Below, in pieces: positions 1 to 64,000 of a stretch of 64,000 nt of DNA. Location of the stretch: contig NZ_LFYT02000003.1 of assembly GCF_001270065.2 (NCBI RefSeq), forward strand, positions 124,001-188,000, given 5' to 3'. The position numbers and the translations under genes were made by a program. The notes under the pieces were generated by a model. That model worked only from the letters and a program-made list of their open reading frames with translations. It made no database searches and was not told the origin of the DNA. How positions within the stretch are numbered: the stretch's first letter is position 1; each line of letters starts with the position of its first letter. Source of the stretch: Limnohabitans planktonicus II-D5 (lineage in GTDB: Bacteria > Pseudomonadota > Gammaproteobacteria > Burkholderiales > Burkholderiaceae_C).

Positions 1-385
1 TGCGGCTGGCGTGCACGATTTGGCCGCGCTCGATACCTTGCGTGCGCAGAGCATGCCGCGCGGCCTTGATGTCATCGGTGCTGGCCACAAAGGTGACGAG
101 TCGGGGTTCATGTGCCACCGCCTTTTGCAAGATCGGATCGTCCATGTCAAACCAGCGGGCCACTTGTGTTCGCTTGGGCATCACGGCTTCGGGGTTGATG
201 GCAATGATTTCAAAATAGGCCAGTGGATGGGCGGGCGAGGCGATTTTGAACAGGCGGTTGTGGGTGCCGTATTTTTCGTGCTCGCCGCCTGCGGCCGGTG
301 TGATGCCCAGCGTGGCTTCACACCATGCTTGGCCTTGTTCCAGTGTGGCGGCCATGACCACCAGGTGGTCGATTTGTGTCTTCAT
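1..385 (-). CDS. glyoxalase-like (VOC, Glyoxalase_3-type) protein, 3' end beyond window
   Basis: The first 128 codons are visible and the rest lies before base 1. The N-terminus reads MKTQIDHLVVMAATLEQG and is followed by a GGEHEKYGTHNRLFK block, then YFEIIAINPEA. This order of IDHLVV, GGxH, GTHN and a hydrophobic FEI strand is typical of the glyoxalase-like domain of the vicinal-oxygen-chelate superfamily. His7 and the His/Glu around residues 35-40 could be metal ligands. The substrate is unknown. The ATG overlaps the stop of the upstream NlpC/P60 gene as ATGA, so the two are probably translationally coupled. No function beyond the fold can be read from the sequence. Confidence 0.75.
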   Translation of the reverse strand, partial: MKTQIDHLVVMAATLEQGQAWCEATLGITPAAGGEHEKYGTHNRLFKIASPAHPLAYFEIIAINPEAVMPKRTQVARWFDMDDPILQKAVAHEPRLVTFVASTDDIKAARHALRTQGIERGQIVHASR

Positions 386-933
386 GGTTTGGAGGATTCG
401 GCTTCTACGGGCACCCTGCGGGCACCATTGAAGCGATTTTGCCAATAAGCGCTGCGCATGTCTTCAATCTTGACGGATTTGCCAGCTCTTGGGGAATGGA
501 TGAATTTGCCGTCACCGACATAAATGCCCACGTGGCTGAAGGCACGTTTCATGGTGTTGAAAAACACCAAGTCACCGGGCTGGAGATCGCTGCGGTCAAT
601 CACATCGGTGCTGCGAGCTTGCTCTTCTGCCCGGCGGGGCAAAATTTGGCCCACCGATTTTTCATAGAGGTGACGCACAAAACCACTGCAATCGAACCCG
701 GAAGTTTCGCTGCTGCCGCCACGCCTGTAGGGCACGCCCAGCAAATCCATGGCCTGGGTGATGAGGCCCGTGGCCTTGTCACCGGCTTTGTCTTTGGTGT
801 TGTAGAGGTGGCCCGTCAATTGAGACACCAAACCCTTGTCCGCCAAGGGTTTGAAGGCATCTTCGTCCACAGGGGCCGCCAGGGCGGCAGAGGACGACAA
901 GAGCCAGAAAAGTGAAACGATGAACCTGCGCAT
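382..933 (-). CDS. NlpC/P60 family cell-wall peptidase, secreted
   Basis: A 183-residue protein if started at the Met that opens a clear signal peptide (MRRFIVSLFWLLSSSAALAA, probable cleavage near residue 20). An upstream in-frame Met would add 20 residues that do not look like a leader. The C40 peptidase domain covers about residues 53-175: catalytic Cys82 in the FDCSGFV motif, His134 in FSHVGIYVG, and a third polar residue at His146 in FIHSP. The family cleaves gamma-D-glutamyl-diaminopimelate or related peptide bonds in peptidoglycan, so the expected site of action is the periplasm. It overlaps the glyoxalase-like gene by four bases. Whether it acts in septation, recycling or remodelling cannot be told. 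Confidence 0.88.
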   Translation of the reverse strand: MRRFIVSLFWLLSSSAALAAPVDEDAFKPLADKGLVSQLTGHLYNTKDKAGDKATGLITQAMDLLGVPYRRGGSSETSGFDCSGFVRHLYEKSVGQILPRRAEEQARSTDVIDRSDLQPGDLVFFNTMKRAFSHVGIYVGDGKFIHSPRAGKSVKIEDMRSAYWQNRFNGARRVPVEAESSKP

Positions 934-1056
934 AACGCCTGAGCATAACGGAAGTCGTTTATTGAAAATCGGGTGTACACCTTTGCTGTGCATGTTGATC
1001 GTTCATGGGGCGTGTTGGCTCCTGCGACAATCTCACCCATCAAAGATGGGGTGTTT

Positions 1057-1662
1057 ATGTTGATGGATGTTCAAGCGTGTCAGTTGGTGTTAGTCGATTT
1101 GCAAGCCAAACTCAAACCCGTAATGGTCGACGCCGACGGCGTGTGGGCCAATGCCGCCCGGTTGGCGCAGTTGGCTCAAGTGCTGGAAGTGCCGACCTGG
1201 GGCACGGAGCAAAATCCTTCCCGTTTGGGTGCCATGCCGCCTGAAATCCGCAGCCATTGCCGTCAAGTGCTGGCCAAAATGCAGTTCAGTGCTGTCGAGG
1301 AGGGCTTGGGGGAATGGCTGCAGCCTGAACCTCCTCAGGCTCTGCGTGGCAATGCGCGCAGTTTGCCGCGCCATCTGCAAAAAAACCAAGCAGCCGTGCA
1401 GGAGCGCAAGAGCATTGTGCTGGCCGGTTGTGAGGCGCACATTTGTCTGATGCAAACCGCACTCGACTTGCTGGAAGACGAGTTCGAGGTGTGGGTCGTG
1501 ACCGATGCCTGCGCATCTCGCACCGAGCGCAACCGCGATGCCGCCTATGACCGTCTGGCCGGAGCAGGGGCGGAACTGGTGACCGCCGAGATGGTGGCTT
1601 TTGAATGGTTGCGCTCGGCTGAACATCCAGACTTCAAGCTGCTGCAAAGCTTGTTCAAGTGA
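1057..1662 (+). CDS. isochorismatase-like cysteine hydrolase
   Basis: A 201-residue single-domain protein of the isochorismatase/nicotinamidase fold. The family triad is visible: Asp14 in QLVLVDLQ, Lys74 in AKMQFSAVEEG, and Cys125 in the AGCEAHIC motif just before a helix. The segment RNRDAAYDRL (about 159-168) is the usual C-terminal signature. Members hydrolyse amides or vinyl ethers and the substrate is not predictable here. This Met was chosen because the longer frame from 973 adds an unlikely N-terminus overlapping the divergent NlpC/P60 promoter region. An alternative ATG lies two codons on. It stands alone, divergent from the NlpC/P60 gene. Confidence 0.82.
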   Translation: MLMDVQACQLVLVDLQAKLKPVMVDADGVWANAARLAQLAQVLEVPTWGTEQNPSRLGAMPPEIRSHCRQVLAKMQFSAVEEGLGEWLQPEPPQALRGNARSLPRHLQKNQAAVQERKSIVLAGCEAHICLMQTALDLLEDEFEVWVVTDACASRTERNRDAAYDRLAGAGAELVTAEMVAFEWLRSAEHPDFKLLQSLFK

Positions 1663-1826
1663 GTAAGTTGTTGCGGCTTTGAGGGTGAAGCCGGTACAGT
1701 CTTTCGGGTGACAAAGTCAGCTTCTTGCAAGTCCTTTGCTCATAATTATGAATTCAGAAGAGTGGAGTGACTGGCCGATGGCGCACACTCGATGAATTCA
1801 TTTACGCAGGCATTCAGGAGACCTTC

Positions 1827-3725
1827 ATGGGCAGCTTTGCTGACTTTCACGCACGCTCGATCAACGACCGCGACGCTTTCTGGGCCGAGCAGGCCAAGCT
1901 GGTGGACTGGAAAGTCCAGCCCCAGCAAATTTGCGACTACAGCAATCCGCCGTTTGCCAAGTGGTTTGTGGGCGGTGAAACCAACCTCTGCCACAACGCT
2001 GTTGATCGCCACTTGGCCGAGCGTGCCGATCAGCCCGCTTTGATCTTTGTGTCGACCGAAACAGACACGGAAAAAACCTACTCCTACCGTGAGCTGCACG
2101 CCGAAGTGCAGCGCATGGCCGCCATCTTGCAAGACCTGGGTGTGGTCAAAGGCGACCGCGTGCTGATCTACATGCCCATGATCGCCGAGGCGGCTTTTGC
2201 CATGCTGGCCTGCGTGCGCCTGGGGGCCATCCATTCGGTGGTGTTTGGCGGTTTTGCCTCACACTCATTGGCCTCCCGCATCGAAGACGCTTCGCCCAAA
2301 GTCATCATCAGCGCCGACGCGGGCTCGCGCAGTGGCAAGGTCGTGGCCTACAAGCCGCTGCTCGATGAAGCCATCCAGCTCTCAGCCCACAAACCTGCCA
2401 ACGTGATCATGGTGGACCGCCAATTGGCTCCGTTCACGCCCGTGGCCGGCCGCGACATGGACTACGCCACCGAACGCGCCCAGCACATGGATGCGGTGGT
2501 GCCATGCGTGTGGGTCGAATCCACCCACCCCAGCTACACCCTCTACACCTCGGGCACCACCGGCAAGCCCAAGGGCGTGCAGCGCGACACCGGGGGCTAC
2601 ACCGTGGCCCTGGCGGCCAGCATGCCCAACATTTTTGAAGGCAAGCCCGGCGGCACTTTTTTCTGCACCAGCGACATCGGTTGGGTGGTGGGCCACAGCT
2701 ACATCATTTATGGCCCGTTGATTGGCGGCATGGCCACCATCCTCTACGAAGGCCTGCCCATCCGTCCCGACGGCGGTATCTGGTGGAGCCTGGTCGAGAA
2801 GTACAAAGTCAACGTCATGTTCAGCGCCCCCACGGCGATTCGGGTGCTCAAAAAGCAGGACCCTGCGCTGCTGACCAAGTACGACCTGTCCAGCCTGCAA
2901 GCCCTGTTCCTGGCCGGTGAGCCGCTCGACGAGCCTACCGCCAAGTGGATTTCTGAAGGCCTGAACGGAAAAGCCATCATCGACAACTACTGGCAGACCG
3001 AGACTGGCTGGCCGATCTTGAGCATTTGCAACGGCGTGGAAAAAGCGCCCAGCAAGTTCGGCTCGCCCGGCAAGGCGATTTACGGTTACAACGTCAAACT
3101 GGTCGACGACCAGACGGGCGATGAATTGACCGGTGCCCACCAAAAAGGCGTGTTGACCATCGAGGGCCCCTTGCCCCCCGGCAACCTGCAAACCATCTGG
3201 GGCGACGACGAGCGTTTCGTCAAGACCTATTGGAAAACCGTGCCGAATAAGCTGGTCTACAACACCTTCGACTGGGCCGTGCGGGATGAAGACGGTTACT
3301 TCTTCATCCTGGGCCGCACCGACGACGTGATCAACGTGGCCGGTCACCGCTTGGGCACCCGCGAGATTGAAGAAAGCATCTCCAGCCACCCCAACATCGC
3401 CGAAGTGGCGGTGGTGGGTGTGGCCGATCAGCTCAAAGGGCAGGTGGCCATGGCGTTTGCCATTGCCAAAGACGCTTCGGGCCTGGGTGATGCAACTGCG
3501 CGTCTCAAGCTCGAAGGCGAAGTCATGAAAGTGGTGGACAAGCAACTGGGCGCGGTGGCTCGCCCCTCGCGCGTGTTCTTTGTCTCGGCCTTGCCCAAGA
3601 CGCGCAGCGGCAAACTGCTGCGCCGCGCCATTCAGGCGGTGGCCGAAGGGCGTGAACCTGGTGACTTGACCACCATGGACGATCCAGCCGCTTTGCAGCA
3701 GATCGTCGATCAGATCAAAGGCTGA
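1827..3725 (+). CDS. prpE: propionyl-CoA synthetase (propionate-CoA ligase)
   Basis: An acyl-adenylate-forming enzyme of 632 residues that activates propionate to propionyl-CoA using ATP and CoA in the cytoplasm. The ATP-binding P-loop is TSGTTGKPKG at 241-250, the adenylation core holds YWQTETGWPI, and the C-terminal catalytic lysine is Lys596 in TRSGKLLRR. The MGSFADFHARSINDRDAFWA N-terminus, the KGVQRDTGGYTVAL segment and the size fit PrpE better than acetyl-CoA synthetase. Start chosen at 1827 because CAGGAG lies six bases upstream; the frame extends 20 codons further without a better signal. A strong terminator follows at once. No prpBCD genes are in the window, so this is an isolated prpE, and activity on acetate is also possible. 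Confidence 0.9.
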   Translation: MGSFADFHARSINDRDAFWAEQAKLVDWKVQPQQICDYSNPPFAKWFVGGETNLCHNAVDRHLAERADQPALIFVSTETDTEKTYSYRELHAEVQRMAAILQDLGVVKGDRVLIYMPMIAEAAFAMLACVRLGAIHSVVFGGFASHSLASRIEDASPKVIISADAGSRSGKVVAYKPLLDEAIQLSAHKPANVIMVDRQLAPFTPVAGRDMDYATERAQHMDAVVPCVWVESTHPSYTLYTSGTTGKPKGVQRDTGGYTVALAASMPNIFEGKPGGTFFCTSDIGWVVGHSYIIYGPLIGGMATILYEGLPIRPDGGIWWSLVEKYKVNVMFSAPTAIRVLKKQDPALLTKYDLSSLQALFLAGEPLDEPTAKWISEGLNGKAIIDNYWQTETGWPILSICNGVEKAPSKFGSPGKAIYGYNVKLVDDQTGDELTGAHQKGVLTIEGPLPPGNLQTIWGDDERFVKTYWKTVPNKLVYNTFDWAVRDEDGYFFILGRTDDVINVAGHRLGTREIEESISSHPNIAEVAVVGVADQLKGQVAMAFAIAKDASGLGDATARLKLEGEVMKVVDKQLGAVARPSRVFFVSALPKTRSGKLLRRAIQAVAEGREPGDLTTMDDPAALQQIVDQIKG

Positions 3726-3730
3726 TGCCC

Positions 3731-3759
3731 AAGGCCCCGCTTTGTCGGGGCCTTTTTTT
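3731..3759 (+). terminator. Rho-independent terminator of prpE
   Basis: A perfect 9-bp stem, AAGGCCCCG (3731-3739) pairing with CGGGGCCTT (3746-3754), with a six-base loop, followed by a T run to 3759. It begins six bases after the prpE stop and separates prpE from the sucA operon. Confidence 0.92.
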
Positions 3760-3792
3760 ATTCTGCAAAGGTTCTCTCTAACCGCCTGTAAG

Positions 3793-3820
3793 TTGGACAT
3801 CGGACAAGCCATGGCACAAT
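3793..3820 (+). promoter_or_regulatory. probable sigma-70 promoter of the sucA operon
   Basis: TTGGAC (3793-3798) and CACAAT (3815-3820) are separated by 16 bases in the gap between the prpE terminator and sucA. Transcription would start near 3827, giving a leader of about 115 bases before the sucA ATG. This is assigned by pattern only. Confidence 0.5.
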
Positions 3821-3941
3821 GCGTGCTGTACTTAGGCCCTTCCCCTGCCACAGTCGCATCCGCCAATCGGTCCAGCCGTGTCGCGGAAGGTAAATTTCAA
3901 CCAACTAATGTTTCCCAGAGGGAAACGGAGGTCAGCGAATC

Positions 3942-6809
3942 ATGAGCGAGACAAATTCCGTCTACTCCGCCTATTCAGGCAATACCCATCTCTTCGGGGG
4001 CAATACCCCCTACGTCGAAGAGATGTATGAGAACTACCTGGCCAATCCTGGCAGCGTGCCCGATTCCTGGCGCGACTACTTTGATGCCTTGCAGCACGTT
4101 CCCGCCCTCGATGGCTCCAACGCCAAAGACGTGCCCCACCAGCCGGTCATCAATGCTTTTGCCGAGCGCGCCAAAGCCGGCGGCACCAAAGTTGTCATGG
4201 CCAGCGCTGACGTCGAGATGGGCCGCAAGCGCACTGCCGTTCAGCAGCTGATCGCCGCCTACCGCAACGTGGGCCAACGCTGGGCAGACCTGGACCCGCT
4301 CAAGCGCACCGAGCGCCCCAATATTCCTGACCTTGACCCCGCTTTCTTCGGCTTCACCGATGCCGACCAGGAAACCGTGTTCGACACCAGCAACACGTTT
4401 TTTGGCAAGAACAACATGTCCTTGCGCGAGCTGCTCAATGCGCTGCGTGAGACCTATTGCGGCACCTTGGGTGCCGAGTACATGTACACCACCGACCAGG
4501 CTGAAAAGCGCTGGTGGCAGCAAAAGCTCGAGAGCATCCGCAGCAAGCCCAACTTCACATCGGACAAGAAAAAGCAGATCCTCGACCGCCTGACAGCCGC
4601 CGAAGGTCTGGAGCGCTACCTGCACACCAAATACGTGGGTCAAAAGCGCTTCTCCCTCGAAGGAGGTGAGAGCTTCATCGCCGCCATGGACGAGCTGATC
4701 CAGCAAGCCGGTGCGCAAGGGGTGCAGGAAGTCGTGATCGGCATGGCCCACCGCGGCCGCTTGAACGTCTTGGTCAACACCATGGGCAAGCTGCCGGCTG
4801 ACCTGTTTGCCGAGTTTGACCACACCGCACCGGAAGAATTGCCTGCCGGTGACGTGAAATACCACCAAGGCTTCAGCTCTGACGTGAACACAGTGGGCGG
4901 TCCCGTCCACCTGTCGCTGGCCTTCAACCCCTCGCACCTGGAAATCGTGAACCCCGTGGTCGAGGGCTCTGTGCGCGCCCGCATGGACCGCCGGGGTGAC
5001 CCCCTGGGCAAGCAAGTGCTGCCCGTTCTGGTCCACGGTGATGCCGCCTTCGGTGGCCAGGGCGTGAACCAGGAAACCTTTGCCTTGGCCCAAACCCGTG
5101 GTTACTCCACAGGCGGCACAGTTCACATCATCATCAACAACCAGATTGGTTTCACCACGTCTGACCCGCGCGACATGCGCTCGAGCGTGTTCTGCACCGA
5201 CATCGTCAAGATGGTCGAAGCGCCGGTCTTGCACGTCAATGGTGACGATCCAGAGGCCGTGGTCCTGGCCACTCAGCTGGCTTTGGAATACCGCATGACG
5301 TTCCAAAAAGACGTGGTGCTGGATGTGGTGTGTTTTCGCAAACTGGGTCACAACGAGCAGGACACCCCTGCACTGACCCAACCGCTGATGTACAAAAAGA
5401 TCGCGGCCCACCCCGGCACACGCAAGTTGTTTGCCGACAAGCTGGCCACGCAAGGCTTGGGCGAAACCATTGGCGACGACATGGCCAAGGCCTACCGCGC
5501 TGCTTTGGACGCAGGCAAGAACACCACCGAGCCGGTGTTGACCAACTTCAAAACCAAGTTCACTGTGGACTGGGCGCCTTTCATGGGCAAGAAGTGGACC
5601 GACGCGGGTGACACCTCCATTCCTTTGGCCGACTGGAAACGTCTGGCCGAGAAAATCACCACCATCCCTGAGTCGGTCACACCGCACCAGTTGGTCAAAA
5701 AGGTGTACGACGACCGCGCCGCCATGGGCCGTGGCGACATTCCGGTGGACTGGGGCATGGGCGAGCACATGGCTTTCGCCTCACTCGTGGCCAGCGGCTA
5801 CCCTGTGCGCCTGTCGGGCGAAGATTGCGGCCGTGGCACATTCACCCACCGTCATGCGGTCATTCACGATCAAAAGCGCGAGAAGTGGGACACCGGCACC
5901 TACGTCGCCCTGCAAAACGTCTCTGACAAGCAGGCCCCCTTCACCGTGATCGACTCGATCCTGTCCGAAGAAGCTGTGCTCGGCTTTGAATACGGCTATG
6001 CCTCCAACGACCCCAACACCCTGGTGATCTGGGAAGCCCAGTTCGGCGACTTTGCCAACGGCGCTCAGGTGGTGATCGACCAGTTCATTGCGTCGGGCGA
6101 AGTCAAGTGGGGCCGTGTGAACGGCCTGACCTTGATGCTGCCGCACGGCTACGAAGGCCAGGGCCCCGAGCACAGCTCAGCCCGTGTGGAGCGCTTCATG
6201 CAGCTGGCGGCTGACACCAACATGCAGCTCGTGCAGCCCACCACGGCCAGCCAGATCTTCCATGTGCTGCGCCGCCAGATGGTGCGTGACCTGCGCAAGC
6301 CGCTGGTCATCTTCACGCCCAAGTCGCTCCTGCGCAACAAGGACGCCACCAGCCCGGTGTCCGAGTTCACCAAGGGCAGCTTCCAGACGGTGATCCCCGA
6401 GAACAAGGCGCTCAAGGCCGACAAGGTCAAGCGCGTCATCGCTTGCTCGGGCAAGGTGTACTACGACCTGGTCAAGCAACGCGAATCCAAGGGCTCTGAT
6501 GACGTGGCGATCATCCGCGTGGAACAGCTCTACCCCTTCCCGCACAAGGCCTTCGCAGCCGAGATCAAGAAGTACCCCAACGCCACCGACATCGTCTGGT
6601 GCCAGGACGAGCCACAGAACCAGGGTGCCTGGTTCTTCATCCAGCACAACATCCACGAGAACATGCTCGAAGGTCAAAAGCTCGGTTATGCCGGTCGCGC
6701 AGCGTCCGCGTCACCTGCGGTGGGTTACTCACACCTGCACCAGGACCAGCAAAAAGCACTGATCGAAGCGGCCTTCTCGAAGCTCAAGGGCTTCGTGCTG
6801 ACCAAGTGA
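3942..6809 (+). CDS. sucA: 2-oxoglutarate dehydrogenase E1 component
   Basis: A thiamine-diphosphate decarboxylase of 955 residues, full length for the family. It catalyses the first step of the 2-oxoglutarate dehydrogenase complex, decarboxylating 2-oxoglutarate and passing succinyl to the E2 lipoyl arm. The N-terminal segment with VEEMYENYLANPGSVPDSWR is the usual E2-contacting region. GMAHRGRLNVL and the TPP-binding GDAAFGGQG starting at residue 366, with NNQIGFTTSDPRD downstream, mark the active site. YEGQGPEHSSAR lies in the transketolase-like half. ACGGAGG sits about ten bases before the ATG. First gene of an operon with odhB and lpdA. Confidence 0.97.
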   Translation: MSETNSVYSAYSGNTHLFGGNTPYVEEMYENYLANPGSVPDSWRDYFDALQHVPALDGSNAKDVPHQPVINAFAERAKAGGTKVVMASADVEMGRKRTAVQQLIAAYRNVGQRWADLDPLKRTERPNIPDLDPAFFGFTDADQETVFDTSNTFFGKNNMSLRELLNALRETYCGTLGAEYMYTTDQAEKRWWQQKLESIRSKPNFTSDKKKQILDRLTAAEGLERYLHTKYVGQKRFSLEGGESFIAAMDELIQQAGAQGVQEVVIGMAHRGRLNVLVNTMGKLPADLFAEFDHTAPEELPAGDVKYHQGFSSDVNTVGGPVHLSLAFNPSHLEIVNPVVEGSVRARMDRRGDPLGKQVLPVLVHGDAAFGGQGVNQETFALAQTRGYSTGGTVHIIINNQIGFTTSDPRDMRSSVFCTDIVKMVEAPVLHVNGDDPEAVVLATQLALEYRMTFQKDVVLDVVCFRKLGHNEQDTPALTQPLMYKKIAAHPGTRKLFADKLATQGLGETIGDDMAKAYRAALDAGKNTTEPVLTNFKTKFTVDWAPFMGKKWTDAGDTSIPLADWKRLAEKITTIPESVTPHQLVKKVYDDRAAMGRGDIPVDWGMGEHMAFASLVASGYPVRLSGEDCGRGTFTHRHAVIHDQKREKWDTGTYVALQNVSDKQAPFTVIDSILSEEAVLGFEYGYASNDPNTLVIWEAQFGDFANGAQVVIDQFIASGEVKWGRVNGLTLMLPHGYEGQGPEHSSARVERFMQLAADTNMQLVQPTTASQIFHVLRRQMVRDLRKPLVIFTPKSLLRNKDATSPVSEFTKGSFQTVIPENKALKADKVKRVIACSGKVYYDLVKQRESKGSDDVAIIRVEQLYPFPHKAFAAEIKKYPNATDIVWCQDEPQNQGAWFFIQHNIHENMLEGQKLGYAGRAASASPAVGYSHLHQDQQKALIEAAFSKLKGFVLTK

Positions 6810-6853
6810 ACTACCAGAACAACCTTGCGTTTAACCTTTAAAGAGAATTAAAA

Positions 6854-8131
<1,278 letters not shown>

Positions 8132-8138
8132 TTTCAAC

Positions 8139-8924
8139 GTGAGTGAAAATAAACCGAGCGTTGAGCAGGTGGCTTTGAGTCATCTGCTAGATAACGCATA
8201 TGAAGAGTTCAAGTTATCTATTCATTCAGCTAGTGCTCGGTTTGTTTTATGGGGATCTTTTCGGGATGCCGCGGACCTAAAACAGCACTACTTTGCAGCA
8301 AAGAATAAGAAGTTCCTTTTGGATGGAAGACGTAGTGCAAAGAGTTTTAGCCCCAGTGATTCGACTCTTAAAGAGGTTGTCGAGCTAGGTGCAGCAGAAG
8401 CAGAGGCGTATGTCGATTGGGTGCGAGAACAAAATGGGCAACCGATCCTCCGCGAAATGCTTGTGTCCTACTGCACAGTATTCGAAAACTGTTTGAAAAA
8501 CGTTGCGCTTGTTTTTCTTCTCGCAAACAAGAAGAACCAAGGTCTCCGCGGTCAGGTTTTTGTACCTGGCGACGAGTTTAGGAAAGCGCTTCACAGCATC
8601 CAGGATCGATGGCGTGCAGCTGGTAGTGCTGAAAAAAGCCGGGCAGAACAGTTTTTTGATTCGAATATTCAAACAGTAAATGTGGACTGCTCCCGCTTTC
8701 AATTTCTGCCAATGAGTGCTCCTGAATGGTCCACATGTCGCGCGGCTTATCAAGCCCGAAATGCTTTGGTGCATCAATTGGGCCGACCCTTTGAAACTCT
8801 TGAAATTGATGGAACACCATTGCCTGCTGGTTGGGAAATTCAGCTTACCCCAGCGCAGTTGCTAGCCGTACAGAGATCATTTGAAAAAATCTTGTGGCCA
8901 TTGGATCCACTGAACCAACTTTAA
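8139..8924 (+). CDS. HEPN-motif protein of unknown function inserted in the odh operon
   Basis: A 261-residue protein read from GTG at 8139, seven bases after the odhB stop and thirteen before the lpdA ATG. No Shine-Dalgarno is evident, so coupling to odhB translation is likely. Its most telling feature is RNALVH at 207-212: the R-polar-x3-H pattern of HEPN domains, many of which are metal-independent ribonucleases in toxin-antitoxin and defence systems. The helix [20 protein letters not shown] (107-126) resembles the first HEPN helix of MAE-type or RiboL-PSP families; that match is from memory. Base use differs from its neighbours: 24 G+C in each of the stretches 8161-8220 and 8281-8340, against 34 in 7561-7620 of odhB. 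No antitoxin or nucleotidyltransferase partner is adjacent. The ribonuclease role is inference. Confidence 0.7.
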
Positions 8925-8937
8925 TTTTGGAGTGAAC

Positions 8938-10365
8938 ATGTCTAAACAATTCGACGTCGTTGTCATCGGCGGTGGCCCTGGTGGCTACATCGCAGCGATT
9001 CGTGCTGCACAACTCGGTTTCCAAGTCGCTTGTATCGACGAGTGGAAAAACGCGGCCGGTGGCCCAGCCCCCGGCGGCACCTGTACCAACGTGGGTTGCA
9101 TCCCCTCCAAGGCTCTGCTTCAATCGAGCGAGCACTTTGAGCATGCCAACCACCACTTCGCAGAGCACGGCATCACCGCCACGGACGTGAAGATGGATGT
9201 GACCAAGATGATTGCCCGCAAAGACACCGTCGTGAAGCAAAACAATGATGGCATCTTGTACCTGTTCAAGAAAAACAAGGTCACCTTCTTCCACGGTCGT
9301 GGCAGCTTTGCGGGCAAGGCAGAAGGTGGTTACACCCTCAACGTGGCAGGCAAGACCGAAGAGTCCATCACCGCCAAGCAAGTCATCATTGCCACCGGCT
9401 CGAACGCCCGTGCCTTGCCCGGCACACCGTTTGACGAAGTCAATGTGTTGTCCAATGATGGCGCTTTGCGCGTGGGCGCTGTGCCCAAGAAGCTGGCCTT
9501 GATCGGTTCCGGCGTGATCGGTCTGGAAATGGGTTCGGTCTGGCGTCGACTGGGCGCAGAAGTCACCATCCTCGAAGGCCTGCCCACATTTTTGGGCGCG
9601 GTGGACGAGCAAATCGCCAAAGAAGCCAAGAAGGCTTTTGACAAGCAAGGCTTGAAGATTGAACTGGGCGTGAAAGTCGGCGAAATCGTCAATGACAAAA
9701 ATGGCGTCACCGTCAACTACACCAACGCCAAGGGCGAGGCGGTGGTGCTGGATGCGGACAAGCTCATCGTGTCGATTGGCCGCGTGCCCAACACCATTGG
9801 CTTGAACACCGAAGCTGTGGGCCTGCAGCTGGACGAGCGCGGCGCGATCGTGGTCGATGCTGATTGCAAAACCAACCTGCCCGGCGTGTGGGCCGTGGGT
9901 GATGTGGTACGTGGCCCCATGCTCGCGCACAAAGCCGAAGAAGAGGGCGTGGCCGTGGCCGAACGCATCGCGGGCCAACACGGGCACGTCAACTTCAACA
10001 CCATCCCTTGGGTCATTTACACCAGCCCCGAGATCGCTTGGGTCGGCCGCACCGAGCAGCAGCTCAAGGCCGATGGCGTGGCCTACAAGGCGGGTTCGTT
10101 CCCGTTCCTGGCCAACGGCCGTGCCCGCGCCTTGGGCGACACGACCGGCATGGTGAAAATGCTGGCCGATGCCACCACCGACGAAATCCTGGGCGTGCAC
10201 ATTGTGGGGCCCTCGGCTTCCGAGTTGATCGCCGAAGCTGTGGTGGCCATGGAGTTCCGAGCGAGTTCGGAGGACATTGCCCGTATTTGTCACGCCCATC
10301 CCAGCTTGAGTGAAGCCACGAAAGAAGCGGCACTGGCCGTGGATAAGCGCACCTTGAACTTCTAA
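8938..10365 (+). CDS. lpdA: dihydrolipoamide dehydrogenase (E3)
   Basis: An FAD-dependent pyridine-nucleotide disulfide oxidoreductase of 475 residues that re-oxidises the dihydrolipoyl arm of E2 and reduces NAD+. The N-terminal FAD-binding GGGPGGY is at 11-17, and the redox-active disulfide is Cys49/Cys54 in [15 protein letters not shown] second dinucleotide motif GSGVIGLE lies mid-protein, and the C-terminal dimer-interface His lies in [13 protein letters not shown] at 8938 is preferred over GTG at 8932 because TTGGAG is five bases upstream. Last gene of the sucA operon, followed by a terminator. Confidence 0.96.
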
Positions 10366-10425
10366 GTCCATGCCACACCCCGGACAGCTGTTGGGGGTGA
10401 GTTGGGTTAAAGTTCAGGATCCCTG

Positions 10426-10457
10426 AAAACCCGGGCATGGTCCCGGGTTTTGTTTTT
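10426..10457 (+). terminator. Rho-independent terminator of the sucA-odhB-lpdA operon
   Basis: A perfect 10-bp stem, AAAACCCGGG (10426-10435) with CCCGGGTTTT (10442-10451), six-base loop, then GTTTTTG. It lies 60 bases after the lpdA stop and just before zapE. Confidence 0.88.
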
Positions 10458-10478
10458 GAATTGAAGAGCAAGTCACCC

Positions 10479-11576
10479 ATGTCCGTTCGTGCAGTTTACG
10501 AAGAAGAACTCCAAAAACGCGGTTATCAAAGTGATCCGGCTCAACTGCGGGCCATAGAGGCCCTTGAGCACTGCGCCAGCGAGTGGGCGGCGTACAAGTC
10601 CAAGCGTTCAAGCCTGTTGGGCAAAATCATCAGCCGCCCCGAAATCCCCAAAGGGGTCTACATGTTTGGTGGGGTAGGGCGCGGCAAGAGCTTTTTGATG
10701 GACTGCTTTTTTGAAGCGGTGCCGATCAAGCGAAAAACCCGCCTGCACTTTCACGAGTTCATGCGTGAGGTGCACCGCGAACTGACGGCCATGCAGGGCA
10801 CCGTCAACCCGCTGGACGTGCTGGGCAAAAAAATGGCCAAGCGCTACCGGCTGATCTGCTTTGATGAATTTCATGTGGCCGACATCACCGACGCGATGAT
10901 CTTGCACCGCCTGCTGGTGGCGTTGTTCGACAACGGCGTGGGATTTGTCACCACCTCCAACTTCATGCCCGATGGTTTGTACCCCAATGGCCTGCACCGC
11001 GACCGCATCTTGCCCGCCATTGCCTTGCTGAACCAGCGCATGAATGTGCTCAATGTGGACAACGGCACCGATTACCGCCGCCGCACGCTGGAGATGGTCA
11101 AGCTCTACCACACCCCCCTAGGGCCACAGGCCGATGCCGAGATGGACGACGCCTTTAACCGCCTGGCCACGGGGCCGGACGAGGATTCGGTGCTGCACAT
11201 CGAGGCGCGCAAGATCCAGTCGCGCCGCCGCTCGGGTGATGTGGTCTGGTTTGATTTCATGGCTATTTGCGGAGGTCCACGCTCGCAAAACGATTACCTT
11301 GAAATTGCCACCCAGTTCCACACGGTGCTGCTCAGCAATGTGCCGCAATTGCCTGTGAGCATGGCTTCAGAGGCGCGTCGTTTTACGTGGCTGATCGACG
11401 TGCTTTATGACCGTCGGGTGAAGTTGATCATGTCGGCTGCTGTGGAGCCTGAAGCCCTTTATCGAGAAGGACCGATGTCGCATGAGTTTCCGCGCACGAT
11501 CTCGCGCCTGCACGAGATGCAATCCAGTGAATTTTTGGCGCTGGCGCACCGCACTGTGGACACGCACCTGACATGA
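10479..11576 (+). CDS. zapE: cell division ATPase ZapE (AFG1-like)
   Basis: A P-loop ATPase of 365 residues. Walker A is GGVGRGKS (64-71), and Walker B is LICFDEFHV with Asp129/Glu130. The sensor-like segment TTSNFMPDGLYPNGLHRDR is characteristic of the AFG1/ZapE family. ZapE is a cytoplasmic ATPase reported to act on FtsZ rings at the late septum under stress; that role is from the family. The start is taken at MSVRAVYEEEL, since the 14 codons upstream lie in the terminator hairpin. A location next to the 2-oxoglutarate dehydrogenase genes is common in beta-proteobacteria. Its stop overlaps the next ATG as ATGA. Confidence 0.93.
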   Translation: MSVRAVYEEELQKRGYQSDPAQLRAIEALEHCASEWAAYKSKRSSLLGKIISRPEIPKGVYMFGGVGRGKSFLMDCFFEAVPIKRKTRLHFHEFMREVHRELTAMQGTVNPLDVLGKKMAKRYRLICFDEFHVADITDAMILHRLLVALFDNGVGFVTTSNFMPDGLYPNGLHRDRILPAIALLNQRMNVLNVDNGTDYRRRTLEMVKLYHTPLGPQADAEMDDAFNRLATGPDEDSVLHIEARKIQSRRRSGDVVWFDFMAICGGPRSQNDYLEIATQFHTVLLSNVPQLPVSMASEARRFTWLIDVLYDRRVKLIMSAAVEPEALYREGPMSHEFPRTISRLHEMQSSEFLALAHRTVDTHLT

Positions 11577-11911
11577 TCAAACGCTTGTGTGGGCTTGTGT
11601 GGGTGTTCAGTGTCTCAGGCGTCAGTGCACAGGCACAGTCGGCTTTGCCGGAGCACATTGTGTCGGGCCGTGAGGAATTGAACCGCCAGCGCCAAGCCGT
11701 CATGGCGGTCCATGAACAACAAGCCAGAGATTGCTGGCAAAAATTTGCAGTCAATGCCTGTTTGAGCGATGCCCGCAAAGTCCGCAGGCAGGCTCTTGAG
11801 CCCATTCGGCAGGAGGAATTGCGCCTGAACGCGGACGAGCGCCAGTGGCGCACGGAGCAGCGCGAGATTCGGCTCGAAGGTAAACAGACGGACGTTCGGG
11901 GGCAGCCATGA
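11573..11911 (+). CDS. small exported protein of unknown function
   Basis: A 112-residue protein with a probable signal peptide (about residues 1-22, ending VSAQAQS). The mature part is highly charged and helical, with many Arg, Glu and Gln residues, and a Cys pair in ARDCWQKFAVNACLSDAR that could form a disulfide in the periplasm. I do not recognise a domain. Four-base overlaps join it to zapE upstream and to the YdcH-like gene downstream, so it is likely co-transcribed with both. Confidence 0.65.
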   Translation: MIKRLCGLVWVFSVSGVSAQAQSALPEHIVSGREELNRQRQAVMAVHEQQARDCWQKFAVNACLSDARKVRRQALEPIRQEELRLNADERQWRTEQREIRLEGKQTDVRGQP

Positions 11912-12126
11912 TCGAGGGTTCAAGTGCCGATTTGCGTTCGCCGCAGCGTCAGCTCATCGAGTGGCAAATGGCGCATGCTGATCTGGATGCGCTGATTGAC
12001 CAAGCTTGCCTGGCACCTTTGCCTCTGGATGAGTTGCTTTTGCGTCGCCTGAAAAAACGGCGTCTGGCCTTGCGTGACCACATCAGCAAATTGCGTCAAC
12101 TGATGGAACCCAAGGAGCCCGCTTGA
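11908..12126 (+). CDS. YdcH/DUF465 family small helical protein
   Basis: A 72-residue protein of two predicted helices. The pattern MAHADLDALIDQA, then LPLDELLLRRLKKRRLAL, then RDHISKLRQLM is the usual layout of the YdcH (DUF465) family: an HxxLD start, an acidic-DE turn, and an RLKKxRLxLKDxI second helix. The function of the family is unsettled. It overlaps both its upstream neighbour and the helicase gene by four bases. Confidence 0.8.
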   Translation: MIEGSSADLRSPQRQLIEWQMAHADLDALIDQACLAPLPLDELLLRRLKKRRLALRDHISKLRQLMEPKEPA

Positions 12127-14234
12127 GTCTTTTGGGGCAAAGGGTGGCCGAGACCCTGTCTGACCACGGCGTTTTGGCGCAGGTCGTGCCGGGATTTCAG
12201 CCTCGGCAGGGACAAACCGACATGGCCATGGCTGTGAGCCAGACTGTTCAAGAGGGTGGCCAACTGGTGGTGGAGGCGGGTACAGGTGTTGGCAAAACCT
12301 ATGCGTATTTGGTGCCCGTTTTGCTGAGTGGGCAAAGGGCCTTGGTGTCTACGGCGACCAAGGCGCTGCAAGACCAATTGTTTTCGCGCGATATCCCCCG
12401 ACTGGTTGAGGTGCTGGGTTTGCCGATTCGTGTGGCCTTGCTCAAGGGGCGCTCCAACTACCTGTGTCTGCACCGCATGGAGCAAGCCCGGCACAGCCCT
12501 GAGGCGGCCGAGCCCGGCGCACAAAGGGCTTTGGCCAAGATTGAAACTTGGTCGCAGGCCACACGCACGGGCGACATGGCCGAGCTGACCGGTCTGGATG
12601 AACGCTCATCGTTGTGGCCTTTGGTCACATCCACGCGGGACAATTGTCTGGGCTCGAGCTGTCCACGCTTTAAGGCCTGCCATGTGATGCTGGCTCGCAA
12701 AGAAGCCATGGCGGCGGATGTGGTGGTCATCAACCACCATTTGTTTTTTGCCGACATGGCCGTGCGTGAATCCGGTGTGGCTGAATTGCTGCCTACGGTA
12801 CGAGTGACGGTGTTTGACGAAGCCCACCAGCTCAACGAAATCGGGGTCAATTTTTTGGGCAAGCAGTTGTCGACCGTTCAATTGCTGGAACTGTCCCGCG
12901 ATGTGCTGGCCACGGGTTTGCAACTGGCACGGGGTTTGGTGGATTGGCAGCTCTTGAGTGGGCAATTGGAAAAAGCATCGCGCGACTTGCGCTTGGCCGC
13001 GGGCATGCATCGAGGGTCTGTGCGTTTACGCTGGACACAGTCCTTGCCTGAGGGGGTAGACGCGTCTGAGTGGACGGGGGCCATGCAGACCTTGAGCCAA
13101 TCGCTGCAATTGCTGGAGGCAGGACTGGAGATGGTGACCGAGTTGGCACCCGATTTTCAGCGGCTGTCTGATCGCACGCGCGAACTTCTACAGGCGGTAG
13201 CGTTGTTTTCCAGCTTGCCTGATCCGGAGGGTGTGCGTTGGGCAGAGGTCACTGCGCAGCTTCGGCTGGTGGAGTCGCCGCTGGACATTGCTGATGCTTT
13301 TTCGGCCTTGACTCAACCCATCGCCTTGCCGACGGCATCTGCGCCCACGAATGAAGAAGCGGATGCAGCGTCTGAACAAGATCAAGTGCATGCCTGGCCT
13401 CTTGAACCCTCTGCCGAGACCCATCAGGAGCCTGTGGTTCAGCGAGCCTGGGTCTTCACTTCGGCCACCTTGGGTGATGACCACACGCTGCGCTGGTTCA
13501 CCCAGCCCTGCGGCTTGTCTTCAGCCACGGTGCTGCAGGTCAGCAGTCCTTTTGACTATGCCCGCCAGGCCGCTTTGTATGTGCCTGAGCATTTACCCAA
13601 GCCCGGTGATCCGGGTCATGCTGTGCAGGTGGCGCATCTGGCTGCCGAGTCGGCGCGTTTGCTGGGCGGTAGAACCTTGGTGTTGACCACCACCTTGAAT
13701 GCGATGCGCACGATTGGCGAGCAATTGCAGTCGCAACTGGATGCCAGTGCGAATGTGGAGGTTCTGGTGCAAGGCCAAAGCCCCAAGCGCCGATTGATGG
13801 AACGCTTTCGTGAGGGGGCGTCTGGCGGTCGGGCCGGTTGCGTGTTGGTGGCTTCAGCCTCTTTTTGGGAAGGCTTTGATGTGCCTGGTGATGCGCTGCA
13901 ACTGGTCATCATCGATAAATTACCCTTTCCTCCGCCCGGTGACCCCTTGTTTGAGGCGCGAAGTCAGCGTGTGACGCGTGAAGGCCGCAGTGCATTTTCC
14001 GACCACGCCTTGCCCGAGGCCGCCGTGGCACTCAAGCAGGGGGCAGGTCGGCTCATTCGCAGTGAAGCTGACAGGGGGGTGCTGGTGGTGTGTGACAAGC
14101 GCTTGACCAGCATGTCGTACGGGAGGCGCTTGATTCGGGGTTTGCCCGAGATGCGGCGATTGAACTCGAATGAGGAGTTTCAGGCCGCTTTGTTGCAACT
14201 CACCACAGACGCCACCAACTCGACGACTTTTTGA
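12123..14234 (+). CDS. DinG/YoaA-type ATP-dependent DNA helicase with Fe-S cluster
   Basis: A superfamily-2 helicase of the XPD/DinG group, 703 residues from a TTG that overlaps the preceding stop. Walker A is EAGTGVGKT (51-59) and the DEAH box is at 232-235. Four cysteines positioned for a 4Fe-4S cluster lie between them: Cys115 (SNYLCLHR), Cys175, Cys180 and Cys186 (DNCLGSSCPRFKAC). C-terminal motifs include SFWEGFDVPG and the QGAGRLIRSEADRG motif VI. Proteins of this type unwind 5'-to-3' and act on R-loops or damaged replication forks. YoaA is the closer match in size. The 3' end overlaps the convergent bamD gene by 35 bases. Confidence 0.9.
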   Translation: MSLLGQRVAETLSDHGVLAQVVPGFQPRQGQTDMAMAVSQTVQEGGQLVVEAGTGVGKTYAYLVPVLLSGQRALVSTATKALQDQLFSRDIPRLVEVLGLPIRVALLKGRSNYLCLHRMEQARHSPEAAEPGAQRALAKIETWSQATRTGDMAELTGLDERSSLWPLVTSTRDNCLGSSCPRFKACHVMLARKEAMAADVVVINHHLFFADMAVRESGVAELLPTVRVTVFDEAHQLNEIGVNFLGKQLSTVQLLELSRDVLATGLQLARGLVDWQLLSGQLEKASRDLRLAAGMHRGSVRLRWTQSLPEGVDASEWTGAMQTLSQSLQLLEAGLEMVTELAPDFQRLSDRTRELLQAVALFSSLPDPEGVRWAEVTAQLRLVESPLDIADAFSALTQPIALPTASAPTNEEADAASEQDQVHAWPLEPSAETHQEPVVQRAWVFTSATLGDDHTLRWFTQPCGLSSATVLQVSSPFDYARQAALYVPEHLPKPGDPGHAVQVAHLAAESARLLGGRTLVLTTTLNAMRTIGEQLQSQLDASANVEVLVQGQSPKRRLMERFREGASGGRAGCVLVASASFWEGFDVPGDALQLVIIDKLPFPPPGDPLFEARSQRVTREGRSAFSDHALPEAAVALKQGAGRLIRSEADRGVLVVCDKRLTSMSYGRRLIRGLPEMRRLNSNEEFQAALLQLTTDATNSTTF

Positions 14235-15006
14235 TGCCGTTGGCCTGGATGAATTTGGACTGGGGGAAGTTTTTTTCCAGAATGCGCTGGGTATCGTCGC
14301 GCAAGACCGTCATGCTCATGGCGTCGTAGGACTTGATCAAAATCGCCAGAGCTTCCTCTAGGGCGGGCACACCTGGGTAATCCGTGAGGGCTTGTTGTGC
14401 ACGGTTGATGGCGGCAATGTGGGCACCACGGCTGGCGTAGTAACGTGCCACATGCACCTCATAGGCGGCCAGCGAATTGACAATGTAAGTCATGCGCTGG
14501 CGGGCTTCAGGGGCGTATTTGGAGTCTGGAAAACGCGTCACCAATTCCCGGAAGGACTCGTAAGAGTCTTTCGCAGCTTTTTGGTCCCGCTCTGACAAGT
14601 CCTGGTTGGTGATGGCCGAAAACAGCCCCAGGTTGTCATTGAAGTTGACCAAGCCTTTGAGGTAGATGGCGTAATCCAGCGCCGGGCTGGTCGGGTGCAG
14701 GCGAATGAAACGGTCCAGTGTGGCTACGGCCTGAACTTTGTCACCGGTTTTGTACTGCGCAAAAGCCTTGTCGATCTGGGCTTGTTGTGCCAGCACAGTG
14801 CCCGCAGCGCGACCTTCGAGCTTTTCGTACAAGCGAATGGCTTTGTCCCAAGCACCAGCATTGACCTCGTCGCGTGCTTCGCTGTAGATCTTTTCGGGCG
14901 TCCATCCCGCCGTGATGTCTTTGGGCGTGTTGGAGCAAGCTGCCAGTAGGAGGCTCAAAGCCACCACCAAGCTGGCTGGAACCACCGATAATCTGAAGCT
15001 TTGCAT
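14200..15006 (-). CDS. bamD: outer membrane assembly lipoprotein BamD
   Basis: A lipoprotein of 268 residues with lipobox LLAAC (lipidated Cys24) followed by SN, so probably sent to the outer membrane. The body is tetratricopeptide repeats, including KIYSEARDEVNAGAWDKAIR, VQAVATLDRFIRLHPTSPAL and DSYESFRELVTRFPDSKYAP. BamD is the essential partner of BamA in beta-barrel insertion. The Met at 15006 is preferred over one eight codons upstream because AAGGACG precedes it and the signal peptide then has normal length. It is divergent from rluD with a 23-base gap, and convergent with and overlapping the helicase gene. Confidence 0.93.
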   Translation of the reverse strand: MQSFRLSVVPASLVVALSLLLAACSNTPKDITAGWTPEKIYSEARDEVNAGAWDKAIRLYEKLEGRAAGTVLAQQAQIDKAFAQYKTGDKVQAVATLDRFIRLHPTSPALDYAIYLKGLVNFNDNLGLFSAITNQDLSERDQKAAKDSYESFRELVTRFPDSKYAPEARQRMTYIVNSLAAYEVHVARYYASRGAHIAAINRAQQALTDYPGVPALEEALAILIKSYDAMSMTVLRDDTQRILEKNFPQSKFIQANGIKKSSSWWRLW

Positions 15007-15029
15007 CTCTGACGTCCTTGAACTGTTCA

Positions 15030-16064
15030 ATGGAATCCATTATATCGACCACCACCCTCAGTCCAGCGGTCATTTCCGCTTTGGCAGACGACGCTGAACG
15101 TCTGGATGAAAGTCCGGAGCTGGAAGTTCGAAGCACCCAGGTGCCCATGGATTTTCACGGTCAGCGCCTGGACCGTGCACTGGCCCAAATGGTGCCTGAG
15201 TTTTCGCGCAGTTATTTGCAGCAACTGATCGAGCAGGGTGAAGTCTTGGTCGACGGGCGCGTGACCACCAAGGTTTCAACCAAGGTGAGGCTGGGGCATC
15301 GCGTGCAGGTGACTTTGCGTGCCACGCCGCAGTCACAAGCTTTTGTGCCCGAGGTCATGCCCATCCAGGTGGTCTATGAAGACGCCCATCTGCGCGTCAT
15401 CCACAAACCTGCAGGTCTGGTGGTGCACCCTGCACCGGGCAATTGGCGAGGCACCTTGCTCAATGGTCTGCTGGCGCTTGATCCTGCAGCCGCCGATGTA
15501 CCGCGTGCAGGCATCGTGCATCGGCTGGACAAAGACACCAGTGGCTTGATGGTGGTGGCCCGCACGCGTCAGGCCATGGACGCGCTGGTGCAGCAAATTG
15601 CCGCCCGCGAGGTCCATCGCCAATACCTGGCACTTGCGCACAAAGCCTGGACCTCAGCGTCGCCACTGACCATTGAGGCCGCCATCGGGCGTGACCCTGG
15701 CAATCGGTTGCGCATGGCCGTGGTTGATTTGACGCGGCAGTCGGGCAAAACAGCGGCTACCACAGTGGAAGTGCTGGAGCAAAATGGACGGTTTTGTCTG
15801 GTGCAATGCACCTTGCACACAGGCCGCACACATCAAATTCGGGTTCACATGGCGCATGTGGGGCATGCATTGCTGGCCGATGCTGTGTATGGCGGCGCGC
15901 CTGCACTGGGCATGCAGCGCCAAGCTTTACATGCTTGGCGTTTGGCATTCACCCATCCGATCACGGGGGCTGCCATTGAACTGCGCTCCGATTTGCCTGC
16001 TGACATGGTGCAAGCATTGGGCTTGGGAGGCCTCAGTTACAATGCGCGCTTCCAGGGAGCTTGA
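15030..16064 (+). CDS. rluD: 23S rRNA pseudouridine(1911/1915/1917) synthase
   Basis: A pseudouridine synthase of the RluA/RluD family, 344 residues from ATG at 15030 (a TTG four codons upstream is also possible). An S4-like RNA-binding domain spans about 41-100, and the catalytic Asp167 lies in the IVHRLDKDTSGLMVVA motif. THQIRVHMAHVGHALLADAVYG is the conserved C-terminal block of the catalytic domain. RluD isomerises three uridines of helix 69 in the large subunit and is needed for normal ribosome assembly. The pairing with divergent bamD is standard in proteobacteria. A terminator follows at 16169. Confidence 0.93.
   Translation: MESIISTTTLSPAVISALADDAERLDESPELEVRSTQVPMDFHGQRLDRALAQMVPEFSRSYLQQLIEQGEVLVDGRVTTKVSTKVRLGHRVQVTLRATPQSQAFVPEVMPIQVVYEDAHLRVIHKPAGLVVHPAPGNWRGTLLNGLLALDPAAADVPRAGIVHRLDKDTSGLMVVARTRQAMDALVQQIAAREVHRQYLALAHKAWTSASPLTIEAAIGRDPGNRLRMAVVDLTRQSGKTAATTVEVLEQNGRFCLVQCTLHTGRTHQIRVHMAHVGHALLADAVYGGAPALGMQRQALHAWRLAFTHPITGAAIELRSDLPADMVQALGLGGLSYNARFQGA
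15039..15065 (-). promoter_or_regulatory. probable bamD promoter inside the rluD 5' end
   Basis: On the minus strand a perfect TATAAT (15044 to 15039) is preceded by TGGACT (15065 to 15060) at a 15-base spacing. The start would fall near 15032, giving a leader of about 26 bases. The box lies within the first codons of the divergent rluD, so the two genes share control DNA. Confidence 0.5.
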
Positions 16065-16168
16065 GCCGATCATCCGGTTTGGGCACATCCAGGGCTTGGC
16101 CATAGGGGTTTTAGCTCTCCAGAACGGGTTGGTTTTTAAACCGAATCAGCCACTACCTCTGCACCTTT

Positions 16169-16189
16169 GACGCCGTGAGGCGTCTTTTT
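16169..16189 (+). terminator. Rho-independent terminator between rluD and scpB
   Basis: Perfect 6-bp stem GACGCC (16169-16174) with GGCGTC (16179-16184), loop GTGA, followed by five T. It lies 105 bases after the rluD stop and 17 before the scpB ATG. It could end rluD or a short independent transcript. Confidence 0.75.
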
Positions 16190-16206
16190 CCCGAAAGATT
16201 GACACC

Positions 16207-17073
16207 ATGAATACGGCGCAAGCCAAGCGTGTCCTTGAAACAGCGCTGCTCACAGCGGGCCAGCCTTTGTCATTGCGCGAGCTGCGCACCTTATTTGACG
16301 ATGCACTCGGGGCCGACACTCTGCGGCAAATGCTGCAAGACATTCAATTGGAATGGGCCCAACGCGGCCTGGAACTGGCCTGTGTGGCCAGCGGTTGGCG
16401 CTTTCAGAGCCGCCCCGAGATGCGGCAGTTCCTGGACCGATTGCATCCGGAAAAACCCCCCAAATACACCCGAGCCGTGCTGGAAACGCTGGCCATCATC
16501 GCGTACCGACAACCGGTCACCCGCGGGGATATGGAAGACATTCGTGGGGTCACCATCAGTTCGCCCATCCTCAAACAGTTGGAAGACAGAGGCTGGGTGG
16601 AAGTCATTGGCCACCGCGAAACGGTAGGACGCCCGGGGCTTTATGCCACGACGCGTCAGTTTCTGGATGATCTGGGGCTGACATCGCTGGACCAGTTGCC
16701 CATGCTCACGCAGGCCGATGGCCAAGCCTCAGCACTCTCCAGTCTGGTCGAGGACTTGCCTGTACAACCCGCCTTGTCGCTCGAAGAGGCCATTGGGCAA
16801 GTGTCTGGTTCCTTGCCTTTTGATGAGCCTGAGGCCGGTGACGTGCACAACGCGCCAGGATCTGCGCAAGCTGCAGAACCTGAGCGAGAGGCATTGCCCG
16901 AGACGATGGTCGCTGACAACCCGCAGGCTGGAGTTCCCGACGTGCACGATGCGGCGCATGGGCTGGCTTCTTCCACTTCTTCTTTTTCATCTTTGGGTGC
17001 TGCCGATTCTGGCCTTGCTCAATCCTCTACACCTCAGAGCCCCTCCCACGGCGAAGAATCCGATCACCCATGA
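16207..17073 (+). CDS. scpB: segregation and condensation protein ScpB
   Basis: A kleisin-associated winged-helix protein of 288 residues that works with ScpA and SMC in chromosome compaction. The two winged-helix domains cover about residues 1-160, with [40 protein letters not shown] and [18 protein letters not shown] as the diagnostic second-domain blocks. The core of about 180 residues is followed by an acidic, Ser/Pro/Ala-rich tail of about 100 residues that looks disordered, longer than in many ScpB proteins. No scpA is in the window. The stop overlaps the rluB start as ATGA. Confidence 0.92.
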
Positions 17074-18275
17074 CGCCCAAAACACACGACACCCCTTCAG
17101 CCGCATCTGGTGCGGACGAATCCCGCCCCCGCAAGGTCAAACCGACGCCTGCCCAGGCTGCTTACAAGCCCATTGAATTGTCCGATGTGGTTTCTGGACA
17201 GTTTGATGAAGACGAGGAGGCCTTGCCGGTTGCCGAGGCCGATTTGGGCAAGCGCGTTCTGGCCCCCGAGGTCGATTCACCCAAACTGCACAAGGTGCTG
17301 GCACAGGCGGGCATGGGCTCGCGCCTGGAGATGGAAAAGCTCATTGCCGAAGGACGTGTGGCTGTCAACAATGAACCGGCGCACGTCGGACAACGCGTGC
17401 AATACGGTGACCAGATCAAGGTCAATGGCAAGCCGATCCGCATCCGCATTGATCCGCCACCCGCACGCGTGATCGCCTACCACAAGCCCGCTGGCGAAAT
17501 CGTCAGCCATGATGATCCGCAAAACCGTCCTTCGGTTTTTCGCAAATTGCCGCGGTTGATGAATGGCAAATGGCAGTCTGTCGGTCGTCTGGACCTGAAC
17601 ACCGAAGGTTTGCTGTTGTTCACCAGCTCGGGCGAGCTGGCCAATCAGCTGATGCACCCCCGCTTTGGTCTGGAGCGCGAATACGCCGTTCGGGTGCTGG
17701 GTGCGCTGAGCAAGGACGAAAAACAAAAATTGCTCGACGGCGTCATGCTCGACGACGGTCCGGCGCAATTTGGCTCCATCGAAGACGGCGGTGGCGAAGG
17801 CTCCAACTGCTGGTACCGCGTGACGATTTCGGAAGGTCGCAACCGCGAGGTGCGCCGCATGATGGAGTCGGTCGGGCATGCAGTGAGCCGCCTGATCCGC
17901 ATTCGCTATGGGGCCATGGTCTTGCCGCATGGCTTGCGACGTGGTGCTTGGCTGGAACTGGATGAGGCGGACATTCGCGCCTTGATGCGTGCAGCGGGCA
18001 CAACGGCTCGTCCGCGCCCGGTGACCGAGCCAGCTGCGCGGACCAATCGCAATGACCGTCGCCCCCGCACGGGTGGGCAAGGGCGCGCGGGTACGGCTGT
18101 GCCGCGTGCCAAACCTGCCCCCAAACCCAACAGGGTGCCTGGCGCAGCGGGGGAAGGGCAACCCGAATCCGCCAAGACATCGACGGGCTATATTGGCGCA
18201 GAAAGCTTTAACCGATTGAAGAAAAATCCGGGCGGCACGAGCCGGGGTGGTCGCGGTGGGAGTCGCAGCCGTTAA
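17070..18275 (+). CDS. rluB: 23S rRNA pseudouridine(2605) synthase
   Basis: An RsuA/RluB-family pseudouridine synthase of 401 residues. The S4 RNA-binding domain is at about 71-117 ([18 protein letters not shown]), and catalytic Asp175 is in [34 protein letters not shown] is the family C-terminal block. It adds about 70 acidic residues in front and a basic Arg/Gly/Pro-rich tail from about residue 310, a layout usual for RluB of Burkholderiales. The tail probably contacts rRNA. Coupled to scpB by a four-base overlap, an association seen in many bacteria. Confidence 0.92.
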
Positions 18276-18399
18276 ATTCAGCGTATCCCGTGGGGCCATG
18301 CGGCCTTTCTCGCCTTTGGGTGGGGGCTGCTCAGGTTAGAATCACAGGCTTTGCCCCATGGCAAAAATGCTTTAAAAACACTTCGTTACAGGAAATCAC

Positions 18400-18825
18400 A
18401 TGGCCATCGAACGCACACTCTCTATCATCAAACCCGACGCAGTTGCCAAAAACGTGATCGGTCAGATTTACGCCCGTTTTGAAGCTGCTGGTCTGAAGGT
18501 GGTCGCCGCCAAGATGGCTCACCTGTCGCGCGGCGAAGCCGAGCAGTTCTACGCTGTGCACAGCGCACGTCCTTTCTTCAAGGACCTGGTGGATTTCATG
18601 ATCTCCGGCCCCGTGATGATTCAAGCCCTGCAAGGCGAGAACGCCATTGCCAAAAACCGCGACCTGATGGGCGCGACCGACCCCAAGAAAGCCGACGCAG
18701 GCACCATCCGCGCTGACTTCGCTGACAGCATCGATGCCAACGCCGTGCACGGCTCTGACGCTCCTGAAACCGCCGCCGCTGAAGTTGCCTTCTTCTTCCC
18801 CGGCATGAACGTTTACGCACGCTGA
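18400..18825 (+). CDS. ndk: nucleoside diphosphate kinase
   Basis: A 141-residue enzyme of standard length that transfers the gamma phosphate of ATP to nucleoside diphosphates. The phosphorylated histidine is His117 in [20 protein letters not shown], and the N-terminal [15 protein letters not shown] is diagnostic. ACAGGAAATCAC precedes the ATG. A TAGAAT box at 18337-18342 may be its -10 element. It begins the long run through rlmN and ispG, a position conserved in beta-proteobacteria. Confidence 0.97.
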
Positions 18826-18857
18826 TCGCGTCGCGGCTCCAGCGCGACCTCATCTGT

Positions 18858-20003
18858 ATGACGGCCAACCTTCTCGAATTTGACCTGGAAGGTCTGGCCG
18901 TTTTTTGTGACGGATTGGGCGAAAAGCGCTTTCGGGCCACCCAGCTGTTCCGCTGGATTCACCAGCGGGGCGCTTCTGATTTCAATCAAATGAGCGATCT
19001 GGCCAAGTCCTTGCGCCAAAAGCTCCAATCTCACGCGCACATCTCTGCGCTGCCCGTGATCAGTCAACACATTTCCTCTGACGGCACCATCAAGTGGCTG
19101 TTTGATGTGGGGGATGGCAACGCCATCGAGTCGGTGTTCATTCCTGAAGATGACCGGGGCACCCTGTGCGTGTCCTCACAAGCCGGATGTGCCGTGGGTT
19201 GTCGGTTCTGCTCCACAGGGCATCAAGGCTTCAGTCGCAATTTGACGACCGGCGAAATTCTGGCTCAGCTGTGGTTTGCCGAACATTTTCTGCGCCAACA
19301 CCTCAAGACAGACGAGCGGGTCATTTCCAACGTTGTGATGATGGGCATGGGCGAGCCCTTGCAAAACTACTCGGCTTTGGTGCCTGCCTTGCGCACCATG
19401 CTCGATGACCACGGTTACGGCTTGTCGCGCCGCCGTGTCACGGTTTCAACCTCTGGCGTGGTGCCGATGATGGAGCGCCTGTCGGCCGATTGCCCGGTGG
19501 CCTTGGCGGTGTCGCTGCACGCCCCCAATGACGCATTGCGTGACAACCTCGTGCCCCTTAACCGCAAATACCCGCTGGACGAGCTGATGCAAACATGCAT
19601 AGCTTATCTGGCCCATGCGCCGCGAGACTTCATCACTTTTGAATATTGCATGCTGGACGGCGTGAACGACCAACCCGAGCATGCTGAACAATTGATTGAT
19701 CTGGTGCAAAAGCACGCTCGCCAAGGGCTGCGCTGCAAGTTCAATCTGATCCCGTTTAATCCCTTTCCAGCTTCGGGCTTGTTGCGCTCGCCCCATGCGC
19801 GTGTGCAGGCATTTGCTAAAAAATTGCAAGATGCAGGACTGGTGACCACCATTCGCAAAACCCGAGGCGATGACATTGATGCCGCTTGCGGACAATTGGC
19901 CGGAGATGTCAAAGATCGTACCCAGGTTCAAACCCGGATTGCGCAGCAGCGCACCATTGCCCTGGTCCCTGTTTCTTCCCTTGATTACCCAAGAGATCAG
20001 TGA
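18858..20003 (+). CDS. rlmN: dual-specificity 23S rRNA/tRNA adenine-C2 methyltransferase
   Basis: A radical-SAM methyltransferase of 381 residues acting on A2503 of 23S rRNA and A37 of certain tRNAs. The 4Fe-4S cysteines are Cys111, Cys115 and Cys118 in [10 protein letters not shown]. The C-terminal methyl-carrying cysteine is in [20 protein letters not shown] and [13 protein letters not shown] are the expected core blocks. Its stop overlaps the rodZ start by one base (TGATG). The order ndk-rlmN-rodZ-ispG-hisS matches Escherichia coli and its relatives. Confidence 0.96.
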
Positions 20004-20941
20004 TGTCAGAAATCCCCATGCTTGGCGAAGAAGGCATGCCGCAGCCTTCCCGACCTGATACCCCTGAGGCTGCCACTGCAGGCCAGTTGCTGCGTGCAGC
20101 CAGAATCCGTGCGGGAGTCGATTTGTCCGCACTGTCATTGACCTTGAAAGTGTCTGTGCGACAACTACAGGCCCTGGAAGACGACGAGCACGATCCTGCC
20201 AAGGGTCCTGTTTTTGTGCGCGCCTTGGCCGCCAGCGTTTGCCGCCATTTGCATGCAGACCCTGCACCCATTCTGGCTTTGCTGCCCAAGGCGGCAAGCC
20301 ACGTGAGTGCCAGTCACTTGGTGGTGAAGTCGAGCATTGCCCATGCAGAACTGACCGTCTCGCGTCCGGCCTCGGCGCGGGTCTTGACCCCTCAGGCTTT
20401 GTGGGTGGCCGCTACCATGCTGGCATTGACCTTCGCACTCATTTGGCTGCCAGCCCCTTCGCAATGGGCCTGGTTTGAGCAGGTGAATGCCTGGTTCCAG
20501 TCCTCTTCACCGGAGTCGACCACCATGGTGAGTGAACCAGAGTCTGCGCCACCTGTGATCGTTTTTCCACCACCCGATGCCTTGCCTCAAGCCTCTGAAG
20601 CTGTGGTTGTCCCTTCCCAGGTGGCAGCAGTTGCTGCGCCTCAGCCTGTGTCTGTAGTGCCTGTTCAAAGCCCGGCACCCTCGCCATCGGTTGCTGCAAG
20701 CAAACCCGAGTTGTTGTTCGCTGCTTCCGATACAACCTGGATTGAAGTGCGTGGCGGACAAAATCAGCTCGTCTGGAGCGGTGTCTTGCAAGCGGGCGAA
20801 TCCAAGAGCGTGCAAAACAGCTTGCCCATGAATGTCACGGTTGGGCGAGCGAATGTGGTCACGGTCAAGTACCGGGGGCAAGCCTTTGATCTCAAGCCCC
20901 ACACCAAAGTCACCGTGGCGCGTTTTGAGGTGAAAGAATGA
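20003..20941 (+). CDS. rodZ: RodZ-like cytoskeletal/helix-turn-helix membrane protein
   Basis: A 312-residue bitopic membrane protein. An N-terminal cro-like helix-turn-helix (about 25-85, [20 protein letters not shown]) would face the cytoplasm and bind MreB in known RodZ. One transmembrane helix follows at about 132-149, then a Pro/Ser/Ala-rich periplasmic linker, then a C-terminal DUF4115 beta domain (about 225-310) with [18 protein letters not shown] and [19 protein letters not shown]. RodZ links MreB to the cell-wall elongation machine. Assignment rests on domain order plus its place between rlmN and ispG. The ATG overlaps the rlmN stop and the gene overlaps ispG by four bases. Confidence 0.85.
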
Positions 20942-22236
20942 ACTCTCCTGCCTTGCCCAGTTCTGCTCCTGATTCCAAGCCTATTTCGATCGCACTGCCT
21001 GCTCATCGCGTGAGTCGTCAGTCCCGTGTGGTCTGGGGTTCGCGCGTTGTCACCGTCGGTGGAGGTGCACCGGTGCGTGTGCAGTCCATGACCAACACCG
21101 ACACTGTGGATGTGATTGGCACCGCCATTCAGGTCAAGGAACTGGCGATTGCCGGCTCCGAGATGGTGCGCATCACCGTCAACACCCCTGAAGCCGCTGA
21201 GGCGGTACCGCACATCCGTGACCAACTCGACAAGATGGGCATCGACGTGCCCCTGATCGGTGATTTTCATTACAACGGCCACCGTCTGTTGACCGATTAC
21301 CCGGCGTGTGCCGAAGCGCTGTCCAAATATCGCATCAACCCCGGCAACGTGGGCAAGGGCGACAAGCGCGATGTCCAGTTCGGCCAGATGATCGAAGCGG
21401 CCATGCGTTACAACAAAGCCATCCGCATCGGCGTGAATTGGGGCAGCCTCGACCAAGAATTGCTGGCCGAGCTGATGGACACCAACAGTCAACGCGCCGA
21501 ACCTTGGGAAGCTCGTCAGGTCATGTATGAGGCGCTGATTTCTTCGGCCATCTCCTCGGCCCAGCGTGCCGAGGCCATGGGCCTCGAGGGTGCGCAAATT
21601 GCGCTCTCGTGCAAGGTTTCGGGCGTGCAGGACTTGATCTCGGTCTATCGCGAACTCGGCCGCCGGACCGACTACGCCTTGCACCTGGGCTTGACCGAAG
21701 CGGGCATGGGCACCAAAGGCACGGTGGCTTCCGCGGCTGCCTTGTCGGTCTTGTTGCAAGAAGGCATTGGCGACACGATACGTGTGTCGCTCACTCCCCA
21801 GCCGGGGGAGGCCCGCACGCAAGAGGTGGTGATCGCGTCCGAGATTTTGCAGTCTCTGGGGTTGCGCATTTTTGTGCCCAGCGTGACCGCTTGCCCGGGT
21901 TGCGGTCGCACCACCAGTAGCACCTTCCAAGAGTTGGCCAAACAGATTGACGACTTCTTGCGCGCCCAAATGCCCGTGTGGCGCGTGCGCTACCCCGGGG
22001 TGGAAAAGCTCAAGGTAGCCGTGATGGGCTGTATCGTGAACGGCCCCGGCGAGAGCAAACACGCTGACATCGGCATCAGTCTGCCTGGCACTGGTGAAGC
22101 GCCTGCTGCGCCGGTCTTCATCGACGGCGAAAAGCGCCTGACTTTGCGCGGCGAAGGCATCGCGCAGGAGTTTCAGGTACTGGTCGAAAACTACATTGAG
22201 AACCGTTTTGGTTCAGGATCTGCCGAGAAAAAATGA
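20938..22236 (+). CDS. ispG: 4-hydroxy-3-methylbut-2-enyl diphosphate synthase (flavodoxin/ferredoxin)
   Basis: The 4Fe-4S enzyme of the non-mevalonate isoprenoid pathway that converts methylerythritol cyclodiphosphate to HMBPP; 432 residues. The cluster cysteines are Cys319 and Cys322 in [10 protein letters not shown] and Cys365 in [11 protein letters not shown], followed by the Glu that completes the site. The N-terminal TIM barrel opens with [11 protein letters not shown], and [11 protein letters not shown] and INPGNVG follow. The length is typical of beta-proteobacterial IspG. It overlaps both rodZ and hisS by four bases. Confidence 0.96.
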
Positions 22237-23570
22237 GCGAACCGGTGAAAGAAAACACCCCCAAAGTCGAAAAACTGGCTAAGGCCCAAAAGCTGGTCGG
22301 CGTCAAGGGCATGAACGACATCTTGCCGCCCGACTCGGCGCGTTGGGAGTGGCTGGAGGGCCAAGTGCGCAGTTTGATGGCGGGCTATGCCTACCGCAAT
22401 GTGCGCCTGCCCATCGTCGAGCCCACCGCGCTGTTTGTACGCGGTCTGGGCGAAGTGACCGACATTGTCGAAAAGGAGATGTACTCCTTTGAAGACCGCC
22501 TGAACGGTGAGCAACTGACCTTGCGCCCCGAAGGCACGGCCGGTTTGGTGCGCTCGGTGGTCGAGCACAACCTGCTGTATGAAGGTGGCAAGCGCCTGTA
22601 TTACATGGGCCCCATGTTCCGCCACGAACGCCCACAGCGCGGTCGTTACCGCCAGTTCCACCAGATTGGCGCCGAGGTGCTGGGTTTTGGCGGGCCGGAG
22701 GTGGATGCCGAACTCATCTTGCTGGCCAACGATTTGTGGAAAGTGCTGGGTCTCAAGGATGTTCGCCTGGAACTCAACAGCCTGGGCCAGCCGGCCGAGC
22801 GCCAGGCCCACCGCGCGGCACTGATCGCACACCTCGAAAAGCACAGTGACGTGCTGGATGAAGAAGCCAAGCGCCGCCTGCACAGCAACCCGCTGCGCAT
22901 TCTGGACACCAAAAATCCGGCCATGCAAAGCGTGGTGGAGGCGGCCCCGCGCTTGCTCGACTTTTTGGGTGAGGCGTCCTTGGCCCACTTCAATGCGGTC
23001 AAGGCCATTCTGGATGCCAACGGCGTGGCCTACAGCATCAACCCGCGCTTGGTGCGCGGCATGGATTACTACAACCTCACGGTGTTCGAATTCATCACCA
23101 CCAGTTTGGGCTCGCAAGGCACCATCTGCGGTGGTGGCCGGTATGACTATCTGATTGAGCAGATCGGCGGCAAGCCCGCACCCGCTGTGGGCTGGGCCCT
23201 GGGCGTTGAGCGCGTGCTTGAACTCATCAAGGAGCAAGGCGAGGCTTTGCCCGATCTGGCTCCGGATGTGTACGCCATCATTCCCGAAACCACGGCCTTG
23301 CCCGTAGCCATGCAGGTGTTGCAGACCTTGCGCGCCTGCGGTGTGTCGGCCCAGATGCATGCGGGCAGTGGCGACGGCATGGGCAGCATGAAATCTCAAT
23401 TCAAGAAAGCCGACGGTTCCGGGGCACGTTTTGCCCTGGTTTTTGGGGCTGACGAATTGGCTCAAGGTCAGGTAGCGATCAAATCGCTGCGCGACGGAGA
23501 AGGTGCCCAGCGCACCGAGTCCTTGAGCACGGTGGCCGACTGGGCCCACAGCCTACAATCTGCGCTTTAA
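22233..23570 (+). CDS. hisS: histidine-tRNA ligase
   Basis: A class II aminoacyl-tRNA synthetase of 445 residues. Motif 1 is near [20 protein letters not shown], motif 2 is [20 protein letters not shown], the histidine-specific loop is [13 protein letters not shown], and motif 3 is [14 protein letters not shown]-terminal anticodon-binding domain follows (about 345-440). It charges tRNA-His. A second HisS-like protein, HisZ, is encoded at 30.9 kb and lacks the synthetase role. The gene lies within the ispG-hisS-yfgM-bamB-der run. Confidence 0.96.
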
Positions 23571-23594
23571 AGCGCAATCAGCAGTAAATACAAC

Positions 23595-24266
23595 ATGGCC
23601 AAAGCACTAGACCTTGACGAACAAGAACAACTTGACCAGATCAAACATTTCTGGAAAAACTGGGGCAACCTGATTTCATGGGTGCTGATTGTGGTGCTGG
23701 GTGGCTACGCTGCCTGGAACGGTTACCAATATTGGCAGCGCAGCCAGGCGGTCAAGGCCTCAGCCCTGTACGACGAATTCGAGCGCGCCGTGGCGTCTGG
23801 TGATGCCTCTCGTGTGGAGCGCAGTTTTGCCGACATGAAAGACAAATTTGCGGCCACGCAATTTGCCCAGCAAGCCGGTTTGCTGGCGGCCAAAAGTTTG
23901 CAGGCGCAAGGCAAAACCGAAGCGGCACGCGATGCGCTCAACTGGGTTGCTGCAGGTGCGCCCGATCCGGCTTACCGCGACATCGCCCGTTTGCGTCTGG
24001 CGGGTCTGCAACTCGATGCCAAAGCCTATGACGAGGCCTTGAAGTCCCTGAATCAGGATTTCACCCCCGCCATGGCCGGGCTGGCCGCTGACATGCGTGG
24101 TGATGTGCTGCAGGCCAAAGGCCAGGGCGCTGACGCCATTGCCGCTTATCAAAAGGCCTGGACCGCATTGGCGGACACCCCCGATTACCGTCGCTTGGTT
24201 CAAGCCAAGCTCAATGCTTTGGGTGTAGACCCTGAATCTGCGACGGCCACGGAGAGCAAAAAGTGA
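23595..24266 (+). CDS. YfgM-like tetratricopeptide membrane protein
   Basis: A 223-residue single-pass protein: a short acidic cytoplasmic start (LDLDEQEQLDQIKHFWKNWG), one membrane helix at about 27-48 and a periplasmic TPR domain (about 50-215). YfgM of E. coli is an ancillary partner of SecYEG/PpiD in the handling of secreted proteins. The family match (TPR_21/YfgM) rests on the N-terminal pattern and the location between hisS and bamB. It overlaps bamB by four bases. Confidence 0.85.
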   Translation: MAKALDLDEQEQLDQIKHFWKNWGNLISWVLIVVLGGYAAWNGYQYWQRSQAVKASALYDEFERAVASGDASRVERSFADMKDKFAATQFAQQAGLLAAKSLQAQGKTEAARDALNWVAAGAPDPAYRDIARLRLAGLQLDAKAYDEALKSLNQDFTPAMAGLAADMRGDVLQAKGQGADAIAAYQKAWTALADTPDYRRLVQAKLNALGVDPESATATESKK

Positions 24267-25390
24267 ACAAACGGAAGTCTTTGTGTTGGCCCTTGCTGGG
24301 CTTTGTGGTGGTGTTGCTGTCTGCCTGTTCCAGTGCGCCGGAAAAACCCAAACCCGCCGCTTTGCCGGCCGTCACAGGTCAGTTGGCAGTTGCAAAACTC
24401 TGGAGCACCAGCATTGGTCCGGTGACCACACCCCTGATCGCTTCGGTCAATGGCAGCCAAGTGGCGGTGGCATCCTCTGCCGGGCAAGTGGCAGTGCTGG
24501 ATGCAGGCACGGGCAAGGACATCTGGCGTCTGAATTTGAATGTCCCTATTCAAGCGGGTGTAGGCGGGGATGGTCAGCGATTTGCGGTGATCACCGGTAA
24601 AAATGAAGTCGTGGCCATGGAGTCGGGCAAGGTGATGTGGCGCTATGCCTTGTCCGCCTTGTCGTACACGCCACCGGTGGTGGCCGGGCAACGTGTGTTT
24701 GTCCTGACGGCCGATCGCGCAGTCACTGCACTCGATGGTGCCACGGGTCAAAAGCTCTGGACTCAGCAACGCGCAGGCGACCCTCTGGTGCTGCAGCAGG
24801 CGGGTTTGCTGATGCCTTTTGGCGATACCTTGCTGGCCGGTTGGGGTGGCCGTCTGGCTTCATTGAACCCGACCACAGGCGCGGTGCGTTGGGAGACCTT
24901 GCTCGGCGCTTCTCGTGGTACCAATGAAGTTGAGCGTCTGGTGGACCTGGTGGCGGGTGTGAGCCGTCTGGGCAACACCGTGTGCGCCCGGGCCTTTCAG
25001 TCTGCTGTGGCCTGTCTCGATGGCCATCGGGGCACGATCCAATGGAGTCGCTCGGCTCAAGGTCACCAAGGCGTTGACGGGGATGACAAACTCATTTTTG
25101 GAGCGGAGTCTGACAGCAAAGTTGTGGCTTGGCAGCGCTCGAGTGGTCAAAACGCCTGGACCCAAGATGCCTTGCGTTTTCGCGGTTTGACAGCGCCATT
25201 GGTCATGGAACGTTCTTTGGTGTTGGGTGATGCTGATGGCCAGCTGCACTTTTTGTCCAAACAGGACGGTCAGGCTTTACAACGTTTGAGCACAGATGGC
25301 AGTGCCATCATGGGCCGACCGGTGTTGGCAGGGCAAATTTTGGTGGTGGTGACACGCACCGGGGGCGTCTTCGGATTTCGCCCTGAATGA
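24263..25390 (+). CDS. bamB: outer membrane assembly lipoprotein BamB
   Basis: A 375-residue lipoprotein with lipobox LLSAC (Cys22). The mature part is a beta-propeller made of PQQ-like repeats, recognisable as repeating stretches such as VLDAGTGKDIWRLNL, ALDGATGQKLWTQQ, SLNPTTGAVRWETLL and CLDGHRGTIQWSRSA. BamB is a scaffold that helps BamA receive outer-membrane proteins. The window also carries bamD at 14.2 kb. The gene sits between yfgM and der as in most proteobacteria. Confidence 0.94.
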   Translation: MNKRKSLCWPLLGFVVVLLSACSSAPEKPKPAALPAVTGQLAVAKLWSTSIGPVTTPLIASVNGSQVAVASSAGQVAVLDAGTGKDIWRLNLNVPIQAGVGGDGQRFAVITGKNEVVAMESGKVMWRYALSALSYTPPVVAGQRVFVLTADRAVTALDGATGQKLWTQQRAGDPLVLQQAGLLMPFGDTLLAGWGGRLASLNPTTGAVRWETLLGASRGTNEVERLVDLVAGVSRLGNTVCARAFQSAVACLDGHRGTIQWSRSAQGHQGVDGDDKLIFGAESDSKVVAWQRSSGQNAWTQDALRFRGLTAPLVMERSLVLGDADGQLHFLSKQDGQALQRLSTDGSAIMGRPVLAGQILVVVTRTGGVFGFRPE

Positions 25391-25409
25391 TGGATCGGAA
25401 AATTTTTAA

Positions 25410-26750
25410 GTGAAACCTGTTTTGGCCCTGGTGGGCCGCCCCAATGTGGGCAAATCCACGCTGTTCAACCGACTCACCAAAAGTCGTGATGCCATCGTGG
25501 CTGACTTTGCGGGCTTGACCCGTGACCGCCATTACGGCAATGGCAAACAAGGTCGTCAAGAGTTCATCGTGATTGATACGGGCGGTTTCGAGCCCGATGC
25601 CAGCACCGGCATTTACAAGGAAATGGCCAAGCAAACCCAGCAAGCGGTGGCCGAAGCTGATGTAGTGATTTTTGTGGTCGATGCGCGTGGCGGTTTGTCT
25701 GCGCAAGACCACGACATCGCCAAATACCTGCGCAAGATTGGCAAACCCACTTTGCTGGTCGCCAACAAAGCCGAGGGCATGCTCGAAGGCATCCAGCTGA
25801 CCGAGTTCTATGAATTGGGTTTGGGTGAGGTGATTGCCATTTCGGCCGCGCATGGACAAGGCACGCGCGGCTTGGTGGAGCTGGCATTTGAGTTGCTCAA
25901 CCTTCCGGATGAACCGGAAGAAACCGAAGAGGACCCTGCGGTCATCAAACTCGCCGTGGCAGGGCGCCCCAACGTGGGCAAGTCCACCTTGATCAACACC
26001 TGGTTGGGTGAAGAGCGCCTGGTGGCTTTTGACATGCCAGGCACGACGCGTGATGCGATTTCAGTCCCGTTTGAAAAGCAAGGCCAAAAGTTCGAGCTGA
26101 TCGACACCGCGGGTTTGCGCCGCAAGGGCAAAGTATTTGAGGCCATCGAGAAGTTCTCGGTGGTCAAAACCTTACAAGCCATCGAGTCGGCCAATGTGGT
26201 GCTGTTGCTACTCGACGCGGAGCAGGGCGTGACAGACCAGGACGCGCACATCGCCGGTTACGCGCTGGAAAGCGGTCGTGCCATGGTCTTGGCCGTGAAC
26301 AAATGGGATGCTGTTGACGAGTACCAGCGCCAGTTGGTGCAGCGCTCGATCGAGACGCGGCTTCCGTTTTTGAGCTTTGCCAACATGCACTTCATCTCGG
26401 CCAAAAAACGCCAGGGCCTGGGACCGGTTTGGGGCTCCATTGTTCAAGCCCACAAGGCGGCCATGTGCAAAATGAGCACACCGATTTTGACGCGTTTGTT
26501 GCTGGAGGCCGTGCAGTTCCAAAGTCCTCAGCGCGGCGGCATGTTCCGCCCCAAGTTGCGCTATGCGCATCAGGGCGGCATGAACCCGCCTGTGATCGTG
26601 GTCCACGGCAATTCGCTGGAGCATGTGACCGATTCCTACAAGCGTTTTCTGGAAGCGCGTTTCCGCAAAGCCTTTGATCTGTCGGGCACACCACTCAGGA
26701 TCGAGATGAAAACCTCCACCAATCCGTATGCTGACAAGGATTCCTCCTGA
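25410..26750 (+). CDS. der: ribosome biogenesis GTPase Der (EngA)
   Basis: A tandem GTPase of 446 residues, started from GTG at 25410. Two G domains each begin with GRPNVGKS (9-16 and 185-192). The second domain shows [11 protein letters not shown] and NKWDAVD; the first shows [10 protein letters not shown]-terminal KH-like domain (about 355-440) ends the protein. Der acts in maturation of the 50S subunit. It is the last member of the ispG-to-der block before hfq. Confidence 0.96.
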
Positions 26751-26837
26751 TTTTTGCGGATTTGTTTTTTTCAGCCAGTTCACCCGCAGCCCTGTGTTAA
26801 GGTCTGTACTTCACAACTTTTGAACACGGAGAATATC

Positions 26838-27083
26838 GTGAACAATAAAGGTCAACTTTTGCAAGACCCCTTCCTGAACGCTCTGCGCCGCGAACACGTG
26901 CCAGTGTCGATTTATCTGGTCAACGGCATCAAGCTGCAAGGTCAGATTGAATCCTTCGATCAGTATGTGGTTTTGTTGCGCAACACCCTCACGCAAATGG
27001 TCTACAAGCACGCCATTTCAACCATCGTGCCCGGGCGTTCTGTCACCTTCAGCACCCCAGAGTTGGGCGAAATAACCGCTTGA
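26838..27083 (+). CDS. hfq: RNA chaperone Hfq
   Basis: An Sm-like RNA chaperone of 81 residues started from GTG, with ACGGAGA five to eleven bases upstream. Sm1 runs through [20 protein letters not shown] and Sm2 is [10 protein letters not shown], with the Gln near residue 6 and the conserved KH pair that contact poly-U ends. The C-terminal tail is short, as usual in beta-proteobacteria. Hfq hexamers pair small RNAs with messages. It is followed by hflX, as in E. coli. Confidence 0.96.
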
Positions 27084-27137
27084 TGCAGCCTCCAAACAAA
27101 TGGTGGTGCCCCAAGGTACTGCCAGAGGTCGCTGACA

Positions 27138-28325
27138 GTGTCTGAAACCTCTTTCAACGCCCCAGCGCCGACCTTATTGGTCGGCGTTGACTTTGGGCGA
27201 GCACATTTCGATGCCGACTTGCAAGAGTTGGGCCTGCTGGCCGAATCCGGTGGCTTGAAACCTGTTGCTCGTTTGACCTGCAAACGCAAAGCGCCCGATC
27301 CAGCGCTGTTTGTGGGCAGTGGTAAAGCCGATGAAATCAAGGAGTTGGCCCTGATGCATGGCGCTGTCGAGGTTTTGTTTGACCAAGCCCTGAGCCCGGC
27401 GCAGCAGCGCAATCTGGAGCGTCACATCGGCTTGCCCGTGAATGACCGCACGCTGCTGATTCTTGAAATTTTTGGCCAGCGTGCGCGAAGTCACGAAGGC
27501 AAGTTGCAAGTCGAGTTGGCGCGTCAACAATACCTCAGCACACGTTTGGTGCGGCGTTGGTCGCACTTGGAGCGGCAAAGCGGCGGTATTGGCATGCGAG
27601 GTGGTCCGGGCGAAACACAAATCGAATTGGACCGCCGCATGATCAACGATTCGATCAAGCGCATCAAAGAACGCTTGGTCAAAGTCAAGCGCCAGCGCAA
27701 CACACAGCGGCGTCAACGCGATCGCCGCGATACCTTCAACATTTCATTGGTGGGTTACACCAACGCAGGCAAATCCACCTTGTTCAATGCCTTGGTCAAG
27801 GCGCGCGCCTACGCGGCCGACCAACTTTTTGCCACACTGGACACCACCACCCGCCAACTGTATTTGGGCGAAGCAGGCCGGTCGGTGTCTTTGTCTGACA
27901 CCGTGGGCTTCATCCGCGACTTACCCCACGGCCTGGTGGAGGCTTTTCAGGCCACCTTGCAAGAGGCCACTGATGCCGATTTGCTGCTGCATGTGGTGGA
28001 TGCCGCCAACCCGGATTGGCCCGAGCAAATGGCCGAGGTACAGAAGGTGTTGACCGAAATCGGGGCCGAGGACGTGCCCCAGCTTTTGGTCTTCAACAAA
28101 CTCGATGCACTGGACGCAGAACGTTACCCTGTGCAACTGCAAGACCAATACGAGATGGACGGTCAGCCCGTGCCTCGTGTGTTTTTGAGTGCCCAATCAG
28201 GCAAGGGCTTGGATTTGCTGCGTTCTGCCTTGTCCGACATTGTCAAAACCGCCTTGCCCCCCACTGTTTCTGAAGCCGCAGATCCCCGTGACTTGACCCG
28301 GGAATATCCGGGTGATCTGCATTGA
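27138..28325 (+). CDS. hflX: GTPase HflX
   Basis: A ribosome-associated GTPase of 395 residues read from GTG at 27138. The N-terminal HflX domain carries GSGKADEIKEL and a coiled Arg/Lys-rich linker (SIKRIKERLVKVKRQRNTQR). The G1 motif is GYTNAGKS (206-213), with DTVGFIRDLPHGLVEAF as G3 and FNKLDALD as G4. HflX splits stalled or hibernating 70S ribosomes after heat stress in E. coli. It is 54 bases downstream of hfq and probably co-transcribed. Confidence 0.95.
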   Translation: MSETSFNAPAPTLLVGVDFGRAHFDADLQELGLLAESGGLKPVARLTCKRKAPDPALFVGSGKADEIKELALMHGAVEVLFDQALSPAQQRNLERHIGLPVNDRTLLILEIFGQRARSHEGKLQVELARQQYLSTRLVRRWSHLERQSGGIGMRGGPGETQIELDRRMINDSIKRIKERLVKVKRQRNTQRRQRDRRDTFNISLVGYTNAGKSTLFNALVKARAYAADQLFATLDTTTRQLYLGEAGRSVSLSDTVGFIRDLPHGLVEAFQATLQEATDADLLLHVVDAANPDWPEQMAEVQKVLTEIGAEDVPQLLVFNKLDALDAERYPVQLQDQYEMDGQPVPRVFLSAQSGKGLDLLRSALSDIVKTALPPTVSEAADPRDLTREYPGDLH

Positions 28326-28381
28326 AGTCCCACTGAATTCGGCACAATGCGAGTTCGTCATTTCGACAAAGACACTTCACC

Positions 28382-29758
28382 ATGAATTTTCATCTGCCAG
28401 CGCTGCGTTGGTCTTTGCTCCCCGCCAAGATCCGAGGCATGTTCAATCTGAACGACCCACGTTGGGGTCGGGATGACGACAAATCCACCTCTGATTCGGG
28501 CAACAAACCCTCTGGCGATGTGCCACCCACTGGCCCCAAGCCAGATGCTTGGCAGCAACCACCCGGTCGTGGTTCACAGCAACAGCAAAACGGCCCACCC
28601 GATCTGGATGAACTCTGGCGTGATTTCAACCGCAAGCTGGGTCAGTTGTTTGGCGGTAAGGGTGGTCCCCAAAAGCCCCAAGGCCCTGGCGGTTCTGGCG
28701 GTCCAGGCATGCCTGTTTTCTTTAAAAACCTCGGCTTGGGTGTGATCCTGGCGGCTGCTGTGTTGGTTTGGCTCGCCACGGGATTCTTCATCGTGCAAGA
28801 GGGTCAGCAAGCCGTGATCACCCAGTTCGGCAAGTACCACTCCACCGTGGGGGCGGGTTTCAATTGGCGCATGCCTTACCCCGTGCAGCGTCACGAGTTG
28901 GTGTTTGTGACCCAAATCCGTTCGGTGGACATTGGCCGCGACAACATCATCAAAGCCACAGGCCTGCGTGAATCGGCCATGTTGACTGAAGACGAGAACA
29001 TTGTGGAGATCAAGTTTGCGGTGCAATACCGTTTGAACGATGCCCGCGCCTATTTGTTTGAAAGCCGCAACCCCACTGAGGCGGTCGTTCAATCCGCTGA
29101 GACAGCTGTACGCGAAGTGGTGGGCAAGATGAAGATGGACTCTGCCCTGGCCGAAGAGCGCGACCAGATCGCGCCCCGTGTCCGCGAAAAAATGCAAACC
29201 ATTTTGGACCGCTACAAAGTGGGTATCGAGGTGGTTGGCATCAACTTGCAGCAAGGTGGTGTGCGTCCACCCGAGCAGGTTCAGGCCGCGTTTGACGATG
29301 TGCTCAAAGCCGGTCAGGAACGCGAACGCGCCAAGAACGAAGCCCAAGCCTATGCCAACGATGTGGTGCCACGTGCCGTGGGTGCTGCGTCTCGCCTGAA
29401 GGAAGAAGCCGATGCTTACCGTGAGCGCATAGTGGCGCAAGCCGAAGGTGATGCCGAGCGCTTCAGAACCATCTTGCCTGAGTACCAAAGGTCGCCACAA
29501 GTCATGCGCGACCGCCTGTACACCGACACCATGCAACAGATTTACAGCAATGTGACCAAGGTGCTGGTGGACAGCAAGCAAGGCTCGAACCTCTTGTATT
29601 TGCCACTCGACAAAATCATGCAACAAGTCAGCAGTGTGGCACCGCCCGCAGTGGACAGCGCAGCTGCTGTACCTGCCACGACCAGTGGTGCCAGCACTGG
29701 GGCTGTGGACACGCGTTCGCGTGACCTGCAGCGTTCGCGTGACCGCGATCCACGATAA
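28382..29758 (+). CDS. hflK: FtsH protease regulator HflK
   Basis: An SPFH/stomatin-family inner-membrane protein of up to 458 residues. The N-terminus is hydrophilic and Gly/Pro/Gln-rich. One membrane helix (about 117-138, GVILAAAVLVWLATGFFIV) follows, then the band-7 domain (EGQQAVITQFGKYHSTV through a long coiled coil). With HflC it forms a cage around FtsH and modulates degradation of membrane proteins. The start is uncertain: ATG at 28382 has no clear ribosome site, and an in-frame ATG at 28439 (MFNLNDPRWGRDDD) may be the true one. TTGAAG (28322-28327) and CACAAT (28343-28348) may form a promoter. Confidence 0.93.
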   Translation: MNFHLPALRWSLLPAKIRGMFNLNDPRWGRDDDKSTSDSGNKPSGDVPPTGPKPDAWQQPPGRGSQQQQNGPPDLDELWRDFNRKLGQLFGGKGGPQKPQGPGGSGGPGMPVFFKNLGLGVILAAAVLVWLATGFFIVQEGQQAVITQFGKYHSTVGAGFNWRMPYPVQRHELVFVTQIRSVDIGRDNIIKATGLRESAMLTEDENIVEIKFAVQYRLNDARAYLFESRNPTEAVVQSAETAVREVVGKMKMDSALAEERDQIAPRVREKMQTILDRYKVGIEVVGINLQQGGVRPPEQVQAAFDDVLKAGQERERAKNEAQAYANDVVPRAVGAASRLKEEADAYRERIVAQAEGDAERFRTILPEYQRSPQVMRDRLYTDTMQQIYSNVTKVLVDSKQGSNLLYLPLDKIMQQVSSVAPPAVDSAAAVPATTSGASTGAVDTRSRDLQRSRDRDPR

Positions 29759-29769
29759 GGAAAAACAAA

Positions 29770-30669
29770 ATGAATCGCATAGGATTGTGGATTTCGACTT
29801 TGCTGGTGGCCTTCGTGCTGTTCAGCTCTACCGTGTTTGTGGTTGATCAGCGCCAGTTTGGCGTGGTTTATGCCTTGGGGCAGATCAAGGAAGTGATCAC
29901 CGAGCCCGGTTTGCACTTCAAACTGCCGCCCCCGCTGCAAAACGTCAACTACATCGACAAACGCCTGCTCACGCTGGACAGCCCCGACAACGAGCCCATG
30001 CTTACAGCTGAAAAGCAGCGTGTCGTGATCGACTGGTATGTGCGTTGGCGCATCACCGACCCACAGGCTTACATCCGCAACGTGGGCTTGGACGAAAAGT
30101 CCGGCACCAACCAGCTCAACCGAGTGGTGCGCAACGCCTTCCAGGAAGAAATCAACAAGCGCACCGTCAAGGAATTGCTGTCACTCAAACGTGAAGAGTT
30201 GATGGACGATGTCAAGGCCGCTGTGCTGCTGGTTGTCAAAGGTGCCAAGCCTTGGGGCGTTGATGTGGTGGATGTGCGCATCACACGAGCCGACTATGTG
30301 GACACCATCACCGAGTCGGTCTATCGCCGCATGGAAGCCGAACGCAAGCGGGTGGCCAACGAATTGCGCTCAACTGGTGGTGCCGAAGGCGAAAAAATCC
30401 GCGCCGATGCTGATCGCCAGCGTGAAGTGACCATTGCCAATGCTTACCGTGATGCCCAAAAAATCAAAGGGCAGGGCGATGCGCAAGCGGCTCGCTTGTA
30501 TGCGGAATCGTTTGGCCGTGACCCCCAATTTGCGCAGTTTTACCGCAGCCTTGAAGCCTATAAATCCAGCTTCAACAGCAAGAGTGACGTGATGGTGCTC
30601 GATCCGAGCAGTTCCGAATTCTTCAAAGGCATGCGTGGCGCAGCAGGCAACGCAGCTGCTCGAAAGTAA
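29770..30669 (+). CDS. hflC: FtsH protease regulator HflC
   Basis: The SPFH partner of HflK, 299 residues. An N-terminal signal-anchor (about 5-25) is followed by VDQRQFGVVYALGQIKEV, the band-7 start, and RITDPQAYIRNVG. The C-terminal helix-rich part includes ANAYRDAQKIKGQGDAQAAR and YAESFGRDPQFAQFYRSLEA, typical of HflC. It begins eleven bases after hflK with AAGGAAAAACAAA before the ATG. Confidence 0.95.
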   Translation: MNRIGLWISTLLVAFVLFSSTVFVVDQRQFGVVYALGQIKEVITEPGLHFKLPPPLQNVNYIDKRLLTLDSPDNEPMLTAEKQRVVIDWYVRWRITDPQAYIRNVGLDEKSGTNQLNRVVRNAFQEEINKRTVKELLSLKREELMDDVKAAVLLVVKGAKPWGVDVVDVRITRADYVDTITESVYRRMEAERKRVANELRSTGGAEGEKIRADADRQREVTIANAYRDAQKIKGQGDAQAARLYAESFGRDPQFAQFYRSLEAYKSSFNSKSDVMVLDPSSSEFFKGMRGAAGNAAARK

Positions 30670-30672
30670 GTT

Positions 30673-30858
30673 TTGCTCGATACCCTCCTGATGGCATTGG
30701 GCCTGATGCTCATCCTGGAGGGCTTGATGCCCATGGTCTCGCCGCTTCGTTGGCGCAGTCTGTTTGAGCAGTTGCTCAAGCTTGAAGATGGGCAGATCCG
30801 GTTTTTTGGCATGGTCATGGTCATCATGGGCATGTTGTTGTTCTGGTTGGTTTCCTGA
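30673..30858 (+). CDS. DUF2065 family small membrane protein
   Basis: A 61-residue protein read from TTG at 30673, three bases after the hflC stop. It has two membrane helices (about 2-24 and 43-60) joined by a short charged loop (LRWRSLFEQLLKLEDGQIRF). The layout matches DUF2065 (YjeT of E. coli), which also follows hflC. Function is unknown. Confidence 0.8.
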   Translation: MLDTLLMALGLMLILEGLMPMVSPLRWRSLFEQLLKLEDGQIRFFGMVMVIMGMLLFWLVS

Positions 30859-30889
30859 ACAGATTCCGGGAAACGTGCCTGCAACCCGG

Positions 30890-30895
30890 TAAAAT
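30890..30895 (+). promoter_or_regulatory. possible -10 box for hisZ-purA
   Basis: TAAAAT lies 30 bases before the hisZ ATG in the gap after the DUF2065 gene. No convincing -35 element is seen, so it may serve only as an internal promoter of the operon. Confidence 0.3.
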
Positions 30896-30924
30896 CTCGT
30901 TTTTAACAGTCCCCCCTTATTCCC

Positions 30925-33431
<2,507 letters not shown>

Positions 33432-33488
33432 GTCTTGGGTCAGGCAAACCGAGCTAGATTTGAAACCCTTATTTTTTGGAGTGACCCC

Positions 33489-34013
33489 ATGTTGACCGAA
33501 GACGGCAAGCATCTGTACGTGAGCTACGACGAGTACCACAACCTGATCGAAAAACTCGCGATCAAAATTCACCAGTCCGGCTGGGAATTCGACACCATTC
33601 TGTGTCTGGCCCGTGGCGGCATGCGCCCCGGCGACATTCTCTCGCGCGTGTTCGACAAACCGCTGGCCATCATGTCCACCAGCTCCTACCGCGCCGACTC
33701 TGGCACGGTGCAGGGCCACTTGGACATCGCCCGCTTCATCACCACACCCAAAGGCGAGATCGCCGGCAAAGTGCTGTTGGTGGACGACCTGGCCGACACG
33801 GGTCACACCCTGCGTGCTGTGGTTGACCAGCTGAAAAACAATTACAAGCCGATCACCGAGCTGCGCACCGCCGTCATCTGGACCAAGGGCGTGTCCACCT
33901 TCAAGCCCGATTACTCGATTGAGGACTTGCCCACCAACCCCTGGATTCACCAGCCTTTCGAGCCGTATGACAGCATGCGCCCCGAAAAGTTGATGGAAAA
34001 GTGGCGCGTTTGA
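33489..34013 (+). CDS. phosphoribosyltransferase, probably purine type
   Basis: A 174-residue type I phosphoribosyltransferase. The PRPP-binding motif is KVLLVDDLADTGHTLR, and an N-terminal LARGGMRPGDILSR loop precedes it. The sequence resembles the hypoxanthine/xanthine-guanine branch (Gpt/Hpt-like) and its position after purA suits purine salvage, but the base cannot be assigned with certainty. TTTTGGAGTGACCCC precedes the ATG. An inverted repeat follows at 34045. Confidence 0.82.
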   Translation: MLTEDGKHLYVSYDEYHNLIEKLAIKIHQSGWEFDTILCLARGGMRPGDILSRVFDKPLAIMSTSSYRADSGTVQGHLDIARFITTPKGEIAGKVLLVDDLADTGHTLRAVVDQLKNNYKPITELRTAVIWTKGVSTFKPDYSIEDLPTNPWIHQPFEPYDSMRPEKLMEKWRV

Positions 34014-34044
34014 GTGGCGTCTAACTTTTCCTGAGTTGACCTCC

Positions 34045-34069
34045 AACAGCCTCCTTAGGGAGGCTGTTT
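34045..34069 (+). terminator. hairpin after the phosphoribosyltransferase gene
   Basis: A perfect 10-bp stem, AACAGCCTCC (34045-34054) with GGAGGCTGTT (34059-34068), and loop TTAG. Only a short T stretch follows (TTTG), so termination may be partial. It ends 17 bases before the metC ATG. Confidence 0.55.
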
Positions 34070-34085
34070 GCATTAGGATGTCCGG

Positions 34086-35342
34086 ATGCAAAAAGACCTC
34101 CAAAATCTGCCCTCCGAGACCAGCGTCACCGGTCTGATTCACCACCCCTACACACCACCTGCCGGGTTCGAAGCGCCACAGCCGGGCGTGTTCAAAGCCT
34201 CGACGGTTTACTTTCCCACCGTGGCCCACATGCGCCAGCGCGAGTGGAAAGACAAATCGGCCTACACCTACGGCCTGCACGGCACGCCCACCACTTATTT
34301 GCTTGAGGAACGTTTGTGCACGCTGGAGGGGGGCTTGCAATGTGTGCTGGTGCCCAGTGGGCTGGCTGCTTTGGCCCTGGTGGCTTTAGCGGTCCTGAAA
34401 ACCGGCGACGAAGTCCTGATTCCGGACAACGCCTACGGCCCCAACAAAGCGCTGGCTGACGGTGAGTTGCGCCACTTCGGCATCACGCACCGCTTTTACG
34501 ACCCGATGGACCCGCAAGATCTGTCCCGGCAGATCACGCCCCGTACCCGCCTGGTGTGGCTAGAAGCGCCCGGCTCGGTCAGCATGGAATTTCCCGATTT
34601 GCCCGAGATGGTGCGCCGCTGCCGCGAGCGCGGTGTCTTGTGCGCCCTGGACAACACCTGGGGCGCTGGCCTGGCCTTCAAGCCTTTTGATTTGCTGGGC
34701 GATGGCGCTGGCGGGGAGGGCAGCTTGGCGGTAGACTTCAGCGCTCATGCGCTCACCAAATACCCGAGCGGCGGTGGCGATGTGCTGATGGGCAGTGTCA
34801 TCACACGCGACGCGGCCTTGCATCTCCAAATCAAACTTTGCCACATGCGCCTGGGCTTGGGCGTGGCGGCCAACGACGCCGAAACTGTGCTGCGCTCCTT
34901 GCCCAGCATTGCGCTGCGTTATGCCGCACATGATCAGACCGCCCGCACCTTGGCCGCCTGGTGGCAAAAGCAGCCGCAATGCGCACAGTTGCTACACCCT
35001 GCTTTTGAAGGTGCGCCCGGTCATGCACATTGGCAGGCCTTGTGTGATCATGCGCCCGGCGCAGGCCTGGCGGCGGGCTTATTCAGCGTCATGATCGATG
35101 CGCGTTTCAGCCAAGCCCAGGTGGATGCCTTCTGTGATGGCCTCAAGCTCTTCAAGATCGGCTACAGCTGGGGAGGCCCTGTGAGCCTGGTGGTGCCCTA
35201 CGACATTGCCTCCATGCGCCAAGCCTGGCCAGGCCATTTGAAGCAGGGCACCTTGGTGCGTTTTTCGACGGGCCTGGAATCGGCGCAGGACCTGATGCTT
35301 GACTTGCATCAAGCCTTGCAGGCGCATTTGCCCATGGCCTGA
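34086..35342 (+). CDS. metC: cystathionine beta-lyase
   Basis: A PLP-dependent Cys/Met metabolism enzyme of 418 residues that cleaves cystathionine to homocysteine, pyruvate and ammonia. The PLP lysine is in SAHALTKYPSGGGDVLMG. Upstream are YTYGLHGTPTTYLLEERL, LVPSGLAALALV and VLCALDNTWGAGLAFKP with the Asp that holds the pyridine nitrogen. The C-terminal KIGYSWGGPVSL loop is of the beta-lyase type. Gamma-lyase or other family activities cannot be fully excluded. CCTTCA and TGAAGG (35345-35362) form a weak hairpin just after the stop. Confidence 0.88.
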   Translation: MQKDLQNLPSETSVTGLIHHPYTPPAGFEAPQPGVFKASTVYFPTVAHMRQREWKDKSAYTYGLHGTPTTYLLEERLCTLEGGLQCVLVPSGLAALALVALAVLKTGDEVLIPDNAYGPNKALADGELRHFGITHRFYDPMDPQDLSRQITPRTRLVWLEAPGSVSMEFPDLPEMVRRCRERGVLCALDNTWGAGLAFKPFDLLGDGAGGEGSLAVDFSAHALTKYPSGGGDVLMGSVITRDAALHLQIKLCHMRLGLGVAANDAETVLRSLPSIALRYAAHDQTARTLAAWWQKQPQCAQLLHPAFEGAPGHAHWQALCDHAPGAGLAAGLFSVMIDARFSQAQVDAFCDGLKLFKIGYSWGGPVSLVVPYDIASMRQAWPGHLKQGTLVRFSTGLESAQDLMLDLHQALQAHLPMA

Positions 35343-35458
35343 TTCCTTCAGACACTTGAAGGACACTTTTGGGTCAGGCCATACTGGTTTACTGGCTGTT
35401 CAAAGTCTACCGGTGGGGCTAATCTGAAATCCCTTGCCATTACAAATGGACTTTTCAC

Positions 35459-36328
35459 ATGAACGCTGACGCCAAGTCCCTTGAATCCGCCCAGGACCCA
35501 GGCCTGCCCACCATGGCCACGCCCTATGTGCCCCCGCCGCCCGTGGGGCCGCGCGCGCACATGCGGCCCTTGGGTTTCTCAGATCCTTTTCGATGGCTGG
35601 CACGGGGCTTGAAGGACATGCGCCAGCACCCGGGCATTGCTCTGTTTTACGGCCTGTGCTTTTGGGGCATGGCGCAAGTGCTGGCCCTGGTGTTCAAGCA
35701 CAAGCCCGAATACACCTTGTCTCTGGTGTCGGGCTGCTTGCTGGTGGGGCCGTTCATGGCCATGGGCTTGTACGAGGTCAGCCGCCAACGCGAGCGCGGC
35801 GAGCGGCCCGAGATGGCGACGTCGCTCATGTGCTGGGTCCAACACATCCGCAGCATGGCCATGCTGGTTTTGGTGCTGATGGTGCTGGAGCTGCTGTGGG
35901 GCAGGGCATCCTTGGTGGTGTTTGCGGTGTTCTTCAACACCGGCATGCCGTCCACCACGGGCGTGATCGAAGCGGTGTTCAACCTGCAAAACCTCGAATT
36001 CTTGATGGTTTACCTGGCGGTGGGTGGCGTGTTCGCCGCCTTGGTTTATGGCCTGTCGGTGGTGTCCATCCCCATGATTTTGGACCGCGACACCGATGCG
36101 ATTTCGGCCGTGATCACCAGCTTGCGGGTGGTTTTTTCGCACCCGGGCGTGATGCTGCTGTGGGGTCTGCTGCTCAGTGTGCTGGTACTCGCGGCCTTGT
36201 GGCCTTGGGCGCTGGGCATCATCGTGGTGGGGCCGTGGCTGGGTCATGCCAGCTGGCATGCCTACCGGGGCTGTGTCGAGTGGGAAGAAAACCCTGAAGA
36301 AGCTGTTACATTGGGCAGCTCAAATTAA
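35459..36328 (+). CDS. DUF2189 integral membrane protein
   Basis: A 289-residue inner-membrane protein with about six hydrophobic helices after a Pro-rich soluble start (TPYVPPPPVGPRAHMRPLGF). The block DPFRWLARGLKDMRQHPGIAL and the closing WLGHASWHAYRGCVEW are characteristic of the DUF2189 family, annotated elsewhere as predicted integral membrane protein. Function unknown. It is eleven bases ahead of the small Lys-rich gene, and the two may be co-transcribed. Confidence 0.82.
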   Translation: MNADAKSLESAQDPGLPTMATPYVPPPPVGPRAHMRPLGFSDPFRWLARGLKDMRQHPGIALFYGLCFWGMAQVLALVFKHKPEYTLSLVSGCLLVGPFMAMGLYEVSRQRERGERPEMATSLMCWVQHIRSMAMLVLVLMVLELLWGRASLVVFAVFFNTGMPSTTGVIEAVFNLQNLEFLMVYLAVGGVFAALVYGLSVVSIPMILDRDTDAISAVITSLRVVFSHPGVMLLWGLLLSVLVLAALWPWALGIIVVGPWLGHASWHAYRGCVEWEENPEEAVTLGSSN

Positions 36329-36338
36329 AGGAGCCATC

Positions 36339-36536
36339 TTGGCCACACCCAACTACGGATTCGAAAAACGCCAGAAAGAACTGGCCAAGAAACGCAAAAA
36401 AGAAGACAAGCTCAAAGCCAAGTCCGACCGCAAGTCGGGCTTGCTGCCTGAAGACGGTTCTGAGGTTGATGGCGAGGTGAATGATGCGGGCACTGCGGCG
36501 CCCGATGCGGCGGATTCAAATGTGCCAGCTGCCTGA
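36339..36536 (+). CDS. small lysine-rich protein, TTG start
   Basis: A 65-residue protein whose true start is probably TTG at 36339, because AAAGGAG (36327-36333) is placed correctly and the upstream frame runs back into the DUF2189 gene. The N-terminal part, ATPNYGFEKRQKELAKKRKK, is strongly basic and helical. The C-terminal half is acidic and Ala-rich. Short proteins opening with a YGFEKRQ-K motif recur in Burkholderiales to my knowledge, with no assigned role. A nucleic-acid or ribosome contact would fit the charge but is speculation. Confidence 0.7.
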   Translation: MATPNYGFEKRQKELAKKRKKEDKLKAKSDRKSGLLPEDGSEVDGEVNDAGTAAPDAADSNVPAA

Positions 36537-36555
36537 CACGGCTGTCTGTTAACAC

Positions 36556-37614
36556 TTACGGGACTTGCACCAGCTCACGCGCCAAAACCAGCATGTCTGC
36601 CATGCTGTGGCTCGCTGGGGTGACCAGCGGGGCTTGGGTGTAGTGCACAAAGTTGTGGCCCGTCGATGTCTCGTAGCCCGGGTCGTAGTGGCCTGAAAGC
36701 AACTCGGTCACCACCTCGCGCATTTCTCCCCGTTCAATCTGCTCTTGCCAGCCTTGCACCACGGCCTTGCCGCGCAGGGCCGTCAAGCGCTCCAAGCGGT
36801 CGGCAAACAAGGCGCGGTCTTGCGTGAAAAACGCATAGTCTTCCAGTAGCAAATTCACCCGGTTTTCCAGCGATAAATCGACGCGCAGGCAAGGGCTGGC
36901 ACGCATGGCCACCATCAACTCGGCAGGCACTGCCAAGTTGCCCACTTTCTTGCTTTCGGCTTCCACAAACACCGGGCGATTGGCGCTGAAACCGCGCAAA
37001 GCGTCCCACACCTGCGTGTCAAATGCCTTTTGCGTGGGCTGCGGCGTGCCGGGGATCAGGCCCAGCACCGAGCTGCGGTGGCAGGCAATGGCCTCCAGGT
37101 CCAGCACCTGCGCACCTTCTTGCGCCAGTGCTTGCAACAGTCGCGTTTTGCCAGAACCGGTGGGCCCGCACAGCACCTTGAATTGCAGGCGCTGCGCCTG
37201 TCGCGGTGTGTCTTCCATCACCGCTTTGCGAAAGGCTTTGTAGCCGCCTTCGATCAGGTGCACCTTGAAGCCGATTTGCCCCAGGATCAGCGCCAGCGAG
37301 TTGCTGCGCTTGCCCCCGCGCCAGCAGTACACCAGCGGCTGCCAGTTTTTGGGCTTGTCCATCACCTGGGTTTCGATGTGGCGGGCGATGTTTTTAGCCA
37401 CCAGCGCTGCGCCCACTTTTTGCGCTTCGAAGGGGTTGACCTGTTTGTACAGCGTGCCGACCCGGATACGCTCTTCGTTGTTGAGCGAGGGCCAGCTCAG
37501 GGCGCCGGGCAGGTGGTCTTCGGCGTGTTCGCCTTCGGAGCGCGCGTCGAGGAGGGCGTCAAACTGGTTCAGTTGGGCCATGGCTTGTTCGGCCGAGATC
37601 AGGTGAACGCTCAT
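36556..37614 (-). CDS. mnmH: tRNA 2-selenouridine synthase
   Basis: A 352-residue two-domain enzyme (also SelU/YbbB) that replaces sulfur with selenium in the wobble 2-thiouridine of some tRNAs, via a geranylated intermediate. The N-terminal rhodanese domain carries Cys97 in VYCWRGGKRSNSL. The C-terminal P-loop domain has GPTGSGKT (150-157). It needs selenophosphate from SelD, which is not in this window. The start overlaps the tesA stop by four bases on the minus strand. Confidence 0.93.
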   Translation of the reverse strand: MSVHLISAEQAMAQLNQFDALLDARSEGEHAEDHLPGALSWPSLNNEERIRVGTLYKQVNPFEAQKVGAALVAKNIARHIETQVMDKPKNWQPLVYCWRGGKRSNSLALILGQIGFKVHLIEGGYKAFRKAVMEDTPRQAQRLQFKVLCGPTGSGKTRLLQALAQEGAQVLDLEAIACHRSSVLGLIPGTPQPTQKAFDTQVWDALRGFSANRPVFVEAESKKVGNLAVPAELMVAMRASPCLRVDLSLENRVNLLLEDYAFFTQDRALFADRLERLTALRGKAVVQGWQEQIERGEMREVVTELLSGHYDPGYETSTGHNFVHYTQAPLVTPASHSMADMLVLARELVQVP

Positions 37615-38261
37615 TTCAGTTGTTTCTTCAAGGTGGGCCAGACGTTGGCCAGCATGCGCGGTTGCGCCGCTTCATTGGGGTGGATGCGGTCGGCCTGGAA
37701 CCATTTGAGCGGCTCGGGGTCGTCGCCTACGCCTTTTAAAAAGAAGGGCACCAGCGCCGCCTTTTGGCTTTTGGCCACTTGGACGTAGGCGGCTTCAAAC
37801 TGACGGGCCATGTCGGGGCCGTAGTTGGGCGGCATTTGCATGCCCAGCAGCAGCACCTGGGCTCCGGCCGCTTGGGCTTGTTGGGTCATGGCCAGCAAAT
37901 TGCCTTGTGTCATGTTCATGGGCAGGCCGCGCATGGCGTCGTTGCCGCCCAGCTCAATGACCACATGGCTGGGTTGGTGGCGCTTGATCAAGGCGGGCAG
38001 CCGTGAGCGCCCGCCCGAAGTGGTGTCGCCGCTGATGCTGGCGTTGATGACTTCCACGCCAGGCTTTTCTTGCGCCAATTGTTTTTGCAACAAGGCCACC
38101 CAGCCTGTGCCCCGGGCCAGGCCGTACTCGGCGCTCAAAGAGTCACCCAGCACCAAAATGCGTTGCGCTGAAGTGGCTTGGACCGACGCGGCAAAGCCCC
38201 AGCCGGCAAGGGCCAGCAGGGTCCAGTTAAAGTGGCGACGTCTCAACAAAGGTTTGTGCAT
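37611..38261 (-). CDS. tesA: TesA-like arylesterase/lysophospholipase, SGNH hydrolase
   Basis: A GDSL-type esterase of 216 residues with a probable signal sequence (about 1-30, ending SVQATSAQ). The four SGNH blocks are present: GDSLS with Ser41, the Gly in ISGDTTSGG, GGND in IELGGNDAM, and the Asp-His pair in ADRIHPNEAAQ. Substrates of the family include acyl-CoA thioesters, lysophospholipids and aryl esters in the periplasm. The ATG at 38261 overlaps, on the opposite strand, the ATG of the divergent ABC gene. Longer in-frame starts run through the ABC coding sequence and are not credible, apart from Met codons at 38276/38273. Confidence 0.88.
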   Translation of the reverse strand: MHKPLLRRRHFNWTLLALAGWGFAASVQATSAQRILVLGDSLSAEYGLARGTGWVALLQKQLAQEKPGVEVINASISGDTTSGGRSRLPALIKRHQPSHVVIELGGNDAMRGLPMNMTQGNLLAMTQQAQAAGAQVLLLGMQMPPNYGPDMARQFEAAYVQVAKSQKAALVPFFLKGVGDDPEPLKWFQADRIHPNEAAQPRMLANVWPTLKKQLK

Positions 38262-38949
38262 GCCTGAATCCATCATTGCCGTGCGTGGCGTTTCTAAAAG
38301 TGTGCAAGATGCCAGTGGGCAACTGGACATTTTGCGCGATATCGATTTCTCATTGAACGCCGGGGAAACTGCCGCCATTGTCGGTGCTTCTGGCTCGGGC
38401 AAAAGCACTTTGCTCGCCATCCTCGCGGGCCTGGACACGCCAAGCAGCGGGCAGGTGGTGCTGGCAGGGCAGTCGCTGTTTGATTTGTCCGAAGACCAAC
38501 GCGCCGCTGTGCGGGCCCAGCATGTGGGTTTTGTGTTCCAGAGCTTTCAGCTCATGCCCAACCTCACCGCGCTCGAAAACGTGATGCTGCCCCTTGAGCT
38601 GGCCGATCGGCCGGATGCCCGCAGCACCGCCACGGCCATGCTGCAGCGTGTAGGTCTGGGCGAGCGCCTGAAACACCTGCCCAAAGTCTTGTCGGGCGGT
38701 GAGCAGCAACGTGTGGCTCTGGCCCGCGCATTTGTGGTGCAGCCTGATCTGCTGCTGGCCGACGAGCCCACAGGCAGCCTGGACCACGCCACGGGCGAAG
38801 CCATCATGGACCTGATGTTCGCGCTCAACCGCGAGCAGGGCACCACCTTGGTGCTGGTCACGCACGACCGCCAGTTGGCCGCACGTTGCGAGCGCAGCCT
38901 GGTGATTCAGGCCGGACGGTTGACAGAAACGATCAGCGATCGCGTCTGA
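38260..38949 (+). CDS. YbbA-like ABC transporter ATP-binding protein
   Basis: A 229-residue ATPase of the LolD/MacB/YbbA class. Walker A is GASGSGKS (42-49), the signature is LSGGEQQRVALARAF, Walker B is DLLLADEPTGSLD, and the switch His is in VLVTHDRQLA. In E. coli ybbA is also divergent from tesA and is followed by a large permease gene, ybbP. Here no permease follows: downstream is 586 bases of noncoding repeat-bearing DNA. The partner must lie elsewhere or be lost. Start codons of the two divergent genes overlap at 38259-38262. Confidence 0.87.
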   Translation: MPESIIAVRGVSKSVQDASGQLDILRDIDFSLNAGETAAIVGASGSGKSTLLAILAGLDTPSSGQVVLAGQSLFDLSEDQRAAVRAQHVGFVFQSFQLMPNLTALENVMLPLELADRPDARSTATAMLQRVGLGERLKHLPKVLSGGEQQRVALARAFVVQPDLLLADEPTGSLDHATGEAIMDLMFALNREQGTTLVLVTHDRQLAARCERSLVIQAGRLTETISDRV

Positions 38950-39182
38950 AACCACTCTGTGCAGACGACCGGCAGTTGATGTTTGTGATCGTTTTTCGCG
39001 GTGGGTCGCCGCTCCTCGAGCCCCCGTGAAGGCGTGTAAACAACAGCTTGAGAGTCCGTGTCGGGGTCAGCCAGGGCCAAGTAGTCGAAGTTCACTGCGT
39101 CGCTGTGAGCTTGGGTGGGGAGCAACCACAGACGAACTGGCGTTGTGCGGTAAAGCGAACCCGATTCGGCTGGGCGGGGCGA

Positions 39183-39254
39183 TCCTTGTGCATCCTGAAC
39201 GCAGTGAGCACGAAGACGCTCAACTTGTGGGTGACACCGCTGAGCGCCCGATGG
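39183..39254 (+). repeat. repeat fragment shared with 50497-50572
   Basis: The run GTGAGCACGAAGACGCTCA, followed by CTTGTGGGTGA and CCCGATGGCACA, recurs at 50.5 kb with scattered mismatches and no gaps of note. Both copies lie between genes. Conceptual translation gives similar peptides in both, but there is no start site or family to support a gene. Confidence 0.65.
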
Positions 39255-39264
39255 CACATCCATG

Positions 39265-39290
39265 GTCGGGGTCTTCGAGCATCGACCTAC
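39265..39290 (-). repeat. half copy of the 68-bp hairpin unit
   Basis: The sequence GTCGGGGTCTTCGAGC followed by ATCGACCTAC is the reverse complement of the right arm of the 68-bp units at 53.3 kb, with a few changes. The other arm is not found here. Confidence 0.55.
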
Positions 39291-39311
39291 AACATCGTTG
39301 AGCATTGAAAA

Positions 39312-39331
39312 CTTCACAGGGCCGAATCAAT
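39312..39331 (+). repeat. solo end of the 174-bp palindromic element
   Basis: CTTCACAGGGCCGAATCAAT closely matches the right terminus of the full elements (for example CTTCATCGGGCCGAATCAAT in reverse orientation at 53694). No body or second end is present. Confidence 0.55.
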
Positions 39332-39535
39332 GGGTTAAATACGCGCTGATTTGCTCTGGACTCCAAATCTCTTTCATTTTGTGATGGCCGGTGAGCATGT
39401 GAAAAATGTTTCATGGGTGTATGCCAACTCATGGGGTCATTCCAGCACCCAGACGGTCGCTTTTCAGTGGCCACCGTGCGATGTGCAGGTGTTTTCTTGA
39501 GGCATGATCGGCAACCCACATTTCCTCCAGCGCTC

Positions 39536-40033
39536 ATGACTGACCACACCTCTGACATCCCCCTGATTCAAGAACCTCGCCTCTGGCAAAACGAGCAATG
39601 GACCGCCCAGGTCATCAAAAACGACGATGACGACGGCTGGGCGGTGGCCATGTTCAAGTCGGGGGAGTCCGAGCCTGCTCTGGTCGGCCCCTGGACCATG
39701 GGCCGCGACAAGAAGAACCCTAAGCCGCTCGACGGCTCGGCCTTCATCACCTTGGTGAAAACCGCCAGCGAATTTGTGCGCCGCAGCGAGCAGCAGCTGC
39801 ATGCGCAGCTGCACCAGTCGGTGATTGTCAACGGTCAAGGGCAGGGCCGCGTGACGGTGCTGCTGGACATCGTGCCGGACGAGGACAACCCCTATGCCAT
39901 GTTGAGTGCGCAGGACGAAGGGGGCGACATGCTGGCCGAGGTCAAGGTCGATGCCGGTTTCAAGCTCAACCGCCAGACCGCCCAAGCTTGGGTGGATGCC
40001 GATTTCGCCAAACCGGCCAGCGGTCGGCGATAA
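39536..40033 (+). CDS. conserved hypothetical protein
   Basis: A 165-residue soluble protein opening MTDHTSDIPLIQEPRLWQNE. It has an acidic stretch NDDDDGW, then VGPWTMGRDKKNPKPLDGSA, and a mixed alpha/beta C-terminus. There is no signal peptide or membrane helix. I do not recognise a named family, though proteins of this kind seem to be common in Comamonadaceae. The start at 39536 is chosen because the 41 upstream codons read into repeat-rich noncoding DNA. It is convergent with amiC. Confidence 0.68.
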   Translation: MTDHTSDIPLIQEPRLWQNEQWTAQVIKNDDDDGWAVAMFKSGESEPALVGPWTMGRDKKNPKPLDGSAFITLVKTASEFVRRSEQQLHAQLHQSVIVNGQGQGRVTVLLDIVPDEDNPYAMLSAQDEGGDMLAEVKVDAGFKLNRQTAQAWVDADFAKPASGRR

Positions 40034-40063
40034 AAGTCGGCGAAAAAAAGGAACGCTTAGCCC

Positions 40064-41470
40064 TCACATGGCCCGGTTGCGCGCCAGCGGCGGGTTGCGT
40101 GCGAAGTAATGCACGATGCCGCGCATCAGCGCATCGGTCAGTTGCTGCTGGTAGGCGTCGCTGCGCAGTTTTTCTTCTTCTTGCGGATTGCTGATGAAGG
40201 CGGTTTCGACCAGCACGCTAGGGATGTCGGGGGCTTTGAGTACCGCGAAACCGGCTTGTTCAACACGGGGCTTGTGCAGGCGGCCCACGCCGCCAATTTC
40301 GCGCAACAAGCTGCCGCCCAATTGCAGACTGTCCTTGATTTGTGCGGCAGTGCTCATGTCCAGCATGGCGCGCTGCACTTGCGCGTCTTGAGCCCCAAGA
40401 TTGAGACCACCGATCAGGTCGGCTTTGTTTTCCTTTTGCGCCATCCAGCGGGCAGCGCTGCTCGAAGCTGCGCCTTGGCTGAGTGCGAACACGCTGGCAC
40501 CGCTGGCTTGGGGCGTAAAAAATGCGTCAGCATGGATGCTGACAAACAAATCGGCTTGCACACGTCGGGCCTTTTGCACCCGCACATGCAGGGGCACAAA
40601 AAAGTCGGCGTCGCGCGTCAAGAATGCCCGCATGGGGCTGCCATTGACGCTGCTGGCGTTGATGCGGTCACGCAGCAGTTTGGCAATTTTCAGCACCACG
40701 TCTTTTTCCCGCGTGCCGCCAGGCCCCACGGCACCTGGGTCTTCACCGCCGTGACCGGGGTCCAGGGCAATCACGATGAGCCGGTCTGTGGACTTGCCCG
40801 TGGCCGCTCTGGGGGGATGGTTGGGACTGTCCATCTCGGCTCCGGGGGGCTCGAAGCCTTGCTTGCGGGTGGAGGGGGCGGGCACCAGGGGCACTGAGGG
40901 CGCGGTGGGCGCGGCGGTAGGCAGGCTTTGCCGAGCGATCAACTCGCCCAAAGGGTCATTCAGCGGCGAAGGCGTGGGCAGTTGACCTGCAGCCGCAGGT
41001 TCAGCCTTTGCCAGGATGCGCTCTTGGATGAGTTGCTCCAGGGGGTCAATGGCTTTGCTGGGGTACAGATCGAGCACCAGCCGGTGCGCATAGTTGGCCA
41101 CCGGCTGCAAGGTGAACACCTGTGGGGCGATGGGGCGTTTGAGGTCGATCACCAGTCGCACCACGCCGGGGCTGAACTGGCCCACTCGGATACCTGCAAT
41201 GTTGGGGTCTGAGGCCTGCACTTTGCCCACCAGTTCGCGCAAGGCGGCATTGAGTTCCATGTCTTCAATGTCGACTGCGAGCCGGGGAGGCGACTGGATG
41301 AAGGTTTGCCGGGTTTTCAGCGCCGTGTCTGATTCAAGGGTGACGCGGCTGTAGTCGGGCGCAGGCCAGATGCGCACGGCCAGCATGCTGGCGCCGCGCG
41401 CCAAGTGCGAGACCCCCAGGCTCAGCACCACGAGCCCGGTTTGCAGGAGTTGGCGACGGTCAATCGGCAT
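40064..41470 (-). CDS. amiC: N-acetylmuramoyl-L-alanine amidase AmiC-type
   Basis: A 468-residue septal amidase. It has a twin-arginine type leader (RRQLLQTG at 5-12), then an AMIN domain (about 28-135) for septal targeting, a low-complexity linker, and an Amidase_3 zinc domain (about 228-462). Zinc ligands fall in VIALDPGHGGEDPGA (His), in the Glu of GGTREKDVVL and in FVSIHADAF (His), with the catalytic Glu in LVETAFISN. It splits peptidoglycan between daughter cells. Its 5' end overlaps the tsaE 3' end by eleven bases, a pairing (tsaE-amiC) common in proteobacteria. Confidence 0.93.
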   Translation of the reverse strand: MPIDRRQLLQTGLVVLSLGVSHLARGASMLAVRIWPAPDYSRVTLESDTALKTRQTFIQSPPRLAVDIEDMELNAALRELVGKVQASDPNIAGIRVGQFSPGVVRLVIDLKRPIAPQVFTLQPVANYAHRLVLDLYPSKAIDPLEQLIQERILAKAEPAAAGQLPTPSPLNDPLGELIARQSLPTAAPTAPSVPLVPAPSTRKQGFEPPGAEMDSPNHPPRAATGKSTDRLIVIALDPGHGGEDPGAVGPGGTREKDVVLKIAKLLRDRINASSVNGSPMRAFLTRDADFFVPLHVRVQKARRVQADLFVSIHADAFFTPQASGASVFALSQGAASSSAARWMAQKENKADLIGGLNLGAQDAQVQRAMLDMSTAAQIKDSLQLGGSLLREIGGVGRLHKPRVEQAGFAVLKAPDIPSVLVETAFISNPQEEEKLRSDAYQQQLTDALMRGIVHYFARNPPLARNRAM

Positions 41471-42062
41471 GGCAAACCCCGGGGGCTGAGGCCATCCATG
41501 CTTTCAGCCAATCTTGGCCATTCGGCGTTTGGGCGCTGATGCACACGCGGCGCTGGTCTTCGTCGATGGCCTCCAGACCAATCACCCAGTCGGCGGGGGG
41601 CAGTTGCCCGGCCACTTTGTCGGGCCACTCCATGAGCTTGAGGCCCGGCCCGGCAAAGATGTCCCGAAAACCCGCGTCTTCCCATTCTTGAGGGTCGTTG
41701 AAGCGGTAAAAATCAAAATGCCAGATCGACCAGGCACTCTCGCCCGAGCCCGCCAGGTGGGGCTCGACCACGGCATAGGTCGGGCTTTTGATGCGGCCTT
41801 GCACCCCGGCGGCGCGCAAAAGGTGGCGCACCAGGGTGGTTTTGCCTGCGCCCAGGTTGCCGCGCAATTCGATGCGGGCATCGCGCCCACCTGGCCAGCC
41901 GGGCAGGGCTGCGGCCAGCGCAGTGGCAAAGGCCTGTGTGGCGGCTTCGTCGGGCCAAATGCCATTCCAAACCAGCGTCTGCTCCGAATGGGGGGCAAGG
42001 GCTGAGTCGGTGGTGTGGGCAGGGGAGCCGGGGCTTCCTACAATCGGCGGGTGACTGCTCAA
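41460..42062 (-). CDS. tsaE: tRNA threonylcarbamoyladenosine biosynthesis ATPase TsaE
   Basis: The P-loop protein that, with TsaB and TsaD, makes t6A37 in tRNAs reading ANN codons. Walker A is GNLGAGKTTL. SPTYAVVEPHL and WHFDFYRFNDPQEW are the conserved following blocks, and LMEWPDKVAGQLP matches the family C-terminal region. The N-terminus is uncertain: no ATG occurs near the expected start, so a TTG at 42062 is used, giving 200 residues against the usual 150-170. The true start may be further in. It is divergent from and overlaps the queG start. Confidence 0.85.
   Translation of the reverse strand: MSSHPPIVGSPGSPAHTTDSALAPHSEQTLVWNGIWPDEAATQAFATALAAALPGWPGGRDARIELRGNLGAGKTTLVRHLLRAAGVQGRIKSPTYAVVEPHLAGSGESAWSIWHFDFYRFNDPQEWEDAGFRDIFAGPGLKLMEWPDKVAGQLPPADWVIGLEAIDEDQRRVCISAQTPNGQDWLKAWMASAPGVCHAD
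42039..42044 (+). promoter_or_regulatory. possible -10 box of queG
   Basis: TACAAT ends seven bases before the queG GTG, so transcription from it would start at or next to the initiation codon and give a nearly leaderless message. No clear -35 element. Confidence 0.3.
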
Positions 42063-43151
42063 CGTATTCAAATCGACCTTCTTGAACTGTGGCCCCAGAT
42101 CCAGATCTGGGCGCGTGAGTTGGGATTGTCCCAAATTGCCGTGACGGGTATCGATTTGTCCTCGGCAGAGCCCGGATTACAGGCCTGGCTGGCAGCTGGG
42201 TTTCACGGCAGTATGGGCTATATGGCCAGTCACGGCATGAAGCGCGCGCGACCCGCCGAGCTGGTGCCGGGCACGGTGAGCGTGATCACGGCCCGCATGG
42301 ATTATTTGCCGCAGGACACGCCGCCCGACTGGCTGGCCCACGAAACTGCGCGCAGCCTGCAGCCGGGTGAGGCGGTGGTGTCGGTTTATGCCCGAGGTCG
42401 CGACTATCACAAGGTTTTGCGCAGCCGATTACAAAAGCTGCAAGACCGCATTGCTGAGGCGATTGGCCCTTTTGGCCACCGCGTGTTCACCGATTCGGCC
42501 CCTGTGCTGGAGGCTGAGCTGGCCACCCGCAGCGGCCTGGGCTGGCGCGGCAAGCACACCTTGGTGCTGAGCCGCGAGGCGGGGTCGATGTTCTTTCTGG
42601 GCGAGTTGTTTGTGGACTTTGCGCTGCCTGAAACGCCAGCGGTGTCGGCACATTGCGGCCAATGCACCGCCTGCATGGACCTGTGCCCCACGCAGGCCAT
42701 CGTCGGGCCTTACCGGCTGGATGCACGGCGCTGCATTTCTTATCTGACGATCGAGCACGCCGGGCCGATTGATGAAGCGCTGCGCCCGCTGATCGGCAAC
42801 CGCATTTATGGCTGCGACGACTGCCAACTGGCCTGCCCCTGGAACAAGTTTGCACAAGTCAGCGCCTTGCCCGACTGGCAGCCCCGGGATGGCCTGAAGG
42901 CTTCGAGCATCGTCTCTCTCATGCGTTGGGACGAAGCCGAGTTCCTGCGCCGCACCGAAGGCAGCGCCATCCGACGCATTGGCCATGACCGCTGGCTGCG
43001 CAACTTGGCACTGGCAGCGGGCAATGCGCTGGCGTCGATGGGCATGAATACAGAGGACCGACTGGCTTTGCAACAAGCCCTGACCACACATGCGGCGCAT
43101 CCCGACCCGGTGGTGCAAGAGCAAGTAGCTTGGTCTCTGGCCAAGGTTTGA
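42051..43151 (+). CDS. queG: epoxyqueuosine reductase
   Basis: A cobalamin-dependent iron-sulfur enzyme of 366 residues catalysing the last step of queuosine synthesis on tRNA. Two 4Fe-4S motifs are visible: CGQCTACMDLCPTQAIV and CDDCQLACPWN. HGSMGYMASHG and RDYHKVLR are N-terminal family blocks. A HEAT-like C-terminus (ALAAGNALASMG) is also seen in QueG. It is read from GTG at 42051, since the longer frame overlaps tsaE further. It is divergent from tsaE, a frequent neighbour. Confidence 0.94.
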   Translation: MTAQRIQIDLLELWPQIQIWARELGLSQIAVTGIDLSSAEPGLQAWLAAGFHGSMGYMASHGMKRARPAELVPGTVSVITARMDYLPQDTPPDWLAHETARSLQPGEAVVSVYARGRDYHKVLRSRLQKLQDRIAEAIGPFGHRVFTDSAPVLEAELATRSGLGWRGKHTLVLSREAGSMFFLGELFVDFALPETPAVSAHCGQCTACMDLCPTQAIVGPYRLDARRCISYLTIEHAGPIDEALRPLIGNRIYGCDDCQLACPWNKFAQVSALPDWQPRDGLKASSIVSLMRWDEAEFLRRTEGSAIRRIGHDRWLRNLALAAGNALASMGMNTEDRLALQQALTTHAAHPDPVVQEQVAWSLAKV

Positions 43152-43260
43152 TGCAAAGATCAACCCCGAGATTGGCGGCTTGAGCCCCGACATGTGCCTG
43201 AAGTCCTTCAACCCAAGTTGCTGCTGAAACTTGCGTTCTGCAAAGTCAGTTGCTTGATCA

Positions 43261-43323
43261 CTCAACGCTCAACGCTCAACGCTCAACGCTCAACGCTCAA
43301 CGCTCAACGCTCAACGCTCAACG
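43261..43323 (+). repeat. heptanucleotide tandem repeat, nine units
   Basis: CTCAACG is repeated nine times without interruption from 43261 to 43323. The last unit overlaps the stop codon of the minus-strand AEC transporter gene (43318-43320). A related heptamer array lies upstream of dut at 61.1-61.3 kb. Confidence 0.95.
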
Positions 43324-44229
43324 CAAAACACCTAAAGCAAATGGCAGGCTCAGCATGCCCGAAAGGGTGGACAGCGTGACCAGGCCAGCCACGTAAGGGC
43401 CGTTGTAGCCCATGCGGGCAGCCAGCACGTAGCAAGTCGATGCTGTGGGCAAGGCCGAAAAGGCCAGCAAAACGGTGGTTTGTGCGGAGCCGAGATGAAA
43501 AACATGGGACATGCCCAGCGCCACCAAGGGCAGCAGCAGGTGTTTGATGCTCAACACGCTCAGGCCCAGCAGCTTGCCCTGGCGCAGCGTGCCCAATTGC
43601 ATGCCGGCACCTGCAGCCATCAGACCCAGTGCCAAAGAGGCCGCGCCGATGCGGCTGATACTGGGGTCCAGCCAATCGGGGATGCGAAAGCCCAGCAAAT
43701 TGCCAATCAGTCCCGAGCAGGTGGCGATGATCAAGGGGTTGCGCACCAACTCTCGCAGAAAGCTGGAATTGGCATGCCGTGCCATCGGCCAGACCGCACC
43801 CACGTTGAACAGTGGCACACAGACGCCAATCAGCATCGAGATCATCAACAAACCTTCAGGGCCTGCCAGTCGGTCAGCCAGTGCCAAGGCGATGAAAGAG
43901 TTGAATCGAAAGGCCACTTGCGCACTGGCGGCGTGGTCACGCTTGTCCAGTCGTTTGCCCAGAAGTGGCCAATAGGGCAGGCTGTAGGACAAAGCAATGG
44001 CACACAGCCCCAGGCATACCCCTGCACCGATCAGGCTGGAGGCGGCATTCAAGTCGATGGGGCTTTTCAAAATCGAATGAAACAGCAGCACCGGGAACAG
44101 GAAAAAATAGACCAGGGTTTCAACCTGTTGCCACAGCGGCCGGTTGAGCGCCGTGAAGCGGCAAATCAGATAGCCGCACAAGATGAGGGAAAAGTCGGGG
44201 AATAGAAGTTGCGCGAAGTTCACATGCAT
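43318..44229 (-). CDS. AEC family transporter
   Basis: A 303-residue membrane protein of the auxin-efflux-carrier/malonate-permease type with about ten hydrophobic helices. LLFPDFSLILCGYLICR, VYFFLFPVLLFHSILKSP, ISMLIGVCVPLFNVGAVW and ALPTASTCYVLAARMGYNG are typical family blocks, the last two holding the broken-helix motifs. It probably carries an organic anion across the inner membrane; the substrate is unknown. Its stop lies inside the heptanucleotide array. Confidence 0.85.
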   Translation of the reverse strand: MHVNFAQLLFPDFSLILCGYLICRFTALNRPLWQQVETLVYFFLFPVLLFHSILKSPIDLNAASSLIGAGVCLGLCAIALSYSLPYWPLLGKRLDKRDHAASAQVAFRFNSFIALALADRLAGPEGLLMISMLIGVCVPLFNVGAVWPMARHANSSFLRELVRNPLIIATCSGLIGNLLGFRIPDWLDPSISRIGAASLALGLMAAGAGMQLGTLRQGKLLGLSVLSIKHLLLPLVALGMSHVFHLGSAQTTVLLAFSALPTASTCYVLAARMGYNGPYVAGLVTLSTLSGMLSLPFALGVLR

Positions 44230-44320
44230 AGGATAACCGGCTGTGTTCGCGACGGGCTTGGCAGACTGTCGCTTCGGCGCATGAATTGCGCATGGCTTGC
44301 TGGTTTTGTGGGTTTCCCCT

Positions 44321-44350
44321 TTGTCGCTGGCCTGATTAATTGCCTATGAT
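44321..44350 (+). promoter_or_regulatory. probable promoter of the Bug/xerD genes
   Basis: TTGTCG (44321-44326) and TATGAT (44345-44350) are 18 bases apart, ending 27 bases before the ATG at 44378. Confidence 0.45.
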
Positions 44351-44377
44351 CGAAGGATGTTTATGAGGAGTTATGAC

Positions 44378-45352
44378 ATGAAGCGTCGTGAATGGATTTC
44401 GGTGGCCGCTTTGGCTGCATCGGCTGTGGCCAGTGGTTCTGTGTGGGCGCAGGCCTATCCCAATCGAGTGATCAAGTTGCAAGTGCCTTTTGCGCCAGGC
44501 GGCACCACCGACATCGTGGCTCGGGTGATTTCCGAGCCCTTGGCCAAAGCCTTGGGGCAGTCCGTGATCGTTGAAAACAAGGCGGGTGGCGGTGGCGTGG
44601 TGGGCGCAAACGAGACAGCCAAAGCAGCCCCCGATGGTTATTCACTGGGCATGGCCACGGTGTCCACCACCGCTGCCAACCCGGCCATCAACCCCAGGAT
44701 TCCGTACAACGTCCTGACCGACTTCACGCCCATCATCAATATTGCGGCGACGCCCAATGTGATTGCGGTGCACCCCAGCTTTCCGGCCAAGGATTACGCG
44801 GGTTTTGTGGCTGAGTTGAAGAAAAACCCCGGCAAATATTCCTACGCTTCTTCGGGCACGGGTGGTATCGGCCACTTGCAAACCGAGTTGTGGAAGAGTT
44901 TGTCGGGCGTTTTCATCACCCACATCCCTTACCGTGGCGCAGGCCCTGCACTGAACGACACTGTGGCCGGCCAGGTGCCGATCATTTTTGACAATCTGCC
45001 CTCGGCATTGCCTTTCATCCAAACCGGCAAGTTGGTGCCGATTGTGGTGGCCGCGCCTCAGCGCTTGCCCCAGTTGCCCAATGTGCCTACCTTCAAGGAA
45101 ATTGGTCTGGAACCCGTCAACCGCATGGCTTATTACGGCATCCTAGGGCCCAAAAACTTGCCCAAAGAAGTGGTGGACAAGGTCAGCGCCGGCGTGAAAA
45201 AAGCCCTGCAAGATCCTGCTGTCGTCAAGCGCATCAACGACACCGGCTCTTTGGTGATCGCCAATACGCCTGATGAGTTCACAGCCCAAATCAAGGCCGA
45301 GTTTGAGGTCTACAAGAAAGTCGTGGACCAGCAAAAACTCAAGCTCGATTGA
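44378..45352 (+). CDS. Bug-family (TctC-like) periplasmic solute-binding protein
   Basis: A 324-residue binding protein with a signal peptide ([20 protein letters not shown], cleavage after VWAQA). The family blocks are present: [39 protein letters not shown], and [19 protein letters not shown]. Members bind carboxylates or aromatic acids for tripartite carriers, but most Burkholderiales copies, like this one, have no TctA/TctB genes beside them. The start at 44378 is supported by GAGGAG seven bases upstream; a Met seven codons earlier is less well placed. The stop overlaps the xerD ATG by one base. Confidence 0.9.
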
Positions 45353-46260
45353 TGCACGCAGCCAGCCTGGGGGCGATTGACCGCTTTGCAGACGCCCTCT
45401 GGCTGGAGGATGGTCTGGCCGCCAACACCTTGGCGGCTTACCGCCGGGACCTGGGGCTTTTTGCCACTTGGTTGTTTATGCAGCACCGCCTGGCACTCGA
45501 CGATACGCAAGAGCACCATCTGCAAGCTTATTTTGCCGAGCGCCACGGCCAGACCAAGGCCACTTCGGCCAATCGGCGTTTGACGGTGTTCAAACGCTAT
45601 TTCCGCTGGGCTTTGCGCGAACGCCTGATGTTGCAAGACCCGACGCTGCGCCTGCTGGCTGCCAAACAGGCTTTGCGGGTGCCCAAGACTTTGGGTGAGG
45701 CGCAAGTGGACGCCTTGTTGCGTGCACCGGATGCGGCCACCGATCTGGGCTTGCGAGACCGCGCCATGCTGGAGCTGATGTATGCCAGTGGCCTGCGCGT
45801 GAGCGAGTTGGTGGGCCTGAAGACACTTCATGTGTCGCTCAATGAGGGCGTGCTGCGCATCATGGGCAAAGGCAGCAAAGAGCGCCTGGTGCCCTTTGGC
45901 GAGGAAGCGCGTGAGTGTTTGCAGCGCTACATGGGCCGAGCCCGACCGGCCTTGCTTGGGGGACGTCAGACCGAGGACCTGTTCATCACCACCAGCGGCC
46001 CCAAGCCCGGCACGGGGATGTCGCGCATCATGTTCTGGAGCCTGGTCAAGCGCTACGCTATTGAGGCGGGCATCACCTCGCCACTGTCGCCGCACACCCT
46101 GCGCCACGCCTTTGCCACGCATTTGCTCAACCACGGGGCCGATTTGCGGGCGGTGCAGATGCTGCTGGGCCACGCCGACATCTCGACCACCACCATTTAC
46201 ACCCATGTGGCCCGTGAACGGCTTAAAACCCTGCACGCGCAGCATCATCCGCGCGGTTGA
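45352..46260 (+). CDS. xerD: tyrosine recombinase XerD
   Basis: A 302-residue site-specific recombinase that with XerC resolves chromosome dimers at dif. The SAM-like core-binding domain covers about 8-90 and the catalytic domain 115-290. Active-site residues are Arg149 (ASGLRVSEL), Lys173 (MGKGSKER), His248 and Arg251 (SPHTLRHAF), His274 (LGHADIS) and Tyr283 (TTIYTHV). It reads as the housekeeping XerD rather than an element-borne integrase: no attachment repeats or cargo are nearby. The ATG overlaps the stop of the Bug gene (TGATG). Confidence 0.93.
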   Translation: MHAASLGAIDRFADALWLEDGLAANTLAAYRRDLGLFATWLFMQHRLALDDTQEHHLQAYFAERHGQTKATSANRRLTVFKRYFRWALRERLMLQDPTLRLLAAKQALRVPKTLGEAQVDALLRAPDAATDLGLRDRAMLELMYASGLRVSELVGLKTLHVSLNEGVLRIMGKGSKERLVPFGEEARECLQRYMGRARPALLGGRQTEDLFITTSGPKPGTGMSRIMFWSLVKRYAIEAGITSPLSPHTLRHAFATHLLNHGADLRAVQMLLGHADISTTTIYTHVARERLKTLHAQHHPRG

Positions 46261-46315
46261 TGTGTTGTGCATGGGATTTTCTTTGCAAGCGATTTGGCGG
46301 GCATGCTTTTATTCT

Positions 46316-46425
46316 GTCATTGCGAGGAGCGCAGCGACGCGGCAATCCAGCATGGGGCGCATGCAAAAGGCTTGAATGGCGGATTGACCTCACAAGCTGG
46401 ATGGCCACGCTCCGCTCGCCATGAC
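46316..46425. repeat. ~110-bp imperfect palindromic repeat
   Basis: GTCATTGCGAGGAGCGCAGC...GCAATCCAGC (46316-46351) and GCTGGATGGCCACGCTCCGC...GCCATGAC (46396-46425) are imperfect reverse complements around a 45-base centre. Sequences of the type ATTGCGAG..GCAATCC are dispersed in many unrelated bacterial genomes. The rest of the 400-base gap between xerD and mgtC (46261-46660) shows nothing else. Confidence 0.75.
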
Positions 46426-46660
46426 GGGAAATGAAAGCTGGATGACAACGCATAACTGTTCATGACGAACAGGGGCAATGTCGGCGATGAAGGACCTCAA
46501 GAAAGGGCGCTTCCTGGCAATCGATTGGTAAAGGCCTGCTCATCGTTAGATTTCGGGCCATTGTTTGCCCACCCATGCCAGCACCCTCTTGGTTGTCCAG
46601 CGGCGTTTGTTAGGGTCAAGTCTTATATGCTTGTCGCTTGAATCGTTCAATGGAGTCCCT

Positions 46661-47377
46661 ATGCAAGCCATCGAGAACATCAACCTTTTATCGGCACTGG
46701 ACACGACAGTGAGCCTGGTCGCCGCCTTCATATTGGGGGGACTCATTGGCTTGGAGCGACAGTACCGCCAGCGGACAGCGGGCCTGCGAACCAATGTGTT
46801 GGTCGCCGTAGGGGCCGCTATTTTTGTGGATATGGCCAATCGTCTCGGTGGCCACGAAAGCGCAGTTCATGTCACGGCATATGTCGTGTCGGGCATTGGT
46901 TTCCTGGGTGCCGGTGTGATCATGCGGGAGGAGGGCAATGTCCGAGGGCTGAACACGGCCGCGACTTTGTGGGGTTCTGCAGCGGTTGGGGCCTGTGCTG
47001 GTGCAGATTTACTCATTGAAGCGCTGCTTGCAACTGTTTTTGTTCTTTCCGCCAATACCTTGTTGCGTCCTGTGGTCAACAAAATCAATCGCAAGCCCAT
47101 CGACACGGAGGCTGTTGAAGCTACCTACACCGTATATGTGATCTCCCCTAAGGGAATGCAGCGTGTGGCATTGACGCAATTAGAAGAGGAGCTTGAGGCC
47201 GCTCAATTTCCAATACAAGACCTCAACATGCACGCTTTCGGTTCTGATGCGGTGGAGATCGAGGCGGTGTTGGCGTCCACATCCATTGAGGGCGATCAGC
47301 TTGACAGTGTCATTGCAAAACTTTCAGGGTTGCCGTGTGTGACGCAGGCGTTCTGGAGTCCCTCGACAGCCGAATAA
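46661..47377 (+). CDS. MgtC/SapB family membrane protein
   Basis: A 238-residue protein. The N-terminal membrane part has four to five helices with GGLIGLERQYRQRTAGLRTN and VSGIGFLGAGVIMREEGNVR, the classic MgtC blocks. A soluble ACT-like C-terminal domain follows (about 150-235). Close relatives are tied to magnesium limitation and acid or intracellular stress, but the transport role is disputed. The start at MQAIENINLL is supported by TGGAG seven bases before it. It is followed by a repeat-bearing gap with an orphan terminator. Confidence 0.87.
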   Translation: MQAIENINLLSALDTTVSLVAAFILGGLIGLERQYRQRTAGLRTNVLVAVGAAIFVDMANRLGGHESAVHVTAYVVSGIGFLGAGVIMREEGNVRGLNTAATLWGSAAVGACAGADLLIEALLATVFVLSANTLLRPVVNKINRKPIDTEAVEATYTVYVISPKGMQRVALTQLEEELEAAQFPIQDLNMHAFGSDAVEIEAVLASTSIEGDQLDSVIAKLSGLPCVTQAFWSPSTAE

Positions 47378-47531
47378 AGGCGCTGCGATGCTGTTGGTTT
47401 GGGGGTCTCCACCGTAACTGGTTGCCACCACGAATGCTTGCATTGCACATCACAACAAAAATACCTAGCCCTTCATCTGGACAAAATAATCCGCGACATT
47501 TTGGAATAGGCCATTTGTGTCAAAAGCAAAT

Positions 47532-47705
47532 TATTGATCCGGCACTTTGAAGTCTGCAGGATCAATTCAATCTTGCACCTTGTGGGAGCAAGACCTGCTG
47601 GCGATCAGACGCTTGTAGACCACAGGCATTTCGCTTGGCTGGCAAACTCCAAAAAAATCCTCTCAACGGGCAACACAAGGCTCAGACTTCATCGGGCTGA
47701 ATCTA
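47532..47705 (+). repeat. 174-bp palindromic element, copy A
   Basis: It begins TATTGATCCGGCACTTTGAA and ends CTCAGACTTCATCGGGCTGA plus ATCTA. It aligns over its whole length with 63620-63793 and with the reverse complement of 53694-53868. The termini are imperfect inverted repeats. The inner hairpin seen in copy C is decayed here. It carries no open frame of substance and lies between mgtC and the DUF5519 gene. Confidence 0.85.
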
Positions 47706-47747
47706 TAAATTCCAAACAGAATGAAACACGGCACTATTGATGTGGCC

Positions 47748-47774
47748 CGTTGATGTTTGCATCAACGCTTTTTT
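47748..47774 (+). terminator. orphan Rho-independent terminator
   Basis: Perfect 8-bp stem CGTTGATG (47748-47755) with CATCAACG (47760-47767), loop TTTG, then C and six T. The nearest plus-strand gene, mgtC, ends 370 bases upstream, past a repeat element. Confidence 0.8.
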
Positions 47775-47895
47775 GTGAGAACGGTGCCCACGCAGCGATG
47801 GAGCCTTGCAGGCCAATACACATCGCCCAGGCGGTGGGGCTCCTACACTGATTGTGTAGCTGATCGCTCTGCCCAAGACAAGATCTTCACTTCAA

Positions 47896-47919
47896 ACTTC
47901 ACAGGGACGGATCAACAGG
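47896..47919 (+). repeat. solo end of the 174-bp element overlapping a stop codon
   Basis: ACTTCACAGGGACGGATCAA plus CAGG resembles the right terminus of the palindromic element. It overlaps the minus-strand stop codon of the DUF5519 gene (47912-47914). Confidence 0.45.
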
Positions 47920-48364
47920 TCACTGGCCTCGCCAGCACCGTGAGCCGCTCATAATTTGCGCGAAACAGAGCCAGGGTATTTTCGCAGTGTGTGGGGTTGG
48001 TAATTTTCACTTGTGTCCAATGCCGATAGGTGGGGTCAGCGCGGTAGCGAAAGGGCTGGGCCTTGCCTTGTTCTATGAAGGATTGGCTTATTTGCGCATC
48101 GGTGGCGACGTGGGCTTCACCATCGAAGTGGATGTGACCGATTTCATTGTCGCCAATGTAAAAGTCAGCACCATCAGCCACGCTGGGTCGGTAAAGATCC
48201 CAGTGTGTGGCAGAGATGACACCAGGCCATTTTTGAATCGTTTCGACCAAGTCACCCAAGAGGCCGGGCATGGTGGGTGGCGGCTTGATGGGGCCTTTGT
48301 CAGACAGTTTCATCGTGTGCGGTAGGTAAATTTTTTGGGGTAAAAATTGTTTGAGTTTATGCAT
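47912..48364 (-). CDS. DUF5519 (luciferase-domain-like) family protein
   Basis: A 150-residue soluble protein. The core reads GDNEIGHIHFDGEAHVATDA, then SFIEQGKAQPFRYRADPTYR and a closing ALFRANYERL. This order (E-x-GH-hH-x-DG, an EGxAxPH-like turn and a terminal LxxxNYxR helix) matches my recollection of DUF5519, a family of unknown function named for a domain in luciferase-like proteins. The ATG at 48364 overlaps the end of the NmrA-like gene by eight bases, so they are probably one operon. Base use is less GC-rich than in the housekeeping blocks. Confidence 0.68.
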   Translation of the reverse strand: MHKLKQFLPQKIYLPHTMKLSDKGPIKPPPTMPGLLGDLVETIQKWPGVISATHWDLYRPSVADGADFYIGDNEIGHIHFDGEAHVATDAQISQSFIEQGKAQPFRYRADPTYRHWTQVKITNPTHCENTLALFRANYERLTVLARPVTC

Positions 48365-49241
48365 GAGATGTCGCAAACTTCAACAGGGCAGTTATGGCTT
48401 CGTGAAGTGTGACCGTACCTCGTCTGGTTTCATGTTGGCCATCGAATGCGATCCATCCAGAGTTGAAGCCTGCAAACATCTCCATAAACGCGCTGACTGT
48501 TTTCTCGGGAAATCCTTTGGCTGTCATGATGGCTGACAGCTTATCTGCGCTGTCTTGCACCGCCTGTACCGGGCGACCTAACAACGCTGAAAGCACAGTG
48601 GCGGCATCGTTGGGAGAGTAGTCTTGTGGGCCATGCAGTTCGATCAAGCGCCGCGCTGTGGGGCGCTCGATCATCAGTGTCGCAGCGGTACGTCCGATGT
48701 CCGTCGCACTGACCATGGGCAAGGCTTTGTCCAGCGGGTGGAACATGGAAGGGAGCACACTGTTTTCCAAAACGGGGTGCAGTGACCAGGCCCAGTTTTC
48801 TATGAAGTTGGCCGCTCGCAAAATGGTCAACTGGCCTTTGTAGTTGTGCAGTTGATGCTCAAAGTCGTTGGTCGTCAAGATGTTGCCCGTGCCTTGCGGA
48901 TGCTGGGCTCCAACCGAGGACAGTGCGACGGCATAGGGCACGTTTGCCGCATTGGCTGCAGCCACCAGGTTCGCATGAACTGCATGAGCATGCGCAAACA
49001 TGTCAGGCACAAAGTAGGCTGGTGGATTCATGAGGTAGACCACCTCAGCCTGATGCAAGGCACGGGTGAGGCTGTCTACATCGGTGACATCGGCCACAAC
49101 CACTTGAGCGCCTTTGGCGCGCCATGTTTGGGCTTGCTCATCATCTCGGCGAACGATCATGCGAATAGGCTTGCCCGCATCGAGCAAAGTTTGACTTAAA
49201 GCGAGGCCGGTTTGCCCGAAGGCTCCTGTGATGGCGTACAT
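48357..49241 (-). CDS. NmrA-like NAD(P)-binding oxidoreductase
   Basis: A 294-residue atypical short-chain dehydrogenase/NmrA protein. The dinucleotide loop is TGAFGQTG (5-12), close to the start, followed by IRMIVRRDDEQAQTWRAKGA, where the Arg residues suggest NADP(H) preference. Relatives include QorB-type quinone reductases and NmrA redox sensors. No catalytic Tyr-x3-Lys is evident. It is divergent from a LysR regulator with a 137-base gap, so control by that protein is likely. The DUF5519 gene follows with an overlap. Confidence 0.85.
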   Translation of the reverse strand: MYAITGAFGQTGLALSQTLLDAGKPIRMIVRRDDEQAQTWRAKGAQVVVADVTDVDSLTRALHQAEVVYLMNPPAYFVPDMFAHAHAVHANLVAAANAANVPYAVALSSVGAQHPQGTGNILTTNDFEHQLHNYKGQLTILRAANFIENWAWSLHPVLENSVLPSMFHPLDKALPMVSATDIGRTAATLMIERPTARRLIELHGPQDYSPNDAATVLSALLGRPVQAVQDSADKLSAIMTAKGFPEKTVSAFMEMFAGFNSGWIAFDGQHETRRGTVTLHEAITALLKFATSHA

Positions 49242-49378
49242 GGGTGATATCTTTCGAACTTGAGTAGGGTTTACTTGGAGATCAGTTGCGGCAGGGCTTA
49301 GATCCGGTCTTCAACTTGCAGAGCTGGATTTTGGGCCTTTGCGAGATAATCAAAAAGATCAATACCGGGATGTTGAGC

Positions 49379-50314
49379 ATGCATAAATCGAATGTTGATG
49401 TGGATTTGGACACCTTTGACATTGGGTTGCTCAAGTTCCTGCAAGCCCTGTTGGATACCCGCGGTATTACACGCGCGGGTGAATTGCTTGCGATGACGCA
49501 ACCTGCGGCTTCGAGGGCCATGACCCGATTGAGGCAGCATTTTGGCGATCCTTTGTTGGTCCGGACATCGCGCGGTTATGTGCTCACACCCGTGGCCGAA
49601 TTGCTGCGCCCGTCTGTGCACGCATGTTTGGACAGCATGCATGCTTTGTTCGACGTGGCCGCATTTGACATTGCGGACACCGCGCGCACTTTTCGAATCG
49701 CCAGTACCGATTACGGTTTGTCAGTCGTCCTTCAGCCTCAGTTGGCGAGTCTTCGTCAGATCGCCCCTTTTGTCGCATGGCAGACAGACCCGTGGTCGGA
49801 TGACACCATGGCCAAACTTGAGCGTGGAGAGCTCGACTGCGCTTTGTATTCAGATGAGCCGCTGTCCCCTGATTTCCATTACCGAACGCTGTTTACTGAT
49901 GGTTATGCTTTGGTGTGCCAGCCCAATCATCCATTGGCTTCACTGGGGAAAATGGACAGCAAATCACTGCTTGAAGATGCAGCCCACTATCCGCAGTGGG
50001 CACCGCGCTACCTCAGTTCAAGGCGCTACATGACGGACAATGTTTATGAGCGTTTGGGACTCAAGTCTTCAAACATCGTGCTGGCCACCCCAAGTTTTCA
50101 TACGGCTTTGGAATGTATCTTGCAAAGCGATTGGCTGGCGGTGGTGCCCGAACGGTTGGCCCGTATATGGGCCAAAACCTTTGTCATTGCGGTGCTGCCG
50201 ATCCAAGAAAAAAACCTGCGATTTGAATACAGGCTCATTTGGCACGAACGTGCTCATCGCGACAAGGGCTTGCAATGGTTCAAAGAGCAATTGGTTCGAA
50301 ATACTGTGTCTTGA
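49379..50314 (+). CDS. LysR-family transcriptional regulator
   Basis: A 311-residue regulator. The winged helix-turn-helix (about 10-70) contains LLKFLQALLDTRGITRAGEL, MTQPAASRAMTRLRQHFGDP and LLVRTSRGYVLTP. The effector domain (about 95-305) is of the PBP2 type with RIASTDYGLSVVLQP and CALYSDEPLSPDFHYRTLF. Met at 49379 is used, and Met at 49370 is equally possible. It is divergent from the NmrA-like gene, the usual layout for a LysR protein and its target. Confidence 0.88.
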   Translation: MHKSNVDVDLDTFDIGLLKFLQALLDTRGITRAGELLAMTQPAASRAMTRLRQHFGDPLLVRTSRGYVLTPVAELLRPSVHACLDSMHALFDVAAFDIADTARTFRIASTDYGLSVVLQPQLASLRQIAPFVAWQTDPWSDDTMAKLERGELDCALYSDEPLSPDFHYRTLFTDGYALVCQPNHPLASLGKMDSKSLLEDAAHYPQWAPRYLSSRRYMTDNVYERLGLKSSNIVLATPSFHTALECILQSDWLAVVPERLARIWAKTFVIAVLPIQEKNLRFEYRLIWHERAHRDKGLQWFKEQLVRNTVS

Positions 50315-50853
50315 TGCGGCACATTGGATGTTGCGCTCAAGGGGCGGTCCATCCATTCAGCTTAAAGGCTTTTTCCTCAGGCCCGATGACTGTCAAGCAT
50401 TTGCCAACGGCCGCCATCAAGTCGTGGTGGAGTCTTTATTTGGCCTCATTCATGGTCCTGGAAAACGCAGTTGACCGCTTTGAACCCGCTGGAAACCCTG
50501 ATGTATCCTCATCTTTGTGAGCACGAAGACGCTCACCTTGTGGGTGATTCCGCGATGCACCCGATGGCACAGCCCTGGGGGGCACTGGCGGCGTTGCTCG
50601 TCGTTGCAGGGGTGCAGCCTGCGGCCTTCTCGCGCCTGGCCATTGCCCCCAATGGCAGCACCCTCGGGCGCGTTCAACTGCGTTTTCTAGGATAAAGGCT
50701 GGTTTCTCGCTGTGGCAAGCAAGCGGTGCGCCCATCAGTGACAAGCGGGCTGCCTATCGTAAACGAGCGTTCGCGAAGGTGGACTCATTGCGCAGCAGGC
50801 CGGTTCTTGCGAGGGCGTTTGTCACAAGAGATGGACAGCGCTTGACTGGCGCT
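50315..50853. other. 539-base gap, repeat fragment only
   Basis: No gene is supported on either strand. A plus-strand frame at 50471-50695 and a minus-strand frame at 50436-50744 have no start signal or recognisable domain and lie over the repeat fragment shared with 39.2 kb (50497-50572). The remainder shows nothing I can name. Confidence 0.55.
50497..50572 (+). repeat. repeat fragment shared with 39183-39254
   Basis: It contains GTGAGCACGAAGACGCTCA, then CTTGTGGGTGA and CCCGATGGCACA, matching the 39.2-kb copy with scattered substitutions, including the preceding TATCCT/CATCCT context. Confidence 0.65.
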
Positions 50854-51630
50854 TCATCCCATTGCTGCCAACTCGGCCTCTTCAAACCCCGCCAGCCGCC
50901 GCGCCGCCATGTTGAAGGGCGGGCGCAGTTTGGGGGCGTCGTATTGCGCGATCAATTCGGCATAGGTGTGCACCGGCTCCAGGCCCCGCTCTTTGCACAG
51001 GTAGCGGTACCAGCGGTTGCCTGCGGCCACATGGCCGATTTCTTCTTCCAGAATGATGTCAAGGATCTCGCCTGCCCGGTGGTCGCCCACACTGACCAAT
51101 TTGTTTTTCACGCCGGGTGAGGCGTCCAGGCCCCGCGCTTCCATGGTGCGCGGCACGATGCCGATGCGGGCCAGGATGTCGTCCTTTGTTCGCTCGGCCA
51201 TGTCCCACAAGGTGTTGTGGGCGGGAAAGTCGCCGTAGTCAAACCCCAGGCTGACCAAATGCTGGCGCAGCAGGCTGTAATGCTTGGCCTCTTCTTGGGC
51301 GATGCGCACCCAGTCGGTATAAAAAGCCTCGGGCATGCCCGCAAAGCGCCAAACCACGTCGAGCGCCAGGTCGATGGCGTTGAGCTCGATGTGGGCGATC
51401 GAATGCACCAGCATGGCCCGGCCCTCGGGCGTGGCCATGGATTTGGCTTTGAGCTGGGTGTGCGGCACCAGCAGCGGGCGGGCAGCGCGGCCGGGGCCTG
51501 CATTGGGTGCGCTCAGGCTGTCGAGCGCGCCCACGGGCAGGCTCAGGTCCAGTGCCAAAGTGGCCTGGGCCTTCAGGTTTGGGTCGGTTTGCGCCCAAGG
51601 GATCAGGGCGGAGGAGCGCAGGGTTTGCAT
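50854..51630 (-). CDS. DUF455 ferritin-like protein
   Basis: A 258-residue protein with the four-helix ferritin-like core of DUF455. MLVHSIAHIELNAIDLALDV and WVRIAQEEAKHYSLLRQHL supply Glu/His ligands on the first helix pair; MEARGLDASPGVKNKL and ILEEEIGHVAAGNRWYRYLC supply the second. A di-iron site is therefore likely. The family has no settled function. It starts at MQTLRSSALIPW; a Met 20 codons earlier lies on the promoter palindrome. It is divergent from the gamma-carbonic anhydrase gene. Confidence 0.83.
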   Translation of the reverse strand: MQTLRSSALIPWAQTDPNLKAQATLALDLSLPVGALDSLSAPNAGPGRAARPLLVPHTQLKAKSMATPEGRAMLVHSIAHIELNAIDLALDVVWRFAGMPEAFYTDWVRIAQEEAKHYSLLRQHLVSLGFDYGDFPAHNTLWDMAERTKDDILARIGIVPRTMEARGLDASPGVKNKLVSVGDHRAGEILDIILEEEIGHVAAGNRWYRYLCKERGLEPVHTYAELIAQYDAPKLRPPFNMAARRLAGFEEAELAAMG

Positions 51631-51669
51631 GGTGATCGCTGGCAGCGCCCACGGCAGGTGGTGGGCTTC

Positions 51670-51683
51670 CCTACAATTGTAGG
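51670..51683. promoter_or_regulatory. palindromic divergent promoter for DUF455 and gamma-carbonic anhydrase genes
   Basis: CCTACAATTGTAGG is a perfect 14-bp palindrome holding a TACAAT -10 box on each strand (plus 51672-51677, minus 51681 to 51676). The two starts of transcription would lie back to back, about 40 bases from each start codon. It may also bind a dimeric regulator. Confidence 0.5.
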
Positions 51684-51716
51684 TTTTCAAGAAAACCCAA
51701 CCGACAGGAAACCGCC

Positions 51717-52241
51717 ATGACCATTTACCAGCTGGATGATCAAACCCCCGACGTGGCCGACACCGCCTGGGTGGCCGACAACGCGCAGGTCATGGGGGCG
51801 GTCAAGATCTCGGCCGACGCCAGTGTCTGGTTTGGTGTGACGGTGCGTGGGGACACCGAGACCATTGAGATTGGCGAGGGCAGCAACATCCAGGACGGCA
51901 GCGTCATGCACGCCGACCACGGCAAACCCATCGTGGTCGGCAAGCACGTCACGGTGGGCCACATGGTCATGCTGCACGGCTGCACGATTGGCGATGAGTC
52001 GCTGATCGGCATTGGCGCGGTGGTGCTCAACGGTGCCAAAATTGGCAAGAACTGTCTGGTAGGTGCTGGTTCGCTGGTGACCGAAGGCAAGGAATTCCCA
52101 GATGGCTCGATGATCATGGGCACGCCTGCCAAGGTGGTGCGTGAACTCAGCCCCGAGCAGATCGAAGGCCTGCGCCAAAGCGCCAAACATTACGTCGAGA
52201 ACGCCCGCCGATTCAAGGCGGGCCTGAAAAAAATCAGCTGA
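51717..52241 (+). CDS. gamma-carbonic anhydrase family hexapeptide-repeat protein
   Basis: A 174-residue left-handed beta-helix protein. Zinc-binding histidines lie at His65 (SVMHADHGK), His82 ([12 protein letters not shown]) and His87, the gamma-carbonic anhydrase pattern also seen in YrdA/PaaY/CaiE. The hexapeptide rhythm runs through [19 protein letters not shown] and [20 protein letters not shown], and the C-terminal helix is short. Carbonic anhydrase activity is not assured for this branch. It shares a palindromic promoter with the DUF455 gene. Confidence 0.9.
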
Positions 52242-52307
52242 TTGGTTGGTTGTCGCGAACGCTTTTTAACTTTTGAGGATCGGCCCCATGGGGCTGTTGA
52301 TTGAACT

Positions 52308-53294
52308 TTGTCTGAACTCCATAAATTCATTTTCGAAGGCCTGCCGGTGCGCGGCATGCTCGTGCGCCTGACCGATGCCTGGCAAGACATCCTGGCGCGG
52401 CGCGCCGCCAATTCCGAAACCGGCGCTTACCCCGCGCCCGTGCGCCAGTTGCTGGGCGAGATGGCCGCGGCCGGTGTGTTGATGCAGGGCAACATCAAGT
52501 TCAACGGCGCTTTGGTGCTGCAGATTTTTGGCGATGGACCGGTCAAGCTGGGTGTGGTCGAGGTGCAACCGGATTTGAGCTTGCGCGCGACTTGCACCCA
52601 AGTGGGCGAGGTGGCCGAAGACGCCACCTTGAGCCAGATGGTCAACGTGAACAACGAAGGCCGCTGCGCCATCACCCTGGACCCCCAAGACCGCTTGCCC
52701 GGCCAGCAGCCCTACCAAGGCGTGGTGCCGCTGTTTGGTGACCGGGGCGAAAAATTGGAAAACATCAGCGAGGTGCTGGAGCACTACATGCTGCAGTCTG
52801 AGCAGTTGGACACGGTGTTGGTGCTGGCGGCCGATGACAAGGTGGCGGCCGGTTTGTTGATCCAGCGTTTGCCCATCGAAGGTGAGGGCAACCTGGCCGG
52901 TCAAACCGATTCACTTTTGCGTGAGTCGGTGCTGGGCCAAAGTGAAGACTTCAGCCGCATTTCGATTTTGACCAAGAGCCTCAAGCGCGAAGAGCTGCTG
53001 GGGCTGGACGCCGAAACCATCTTGCACCGTCTGTATTGGGAAGAGCCGCTGGCGCGTTTTGAACCCTTGATGGGCGAGACCGGCCCGCGCTTTGCCTGTC
53101 GATGCAACCGTGAGCGTGTGGGCCACATGATTCGTAGCTTGGGCACCGAAGAGGTGGAAGGCATCATCGCCGAGCAGGGCCAAGTGGAAGTGGGCTGTGA
53201 CTTTTGCGGTGCGCAATACCGTTTTGACCCGGTGGATGCGGCGGGACTTTTCACGGGCTTGCCTACAGATATCTCGGGAGGCTCGCTGCACTGA
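52308..53294 (+). CDS. hslO: redox-regulated chaperone Hsp33
   Basis: A 328-residue holdase activated by oxidation, read from TTG at 52308 (SELHKFIFEGLPVRGM). The N-terminal substrate domain includes GEMAAAGVLMQGNIKFNGAL. The C-terminal zinc centre has Cys264 and Cys266 (FACRCNRER) and Cys297 and Cys300 (VGCDFCGAQY), the CxC/CxxC set whose release of zinc switches the chaperone on. A tandem set of hairpin repeats starts five bases after the stop. Confidence 0.93.
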   Translation: MSELHKFIFEGLPVRGMLVRLTDAWQDILARRAANSETGAYPAPVRQLLGEMAAAGVLMQGNIKFNGALVLQIFGDGPVKLGVVEVQPDLSLRATCTQVGEVAEDATLSQMVNVNNEGRCAITLDPQDRLPGQQPYQGVVPLFGDRGEKLENISEVLEHYMLQSEQLDTVLVLAADDKVAAGLLIQRLPIEGEGNLAGQTDSLLRESVLGQSEDFSRISILTKSLKREELLGLDAETILHRLYWEEPLARFEPLMGETGPRFACRCNRERVGHMIRSLGTEEVEGIIAEQGQVEVGCDFCGAQYRFDPVDAAGLFTGLPTDISGGSLH

Positions 53295-53298
53295 AAAC

Positions 53299-53366
53299 GT
53301 CGGACTCTGCGAGTGCCGACCTGCGGGGTGTTGCCATTTTGTAGGTCGGCGGTCGAAGACCCCGAC
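53299..53366. repeat. 68-bp hairpin unit 1
   Basis: The left arm GTCGGACTCTGCGAGTGCCG plus ACCTGC pairs imperfectly with the right arm GTAGGTCGGCGGTCGAAGAC plus CCCGAC. The loop region is GGGGTGTTGCCATTTT. It begins five bases after the hslO stop. The first of four clustered copies, all exactly 68 bases. Confidence 0.9.
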
Positions 53367-53393
53367 ATGGTGCCTATGCCTCAGGCTGAAAAC

Positions 53394-53461
53394 GTCGGAC
53401 TCTACGAGTGCCTACCTACGGGGCGTTGCCTTTTTGTAGGTCGGCGGTCGAAGACCCCGAC
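53394..53461. repeat. 68-bp hairpin unit 2
   Basis: Same layout as unit 1, with changes in the left arm (TCTACGAGTGCCTACCTACG). A 27-base spacer ending CTGAAAAC separates it from unit 1, so the period is 95 bases. Confidence 0.9.
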
Positions 53462-53488
53462 AGGGGACCTGTGCCGGAGGCTGAAAAC

Positions 53489-53556
53489 GTCGGACTCTGC
53501 GAGTGCCGACCTACGGGGCGTTGCCATCTGGTAGGTCGGCGGTCGAAGACTCCGAC
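53489..53556. repeat. 68-bp hairpin unit 3
   Basis: Same layout, with GACTCCGAC at the right end. A 27-base spacer, again ending GGCTGAAAAC, separates it from unit 2. Confidence 0.9.
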
Positions 53557-53612
53557 ATGGTTTGAATCACTGCTGATGCTTGTTTCAATCGACGAAGCTT
53601 GAGCAGGCCATT

Positions 53613-53680
53613 GTCGGACTCTGAGAGTACCGACCTGCGGGGCGTTGCCATCTGGTAGGTCGGCGGTCGAAGACTCCGAC
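53613..53680. repeat. 68-bp hairpin unit 4
   Basis: Same layout with ACTCTGAGAGTACCGACCTG in the left arm. The spacer to unit 3 is 56 bases and unrelated to the others. It ends 13 bases before copy C of the 174-bp element. Confidence 0.9.
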
Positions 53681-53693
53681 ATGGGCGTGTGCC

Positions 53694-53868
53694 TATTGAT
53701 TCGGCCCGATGAAGTCTGAACCGTGTGTTGCCAGTTGGAGGATTTTGTGGGAGCTTGCCCTGCAAGCGAAGAGCCTGCGGTCCACAAGTGTCTGATCGCC
53801 AGCAGGGCTAGCTCCCACAAGGTGCAAGATTGAAGTCATTCTGCAGACTTCATAGGGCCGGATCCATA
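53694..53868 (-). repeat. 174-bp palindromic element, copy C (inverted)
   Basis: It begins TATTGATTCGGCCCGATGAA and ends TTCATAGGGCCGGATCCATA, so the termini are inverted repeats. A nested inverted repeat is well preserved: TTGTGGGAGCTTGCCCTG and CAGGGCTAGCTCCCACAA differ from perfect pairing at one position. It is the reverse complement of copies A and B. The remaining 42 bases before the kinase gene stop (53869-53910) show nothing. Confidence 0.88.
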
Positions 53869-53910
53869 AGGCTGTCATCGTCGGACCCCTGAGTGTGTCG
53901 ATTTGCGAGG

Positions 53911-54576
53911 TCAAGTTGAACGCTGCGCCAGCAGACCCGTGAACAGTTTGTGTTCGCACTCGGGGTCGCTGCATTCATTGCATTGCCACACGGTGCGGCC
54001 TTGGTTGATGGCATATTGCGCGTTTTCACGGATCAGGCGGGCGGCTTCGTCTTCGCCCGGCAAGCCCAGGGCCAGCAGGGCATTGTTGAGCCGTTGATGG
54101 CCTTGTCCGTAAACCACGCGGTAGTTGATGCCTGCTCTGTCCAGTGCCTGGCGCACAAGGGTGTCCACCGGGCCTCGAACATGCGGGCCATCGCGCTGCA
54201 GGCCATCGGCCACCCAGGGTAAATCCAGGCCGGTGATCAGGGTGTGGTCGTACAGGGCCTGATGCGCCAAAGCCATGGTGTAGAGGCTCTCGTCTGCAAA
54301 CAGCATGTGGCTGTAGACGGCGGTCATCAGGGGTGTGGTGTCTGAAATGACCCACCCCGGCGGCGCCTGTTCCACGGCCTGGGCTTGCGTGTGTGCAATG
54401 CCCGCTTGTTCATGGGGCAGGGGTGTGCGGCCTTCACGGTCGCACCAACTGCGCAGGACTTCATCCACGGTGTGCACCGTTTGCCCACGCAGGCGAATCA
54501 CAGCGGTCAATGCTTGCGTCAGCCAGGATTTGCCGGTGCTCTCGGCACCGACGATGGCAATGCGCCGGGCGTTCAT
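53911..54576 (-). CDS. NadR-type nicotinamide riboside kinase
   Basis: A 221-residue P-loop kinase resembling the C-terminal ribosylnicotinamide kinase half of NadR, without its HTH or adenylyltransferase domains. The P-loop is GAESTGKS (10-17), followed by VDEVLRSWCDREGRTPL and SDTTPLMTAVYS. The C-terminus carries a Cys-rich tail, CNECSDPECEHK, with Cys199, Cys202, Cys207 and His209, which could hold a metal. It likely phosphorylates nicotinamide riboside brought in by PnuC, whose gene precedes it with a four-base overlap. The frame extends upstream through pnuC, so this Met is the credible start. Confidence 0.83.
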   Translation of the reverse strand: MNARRIAIVGAESTGKSWLTQALTAVIRLRGQTVHTVDEVLRSWCDREGRTPLPHEQAGIAHTQAQAVEQAPPGWVISDTTPLMTAVYSHMLFADESLYTMALAHQALYDHTLITGLDLPWVADGLQRDGPHVRGPVDTLVRQALDRAGINYRVVYGQGHQRLNNALLALGLPGEDEAARLIRENAQYAINQGRTVWQCNECSDPECEHKLFTGLLAQRST

Positions 54577-55145
54577 GGATGCGCTGCCTTGAGCCGGGCT
54601 TGCCAAACGCGCCAACCCCACACACTCATGAGCGTGAACAGCGCATACAACACACAAGTCAGCCACAGCCCTTTGTGGGCAAACAGCGCCACACTGATGA
54701 CGTTGACCACCAACCAGACCAGCCAGTTTTCGATGTATTTGCGCCCCAGCAGGGCTTGGCCCACCAGGCTCAGGGCTGTGGGCAAGGCGTCCCACCAGGC
54801 CACATCGCTGTCGGTGAAGTGTTGCAGCAGCAGGGCCAGCGTGGGCCACAACAATGCGCTGGTGATCAGCACCAGCCACCAGCCACGGGTTGGCAGCCGC
54901 TGGATCACGAGAGCAGGCTGCGCATCATCGCCCAGGCGCAGCCATTGCCACCAGCCCCACAAAGCCAAAGTGGCAAACACCAGTTGCAAGCCGGCTTCGC
55001 CATACAACAGGCTGTCCTTGAACACAAAAAAGTAGAGCAGGGAGCTGAGGATGGCCAGTGGCCAGCTCCAGTGCAGTTCGCGGATGCTGCACACCACCAT
55101 CACCAAGCCCAGCGCGAAGCCGGTGATCTCGGTCAAGGACATCAT
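54573..55145 (-). CDS. pnuC: nicotinamide riboside transporter PnuC
   Basis: A 190-residue membrane protein with about seven helices. WPLAILSSLLYFFVFKDSLL and YGEAGLQLVFATLALWGWWQW carry the family WPxxxxxxxxY and GWWxW patterns. IENWLVWLVVNVISVALF holds the conserved ENWxxW motif of the ligand site. PnuC facilitates uptake of nicotinamide riboside, trapped inside by the kinase encoded next. Some relatives (PnuT, PnuX) carry thiamine or riboflavin, but the kinase neighbour favours the NAD precursor. It overlaps ftsB and the kinase gene by four bases each. Confidence 0.9.
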   Translation of the reverse strand: MMSLTEITGFALGLVMVVCSIRELHWSWPLAILSSLLYFFVFKDSLLYGEAGLQLVFATLALWGWWQWLRLGDDAQPALVIQRLPTRGWWLVLITSALLWPTLALLLQHFTDSDVAWWDALPTALSLVGQALLGRKYIENWLVWLVVNVISVALFAHKGLWLTCVLYALFTLMSVWGWRVWQARLKAAHP

Positions 55146-55417
55146 TTGGCGATTTGCACGAAGATTTCGTTGGGCTTGACCATGCCCAGCTCGTGCCGGG
55201 CCCGCTCTTCCACCATGTTGAGGCCTTCCTTGAGGTCGTTGACCTCGGCGCTCAGCTGCTCATTGGTGCGGCGGGCTTCTTCATTGGCGGCTTTTTGTTG
55301 CTTGACCTGACGTTCCAAGTCTGCCGCGTTGGGCAAGCTGCCCCGTCCGAACCACAGTTGGGCCTGAATGATCGCCAGCAAGGCGATCAGCACAATTGGA
55401 ACGAGGCGGTTGCCCAT
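55142..55417 (-). CDS. ftsB: cell division protein FtsB
   Basis: A 91-residue bitopic divisome protein: one membrane helix (about 5-24), a coiled coil (LERQVKQQKAANEEARRTNE and on) and the closing ERARHELGMVKPNEIFVQ, which is the family hallmark. FtsB joins FtsL and FtsQ at the septum and signals to FtsW/FtsI. Its place just after eno is conserved in proteobacteria. Confidence 0.93.
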   Translation of the reverse strand: MGNRLVPIVLIALLAIIQAQLWFGRGSLPNAADLERQVKQQKAANEEARRTNEQLSAEVNDLKEGLNMVEERARHELGMVKPNEIFVQIAK

Positions 55418-55423
55418 CGGGTT

Positions 55424-56722
<1,299 letters not shown>

Positions 56723-56759
56723 TCAATTTAAAACAAAACGGGTTGGACATGCCAGCGGC

Positions 56760-57047
56760 TCAAACGCCTTCGATGGCCACCATGCGCATGATGGCAGCAC
56801 CTTCTCGGGCTTCGCGGGCTTTGAGGTATTCGGGCAGTTCGTGAAAGGCCTTGGCGGCTTCAAAAGACGGAAATTTCAGGATGACGATGCGCTCCGGGGC
56901 CCAGTCGCCTTCGAGCACATGCACCTGGCCACCGCGCACGCACACTTCGGCACCTGCGGTTTTCATGGCGGCTGTAGACCACTTTTTGTACTCTTCGTAC
57001 TGGGTGGGGTTGGTCACCTGAACGTGGGCGATGATATAGCCGCTCAT
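56760..57047 (-). CDS. DUF1330 family protein
   Basis: A 95-residue ferredoxin-fold protein (dimeric alpha/beta barrel type). [40 protein letters not shown] and [18 protein letters not shown] are the three family blocks. Function is unknown. It overlaps the kdsA stop by four bases and is probably co-transcribed with kdsA and eno. Confidence 0.88.
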
Positions 57048-57898
57048 GCGAAATCTTCCTCTAAAAACTGGTTCTTTTTGGTGACGGAATCGAGCTGCAC
57101 CAGGGTCTCCAGCAAGGCCTTCATTTTGCCCAAAGGCACCGCGTTGGGACCGTCAGACCAGGCCTCTGCGGGCTTGGGATGGGTTTCCATGAAGAGACCC
57201 GCCACGCCCACGGCCACGCCTGCGCGGGCCAGCACCGGCACCATGTCGCGGGCACCCCCGCTGCTGGTGCCTTGGCCACCGGGCTTTTGCACCGAGTGGG
57301 TCACGTCGAACACCACGGGTGCGCCGGTCTTGCGCATCTCGGCCAGGCTCGTCATGTCTGCTACGAGGTTGTTGTAGCCAAAGCTCACACCGCGCTCGCA
57401 GGCCAGGAAGTTGTCTTCGGGCAGACCCACTTCACGCGCTGCGCTGCGGGCTTTGTCGATGACGTTTTTCATGTCCCAAGGCGCCAAAAACTGGCCCTTT
57501 TTGATGTTCACCGGCTTGCCCGACTGGGCCACGGCGCGGATGAAATCGGTCTGGCGGCACAAAAACGCCGGAGTCTGCAACACATCCACCACGCTGGCCA
57601 CGGTTTTGACCTGCGACTCATCGTGCACGTCGGTGAGGATCGGCACCCCAATCTGGCGGCGCACTTCATCCAGAATTTTCAGGCCCACATCGATGCCCAC
57701 ACCGCGCTGGGTACTGCCCGATGAGCGGTTGGCCTTGTCGAAGGAGCCTTTGTAAATGAGGGGAATGCCCAGCGCCGAGCAAGCCTCTTTGAGGCGGCCT
57801 GCCACCTCAATGGACATCTCCAGGCCTTCGATGGAGCAGGTGCCCGCGATCAAAAAGAAGGGTTGGTGCAGGCCAACGTCAAATCCGCAGAGTTTCAT
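57044..57898 (-). CDS. kdsA: 3-deoxy-D-manno-octulosonate 8-phosphate synthase
   Basis: A 284-residue aldolase-type enzyme condensing arabinose-5-phosphate with phosphoenolpyruvate on the way to Kdo for lipopolysaccharide. [20 protein letters not shown] opens it, and [21 protein letters not shown] [12 protein letters not shown], and [11 protein letters not shown] are the active-site blocks. The start is at [14 protein letters not shown], as the frame reaching 58303 runs into pyrG. Metal dependence cannot be told from this alone. pyrG-kdsA-eno is a conserved order. Confidence 0.95.
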
Positions 57899-57921
57899 GG
57901 AGCTGTCCTTGATCTGGTGTT

Positions 57922-59829
<1,908 letters not shown>

Positions 59830-59870
59830 TTACCGGGGGCGCTTGCGTGCTCTCTGCTACATTCCCCGCC

Positions 59871-61082
59871 ATGAGCACATTGGCTGGAAAACACATCGTT
59901 CTGGGCTTGTCGGGCGGTATTGCTGCCTTCAAGTCGGCAGAACTCTGCCGCGCCTTGGTCAAGGCTGGCGTCACGGTGCAAGTCGTGATGACCGAGGCGG
60001 CTGAGCACTTCATGACGGCAGTGACCATGCAAGCCCTGTCGGGCAGGCCCGTTTACACCTCGCAGTGGGACCCGCGTGAGGCCAATAACATGGCGCACAT
60101 CAACCTGAGCCGAGAGGCCGATGCGATTGTGGTGGCGCCTGCCAGTGCCGATTTCATGGCCAAGCTGTTGCACGGCGGTGCCGACGAGTTGCTCAGCCTC
60201 ATGTGCCTGGCCCGGCCGCTGGACAAGGTACCGCTGATCGTGGCCCCGGCCATGAACCGCGAAATGTGGTCCAACCCCGCCACGCAGCGCAATGTGGCGC
60301 AGCTCAAGGCCGACGGCATCCATGTGTTGGACGTGGGGCAGGGCGACCAGGCCTGCGGCGAGACGGGCGACGGGCGCATGCTCGAAGCCGATGAAATTCT
60401 GGAAGAACTCGAAGCGTTTTTCACACCCAAGGTGCTGGCGGGCAAGCAAGTGCTGGTCACGGCCGGGCCGACCTACGAAGCCATCGACCCGGTGCGCGGC
60501 ATCACCAATTTGTCGAGCGGCAAGATGGGCTTTGCGATTGCCCGTGCAGCGCGCATGGCCGGTGCCCGGGTCACGCTGGTGGCAGGGCCTGTGCATTTGC
60601 CAACGCCCAGGGGCGTTGAGCGTTTGAATGTCCAGTCAGCCCGCCAGATGCTGGACGCGGTGGCGCTGCATGTGGGTGAGGCAGACGTGTTCATTTCTAC
60701 AGCGGCTGTGGCCGATTGGCGCCCCGCAAATTCAGCCGATCAGAAAATCAAGAAAGACGGCTCGGGTCAGACGCCCCAGCTGAGTTTCGTTGAAAACCCG
60801 GACATTCTGGCCACTGTGGCGCACTCGTCCCGAGCCGTGTCGGGTCAATTGTTTTGCGTGGGTTTTGCCGCCGAAAGCCACGATTTGCTGGCCCATGCCA
60901 CCACCAAGCGCATCCGCAAGGGTGTGCCGTTGTTGGTGGGTAATATTGGCCCGGCCACCTTCGGTCAAGACGACAACGCCTTGCTGCTGGTGGACGAGGC
61001 CGGCGCGCGTGAGCTGCCCCACGGCCGCAAGCAGGATCTGGCCGTCCAATTAATCGCCGACATTGCCACCCGTTTGATCTAG
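59871..61082 (+). CDS. coaBC: bifunctional phosphopantothenoylcysteine decarboxylase/synthetase
   Basis: A 403-residue fusion of CoaC and CoaB in coenzyme A synthesis. The flavoprotein CoaC half opens [19 protein letters not shown] and contains [17 protein letters not shown] and a substrate-recognition Cys in [13 protein letters not shown]. The CoaB half opens [20 protein letters not shown], with AAVADWRPA and KKDGSG for CTP and substrate binding. The start is chosen at [10 protein letters not shown], since the longer frame crosses the hairpin repeat. TACATT (59858-59863) ends seven bases before the ATG and could be a -10 box. dut follows, as in many proteobacteria. Confidence 0.95.
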
Positions 61083-61100
61083 CATCCGGGTTCGTCCGGC

Positions 61101-61260
61101 GTTGAGGGTTCAGCGTTCAGCGTTCAGCGTACAGTGTTGAGCGTTCAGCGAAAAAACCTGAAGCCAACGCCCAACACTCAGCGCTCAACCCTCCACGCTC
61201 AACGCCCAACGCCCAACGCCCAACGCCCAACGCCCAACGCCCAACGCCCAACGCCCAACC
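61101..61260. repeat. inverted heptanucleotide repeat array upstream of dut
   Basis: The left side (61101-61149) is seven GTTGAGC/GTTCAGC-like heptamers. The right side (61164-61260) is the complementary heptamer, ending in eight uninterrupted AACGCCC units (61201-61256). The two sides are related by inversion around GAAAAAACCTGAAGC, so a long imperfect hairpin can form. It ends a few bases before the dut ATG and fills the whole coaBC-dut gap. Confidence 0.85.
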
Positions 61261-61264
61261 TCAC

Positions 61265-61714
61265 ATGAACATTGACATCAAAATCATCGACACCCGCATG
61301 GCCGAACAACTGCCTGCCTATGCCACGCCAGGCAGCGCAGGCCTGGATTTGCGGGCCTGTCTGAACGAGCCGTTGACCCTGCATCCCAACGCCTGGCAGC
61401 TGGTGCCCACGGGCATTGCGGTGCATCTGAAAGACCCAGGTTATGCCGCCATGCTGCTGCCGCGTTCCGGTTTGGGCCACAAGCACGGCATCGTGCTGGG
61501 CAATCTGGTGGGCTTGATCGACAGCGACTACCAGGGGCAGCTCATGGTCAGTGCCTGGAACCGCAGCGATGTAGCCTTCACCATCGAGCCCATGGAGCGC
61601 ATTGCGCAAATGGTCATCGTGCCGGTGGTGCAGGCCACGTTCAATGTCGTGACTGAATTTGACGCACCCAGTGAGCGCGGTGAGGGCGGTTATGGTTCGA
61701 CCGGCAAAAGATAA
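61265..61714 (+). CDS. dut: deoxyuridine 5'-triphosphate nucleotidohydrolase
   Basis: A 149-residue trimeric dUTPase. The five motifs are present: [10 protein letters not shown] (1), [13 protein letters not shown] (2), [15 protein letters not shown] (3), [11 protein letters not shown] (4) and [11 protein letters not shown] (5). It destroys dUTP and supplies dUMP. The leader is unusual: the 60 bases before the ATG are AACGCCC repeats with no Shine-Dalgarno sequence. A hairpin repeat follows the stop by 15 bases. Confidence 0.96.
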
Positions 61715-61729
61715 GGTCGGGGTGAAGAT

Positions 61730-61796
61730 GTCGGACTCTTCGAGTGCCGACCTGCGGGATGATCTTTTGTAGGTGGGTACTCGAAGAGTCCAACGA
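61730..61796. repeat. copy of the hairpin unit after dut
   Basis: GTCGGACTCTTCGAGTGCCG plus ACCTGC pairs with GTAGGTGGGTACTCGAAGAG plus TCCAACG. GGACTCTTCGAGT and ACTCGAAGAGTCC pair perfectly, making the best-kept stem of the family in this window. Confidence 0.8.
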
Positions 61797-61868
61797 CGAC
61801 TTTTGATGGGCCGGTGCATGTCGCTGCGTAAGCCGCCGACATGCCTCTGTCGGAATTGCCCTGATGGA

Positions 61869-62402
61869 TCAGTGCAAAGTAGGCCCGGTGGGCAGGCCTT
61901 CATCACCCACTTCGATTTTGAAGAATCCCGTGCCGCAGCTGCCGCTGCCCACTTCGGCCTCGGTGGGCTCGCGCACCGACTCCACCTTCAGGCTCAAGCG
62001 CAGGGCGATGCCTGACAGCGGGTGGTTGCCGTCCAGCACCACGTGCTCGGGATAGATTTCGGTCACGGTGTAGAGCACATTGCGCGGCGCATCGGGGTGG
62101 CAGCCTTCGGGCAAGGCGGTGCCTTCAATGGTCAGGCCTTCTTCCAAGCCTTCAGGAAACAGCGCGAGCGGCTCCAGAAACAGAAGATTTTCATCAAAGT
62201 CGCCAAAGGCATCTTCGGGCTCCAGATGCAGGTCGAGCTTGGCGCCTTTTTCGTGGCCTTGCAGGGCTTCCTCGATCTTGGGCAGCAAATCTTTGCCGCC
62301 AATGAAAAATTCAACGGGTTCGTTCAGGGTGTCCAGAATTTCGCCCAGTGTGTCTTTGAGTGTCCAGGTCAGTGCGACCACGGAAGGTGTCTTGATTTCC
62401 AT
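61869..62402 (-). CDS. SlyD-like FKBP-type peptidyl-prolyl isomerase
   Basis: A 177-residue protein with a split FKBP domain and inserted flap. VVALTWTLKDTLGEILDTLN and PVEFFIGGKDLLPKIEEALQ form the FKBP start. LHLEPEDAFGDFDENLLFLE leads into the insert-in-flap chaperone domain. LDGNHPLSGIALRLSLKVES is the return strand. The metal-binding His-rich tail of E. coli SlyD is absent; the tail ends with GSGSCGTGFFKIEVGDEG. Expected in the cytoplasm as a folding helper. The start is at MEIKTPSVVAL, because 43 codons upstream overlap the divergent gene. Confidence 0.87.
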   Translation of the reverse strand: MEIKTPSVVALTWTLKDTLGEILDTLNEPVEFFIGGKDLLPKIEEALQGHEKGAKLDLHLEPEDAFGDFDENLLFLEPLALFPEGLEEGLTIEGTALPEGCHPDAPRNVLYTVTEIYPEHVVLDGNHPLSGIALRLSLKVESVREPTEAEVGSGSCGTGFFKIEVGDEGLPTGPTLH

Positions 62403-62488
62403 AGGACAATTGTCGCAGTTTGGCGGCCAGTTTTGGCCGCTTGCGTTTTTATGAGGCCGCTCCATGGCGTCCTCAAAGGAATAGACAG

Positions 62489-63616
62489 ATGAACACAGAA
62501 CACCCCTTGGCCCTCTTGGGCGGCCTGACACCCAGCCAATTCATGAAGCGCCATTGGCAGAAAAAGCCATTGCTGGTGCGCAATGCCATCCCGGGTTTTG
62601 TGCCCAGCGTGGGCCGCGCCGACTTGGTGGTGCTGGCGGAGCAAGAGGGTGTGGAGTCGCGTTTGATTGTGGATTCGCCCAAGGGCTGGAAGATGAAGCA
62701 CGGCCCATTGCCGAAGCGGAGTTTGCCGCCCTTCAGTCAGAAAAAATGGACTTTTCTGGTGCAGGGCGTCGACTTGCACCACGATGGCGTGCACGCGCTG
62801 ATGCAGCAGTTTCGCTTTGTGCCCGATGCACGGCTCGATGATCTGATGATCAGTTACGCCACCGATGGCGGGGGCGTTGGGCCGCACTTTGACAGCTACG
62901 ACGTGTTTTTGTTGCAGGCCCACGGTCAGCGCAAATGGCGCATTGGCCGCTCAAAAGACCTGAGCCTGCAGCCGGGCGTGCCGCTCAAGATTTTGCAGAA
63001 CTTTGAAGCCGAAGAGGAATTCATCCTCAATCCCGGCGACATGCTGTATCTGCCGCCCAAATATGCGCATGACGGCATTGCCCAGGGCGAATGCATGACC
63101 TGGTCAATTGGCTTTCGCTCACCGCAAGAAGGGGAGTTGGCCCGTGAGTTGCTGCTCGGTTTGGCCGATGAAGCCTTTGATGGCTTGGGTGATGCGCTGT
63201 ACCGTGACCCGAAGCAGGCCGCTGTCAGCGAGCCTGCAGCCATGCCCTCTGAATTGGGCGATTTTGCGCGGCAGGCCATTGCCAAGGCTTTGAACGACCG
63301 GCATTTGATCGACAGTTTGCTCGGTGAATACCTCACAGAGCCCAAGGCCCAGGTGTGGTTTGAGCCCGTGGACGCTGAGCCCGATTTGTCGGTAGGTGTG
63401 CAATTGGATCGGCGCACCAAAATGATGTACGACGAGCGTCATCTGTTCATCAATGGCGAGAGCTTCAAAGTGGGTGGACGCGATGCCCGGCATTTGCGTC
63501 AATTGGCCAATGAGCGCCAGTTGCCTGCCAAGGCGCTGTGCGCATTGAGCCCGGCGGCACAAGAGGCCTTGCGTGATTGGATCGCGGCGGGTTGGATGAA
63601 AGCCCTGAAGCATTAG
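62489..63616 (+). CDS. RoxA/YcfD-like ribosomal protein arginine hydroxylase (cupin/JmjC)
   Basis: A 375-residue Fe(II)/2-oxoglutarate oxygenase. After LTPSQFMKRHWQKKPLLVRN, typical of the YcfD/MINA/NO66 group, the iron triad is His and Asp in VGPHFDSYDVFLLQ and a second His in LPPKYAHDGIAQ. RKWRIG lies between them. A C-terminal winged-helix part follows. E. coli YcfD hydroxylates an arginine of ribosomal protein L16. The start at 62489 is supported by AAAGGA eight bases upstream. The 174-bp repeat begins three bases after the stop. Confidence 0.88.
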   Translation: MNTEHPLALLGGLTPSQFMKRHWQKKPLLVRNAIPGFVPSVGRADLVVLAEQEGVESRLIVDSPKGWKMKHGPLPKRSLPPFSQKKWTFLVQGVDLHHDGVHALMQQFRFVPDARLDDLMISYATDGGGVGPHFDSYDVFLLQAHGQRKWRIGRSKDLSLQPGVPLKILQNFEAEEEFILNPGDMLYLPPKYAHDGIAQGECMTWSIGFRSPQEGELARELLLGLADEAFDGLGDALYRDPKQAAVSEPAAMPSELGDFARQAIAKALNDRHLIDSLLGEYLTEPKAQVWFEPVDAEPDLSVGVQLDRRTKMMYDERHLFINGESFKVGGRDARHLRQLANERQLPAKALCALSPAAQEALRDWIAAGWMKALKH

Positions 63617-63619
63617 GCC

Positions 63620-63793
63620 TATTGATCCGGCCCTGTGAGGTCTGCCGTGTGACTTCAATCTTGCGCCTTGTGGGAGCTAGCCCTGATGGCGATCAGACGC
63701 TTGTGGACCACAGGCTTTTCGCTTGCATTGCAAGCGCCCACAAAATCCTACCAACCGGCCACACACGGCTCAGACTTCATCGGGTTGAATCTA
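63620..63793 (+). repeat. 174-bp palindromic element, copy B
   Basis: It begins TATTGATCCGGCCCTGTGAG and ends CAGACTTCATCGGGTTGAAT plus CTA. Same length and orientation as copy A. The inner GTGGGAGC...GCGCCCAC inverted repeat is partly kept. It begins three bases after the roxA-like gene stop. Confidence 0.87.
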
Positions 63794-63853
63794 CTGGAAT
63801 GCTTCAATTTGAAGGTTTGGTGTCAGCTTTTCATTTTTGTTTAGGGAAAACGC

Positions 63854-63948
63854 TATAATTTGAGGCTGAGTACAAAAGAGCTCGAGTGCTTTTGCCTCAG
63901 TCCAGACAAACTCAAAAGTCTGTCTAACAATTTCCGGAAATTGTTTTT
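63854..63948 (+). promoter_or_regulatory. promoter and structured leader with terminator hairpin
   Basis: TATAAT (63854-63859) is a consensus -10 box with a weak -35 region. Within the predicted leader lie CAAAAG/CTTTTG with flanking GAGG/CCTC, then AGAC/GTCT, then the perfect palindrome AACAATTTCCGGAAATTGTT (63926-63945) followed by further T, which reads as a Rho-independent terminator. It ends 25 bases before the next ATG. It could be an attenuator or the end of a small RNA of about 80 bases. Confidence 0.55.
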
Positions 63949-63972
63949 AACCCCCATCAAGGAAAAATCATC

Positions 63973-64000
63973 ATGAACAAATCCCTCGTTCTGGCCGCCG
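63973..64000 (+). CDS. start of an exported protein, truncated by window end
   Basis: ATG at 63973 opens MNKSLVLAA, with CAAGGAAAAATC upstream as a good ribosome site. One Lys then a hydrophobic run suggests a signal peptide. Only nine codons are visible, so the protein cannot be identified. Expression is probably governed by the structured leader in front of it. Confidence 0.6.

Follow-up and report, generated by a model that had tools for sequence, protein, structure and literature searches.

A rare, compositionally foreign and probably HEPN-type gene in an operon gap of 2-oxoglutarate dehydrogenase genes that repeatedly takes up cargo

In the sections of PMC3710099 used here, the strongest feature of the HEPN superfamily is an Rx4-6H motif in which the residue after the arginine is mostly N, D or H. 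Those sections also describe, for many HEPN families though not all, a second conserved acidic residue in helix 2, typically within Ex3[KR]. Searches for defence and toxin genes usually turn to islands and to the surroundings of mobile elements. That hotspots of defence genes can lie between core genes is known in general (PMC10121019, PMC10250203). A search of titles and abstract openings, with most subscription journals outside its scope, found no account naming a slot between odhB and lpdA among the papers listed. The same search found no paper linking HEPN with integration hotspots.

We analyzed a 64,000-nucleotide stretch of Limnohabitans planktonicus II-D5 DNA, referred to here as the window. 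Its 2-oxoglutarate dehydrogenase operon carries an extra gene between odhB and lpdA. The ORF at 3942..6809 is presumably odhA, a name that follows from the operon given in the initial annotation and from the family. The features of the locus are as follows.

3854..3937, + strand: sucA RNA motif (RF01070), a putative cis-regulatory RNA ahead of odhA (Rfam, 79.3 bits against a gathering score of 40)
3942..6809, + strand: odhA, 2-oxoglutarate dehydrogenase E1, 955 aa (ORF)
6854..8131, + strand: odhB, E2, 425 aa (ORF)
8132..8138, + strand: 7-nt junction TTTCAAC, no Shine-Dalgarno (sequence)
8139..8924, + strand: HEPN-like gene, 261 aa, GTG start (ORF and homologue alignment)
8484..8498, + strand: codons of the Ex3K motif, E116-N-C-L-K120 (invariant in 3/3 homologues; motif named in the cited sections of PMC3710099)
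8757..8774, + strand: codons of the Rx4H motif, R207-N-A-L-V-H212 (invariant in 3/3 homologues except at the fourth place, which is L or I)
8925..8937, + strand: 13-nt junction with GGAG ahead of lpdA (sequence)
8938..10365, + strand: lpdA, E3, ATG start at 8938, 475 aa (ORF; start agrees with relatives)

The sucA RNA motif is the sole Rfam match above the gathering score within the window. The odhB gene ends at 8131 with a TGA stop codon. The HEPN-like ORF comprises 261 codons and ends with TAA at 8922-8924, and the junction that follows reads TTTTGGAGTGAAC. Its GTG start is backed by a homologue in another genome (L002/L021), whose ATG also lies 7 nt past the odhB stop and whose N-terminus aligns with that of the window protein. 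The initial annotation had described a 261-codon GTG gene with junctions of 7 and 13 nt, no Shine-Dalgarno sequence and RNALVH at residues 207-212; all of this is present in the sequence. A promoter scan of positions 7900-9050 returned 0 sites, which is weak evidence because shuffled sequences average 1.0.

The composition of the gene is foreign, and it was apparently acquired. Its GC content is 0.464 and its GC3 0.408, against 0.617 and 0.742 for odhB and 0.595 and 0.739 for lpdA. Together, odhA, odhB, lpdA and the next gene range over 0.57-0.62 in GC and 0.72-0.80 in GC3. The G+C content below that of the neighbors had been noted before, from samples with 24 of 60 bases. The direction holds and the figure itself lies on the low side, as 60-nt windows average 28 G+C in the HEPN-like gene and 37 in odhB.

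The gene is also rare. Its protein matches two of 399 family genomes, its own included, so there is one other carrier, in another genus. Its own genome is the sole match among 398 phylum genomes and among 399 order genomes. A two-row profile matches 1 of 90 genus genomes (its own; of the 90, 56 have a completeness of 90% or more and a contamination of 5% or less) and 1 of 5 genomes in the genus of the second carrier, G251. Family-wide fixation, which the initial annotation had named as evidence against its reading, is thus not what these genomes show. In a species-level genome collection, a single-sequence scan found no relative, and an alignment scan found two, L021 and L020. We took L021 as the same record as G251, a MAG from an uncultured beta proteobacterium; L020 is a Comamonadaceae MAG. 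Three homologues are therefore known in all, of which the other two are 35-38% identical to the window protein. The G251 homologue (L002, L021) lies between odhB and lpdA, 7 nt past the odhB stop, like the window gene. It is 35% identical to the window protein over 253 residues (89/253); between the two genomes, identity is 95% for the odhB protein end used as a query and 90% for that of lpdA. The L020 homologue follows a partly sequenced gene close to the end of its contig and has a tRNA-Thr gene as its other neighbor, with no odhB or lpdA adjoining; this stretch (L020:1-1321) is possibly the edge of a genomic island. No homologue was found in viral contigs or plasmids, or in phages with the window protein alone as the query; the contig scans, being based on short peptide patterns, are blind to distant relatives.

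Membership of the window protein in the HEPN superfamily is probable, as judged from its sequence. The competing view is that the protein is helical but of another kind, and that something other than HEPN membership accounts for the recurrence of RNALVH and ENCLK. In the alignment, RNA[L/I]VH and FENCLK are kept in 3/3 homologues. R-N-A-[L/I]-V-H agrees in all three with Rx4-6H carrying a polar residue after the arginine, and E116-x3-K120 is an invariant Ex3[KR], the helix placement of which comes solely from a low-confidence model. R207 and H212, whose variation among homologues had been put forward earlier as a reason to abandon HEPN, are both invariant. R[NDH]x3-5H occurs in 9% of shuffles of the window protein, and in 31% if any polar residue is allowed second; the motif alone is therefore weak, which favors the non-HEPN view. 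Against that view, both motifs are invariant in three homologues at 35-38% identity. An R-H motif invariant across the three arose in a fraction of 0.00095 of 100,000 column shuffles, and in 0/100,000 when an invariant Ex3[KR] upstream was added; these figures are optimistic because shuffling scatters conserved blocks, and three sequences only stand behind them. The RTasHEPN model of PADLOC (PDLC03820) gave a weak match in 2/3 members (best E 0.0056), which also speaks for HEPN. On the window protein, this match covers residues 187-216, the motif region, with an E value of 0.0066.

Other profile comparisons lean towards the non-HEPN view. No Pfam or NCBIfam family was found over cut-off for the window protein, nothing in PHROGs, and no related PDB sequence; the other two homologues have no curated family model at cut-off either. 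Such a match is a practical guide to HEPN membership and does not define it. The L020 homologue shows a sub-threshold similarity to RiboL-PSP-HEPN (PF18735) with E 0.089 and 13.1 bits against a cut-off of 28.4. The profile check against RiboL-PSP that the initial annotation had suggested fell within the shuffled controls: hhalign against 8 RiboL-PSP-HEPN proteins, chosen from 15 matches among those with the R-H motif, scored 16.4, and at least 5 of 60 shuffles scored higher (maximum 21.5). Against one RTasHEPN-like protein, the score was 20.2, with 3/60 shuffles higher. RTasHEPN, RiboL-PSP and HEPN-MNT were all considered as named families, and the protein was assigned to none of them. Matches to Haem_oxygenas_2 (E 0.089), DpdD (E 0.02), fuculose aldolase (E 1.1) and VirB8 (E 0.055) were set aside as chance. 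The AlphaFold model of the window protein (pLDDT 39.7, pTM 0.29) is too low in confidence for use. It places helices at 73-96, 102-129 (containing E116 and K120), 197-211 (with the R-H motif at its end) and 238-259. This order fits the four-helix bundle of HEPN, in which the R-H motif ends helix 3, and at such a pLDDT is no more than a hint. On balance, we consider a non-HEPN protein fairly unlikely.

Our preferred explanation, to which we give about an even chance, is a solitary HEPN-type RNase effector that is single-gene cargo of the odhB-lpdA gap and is expressed from the 2-oxoglutarate dehydrogenase operon. For this protein we infer RNase activity, co-transcription, a trigger and a role in defence. 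The HEPN-like gene would have entered the gap as single-gene cargo. It would be transcribed with odhA-odhB-lpdA, with its translation coupled to the odhB stop codon, because no promoter-like or ribosome-binding site is visible. If the gene is on the operon mRNA, as the missing signals suggest, it may share the control exerted by the sucA RNA motif. The C-terminal part would form the HEPN bundle, with E116-x3-K120 in helix 2 and R207-N-A-L-V-H212 ending helix 3, and would cut RNA without metal, probably as a dimer. Because no antitoxin is adjacent, the activity might be restrained by the first ~100 residues of the protein itself, or might await a trigger, for example infection by a phage. Once triggered, the enzyme could cause growth arrest or abort the infection. 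The initial annotation had likewise proposed an RNA module that entered a TCA operon and borrows its expression. The foreign composition, the single gene and the signatures in 3/3 homologues support this in part; no HEPN model was reached, and the borrowed expression is still presumptive.

A non-toxin role was considered as well. An HEPN-like RNA-binding or regulatory protein could tune the operon, or other mRNAs, with TCA-cycle demand, and a gene placed within the operon downstream of the sucA RNA motif, with no antitoxin, would suit such a role. However, 89/90 genus genomes lack the HEPN-like gene, and the operon is kept without it where the slot is readable. The catalytic-type R and H are, moreover, both kept in 3/3 homologues. 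We regard a regulator as improbable.

Insertions recur in the odhB-lpdA gap, a slot that holds varied small-gene cargo, mostly in the operon direction. A query joining the end of odhB to the start of lpdA allowed the gap to be read in 67/76 genus genomes (8 gave no match and 1 was without odhB). As estimated from this joined query, 61 gaps are 11-61 nt long and 6 are 517-809 nt long; seven genomes were read as one merged match, for which the gap was entered as 12 nt. The family DNA sample comprised the best-scoring lpdA matches among the matches listed, plus G251, G346 and G029 by hand, and is thus non-random and biased to close relatives. L001, a duplicate of the window slot, and L020, which is outside the slot, were left out beforehand. 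From 149 loci measured, 4 were dropped (L027, with odhB missing at a contig end, and L061, L087 and L126, in which no lpdA start was found), and merging several loci per genome gave 143 genomes.

Among the matches listed and the three added by hand, the gap is at least 340 nt in 27/143 genomes. An ORF of at least 50 aa runs in the operon direction in 26 of these 27. Both this gap and the one between odhA and odhB were readable in 119 genomes. Inserts of at least 340 nt occupy odhB-lpdA in 19/119 and odhA-odhB in 0/119 (Fisher p 1.7e-6, shared ancestry ignored); at a 100-nt bar, the counts are 52/119 and 19/119. In five family loci, two of which carry slot inserts, the contig ends short of odhA, and genus loci are mostly too short to include odhA. 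The slot is better supported, and more surprising, than the HEPN reading. A comparison of this gap across relatives had been suggested in the initial annotation. It bears out that the gene is not fixed; the site itself is not peculiar to the window genome, because a diverged homologue lies in the slot of another genus and varied cargo recurs there.

Toxin-type or HEPN-like cargo is found in 7/27 insert genomes. DUF4160 and DUF2442 exceed the Pfam cut-offs in G1175, where DhiT and, weakly, DhiA matched below the NCBIfam cut-offs. DNA relatives of this DhiTA-type cassette, 77-94% identical, are present in G1208, G1199 and G381. DUF4160+DUF2442 (DhiTA-type) pairs occupy L022, L024, L025 and L129, in four genomes of two genera. 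The G279 slot (L130) contains a BrnT-type toxin gene followed by a small ORF of no assigned family. Other cargo (PspC-like, SMR-like, lipoprotein-like and other) accounts for 20/27 genomes; since most cargo is thus not toxin-like, the slot alone is no argument for defence. Family models identified DUF2867 in G1166 and, in one representative each, PspC with SHOCT, an SMR transporter and a CHMI-type isomerase. Further PspC-like, SMR-like and lipoprotein-like cargo was recognized by eye only. In the G029 slot (L155), there are small ORFs, two of them arranged like a pair; the first has no family match and the second a chance-level match. GC is below that of the flanks by about 0.05 or more in 14/14 inserts of at least 500 nt and in 2/13 shorter inserts.

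This variety, mostly not toxin-like, and the sporadic presence of the gene would also suit a neutral passenger, in a gap that is merely insertion-tolerant, with no function tied to the operon. A passenger would not be expected to keep a 261-codon frame intact and its motifs conserved despite deep divergence, to have a relative at this very site in a second genus, or to belong to a class of inserts of which all but one run with the operon. We consider this quite unlikely. An ordinary fixed operon member is rejected because the gene is rare in the family, genus, order and phylum genome sets, and a phage or plasmid gene because viral contigs, plasmids and phages (the last with the window protein only) gave no match.

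Returning to the effector reading, in which the gene is cargo of the slot, we looked at how cargo arrives. A G+C-rich hairpin with a trailing T run is present in 11/11 empty genus slots of 58-61 nt that were read (e.g., L008, L013 and L014), and the strict pattern occurs in 0/15 such gaps elsewhere. This element is a possible attenuator between odhB and lpdA. It is not seen in the window's slot nor, under a looser pattern, in the 6 genus inserts, save one match within the coding part of G1199. The absence of the hairpin suggests that cargo replaces the gap instead of adding to it. In a tree of 34 genomes built from 597 nt of odhB and lpdA (5/31 inner branches well supported, bootstrap not settled), two insert genomes each group with an empty one: G1166, carrying DUF2867 (96/91), and G1224, carrying lipoprotein-like cargo (98/93). 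The two gains therefore appear to be separate. G251 is placed outside the 13-genome group that includes the window genome; the placement of the HEPN and DhiTA genomes is poorly supported. Long recombination tracts reaching across the flanks find no support as a route of transfer, as odhB and lpdA divergence in the compared pairs stays level towards the slot. Nor do the data show a recent transfer of DhiTA-type cassettes between genomes, since in 5/6 pairs the odhB ends resemble each other more closely than the cassettes do.

A wider, rather doubtful proposal is that, in these beta-proteobacteria, a landing slot dedicated to incoming genes lies between odhB and lpdA. It would receive single genes or toxin-antitoxin-type pairs by clean replacement from stop codon to start codon, with no visible integrase, and would place toxin-like effectors under the sucA RNA, tied to TCA-cycle activity. 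An HEPN-like gene, DhiTA-type pairs and BrnT in one gap of a core metabolic operon would be missed by island-based searches. Should the slot prove general, one gap readable in any family genome would become a place to seek new effectors. It would also make one question testable: does expression from the TCA operon give such genes a metabolic trigger? In short, the odhB-lpdA gap of the 2-oxoglutarate dehydrogenase operon takes up cargo repeatedly, and in the window it holds a rare, compositionally foreign gene that is probably a HEPN type, with a function that we infer.

Compared with the Abi-type and stand-alone HEPN RNases, as presented in the cited sections of PMC3710099, the window protein has in common the Rx4H motif with N after R, the upstream Ex3K and, in the low-confidence model, a helical build. 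Unlike them, it is without a Pfam or NCBIfam HEPN match, is ~260 aa long, has three members and sits in a TCA operon. The likeness to RTasHEPN of defence-associated reverse transcriptases (PADLOC PDLC03820) is a weak local match of 30 residues (187-216). Unlike those systems, its direct neighbors are odhB and lpdA, with no reverse transcriptase adjoining. For RiboL-PSP-HEPN (PF18735), the likeness is the sub-threshold hint from L020, which is below cut-off and not above shuffles. HEPN-MNT (HepT-MntA) toxin-antitoxin systems resemble it in having a putative HEPN RNase. They differ in that no MNT gene adjoins the window gene, whose control may instead lie in its own N-terminal part; a genome search for NTP_transf_2 gave 5 matches, 0 of them on the window's contig (C3). 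A type II toxin-antitoxin system has a cognate antitoxin in its operon, and none is present here, the gene standing single between odhB and lpdA (G000, G251); in L020, the contig ends within the upstream gene. The absence of a visible antitoxin had been remarked on earlier and stands, the neighbors being odhB and lpdA. The DhiTA, BrnT and DUF2867 cargo of relatives encodes proteins unrelated to the window protein, and it shares with the window gene the odhB-lpdA gap, the direction and a GC content below that of the flanks.
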